Part shown: positions 1-12,479 of the stretch, piece after piece
How positions within the stretch are numbered: the stretch's first letter is position 1
Layout: each line of letters begins with the position of its first letter
Notes under the pieces: model-generated
What the model saw: the letters and a program-made list of their open reading frames with translations, nothing else
What the model was told of the DNA's origin: nothing
Database searches by the model: none
Source: Acidobacteriaceae bacterium
Lineage (GTDB): Bacteria; Acidobacteriota; Terriglobia; Terriglobales; SbA1
DNA length: 12,479 nt
Reading direction: 5' to 3'
Assembly: GCA_003156615.1 (NCBI GenBank)
Contig: PMHI01000738.1
Location: 4,103 to 16,581, forward strand
Program-made: the position numbers and the translations under genes

Positions 1-712
1 GGAACAATGGCTGGCGGCGCGTAAGACGCTGCTGCTGAAAGAAAAGGAATTTACCCACCTGCGCGACAAGATCAATCGAGAACGCTTGGCCTTGCCCTGG
101 GTCAAAGTTGAGAAGAATTATGTCTTTGATACTCCCAAGGGCGAGAAGACTCTATCTGACTTGTTCGATGGCCGAAGCCAGCTCATCGTGTACCACTTTA
201 TGCTTGGACCAGGCTGGGAAGCAGGCTGCCCTGGTTGTTCTTTTCTCTCCGATCACATCGATGGCGCCCTTCCCCATCTCGAACATCACGATGTCACTTG
301 GACTGCCGTATCCCGCGCGCCGTTGGCAGAGATCGAGGCCTACAAGAAACGCATGGGGTGGATATTTCCATGGGTGTCCGCTTCTGGAAGCGATTTCAAC
401 TACGACTACCACGTTTCGTTCACCAAAGAGGATCTGGCGACGGGCAACATCCTTTACAACTTCACCGAAACGACGGTGCAGGGCGAATCCGCGGGCACGG
501 AACTGCCGGGCCTAAGCGCGTTCTACAAAGACGACTCGGGCGCTGTCTTCCACACATATTCGAGCTATGCCCGTGGTGGAGAGGAGTTGATCGGCACGCT
601 TATGATTCTTGATCGCGCGCCGCAAGGACGGAACGAGACCTCGACGATGGATTTTGTGCACCGTCACGACGAATACGAAAAGAAGCCCAAATTGCATGAT
701 TGTTGCGCGTAA
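1..712 (+). CDS. DUF899 family thioredoxin-like protein (5' end outside window)
   Basis: The frame is open from the first bases of the window, so the gene begins upstream. The TTG at 86 that could serve as a start is an internal Leu codon: the residues before it (EKEFTHLRDKINRERLALPW) match the usual DUF899 N-terminal helix. The visible part is about 236 residues and ends at TAA 710-712. Family hallmarks are the DLFDGRSQLIVYHFM segment, the GCPGCSF pair of cysteines in a thioredoxin-like position, the VSRAPLAEIEAYKKRMGW segment, and SGSDFNYDYHVSF. DUF899 proteins are cytosolic with a predicted thioredoxin-like fold; no reaction is established for them. The C-terminus ends in LHDCCA. A small GC-rich hairpin follows the stop. 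Family assignment is firm; function is unknown. Confidence 0.93.
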   Translation, partial: EQWLAARKTLLLKEKEFTHLRDKINRERLALPWVKVEKNYVFDTPKGEKTLSDLFDGRSQLIVYHFMLGPGWEAGCPGCSFLSDHIDGALPHLEHHDVTWTAVSRAPLAEIEAYKKRMGWIFPWVSASGSDFNYDYHVSFTKEDLATGNILYNFTETTVQGESAGTELPGLSAFYKDDSGAVFHTYSSYARGGEELIGTLMILDRAPQGRNETSTMDFVHRHDEYEKKPKLHDCCA

Positions 713-730
713 CCGACGGAAACGATGAGA

Positions 731-746
731 AGGCCCGACCGGGCTT
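731..746 (+). terminator. possible terminator hairpin after the DUF899 gene
   Basis: AGGCCC pairs with GGGCTT around a GACC loop, giving six pairs including one G-T. The hairpin begins 19 nt after the DUF899 stop. It is followed by TTCCTCATTCC rather than a true T-run, so it is a weak intrinsic terminator at best. It would separate the DUF899 gene from the VOC gene that begins at 788. Confidence 0.35.
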
Positions 747-787
747 CCTCATTCCGGAATTCAACCGATTCTGAACAGGAGGGGACG

Positions 788-1207
788 ATGAAACTGCACA
801 CATACCTCAATTACGGCGGCAATTGCGCGCAAGCCTTTCGTTTCTATGAAAAGCATCTCGGAGGAAAGATCAGCATGATGATGACCCAAGGTGAGCAGCC
901 GAATGCGAAGGATGTACCCCCCGATCAGAAAGACGCTATCCTGTATGCCCGGATGAGCATCGGTGAAACCGACCTGATGGGAAGTGACGTGCCCTTAGAT
1001 CGTTTTCAGCCAATGCGCAGCGTTTATCTCTGCCTCTCTGTGAACGCCACCGACGAAGCCGAGCGTATTTTTGCTCTCCTTTCCGATGGCGGCGAGACCT
1101 TTATGCCTATGCAGGAGACGTTCTTTGCTCACCGGTTTGCCATGCTGCGTGACAAGTTTGGAACGTCCTGGATGATCATTCACGAGCGGACACCTCAGCA
1201 GAGCTAG
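788..1207 (+). CDS. PhnB-like VOC (glyoxalase/bleomycin-resistance fold) protein
   Basis: This encodes 139 residues. The start is the ATG at 788 because an AGGAGGGG ribosome binding site lies at 777-784 and the protein then begins MKLHTYLNYGGNCAQAFRFY, the standard PhnB-type opening. An in-frame upstream start at 725 would add 21 residues with no family resemblance. One VOC domain spans the whole length: the N-terminal GGNCAQAFRFYEKHLGG motif, the central SIGETDLMGSD strand, and the C-terminal FFAHRFAMLRDKFGTSWMI segment. PhnB-type VOC proteins form beta-alpha-beta-beta-beta metal-binding modules, but most, including this one, have no known substrate. It precedes a two-domain member of the same superfamily by 76 nt, so the two may be co-transcribed. 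Superfamily call is firm; specific activity unknown. Confidence 0.9.
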   Translation: MKLHTYLNYGGNCAQAFRFYEKHLGGKISMMMTQGEQPNAKDVPPDQKDAILYARMSIGETDLMGSDVPLDRFQPMRSVYLCLSVNATDEAERIFALLSDGGETFMPMQETFFAHRFAMLRDKFGTSWMIIHERTPQQS

Positions 1208-1283
1208 CACGGGAGCCACTGTGCTGCTCGCTGGCGATAATCAGATCCTCAACCTTGAGGAAGCAAAAGGAGTCGATATCCCC

Positions 1284-2180
1284 ATGCAGACAATCACGCC
1301 GCACCTGTGGTTTGACAAGGAAGCCAAGGAAGCAGCCGAGTTTTATACATCGATTTTCAAGGATTCCAGGATCGAGGACACTGCAACCCTTCAGAACACT
1401 CCTTCGGGCACAGTGGACATTCTCAGCCTCGAACTTCTTGGTCAGGACTTCAGGCTCATCAATGCAGGGCCGCTGTTCAAGTTCACTCCGGCAGTATCGT
1501 TCCTGGTTGCCTGCGAGACGAAAAAAGAAGTCGATGCGCTATGGAATGAGCTCTCCAAAGGGGGCTCGGCTCTCATGGAGCTCGGCGACTATCCGTTCAG
1601 CGAGAGATACGGGTGGACACAAGACCGATTCGGGCTTTCGTGGCAGGTGATGTTTATGGGCGATGGCAAAGTCCAACCGAGGATCACCCCGACGCTTATG
1701 TTTGTTGGCGCGCAGTGCGGACGGGCGGAAGAGGCCGTCAATTTCTACTCATCCGTATTTCACGATGCGAAGGTTGACCACATTCTTCGCTATGGCAAAG
1801 ACGACAAGCCCGACAAAGAAGGAACCATAAAACATGCCGGCGTTTCGCTTGAAGGTGAGAGCTTTGCCGTTATGGACAGCGCTCGTGCACACAACTTCAC
1901 TTTCAACGAGGCCATCTCGTTCATGGTCCACTGTGATACCCAGGAACGAATCGACTACTTCTGGTCGAAGCTGTCTGCAGAGCCGAAGGCCGAACAGTGC
2001 GGGTGGCTGAAAGACAAGTTCGGCCTCTCTTGGCAGATTGTTCCTACGGCTATGGATGAGATGCTGCGTGACAAAGACGAGTCAAAGTTGGCACGAGTGA
2101 CGGAAGCATTCCTCAAAATGAAGAAATTTGATATCGCCCAATTGAGGGAGGCATACGGCCCTGCGAAGTCAGCCGCCTAG
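1284..2180 (+). CDS. tandem two-domain VOC / PhnB-like protein (3-dmu-9_3-mt type)
   Basis: This encodes 298 residues. The ATG at 1284 is preferred: MQTITPHLWFDKEAKEAAEF is the canonical opening, and AAAGGAG at 1266-1272 is a ribosome binding site, although 11 nt away. A GTG at 1221 would add an unrelated 21-residue leader. There are two homologous domains. The first (about 1-125) holds ITPHLWFDKEAKEAAEFYTSIF and ends GWTQDRFGLSWQV. The second (about 131-260) holds ITPTLMFVGAQCGRAEEAVNFY and ends GWLKDKFGLSWQIVP. A short helical tail (LKMKKFDIAQLREAYG) follows, as usual in this Pfam group. The '3-demethylubiquinone-9 3-methyltransferase' name often attached to the family is historical and not supported as an enzyme activity. 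A TCCTCA/TGAGGA hairpin lies at 1246-1261, just upstream of the start. Confidence 0.9.
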   Translation: MQTITPHLWFDKEAKEAAEFYTSIFKDSRIEDTATLQNTPSGTVDILSLELLGQDFRLINAGPLFKFTPAVSFLVACETKKEVDALWNELSKGGSALMELGDYPFSERYGWTQDRFGLSWQVMFMGDGKVQPRITPTLMFVGAQCGRAEEAVNFYSSVFHDAKVDHILRYGKDDKPDKEGTIKHAGVSLEGESFAVMDSARAHNFTFNEAISFMVHCDTQERIDYFWSKLSAEPKAEQCGWLKDKFGLSWQIVPTAMDEMLRDKDESKLARVTEAFLKMKKFDIAQLREAYGPAKSAA

Positions 2181-2262
2181 GCCGAGCGTGTGTTGACTGA
2201 CCAGCTGATACTTCATGCCAACTTCGCGCTCGGTGGAGCGCAGGGACCCACGGGAGAAACCT

Positions 2263-2967
2263 ATGAATCGTAAAAATCTCATGACGATCGCCTTAGGAGG
2301 CTTCGCGCTGATTGCCGCCCTGGCTGCGGCGTCGCAGGCGCCAGCACAGGATGCCAAAGCGCCGTATCCCAACATGGCCCCGCTTGATCAATACCTTATG
2401 GAGCGAAACACCGAGGTAGCACTGGCGCTGAGCGCTGCCCCGCAGTCCATCTCACAGGATGCGGAAATCATGGTGCTCGGGCAGCACGGTTACGAAACCG
2501 CCGTCAAAGGCAAAAATGGTTTCGTTTGCCTGGTGTGGCGATCATGGATGGCTGGAACCGACGATCCCGATTTTTGGAATCCCAAACTGCGGGCCCCCAT
2601 CTGTCTCAACACGCTGGCTGCGCGATCCCAAATTCCACTTACCCTCAAGAAAACCGAGGTCATATTGGCTTCGCGATCCAAAGACCAGATGGCCGAGGCC
2701 GTCAACGCCGCTTTCGACGGGAAGGGATTGTCGCCGCCGGAAACCGGCGCGATGTGCTACATGATGTCAAAACAAGGATACTTGAATGATCGCGACGGTC
2801 ACTGGCATCCCCACCTGATGTTTTTCCTTCCACTCACAGACCCTGCGATTTGGGGCGCAGGCCCACCAAGCTCCCCCGTTCTAGGATTTAAGTCCACTCT
2901 GGACCGGCTGACCTTGTTTCTGATTCCAATCGGCCAATGGTCGGACGGCACGGCTTATGAACACTGA
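2263..2967 (+). CDS. secreted protein of unknown function
   Basis: This encodes 234 residues. The ATG at 2263 is chosen because GGAG at 2253-2256 is a well-spaced ribosome binding site and because the protein then starts with a textbook signal peptide: MNRK, a hydrophobic core (MTIALGGFALIAALAAA), and an Ala-rich cleavage zone near SQAPAQ (about residues 24-29). An upstream in-frame start at 2215 would bury the signal peptide. The mature part is about 205 residues with no further membrane segment. It contains FVCLVWRSWMAGTDDPDFWNPKLRAPICLN broken across two Cys residues, a third Cys in GAMCYMMSKQGY, and an HWHPHLMFF stretch rich in His and aromatics. I do not recognise a named domain. It is probably exported to the periplasm. 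It lies 82 nt after the VOC gene and may be an independent unit. Confidence 0.8.
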   Translation: MNRKNLMTIALGGFALIAALAAASQAPAQDAKAPYPNMAPLDQYLMERNTEVALALSAAPQSISQDAEIMVLGQHGYETAVKGKNGFVCLVWRSWMAGTDDPDFWNPKLRAPICLNTLAARSQIPLTLKKTEVILASRSKDQMAEAVNAAFDGKGLSPPETGAMCYMMSKQGYLNDRDGHWHPHLMFFLPLTDPAIWGAGPPSSPVLGFKSTLDRLTLFLIPIGQWSDGTAYEH

Positions 2968-3404
2968 CCATCCGGTTGATTGACGATCAAGATGGACATT
3001 CACGATGACAAGCTCGAGAAATTCGAAGCGGAGGGCACCTTTACCGGTCCCAAACGATCCAGGCTCCATCCAGGAAATCAATTCAAAGATCAATGAAGAA
3101 CCGACTCTTCGGCAATGTCAGATTCCTCATTGCGTTGGGATCAAGGGGGTGATCTCAAAGCTGGTCTGGCCGTAAGAGCAAGGTGCAAGAGCCTCCCTCA
3201 CCCCGCTCTCGCTCCTCCAAACGGTGGCAGTTTAGCCGGTTCTGGCTTAAAGTATTGTCTGGCGCCGCTGAAGTCGGCGCTACGAAAACCACCTGCGACA
3301 GACGTAGCTCGCCCAGAAACGGCTGAAGAGTCATCAAGCTTCTCGTCCGACGGTTGGTTCCAAGACTCGAGTAGCCGAATCTAACCAGGCCCGAGGCCAA
3401 TTCT
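2968..3404. other. 437-nt intergenic region with palindromes, no convincing gene
   Basis: No gene with family support was found here. A 34-codon frame (ATG 2992, stop 3094-3096, beginning MDIHDDKLEKFEAEG) has no clear ribosome binding site and no recognised relative. An 89-codon frame at 3115-3384 has the Arg/Ser/Pro-rich composition of a chance frame. A 5-bp TTGAT/ATCAA hairpin sits at 2976-2990. The notable content is two neighbouring palindromes at 3231-3251 and 3262-3280, listed separately. The promoter of the sigma-54 activator at 3405 must lie here, but no clear -35/-10 or -24/-12 pair was identified. Confidence 0.6.
3231..3280. repeat. pair of adjacent palindromes, REP-like intergenic repeat candidate
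   Basis: The first hairpin (3231-3251) pairs TTTAGCC with GGCTTAAA (one bulged A) around GGTTCT. Eleven nucleotides later a second one (3262-3280) pairs GCGCCG with CGGCGC perfectly around CTGAAGT. Read on the other strand the second becomes GCGCCGACTTCAGCGGCGC. Short palindromes of the GGCTAAAGCC and GCGCCGA...CGGCGC type recur between genes in many acidobacterial genomes as I recall them, and that is the basis for calling this a dispersed repeat. Only one copy is present in this window, so repetition itself is not shown. Confidence 0.45.
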
Positions 3405-5552
3405 ATGGAGAGAGCAATCGAGTCCCCCGCAAAAGTCCTATCGCGGGGCGGACGGCCGGTAGACGAGTTGGGGTTGTTTTCGAACGAGTCTGTCCTCAAC
3501 CTTCAAAAACTGATTTTCGCTGGCTCTCCCCTATCCGAAGTTCTGACGAACATCGCTCAGTTGGTTGAATCGCAAGCCGAAGGTATGTCTTGCACGATCT
3601 GGCTTCCGGACGAAGACGGAAAGGAGCTCCGTTGTGCCGCTGCGCCCAATCTTGCCGGATTCAGCGCTCAAGTAGGAACCATGGCGGTTGGTCCGAAAGG
3701 CGGATCTTGCGGCACAGCGGTTTATCGGAAGGAGCCTGTGTATGTAGCCGACGTCTTGACCGACCCCATCTGGGACGATTATCGTGAGCGCCTGTTGCCT
3801 TATGGAATTCGTTCTGTTTGGTCTCGCCCGCTGTTCACAAGCGAAGGCAAAGCCCTCGGTACTTTTTCTATCAATTATCGTGAACCACGCAGCCCCTCTG
3901 CCAATGACCTCCAGCTGATCGAGAATGCCAGCCATATCACTGGGATCGCGATTGAGCGCCACATGAACGAACAAGCGCTGCAGCGTGAGCGCGACAGGCT
4001 GCGCTTGCTTCTGGAAATCACGAGCAGCGTCACCTCCAGGTTGGACCTCCGGCAAATGGTTGAGGCGCTTTCGACGAACCTATTCAGGGTAATGCAGTGT
4101 GACGTGTCCGCCTTGCTCCTACCCGACTCCGAGAGCGGAGCGTTACGGGTCACTATCTTGCACAATCCCGACGCGAGAGGACCCTTGCGCGAGGGATCGT
4201 TGGTGCCGATGAACAGTTCGATCTCAGGTCAGGTATTGCGGAAAGCCAAGAGCATCCGGATCGATAGCTTCGAACAGGTCCGCGAGGATCCTGAAATCTA
4301 TGGGAATCCCGACGGCCGGCTTCTTTATGAGCACGTGATCGAGGAAGGCCTCAGGACGGGGTGTTATCTGCCGCTCACAGGCCGCGAGCGCGTGGTTGGC
4401 GTTTTGATGCTCTCCAGGCGCTCGGACAATCATTTTAAAAAAGATGACATCATTTTACTTGAGCAGGTGGCTTGTCAGGTAGCGATTGCAGTCGAGAACA
4501 CCTTGGAGTACGAGAAGGCAACCAAAGACCGAGATAAAGAGACAAAACAGAGACGCTACCTCGAGGAGGAAATTCGTACCGAGTTAGGAGAAATCGTCGG
4601 AGAGAGCCCGGCGTTGAAAACGGCGTTGAGCCTGGTGTCTGTAGTGGCGCCTACGGATTCCGGCGTGCTGATCCTGGGCGAGACAGGCACTGGCAAAGAG
4701 CTCGTTGCCCGTGCAATACATAAGCTGGGCAATCGCAGCGAAAAGGCATTCGTGAAACTAAACTGCGCTGCAATACCGCTTGGACTTCTCGAGAGTGAGC
4801 TTTTCGGACACGAAAAAGGAGCATTTACCGGCGCCATCGCCCAAAAGACCGGCCGGTTCGAACTCGCCGACAAAGGTACGCTTTTTCTTGACGAGGTCGG
4901 CGATATACCTCTCGAACTTCAGGCGAAACTGCTGCGCGTTCTACAAGAGCAGGAATTTGAGAGGCTCGGCAGCAACCGTACGCATAAGGTCGACGTCCGC
5001 CTGATCGCAGCCACGCATCGGGATTTGCCGGCGATGGTAAAGCAAGGGACGTTTCGCGAGGACCTTTACTATCGTCTGAAAGTCTTTCCGATCCAGGTCC
5101 CGGCCCTGCGACAACGCACAGAGGATATTCCGAGATTGGTGCGGCATTTCATAGCGCTTTACGCTCAACGCATGAACAAACGAATTGACACAATTCCTCC
5201 GGAGACGATGGATGCGTTGCTGCGATACCCATGGCCAGGAAACGTCCGCGAATTACAGAACTTTATTGAACGCGCTGTGATTCTCTCACCACAGTCGACG
5301 CTACACGCGCCAACTTCGGAGCTCGAGCCGTTCCAACCTCACCAGGAGCCGAATGCCCCTATGAATGGTCTCGCGCAGGTAGAGCGGGATCATATCCTAC
5401 GTGCGTTGGGAGCGAGCAACTGGGTGATCAGTGGCGCGGCCGCGCGTTTGGGAATGAAGCGAACGTCATTGGTTTACAGGATGAAGAAGCTGCGTATTCA
5501 TCGGCCTACCCCAGTCCCCGAGAAACGCAGCATCGGCCTAGCCGGCGATTGA
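3405..5552 (+). CDS. sigma-54-dependent transcriptional activator, GAF-GAF-AAA+-Fis (FhlA-like architecture)
   Basis: This encodes 715 residues. The order is GAF (about 41-185), a charged linker helix, a second GAF (about 212-365), a charged coiled-coil-like linker (366-396), an AAA+ sigma-54 interaction domain (about 397-635), and a Fis-type helix-turn-helix (about 667-700). Visible motifs are Walker A GETGTGKE (425-432), the sigma-54-contacting GAFTGA loop (472-477), Walker B LFLDEVGD with D496 and E497, and WPGNVRELQNF starting at W610. The DNA-binding segment reads NWVISGAAARLGMKRTSLVYRMKKLRI. Intact GAFTGA and Walker motifs indicate a working ATP-driven activator of RNA polymerase-sigma-54. 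The GAF domains should sense a small ligand or redox signal. The domain layout matches FhlA-type regulators, but no formate or hydrogenase genes are nearby, so the target is unknown. The start ATG has GAGG at 3393-3396, eight nucleotides upstream. Confidence 0.95.
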   Translation: MERAIESPAKVLSRGGRPVDELGLFSNESVLNLQKLIFAGSPLSEVLTNIAQLVESQAEGMSCTIWLPDEDGKELRCAAAPNLAGFSAQVGTMAVGPKGGSCGTAVYRKEPVYVADVLTDPIWDDYRERLLPYGIRSVWSRPLFTSEGKALGTFSINYREPRSPSANDLQLIENASHITGIAIERHMNEQALQRERDRLRLLLEITSSVTSRLDLRQMVEALSTNLFRVMQCDVSALLLPDSESGALRVTILHNPDARGPLREGSLVPMNSSISGQVLRKAKSIRIDSFEQVREDPEIYGNPDGRLLYEHVIEEGLRTGCYLPLTGRERVVGVLMLSRRSDNHFKKDDIILLEQVACQVAIAVENTLEYEKATKDRDKETKQRRYLEEEIRTELGEIVGESPALKTALSLVSVVAPTDSGVLILGETGTGKELVARAIHKLGNRSEKAFVKLNCAAIPLGLLESELFGHEKGAFTGAIAQKTGRFELADKGTLFLDEVGDIPLELQAKLLRVLQEQEFERLGSNRTHKVDVRLIAATHRDLPAMVKQGTFREDLYYRLKVFPIQVPALRQRTEDIPRLVRHFIALYAQRMNKRIDTIPPETMDALLRYPWPGNVRELQNFIERAVILSPQSTLHAPTSELEPFQPHQEPNAPMNGLAQVERDHILRALGASNWVISGAAARLGMKRTSLVYRMKKLRIHRPTPVPEKRSIGLAGD

Positions 5553-5554
5553 AT

Positions 5555-5620
5555 GTCCCGCCGTTGTAGCGAGCCACCACCAGCTTCGGTGGATCCGACG
5601 GAGACCCGTCAGCGGCGGAC
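5555..5620. other. structured spacer between convergent genes, possible bidirectional terminator
   Basis: An outer stem pairs CCGCCGTTG (5558-5566) with CAGCGGCGG (5610-5618) over nine positions, one of them a G-T pair. In another register GTCC at 5555-5558 pairs with GGAC at 5617-5620. Inside it are two small hairpins: CCACC/GGTGG around AGCTTC (5577-5592) and GACGG/CCGTC around AGAC (5597-5610). The sequence begins 2 nt after the activator's stop and faces the 3' end of the histidine phosphatase. A transcription end signal for both genes is plausible, but no T-run accompanies it. Confidence 0.35.
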
Positions 5621-5669
5621 AGGCTCGGGCGCGCTGGTTTCGTGATCAGCTGGGGTTGGTCATGAGAGT

Positions 5670-6287
5670 TCATTGGATCCCGCCGGCGTTCAATCGCGTG
5701 ATCACTCGGGTTTCATGTTCATGGCCGAGAGTCGTCGCCGATGCTGTGCCAAGCATGAACATACTACCGTCTTGTGGCGGCAAACCAAGCCAACAGCATG
5801 ACAGAATACGCAGAATATGTCCGTGGCCGAACAAAAGAGCGTCACCAGAAGCGCCAAGTACGCGATCGATAACGGCCTGTGCCCTGGTAGCAACCTGCTC
5901 GATGCCCTCGCCGCGAGGGACTCCATCTCTCCACAAGGACCAGCCGGGCCGTTGTTTTTGAATTTCAGCGGTGGTCTTGCCTTCATATTCGCCGTAGTCC
6001 CACTCCCGGAGGTTGGGGTCGACGACCGCGTTGTCGCTGTAGCCAGCGAGGCGGCACGTTTCACGGGCGCGAAGAAATGGGCTCGTCAGGACAATTCCAA
6101 AACGTCTGCCTTTTAGGAACTGGCCAATCTTTCTGGCCTGTTCTTCACCAACAGAAGTCAACGGGAGATCCGTTCTGCCGGTGTGCTGGCCGGAAAGGCT
6201 CCATTCGGTTTCTCCATGCCGCACCAGCCAGAGTTCTACTGGCTTTCGCGTGTGAGTGTCGTCCACGATGGCAGAGTCCTCCTGCAT
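5670..6287 (-). CDS. histidine phosphatase family protein (phosphoglycerate mutase-like)
   Basis: This encodes 205 residues on the minus strand. The superfamily signature LVRHGETEW carries the phospho-accepting His24 with Arg23 and Glu26. A probable acid residue is E95 in LREWDYGEYEG, and the second catalytic His lies in LLFGHGH (H155). GRTDLPLT and LTSPFLRARETC are further family landmarks. It is a cytosolic phosphomonoesterase or mutase; the substrate cannot be told from the sequence, since relatives range from phosphoglycerate mutase to broad phosphatases. The start is uncertain. ATG at 6287 has no clear ribosome binding site, whereas an AGGAGG inside the first codons (complement of 6278-6283) lies 11 nt before a GTG at 6266-6264, which would give 198 residues. 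Its 5' end is 31 nt from a decayed DUF427 gene on the same strand. Confidence 0.93.
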   Translation of the reverse strand: MQEDSAIVDDTHTRKPVELWLVRHGETEWSLSGQHTGRTDLPLTSVGEEQARKIGQFLKGRRFGIVLTSPFLRARETCRLAGYSDNAVVDPNLREWDYGEYEGKTTAEIQKQRPGWSLWRDGVPRGEGIEQVATRAQAVIDRVLGASGDALLFGHGHILRILSCCWLGLPPQDGSMFMLGTASATTLGHEHETRVITRLNAGGIQ

Positions 6288-6318
6288 AGGAAATGTGGTA
6301 ACAAGTCTGATCTCCCGC

Positions 6319-6751
6319 TCACAGGGTCCGCAACTTCGATCGATCTAAGTCGTTGTGGAGCACTTCCGCGACTGTGAGGTCGTGATCGGGCCATGAGGGA
6401 TTACAGTCTGACGTGGCGCCAGCCGGAGCTGTTTGCCATAGAGTTGTACCGAGACACTATCCGGTTCGAACAACATCAGGTCAGAAATTCGTCCAACCTC
6501 GGGATAGCCTGACGATACGACCAGACAGCCAGATGTGCGTCACCAATGTCATAATAGCTGCACAACCCCTTGTAGGGACAGAAGGTCCGGTGTTCCACCG
6601 GTGTAAAGGCAGACTCGTCGACGTCCGCTCGAGGGATGTACCAGCGCGGCGCGCAGCCGGATTCGTAGAGAGCTAACAGCCGCTTGGTATCTGCAATGAT
6701 CCGATCACTATGACGGACCGCGATCTACGGATAGTCTGCTGATTGTTGCAT
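6319..6751 (-). pseudogene. DUF427 family gene, inactivated (one stop, two frameshifts)
   Basis: Reading the minus strand from ATG 6751 gives MQQSADYP, then an in-frame TAG (6727-6725) at codon 9. The same frame resumes with IAVRHSDRIIADTKRLLALY and continues through ALYESGCAPRWYIPRADVD, HRTFCPYKGLCSYYDIGD and LAVWSYRQA (to 6506). One base is then missing, and the frame PEVGRISDLMLFEPDSVSVQ ... APRQTVIPHG follows (6503-6390). A second base is missing near 6388, after which DHDLTVAEVLHNDLDRSKL runs to TGA 6321-6319. Joined across the lesions the product is about 144 residues, close to normal for DUF427 proteins, and includes the diagnostic CPYKG..SYY core. DUF427 function is not established. 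Because no single frame spans it, this gene is easily missed by ORF calling. It was probably co-transcribed with the histidine phosphatase downstream. Confidence 0.85.
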
Positions 6752-6764
6752 CGTTTTGTCAGGT

Positions 6765-6839
6765 CTATGAGGAGAAGGTCTCTCCCAGTCGGTCGAAGAA
6801 GGCCTCGTAGAAGTCCTCGTGTGGCGGAACTGGGTTAAT
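6765..6839 (-). pseudogene. C-terminal stub of an unidentified minus-strand gene
   Basis: Directly upstream of the DUF427 remnant on the same strand (13 nt between) is a frame ending at TAG 6767-6765. Its last residues, PVPPHEDFYEAFFDRLGETF plus SS, look like a genuine protein C-terminus: acidic, aromatic and helical. Going further upstream it runs into the 5' end of the divergent MOSC gene, where it no longer looks coding, so any gene here has lost its body. I could not identify the family. It may alternatively be a chance frame. Confidence 0.3.
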
Positions 6840-7500
6840 GAGTATGAGAGTGGTGTCGGTGAATTGCGGCCTTCCACAAGAAGTGCAATGGCATGGGAGA
6901 ACCGTAACTACCGGGATCTATAAGCAACCAGTTGAAGGTCGGGTTGGGCTTCGCCAATTGAATTTGGAGGGAGACCGGCAAGCTGATCTCAGTGTTCACG
7001 GCGGTAAAGAAAAAGCGGTTTATTGCTATCCGCTGGATCACTATGACTACTGGAGGGCCGAACTGCCTGGCCGCCAATTGCCGATAGGGATGTTTGGAGA
7101 GAACTTTACAACTGATGGATTGTCGGAAAACACAGTGTTCATCGGCGACAAGTTTTCCATCGGCTCCGCCGAAGTCGTCGTAACTCAGCCCCGGCTTCCA
7201 TGCTACAAGCTCGGGATCAGGTTTGAATCCGACGAAATGGTGAAGCGCTTCCTTATTAGTGCCCGCACCGGCTTTTATCTCGCTGTCACGCGCGAGGGTG
7301 CGGTTACCGCAAACGATGAAATTGTGTTCATCGATCGAGAACCAAACTCCGTTCCAGTGTCAGAGATCACCCGGTTGTACGTGGCAAAGAAATACAGCGC
7401 TGGCGACCTCGCTTTAGCGGCACGAACACTTTCAATTGCCGCACTACCAGAGGGTTGGAAGGACTACTTCCGTGAGCAATTACAACGGTTCAAAGCCTAG
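6838..7500 (+). CDS. MOSC domain protein (YiiM-like, with C-terminal 3-alpha domain)
   Basis: This encodes 220 residues; an internal ATG at 6844 (MRVVSVNCG) is an equally plausible start giving 218, and neither has a strong ribosome binding site. The MOSC domain occupies about residues 25-165, with LNLEGDRQADLSVHGGKEKAV broken around the conserved D.QAD..HGG block, FGENFTTDGL (about 86-95), and the conserved Cys122 in QPRLPCYKLG. That Cys is the residue proposed to carry sulfur to the molybdenum cofactor or substrate in MOSC proteins. The last ~50 residues (VSEITRLYVAKK ... LPEGWKDYFREQL) match the 3-alpha domain of YiiM-type members, which in E. coli are linked to N-hydroxylated base analogue detoxification. 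Such a role here is inference. It is followed after 1 nt by the next gene, a likely operon. Divergent to it lie decayed minus-strand genes. Confidence 0.92.
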   Translation: MSMRVVSVNCGLPQEVQWHGRTVTTGIYKQPVEGRVGLRQLNLEGDRQADLSVHGGKEKAVYCYPLDHYDYWRAELPGRQLPIGMFGENFTTDGLSENTVFIGDKFSIGSAEVVVTQPRLPCYKLGIRFESDEMVKRFLISARTGFYLAVTREGAVTANDEIVFIDREPNSVPVSEITRLYVAKKYSAGDLALAARTLSIAALPEGWKDYFREQLQRFKA

Positions 7501-7501
7501 T

Positions 7502-8089
7502 ATGCAGACCCATAACCATGCACTGCGTGCCCAGGGTAAATTTCCACGACAAAGCGTTAAGAGTGCTGCAAATTTGGAGTCAAGAGAGCGATTGCGCCGA
7601 CATTATCGCCCTCAACGGGTACGCATATTGTTCGTGGGCGAAGCCCCTCCCGCCTCGGGCCGGTTTTTCTATCACGCAGACTCGGGACTGTACCGGGCGA
7701 TTCGCGACACATTCGTGGCAGCCATACCGTCGCTGCAATCATCAAAGGATGAGTTTCTGGAATCGTTTCGCGCGATGGGTTGTTACTTGGTGGACCTGTG
7801 CGGAAAACCTGTGGACCGGATGGACTCCCGCTCGCGACGCTGCATCTGCAAGGCTGGCGAAGCGCGTCTGGCCTGTAGGCTTCGACAACTTCGTCCAAAG
7901 ATTGTCATCACCGTTGTGCTATCTATTGGGAGTAACGTACGCCGAGCCGAGGCATGCGCAATGTGGTCCGGGCAGCATATGGAGCTTCCATATCCGGGGC
8001 GATGGTATCGTTTCCGCATTGCCTTTCGCAGGAAATTGACACCTCTGCTCCGGACTGCTCTTACTGGTGACCATCAACGTTCGGATTGA
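7502..8089 (+). CDS. uncharacterised uracil-DNA-glycosylase-like protein
   Basis: This encodes 195 residues from ATG 7502, one nucleotide after the MOSC stop. An in-frame ATG at 7436 would overlap the MOSC gene by 65 nt and add an implausible leader. The core segment RILFVGEAPPASGRFFYHAD resembles the first motif of uracil-DNA-glycosylase-superfamily folds (GEAPG-like), and GLYRAIRDTF, GCYLVDLCGKPVD and LRPKIVITVVLSIG follow in the order seen in a conserved but uncharacterised group. The LPYPGRWYRFR segment near the C-terminus is typical of that group. The N-terminal ~45 residues are basic and low in order. Glycosylase activity is not implied, since the group lacks experimental support that I can name. 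Its close coupling to MOSC suggests co-expression only. Confidence 0.75.
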   Translation: MQTHNHALRAQGKFPRQSVKSAANLESRERLRRHYRPQRVRILFVGEAPPASGRFFYHADSGLYRAIRDTFVAAIPSLQSSKDEFLESFRAMGCYLVDLCGKPVDRMDSRSRRCICKAGEARLACRLRQLRPKIVITVVLSIGSNVRRAEACAMWSGQHMELPYPGRWYRFRIAFRRKLTPLLRTALTGDHQRSD

Positions 8090-8115
8090 TGGAGCGGCTC
8101 AATAACAGTCAGAAA

Positions 8116-8553
8116 ATGAAGAAGAGTCTATCTCATCTCGCCCGCCATTACCCCCGTTTACCCACGAAACAGCAGTCGTGAAAGTGCAATTGGCCGAGGA
8201 TGGATGGAATTCACGCGACCCTGAAAAGTTTGCTTTGGCCTACGCGCCGGATTCAGGTTGGCGAAACCGGGCTGAATTCATAAACGGCAGAGCCGAAATC
8301 CTTGCTTTCCTTCCGCGCAAGTGGGCAAAGGAATTGGAACGTGGGCTGATTGAAGAACTTTGGGGGTTTAATTCTGATCGAATTGCTGTCAGGTTTGCGT
8401 ACGAATGGCACGACGATTCTCAAAATTGCTTTAGATCTTATGGCAAGGAGAGTTGGGAATTCAACGAGGACGGCCGGCGGAGCGCAAGTATCACTGGCCC
8501 CCCAGGGCCGGCGTCCGGACGGCCATCCGGGCCTACCTGAGCTGGGTCCTTGA
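8116..8553 (+). pseudogene. DUF1348 (NTF2/SnoaL-like) gene, inactivated
   Basis: Three frames must be joined to recover a DUF1348 protein. Upstream of GTG 8178 the frame already encodes [13 protein letters not shown] (8139-8177), the family's standard N-terminus, yet it has no start codon after TAA 8103. The likely original ATG at 8116 is one frame off, so one base was lost between 8118 and 8139. The main body runs [20 protein letters not shown], then [20 protein letters not shown] and [21 protein letters not shown] to NEDG (8474). Family members continue there with about 14 residues of the type LMxxRxASINDxPI. These are missing and the frame changes to AERKYHWPP (8477-8503). After another missing base the tail [15 protein letters not shown] ends at TGA 8551-8553. 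A GTG-initiated frame 8178-8540 exists but ends in nonsense residues. DUF1348 proteins have an NTF2-like fold and unknown function. Confidence 0.85.
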
Positions 8554-8775
8554 CCCTACTCTGGCAGGATTGTGTGGCAGACAACCGGTAAATCGGAGAT
8601 TGCAAAGCGGCCATCTGGATTGCCGACGATACGGGTAGTCACACCTCTTCGCTTCATGCCCTCACTGTCGACGTCAGTGGCCGTCGTTTGTTAAGCTGTC
8701 GGTTCCTCTAGTTTTCCTAGACACATCTGGGCAGAGGAGATCCGATTTTCTGCCGGCAGTGGCCGGTTGATTCCA
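8554..8775. other. upstream region of the peroxidase-encapsulin cassette
   Basis: This 222-nt stretch contains no recognised gene. It must hold the promoter of the peroxidase-encapsulin genes, but no convincing -35/-10 or -24/-12 pair was found. A dyad CACTG-TCGACGT-CAGTG lies at 8663-8679 and could be an operator. A CCGGC/GCCGG-type inverted repeat at about 8753-8766 lies just ahead of the peroxidase start and might limit ribosome access. A purine-rich GAGGAGA at 8734-8740 looks like a ribosome binding site but is too far (about 36 nt) from the ATG to serve it. All assignments here are tentative. Confidence 0.35.
8663..8679. promoter_or_regulatory. dyad symmetry, possible operator upstream of peroxidase gene
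   Basis: CACTG (8663-8667) and CAGTG (8675-8679) are perfect inverted arms of five bases around TCGACGT, which itself contains GACGTC-like symmetry with its flank. It lies about 97 nt upstream of the peroxidase ATG, a possible position for a regulator site. There is no second copy nearby and no known regulator is implied. Chance occurrence is quite possible. Confidence 0.2.
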
Positions 8776-9852
8776 ATGGCATCCGACCCCATCAGCGCTC
8801 CCGCATTGGCTCCCGAACAGGCTGTTTCGCAGCTCGTTTCCTCTGCACTCACTCGTTCCGCAATTTTTCTCGTCGTTACCATCAACCCCGGTGACGAAAA
8901 TCGCGCCGCGGTGCTGTCTTTTTGCGCCGATCTCTCGGGACTGGTACGCGCCGTCGGATTTCGCGACCTCGAAGGCGCTGTCTCCTGCATCATGGGCGTC
9001 GGTTCCGAGGCCTGGGACCGGCTGTTCGGCTCTCCGAGGCCTGCGGAACTTCATTCGTTCCGTGAATTTCGCTCTGGACGGCGGCACGCCGTCTCCACAC
9101 CGGGCGACTTGATCTTTCACATCCGCGCCAAGCGTATGGATCTTTGTTTCGAACTCGCCACGCAAATCCTGGCGCGCCTGGCAGGCGTGGTCACTACCGT
9201 CGACGAAGTCCAAGCCTTCCGCTACTTCGACCAACGCGATCTCCTCGGCTTCGTTGACGGTACGGAAAACCCTACGGGTGCTGCTGCCACCGATGCCGTC
9301 TTCATTCGCGACGAGGATCCTGCTTTTGCTGGCGGAAGCTACGTCATCGTCCAAAAGTATCTCCACAACCTCGACGCTTGGAACAGCATCTCCACCGAGG
9401 CCCAGGAAAACATTATCGGGCGTACAAAGGTCGCCGACATCGAACTCGACGACTCCGTCAAGCCCACGTGTGCTCACAATGCCCTCACCGTAATCGAAGA
9501 AGGCGGCAGGGAGATCAAAATACTCCGCGACAACATGCCGTTCGGCAGCCCCGGCCAAGGCGAGTTCGGAACGTATTTCATTGGTTACAGCCGCTCGCCT
9601 CGCACCATCGAACAAATGCTCGAGAATATGTTCATCGGCCGCCCGCCTGGCAATTACGATCGCATCTTGGACTTCAGCACCGCGGTCACAGGAAGTCTGT
9701 TCTTCGTGCCGACTGGCACTTTCCTCGACGATGTCTCACCTGATCAACCCCCGACGGTCGCAGCGTCGGTTGAAACCTCCGTCTCCGGCGCGCCATCCAT
9801 GAATGGTTCGCTTGGCATCGGTTCCTTGAAAGGGGAAGATTCCTATGAATAA
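8776..9852 (+). CDS. Dyp-type heme peroxidase, encapsulin cargo
   Basis: This encodes 358 residues from ATG 8776; a TTG at 8767 would add three residues, and neither has a good ribosome binding site. DyP peroxidases oxidise dyes, phenolics or Mn(II) with H2O2. Visible features are the GFVDGTENP motif with the distal catalytic Asp161 (GxxDG), the probable proximal heme ligand His234 in TCAHNALTV, and Arg251 and Asn253 in ILRDNMPFG, with GTYFIGYSRSP following. The D-to-H spacing of 73 equals that of Rhodococcus DypB (D153, H226). No signal peptide is present, consistent with a cytosolic B-type enzyme. A Pro/Ser/Thr/Val-rich linker (about 312-343) leads to the final GSLGIGSLKGEDSYE (344-358), a classic encapsulin cargo-loading peptide. 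The gene overlaps the shell gene by 8 nt, so cargo and shell are made together. Confidence 0.96.
   Translation: MASDPISAPALAPEQAVSQLVSSALTRSAIFLVVTINPGDENRAAVLSFCADLSGLVRAVGFRDLEGAVSCIMGVGSEAWDRLFGSPRPAELHSFREFRSGRRHAVSTPGDLIFHIRAKRMDLCFELATQILARLAGVVTTVDEVQAFRYFDQRDLLGFVDGTENPTGAAATDAVFIRDEDPAFAGGSYVIVQKYLHNLDAWNSISTEAQENIIGRTKVADIELDDSVKPTCAHNALTVIEEGGREIKILRDNMPFGSPGQGEFGTYFIGYSRSPRTIEQMLENMFIGRPPGNYDRILDFSTAVTGSLFFVPTGTFLDDVSPDQPPTVAASVETSVSGAPSMNGSLGIGSLKGEDSYE
9808..9852 (+). other. encapsulin cargo-loading peptide coding segment
   Basis: These last codons of the peroxidase encode GSLGIGSLKGEDSYE plus the stop, matching the short LGIGSLKG-type targeting peptide known at the C-terminus of family 1 encapsulin cargo such as the Brevibacterium linens and Rhodococcus DyP enzymes. 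In those systems the peptide docks on the inner face of the shell next to the N-terminal helix of the shell protein. The adjacent encapsulin gene makes the assignment strong. Confidence 0.93.
9829..9837 (+). promoter_or_regulatory. encapsulin ribosome binding site embedded in cargo-peptide codons
   Basis: AAAGGGGAA sits nine nucleotides (counted from the last G) before the encapsulin ATG at 9845. It is formed by the codons for Lys-Gly-Glu of the LKGE part of the cargo-loading peptide. Together with the 8-nt overlap (ATGAATAA shared by both genes) this suggests translational coupling of shell to cargo. Function as a ribosome binding site is inferred from position and purine content. Confidence 0.65.
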
Positions 9853-10654
9853 CCTGCACCGCGAGCTGGCTCCGATTTCCGATGTCGCGTGGGCTCAAAT
9901 CGAGGAAGAAGCTTCGCGCACCATCAAGCGCTATCTTGCCGGCCGTCGCGTTGTGGACCTACAGGGTCCGGCGGGCGTCGCTCTGTCGGCTGTGGGCACC
10001 GGCCACCTGAGCCCGATCACCGCGCCCGGCGATGGGGTCACTGCCCGACAGCGCGAAGTGAAAGCCCTAGTCGAGCTGCGCGTTCCCTTCGAGCTCGACC
10101 GCCAGATGATTGACGACGTGGAACGCGGTGCTAACGATTCTGACTGGCAGCCGGCAAAAGACGCGGCGCGTGCCCTCGCCTTCGCCGAGGACCGTGCCAT
10201 TTTCGAAGGTTACCGGGCAGCGGGAATTGTCGGCGTGCGTCAGGGCTCCAGCAATCCGAAGAAATCTCTTCCCGCCGACGTGCGCAAATACCCGGAAGCC
10301 TTTGCCCAAGCCTTAAGCCAACTGCGTCTTGTCGGTGTGAACGGCCCTTATTCGATTCTGCTCAGCGCCGATGCTTATACCGAACTCGCCGAAACCAGCG
10401 ATTACGGCTATCCGGTCCTCGAGCACGTCAAACGCCTGGTCGAAGGAAAAATTATCTGGGCACCCGCAATTAACGGGGCTTTCGTCGTCACCACTCGCGG
10501 TGGTGACCTCGATCTTCATATCGGCCAGGATGCTTCCATCGGCTACCTGAGTCACACCGATAGGCAGGTTCGCCTTTACTTGCAGGAGACTTTCACGTTC
10601 CTTTACCTCACATCCGAATCTGCCGTCGCCTTCGCTGCGCCGTCAAAACGCTAG
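9845..10654 (+). CDS. family 1 encapsulin shell protein (linocin M18 / HK97-fold)
   Basis: This encodes 269 residues, close to the 265 or so of well-studied T=1 family 1 encapsulins. Such proteins have the HK97 phage capsid fold and self-assemble into ~60-subunit icosahedral shells that enclose enzymes bearing a cargo-loading peptide. Landmarks are the N-terminal LHRELAPISDVAWAQIEEEA and TIKRYLAGRRVVDLQGP (the helix region that binds cargo peptides on the lumen side), a VELRVPFELDRQMIDDVERG E-loop and spine segment, DAARALAFAEDRAIFEGY, YSILLSADAYTELAET, and the C-terminal RLYLQETFTFLYLTSESAVAF strand. The start overlaps the end of the peroxidase gene and uses a ribosome binding site inside it. 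An oxidoreductase gene begins 4 nt after the stop. The assignment is firm; shell size (T number) is inferred from length. Confidence 0.96.
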   Translation: MNNLHRELAPISDVAWAQIEEEASRTIKRYLAGRRVVDLQGPAGVALSAVGTGHLSPITAPGDGVTARQREVKALVELRVPFELDRQMIDDVERGANDSDWQPAKDAARALAFAEDRAIFEGYRAAGIVGVRQGSSNPKKSLPADVRKYPEAFAQALSQLRLVGVNGPYSILLSADAYTELAETSDYGYPVLEHVKRLVEGKIIWAPAINGAFVVTTRGGDLDLHIGQDASIGYLSHTDRQVRLYLQETFTFLYLTSESAVAFAAPSKR

Positions 10655-10658
10655 AACC

Positions 10659-11681
10659 ATGAAAGCAATCGCATTCACGCGTCCGTTACCGATCGAGGCT
10701 GAGGACTCGCTGGTCGAGCTCGACCTGCCGCAGCCGGAATTCGGGCCGCGGGATTTGCTGGTCAATGTGCGAGCGGTTTCGGTCAATCCGGTGGATACGA
10801 AGGTGCGGAGCGCGCGGCACCAGGGCTCGGCGTCGGACAACACAAGCCAACCGCGGGTGCTTGGCTGGGATGCTGCGGGCGTGGTAGTGGGCAAAGGCGC
10901 CACAGTCACCGGATTCAACGTAGGTGATGAGGTTTACTACGCCGGCGCGTTGGATCGCCCCGGATCGAACGCCGAATACCAGGCCGTGGACGAACGGCTC
11001 GTGGGACGCAAACCAAAATCGATTGGCTTTGCCGAGGCCGCCGCGCTGCCCCTGACGAGCATTACCGCCTGGGAACTGCTGTTCGACCGGCTTGGCGTTC
11101 GTGAAGGCGAGAGCGGCGCGTCTCTGCTGGTCAGCGGAGCCGCCGGCGGCGTGGGCTCCATTCTCGTGCAACTCGCGCGCCGGCTCACGGGACTGACCGT
11201 CGTCGCGACGGCATCGCGGACGGAAACAGTGCAATGGGTCTCACAGATGGGGGCACACTACGTGATCGATCACACCCAGCCGCTGGCCGGGCAGGTGAAT
11301 GGACTGGGCGTGCCTCCGGTGAAGTACATTGCCAGCCTCACGGCCACCGCGCGGAACTTTGCGCCATTGGTCGAGGTCCTGGCTCCGCAGGGAAAGGTCG
11401 GCCTGATTGACGACCCGGCGACGCTCGATGTGGTGCCGCTCAAGCGCAAGTCGGCATCGCTCCATTGGGAATTCATGTTTGCGCGATCGATGTGGCAAAC
11501 CTCCGACATGGCCGAGCAGGGACGCCTGCTGAGTCGCGTCTCGGAGCTTGTCGATCGCGGTGAACTCCGCTCGACGCAAACGCGGACCTTCAGCCTCATC
11601 AATGTCGAGAATCTGAAGAAGGCCCATGCGCTCGCTGAGAGCGGAAAAGCAATCGGCAAAGTGACGTTGAGCGGATTCTGA
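10659..11681 (+). CDS. MDR-superfamily NAD(P)H oxidoreductase (quinone-oxidoreductase-like, zinc-free)
   Basis: This encodes 340 residues, the usual length for 'zinc-binding alcohol dehydrogenase family' proteins of the TIGR02817 type. The N-terminal GroES-like domain (1-125) includes VRAVSVNPVDTKVR and VLGWDAAGVVVGKG. The Rossmann domain (about 130-280) has the dinucleotide-binding glycine motif SGAAGGVGS (159-167) and SQMGAHYVIDH. The catalytic and structural zinc ligands of true alcohol dehydrogenases are absent (NPVD in place of the Cys motif, no CxxC cluster), so a quinone or enone reductase is more likely than an alcohol dehydrogenase. ATG lies 4 nt after the encapsulin stop with no strong ribosome binding site, suggesting translational coupling. 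Its C-terminus (KVTLSGF) carries no cargo-loading peptide, so it is probably outside the shell. It is immediately followed by a gnd remnant. Confidence 0.92.
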   Translation: MKAIAFTRPLPIEAEDSLVELDLPQPEFGPRDLLVNVRAVSVNPVDTKVRSARHQGSASDNTSQPRVLGWDAAGVVVGKGATVTGFNVGDEVYYAGALDRPGSNAEYQAVDERLVGRKPKSIGFAEAAALPLTSITAWELLFDRLGVREGESGASLLVSGAAGGVGSILVQLARRLTGLTVVATASRTETVQWVSQMGAHYVIDHTQPLAGQVNGLGVPPVKYIASLTATARNFAPLVEVLAPQGKVGLIDDPATLDVVPLKRKSASLHWEFMFARSMWQTSDMAEQGRLLSRVSELVDRGELRSTQTRTFSLINVENLKKAHALAESGKAIGKVTLSGF

Positions 11682-11691
11682 CGTTGACCTA

Positions 11692-11865
11692 GGCGCGGGT
11701 GCCGCCATCGACGGAGCGGTACCCACGCCGATGCTTACGATCGCCCTGTACGAGCGCTTCCGTTCGCGTGGCGAAGTCGAGTTTGCCCATAAACTTTTGT
11801 CCGCTACGCATTACGGGCTCGGCGGGCAGCTAGAAAAAGCCGCTGAAACATCAGGGGCTGCTTGA
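11692..11865 (+). pseudogene. gnd: 3'-terminal remnant of 6-phosphogluconate dehydrogenase
   Basis: A frame opened by a stop at 11668-11670 encodes GAGAAIDGAVPTPMLTIALY, ERFRSRGEVEFAHKLLSATH and YGLGGQLEKAAETSGAA, ending at TGA 11863-11865. This matches the C-terminal helix bundle of decarboxylating 6-phosphogluconate dehydrogenase (AIDxxVPxPxLTxALYxRFxSR...FAxKxLSAxRxxxGG), about 57 of roughly 300 residues. Homology begins close to 11700, about 20 nt after the oxidoreductase stop, and there is no start codon, NADP-binding domain or catalytic region. The true gnd stood directly upstream of zwf (9 nt). It was truncated when the preceding DNA arrived or by a deletion. It is too short for the ORF finder and easily overlooked. 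Confidence 0.85.
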
Positions 11866-11874
11866 GGGATAAGC

Positions 11875-12479
11875 ATGACAAATGACCACTCGGACGCGCT
11901 GGTGTTCTTTGGTGCCACAGGCGACCTAGCTTACAAAAAGATCTTCCCGGCACTGCAAGCCATGGAGAAACGCGGGCATCTTAACGTACCGGTTGTGGGC
12001 GTGGCCAAAGCGGGATGGAATCTTGATCAGCTTCGGGCCAGAGCCCACGATAGTTTAGAGAAGCACGGCGGAGTTGATCCGGAAGCCTTTGAGAAGTTAG
12101 CCGGCCTGTTGCGATACGTCGACGGAGACTATCAGGATCCGGCAACCTTTGCGGCGCTTCGGAAAGAGCTCAAGGGTGCGCATCATCCGGCGCACTACCT
12201 GGCGATCCCGCCGGCTTTGTTTGAAACCGTTGTGGAGCAACTGGCGCAGTCGAATTGTGCCCAAGGAGGGCGGGTCATCGTCGAAAAACCCTTTGGACAT
12301 GATCTAGCCTCGGCGCGGGAGCTCAACCGGGTTTTGCTCGCAGTTTTCGACGAAACAGACATCTTCCGCATCGATCACTATCTCGGCAAACGGCCAGTAA
12401 ACAATATGCTGGTCTTCCGCTTTGCCAACGCTTTTGTGGAGGCTTTCTGGAATCGGGATTACATCGAGAGCGTGCAGAT
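11875..12479 (+). CDS. zwf: glucose-6-phosphate dehydrogenase (3' end outside window)
   Basis: The first 201 codons are present. The enzyme oxidises glucose-6-phosphate to 6-phosphogluconolactone with NADP+, opening the oxidative pentose phosphate pathway in the cytosol. The start ATG 11875 has GAGG at 11864-11867, seven nucleotides upstream. The coenzyme-binding FFGATGDLAYKKIFPAL (10-26) is the family's GAxGDLAxxK motif. HYLAIPPALF, VIVEKPFGHDLASARELN and the substrate-binding and catalytic IDHYLGK (166-172, with His168) follow in the normal order and spacing. No lesion is seen in the visible part. Its normal operon partner gnd survives only as a 3' stub 9 nt upstream, so zwf may now depend on transcription from the encapsulin cassette. 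Confidence 0.95.
   Translation, partial: MTNDHSDALVFFGATGDLAYKKIFPALQAMEKRGHLNVPVVGVAKAGWNLDQLRARAHDSLEKHGGVDPEAFEKLAGLLRYVDGDYQDPATFAALRKELKGAHHPAHYLAIPPALFETVVEQLAQSNCAQGGRVIVEKPFGHDLASARELNRVLLAVFDETDIFRIDHYLGKRPVNNMLVFRFANAFVEAFWNRDYIESVQ

Follow-up and report, generated by a model that had tools for sequence, protein, structure and literature searches.

A two-gene DyP encapsulin operon of the Acidobacteriota in which the codons of the cargo-loading tag appear to double as ribosome-binding site of the shell gene

Do two overlapping genes in a 12,479-nucleotide stretch of DNA from an Acidobacteriaceae bacterium (the window, by which we mean the whole stretch that was analysed) specify a peroxidase-loaded nanocompartment, as a preliminary description proposed, and does their arrangement hold anything beyond what is known of such systems? 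The shell, cargo and tag patterns support the identification as a classical Family 1 DyP encapsulin. In full, the reading in which we have great confidence is that of an acidobacterial (Terriglobia-type) two-gene operon for a peroxidase shell loaded by means of a tag, the end codons of which would serve as ribosome-binding site of the shell gene.

The upstream gene (8776..9852, forward strand) is an open frame for a DyP-type heme peroxidase, the putative cargo, of 358 aa when read from the ATG at 8776. The start codon is unsettled, as there is also an in-frame TTG at 8767; the nearest purine-rich stretch, AGAGGAG, lies about 35 nt upstream of the ATG, and a scan of the forward strand upstream of the gene found no sigma-70 promoter. 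The protein matches the Pfam profiles Dyp_perox_N (88.1 bits) and Dyp_perox_C (201.2 bits) far beyond chance, and the NCBIfam model Dyp_perox_fam with 275.5 bits (cut-off 100.5). The catalytic Asp, the proximal His, the distal Arg and the Asn are present as D161, H234, R251 and N253, exactly at the positions described before, and the protein ends, as had also been claimed, in a short C-terminal targeting peptide, GSLGIGSLKGEDSYE. Its best solved relatives are encapsulin-associated cargo DyPs, i.e. 8u4z (464 bits), 9e5e and DypB (383 bits), and by its likeness to DypB and the solved cargo DyPs the enzyme can be assigned to the B type. The core of the cargo-loading tag, GSLGIGSLK (residues 344-352), is encoded by 9805..9831 on the forward strand and is followed by the tail GEDSYE. 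The core is identical to the published consensus GSLxIGSLK (PMC10960027), so that the earlier equation of this peptide with the known Family 1 packing tag was right.

The downstream gene (9845..10654, forward strand) encodes the Family 1 encapsulin shell protein, of 269 aa. The direct overlap of the two genes noticed earlier amounts to the 8 nt ATGAATAA (9845..9852, forward strand), in which the DyP gene ends and the shell gene starts. The shell protein matches Linocin_M18 (322.5 bits) far beyond chance in Pfam, and encap_f1 with 347.8 bits (cut-off 100) in NCBIfam. Its solved relatives are encapsulin shells, among them 9i8d (383 bits), the mycobacterial Cfp29 and Klebsiella 8u50, and all five alignments shown are free of gaps over residues 1-264; by its sequence the protein can be placed in the Linocin_M18/encap_f1 family, the fold of which is of the HK97 type. 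Together with the DyP matches, this upholds the proposed pairing of a Family 1 encapsulin with a DyP cargo. It has been reported that R34, D38 and D229 form the pocket that holds the tag in Klebsiella (PMC10960027). All three are present in the shell of the window, where position 230 is Ala versus Ile in Klebsiella, and R34 and D38 are kept in 105 of 108 distinct shells.

Assembly, loading, heme binding, activity and a role in peroxide and acid stress we infer by analogy. The peroxidase would be made first and form a heme-bearing oligomer, after which its C-terminal tag would dock in the pocket that the shell protein has on its inner face; T=1 shells (~24 nm) would thereby self-assemble around the enzyme. 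In relatives, one to three hexamers of heme-bearing DyP are found per T=1 shell (PMC10960027). Once encapsulated, the DyP would use an organic electron donor to reduce peroxide, and low pH would plausibly suit it best. One DyP encapsulin from enterobacteria has its highest activity at low pH, its natural co-substrate not being known (PMC12140327), and Mycobacterium tuberculosis becomes highly sensitive to peroxide at pH 4.5 when mutants lose the operon (PMC8635971). The role in the present organism is most likely the handling of peroxide under acid conditions, and the low-pH optimum of the relatives would suit organisms of acid soil and peat. The source organism is predicted to make loaded shells.

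The peroxidase gene lies directly upstream of the shell gene in 77 of the 80 nearest loci, and the remaining three are contigs that start at most 170 bases before the shell gene. This adjacency, together with the exact tag consensus, the R34/D38/D229 pocket and the conserved overlap, makes it very improbable that the genes are intact and the system nevertheless idle, with the DyP free in the cytosol or the shell filled with another cargo, even though free DyPs are active (PMC10960027) and relatives that lack a tag or an adjoining shell occur in the plasmid loci L139 and L140. A larger unit has hardly better prospects. A zinc-binding dehydrogenase gene (10659-11681, forward strand) begins 4 nt past the shell stop and is followed on the same strand by a partial G6PD gene (11875-12477) that is cut by the window end; common strand and close spacing would fit an operon in which both supply reducing power to the peroxidase, and 67 Streptomyces DyP operons have been reported to carry accessory genes resembling 6-phosphogluconate dehydrogenase (PMC8346489). 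Yet a search of the 80 related loci, 71 of which extend at least 1300 nt past the shell gene, gave no match to either gene at E <= 1e-8. Both were therefore rejected as accessory genes, and the unit consists of two genes, DyP and shell.

Several other genes in the window deserve mention. The affiliation of the two downstream genes is less clear than that of the operon: for the partial G6PD, a protein from Bradyrhizobium (75% identity) is nearer than the closer one of the two matches from Acidicapsa (58%), a possible case of transfer, and the dehydrogenase is about equally near to Bradyrhizobium and Acidiferrales proteins (54% each). Upstream of the operon, the open reading frame at 7436-8089 has a weak match to the uracil-DNA glycosylase superfamily (23.9 bits, below the cut-off of 24.3) and a long competing frame at 7518-8039, and may be a decayed or divergent gene. 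The frame at 8178-8540 encodes a DUF1348 protein (152.9 bits), the match of which stops at profile position 111 of 130; the tail beyond that point looks unrelated, so that the end may have been altered; DUF1348 genes are found near DyP in two of the 80 loci (L021 and L051).

The acidobacterial context that the preliminary description considered probable is confirmed by two observations. In a quick tree built from the shells of 102 operons, the kind of phylogeny that it had proposed as a check, the shell of the window falls in a clade of 10 rows, nine of which are labelled Acidobacteriota (SH-aLRT 100), and the sigma-54 regulator encoded at 3405-5552 is, in two pieces, 91% and 89% identical to that of an acidobacterial metagenome-assembled genome (MAG). 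The nearest shells in the genome collection, 86-90% identical, belong to MAGs that carry the names Candidatus Sulfotelmatobacter and Acidiferrales. The tree comprises 102 distinct operons, labelled Acidobacteriota in 57 cases, Pseudomonadota in 19 and Bacillota in 1, with 25 unlabelled; these shares do not constitute a survey, since the set was gathered from relatives of the window shell. Among 396 genomes sampled from the phylum of Acidicapsa, 25 have a Family 1 shell over the cut-off and 10 have a DyP gene directly upstream of it (L089-L097 and G160, in which the shell gene is split); among 398 genomes of Pseudomonadota, seven have a shell over the cut-off. On this quick tree, which has no outgroup and relies on MAG labels, the distinction between Acidobacteriota and Pseudomonadota requires four changes, two of which are forced by well-supported branches.

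According to a 2021 census, 962 of 1505 DyP systems belong to Actinobacteria, 519 to Proteobacteria and 24 to other groups (PMC8346489), so that the earlier statement that such systems are described mostly in the first two groups agrees with 1481 of the 1505. The main text of the census contains no word starting with acidobacteri (PMC8346489). Acidobacteria bacterium 21-70-11 is named as carrier of an encapsulin in a paper of 2019 (PMC6934571), and encapsulins of this phylum are thus already in print; the literature searched yielded no statement on their abundance in Acidobacteriota. The presence of the system in an acidobacterium, put forward as worth recording, is real; it is not an oddity, as many relatives within the phylum have it. 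Rarity in Acidobacteriota was indeed rejected on the 57 of 102 compared operons and the 10 of 396 phylum genomes.

Three loci encountered on the way depart from the usual layout. The phylum scan returned L112, with a partial shell and a short DyP match nearby. Genome G144, which has a normal operon (L090), carries a second shell gene (L115, 2289-1498), and the DyP match nearest to that gene (2895-3773, 47%) points the opposite way and, ending at residue 310, does not reach the tag region. On a plasmid of Paraburkholderia caribensis (L134, ~2530-2560) a DyP gene with full tag and Shine-Dalgarno is followed by a shell frame that stops after about eight codons.

A further feature lies at the junction of the two genes. 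The predicted Shine-Dalgarno contact of the shell gene of the window (9829..9836, forward strand; bases -16 to -9; -7.8 kcal/mol of predicted rRNA pairing) lies in the Lys-Gly-Glu codons AAA GGG GAA at the tag end. In all loci read, the typical junction is of this form, the shell Shine-Dalgarno being made up of the tag-end codons AAA GGA GA(N), which specify Lys-Gly-Glu/Asp. More specifically, 153 sequences (152 loci and the window) gave 113 DyP/shell pairs, or 108 distinct operons after identical shells were dropped. In 104 of these 108, the predicted contact with the 16S rRNA 3' end overlaps the stretch formed by the codon of the last basic tag residue (in Streptomyces, of its counterpart) and the next two codons; in 103 it lies entirely within the DyP gene. 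A strict tag pattern, which excludes two Streptomyces rows, leaves 106 operons, in 102 of which the tag Lys/Arg codon starts 13-17 nt upstream of the shell start; the two genes overlap by 8 nt in 84 of the 106 and by 4 nt in 13. The basic residue of the tag is followed by Gly in 88 of the 106, and this Gly is spelled GGA (85) or GGG (3) in every case, the window having the rarer GGG. For comparison, these two codons make up 1453 of 4952 Gly codons elsewhere in DyP and shell (102 operons), 40 of 100 within the tag (same set of 102) and 81 of 377 after Lys/Arg elsewhere.

Could the preference for GGA after the tag lysine stem from shared ancestry or a local codon bias instead of ribosome binding? 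The 86 rows with a Gly after the tag that entered the tree test are related, and the tests per operon are weak. When the codons were shuffled synonymously in the 98 operons with the tag 11-20 nt upstream of the start, the mean contact was -8.1 kcal/mol for the real sequences versus -5.9 kcal/mol, and in 91 of 98 the real contact exceeded the shuffle mean in strength; it was weaker in L117, L119, L120, L126, L127, L128 and L135, which have other registers. The value per operon was <=0.05 in 6 and <=0.2 in 62 of the 98 (0.23 for the window), which is only mildly supportive and is to be expected, because the residues Lys-Gly-Glu by themselves demand purines. Stronger evidence on the tag-end codons comes from the tree test. 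With the same tree and rows, the third base of the post-tag Gly changed 3 times, whereas 27 columns of conserved Gly in DyP and shell showed 15-37 changes (median 23) and the Gly inside the tag, three codons upstream, 17. The third base of the tag Lys changed 7 times, against 6-26 in five conserved Lys columns, a range within which the Lys alone is not exceptional. Moreover, the post-tag Gly occurs in none of the four operons in which the contact lies elsewhere versus 88 of 102 (Fisher 6e-4, uncorrected for kinship, two of the four being sisters). Synonymous constraint at the tag end thus exceeds that of other codons, and ancestry or bias as its source has become very unlikely.

The four operons just mentioned (L035, L076, L096 and L136) have longer DyP tails, with the contact near the shell start and away from the tag. 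Purine-rich tag ends of other composition also occur, namely Lys-Glu-Glu, Lys-Asp-Glu, Lys-Lys-Glu (the E. coli plasmid), Arg-Lys-Gly and a stop directly after Lys-Lys; a Streptomyces plasmid operon has Asn-Arg as tag end, and in Streptomyces L148 the predicted contact is all but absent (-0.7 kcal/mol). The arrangement is not a rule for all Family 1 tags, which was ruled out by at least five loci of presumed ferritin type (L101, L102, L103, L106 and L107), where the tag ends 14-29 nt upstream of the shell start and the Shine-Dalgarno lies past the stop of the tag gene. This comparison covered the forward strand, and its rows for L099, L100, L104, L105, L108, L109, L110 and L115, which lie on the other strand, were not used. 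In L098, L099 and L100 the tag ends of the upstream non-DyP genes (MKGR, LRKGGKR and MKGK; those of L099 and L100 read by eye from the junction strings) also contain the shell Shine-Dalgarno, and we presume that these genes belong to the ferritin-like cargo type.

Based on this sequence constraint, the tag-end codons may act as the ribosome-binding site of the shell gene, in which case ribosomes that finish the tag would be well placed to start the shell, and translation of the shell would be coupled to the tag codons. Where genes overlap, it is common for the Shine-Dalgarno to lie within the first of them; what is new here is that it keeps a fixed register with a functional packing tag. It has been suggested in a review that tightly packed cargo-shell operons point to strong translational coupling (PMC8229669), and in a study of tags the cargo and shell genes were kept apart to avoid such coupling effects (PMC7925596). 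The encapsulin literature searched, consisting of open-licence papers, yielded no mention of tag codons as ribosome-binding site of the shell. In Klebsiella the tag residue Lys346 is essential and the next residue, Lys347, has little effect (PMC10960027); the residue after the tag Lys is thus not known as one that is needed for packing.

A wider reading, which taken as a whole we consider tentative and somewhat short of an even chance, would be that the ribosome-binding site of the shell writes the end of the tag. Selection on the RNA would then determine which residues follow the tag lysine (Lys-Gly-Glu, with Lys-Glu-Glu, Lys-Lys-Glu and Asn-Arg in other registers) and lock the tag 13-17 nt before the shell start; the cargo would thus always be made just before the shell on one message, the two genes would move between phyla as a cassette that cannot be split, and the C-terminal tags of encapsulin systems may owe their origin to the reading of a cargo gene through the ribosome-binding site of its neighbour. 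If the tag indeed is the ribosome-binding site of the shell, part of its conservation would be imposed by the RNA and not needed for packing, and the dual role would matter for the reading of tag logos, the recoding of these operons and the design of minimal tags. This apparent double function seems the sole feature of the locus that merits the attention of specialists. For the rest, the operon places a standard oxidative nanocompartment firmly in the Acidobacteriota, within the group outside Actinobacteria and Proteobacteria to which the census assigned 24 of its DyP systems (PMC8346489).

With respect to known systems, the DyP encapsulins of Klebsiella pneumoniae and other enterobacteria (8u4z/8u50, 9e5e) resemble that of the window in having DyP 5' of the shell, the GSLxIGSLK tag and the R34/D38/D229 pocket, and their shells match that of the window without gaps over residues 1-263. 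According to the papers, a formate dehydrogenase lies upstream in the enterobacterial systems; neither formate dehydrogenase nor rpoH is found in the window. The E. coli plasmid form differs in its tag end SLKKEV, a 1-nt gap instead of an overlap and an adjoining rpoH gene. The closest named solved shells are those of the actinobacterial Cfp29-DyP systems of M. smegmatis and M. tuberculosis (361-367 bits), for the latter of which a role in peroxide and acid stress has been shown (PMC8635971), and the DypB of Rhodococcus (383 bits, see above) is a close solved relative of the cargo. The Actinomycetota are represented among the operons compared by five from plasmids; the plasmid forms of Rhodococcus and Streptomyces differ from the window in an overlap of 4 nt and in the tag, which has IGGLKG, IGSLQE or IGDLNR. 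The Family 1 encapsulins of Acidobacteriota with a cargo that we take, from its tail, to be ferritin-like have the shell family and a C-terminal tag on the upstream gene in common with the window, but differ in the cargo and in a tag end that is often clear of the Shine-Dalgarno. Finally, Bradyrhizobium and other Alphaproteobacteria, although of another phylum, have DyP encapsulins with shells 75-80% identical to that of the window and with tag and overlap of the same types; on the shell tree their rows are mixed in with acidobacterial ones. The operon is of a known kind, and its host phylum is a modest extension.
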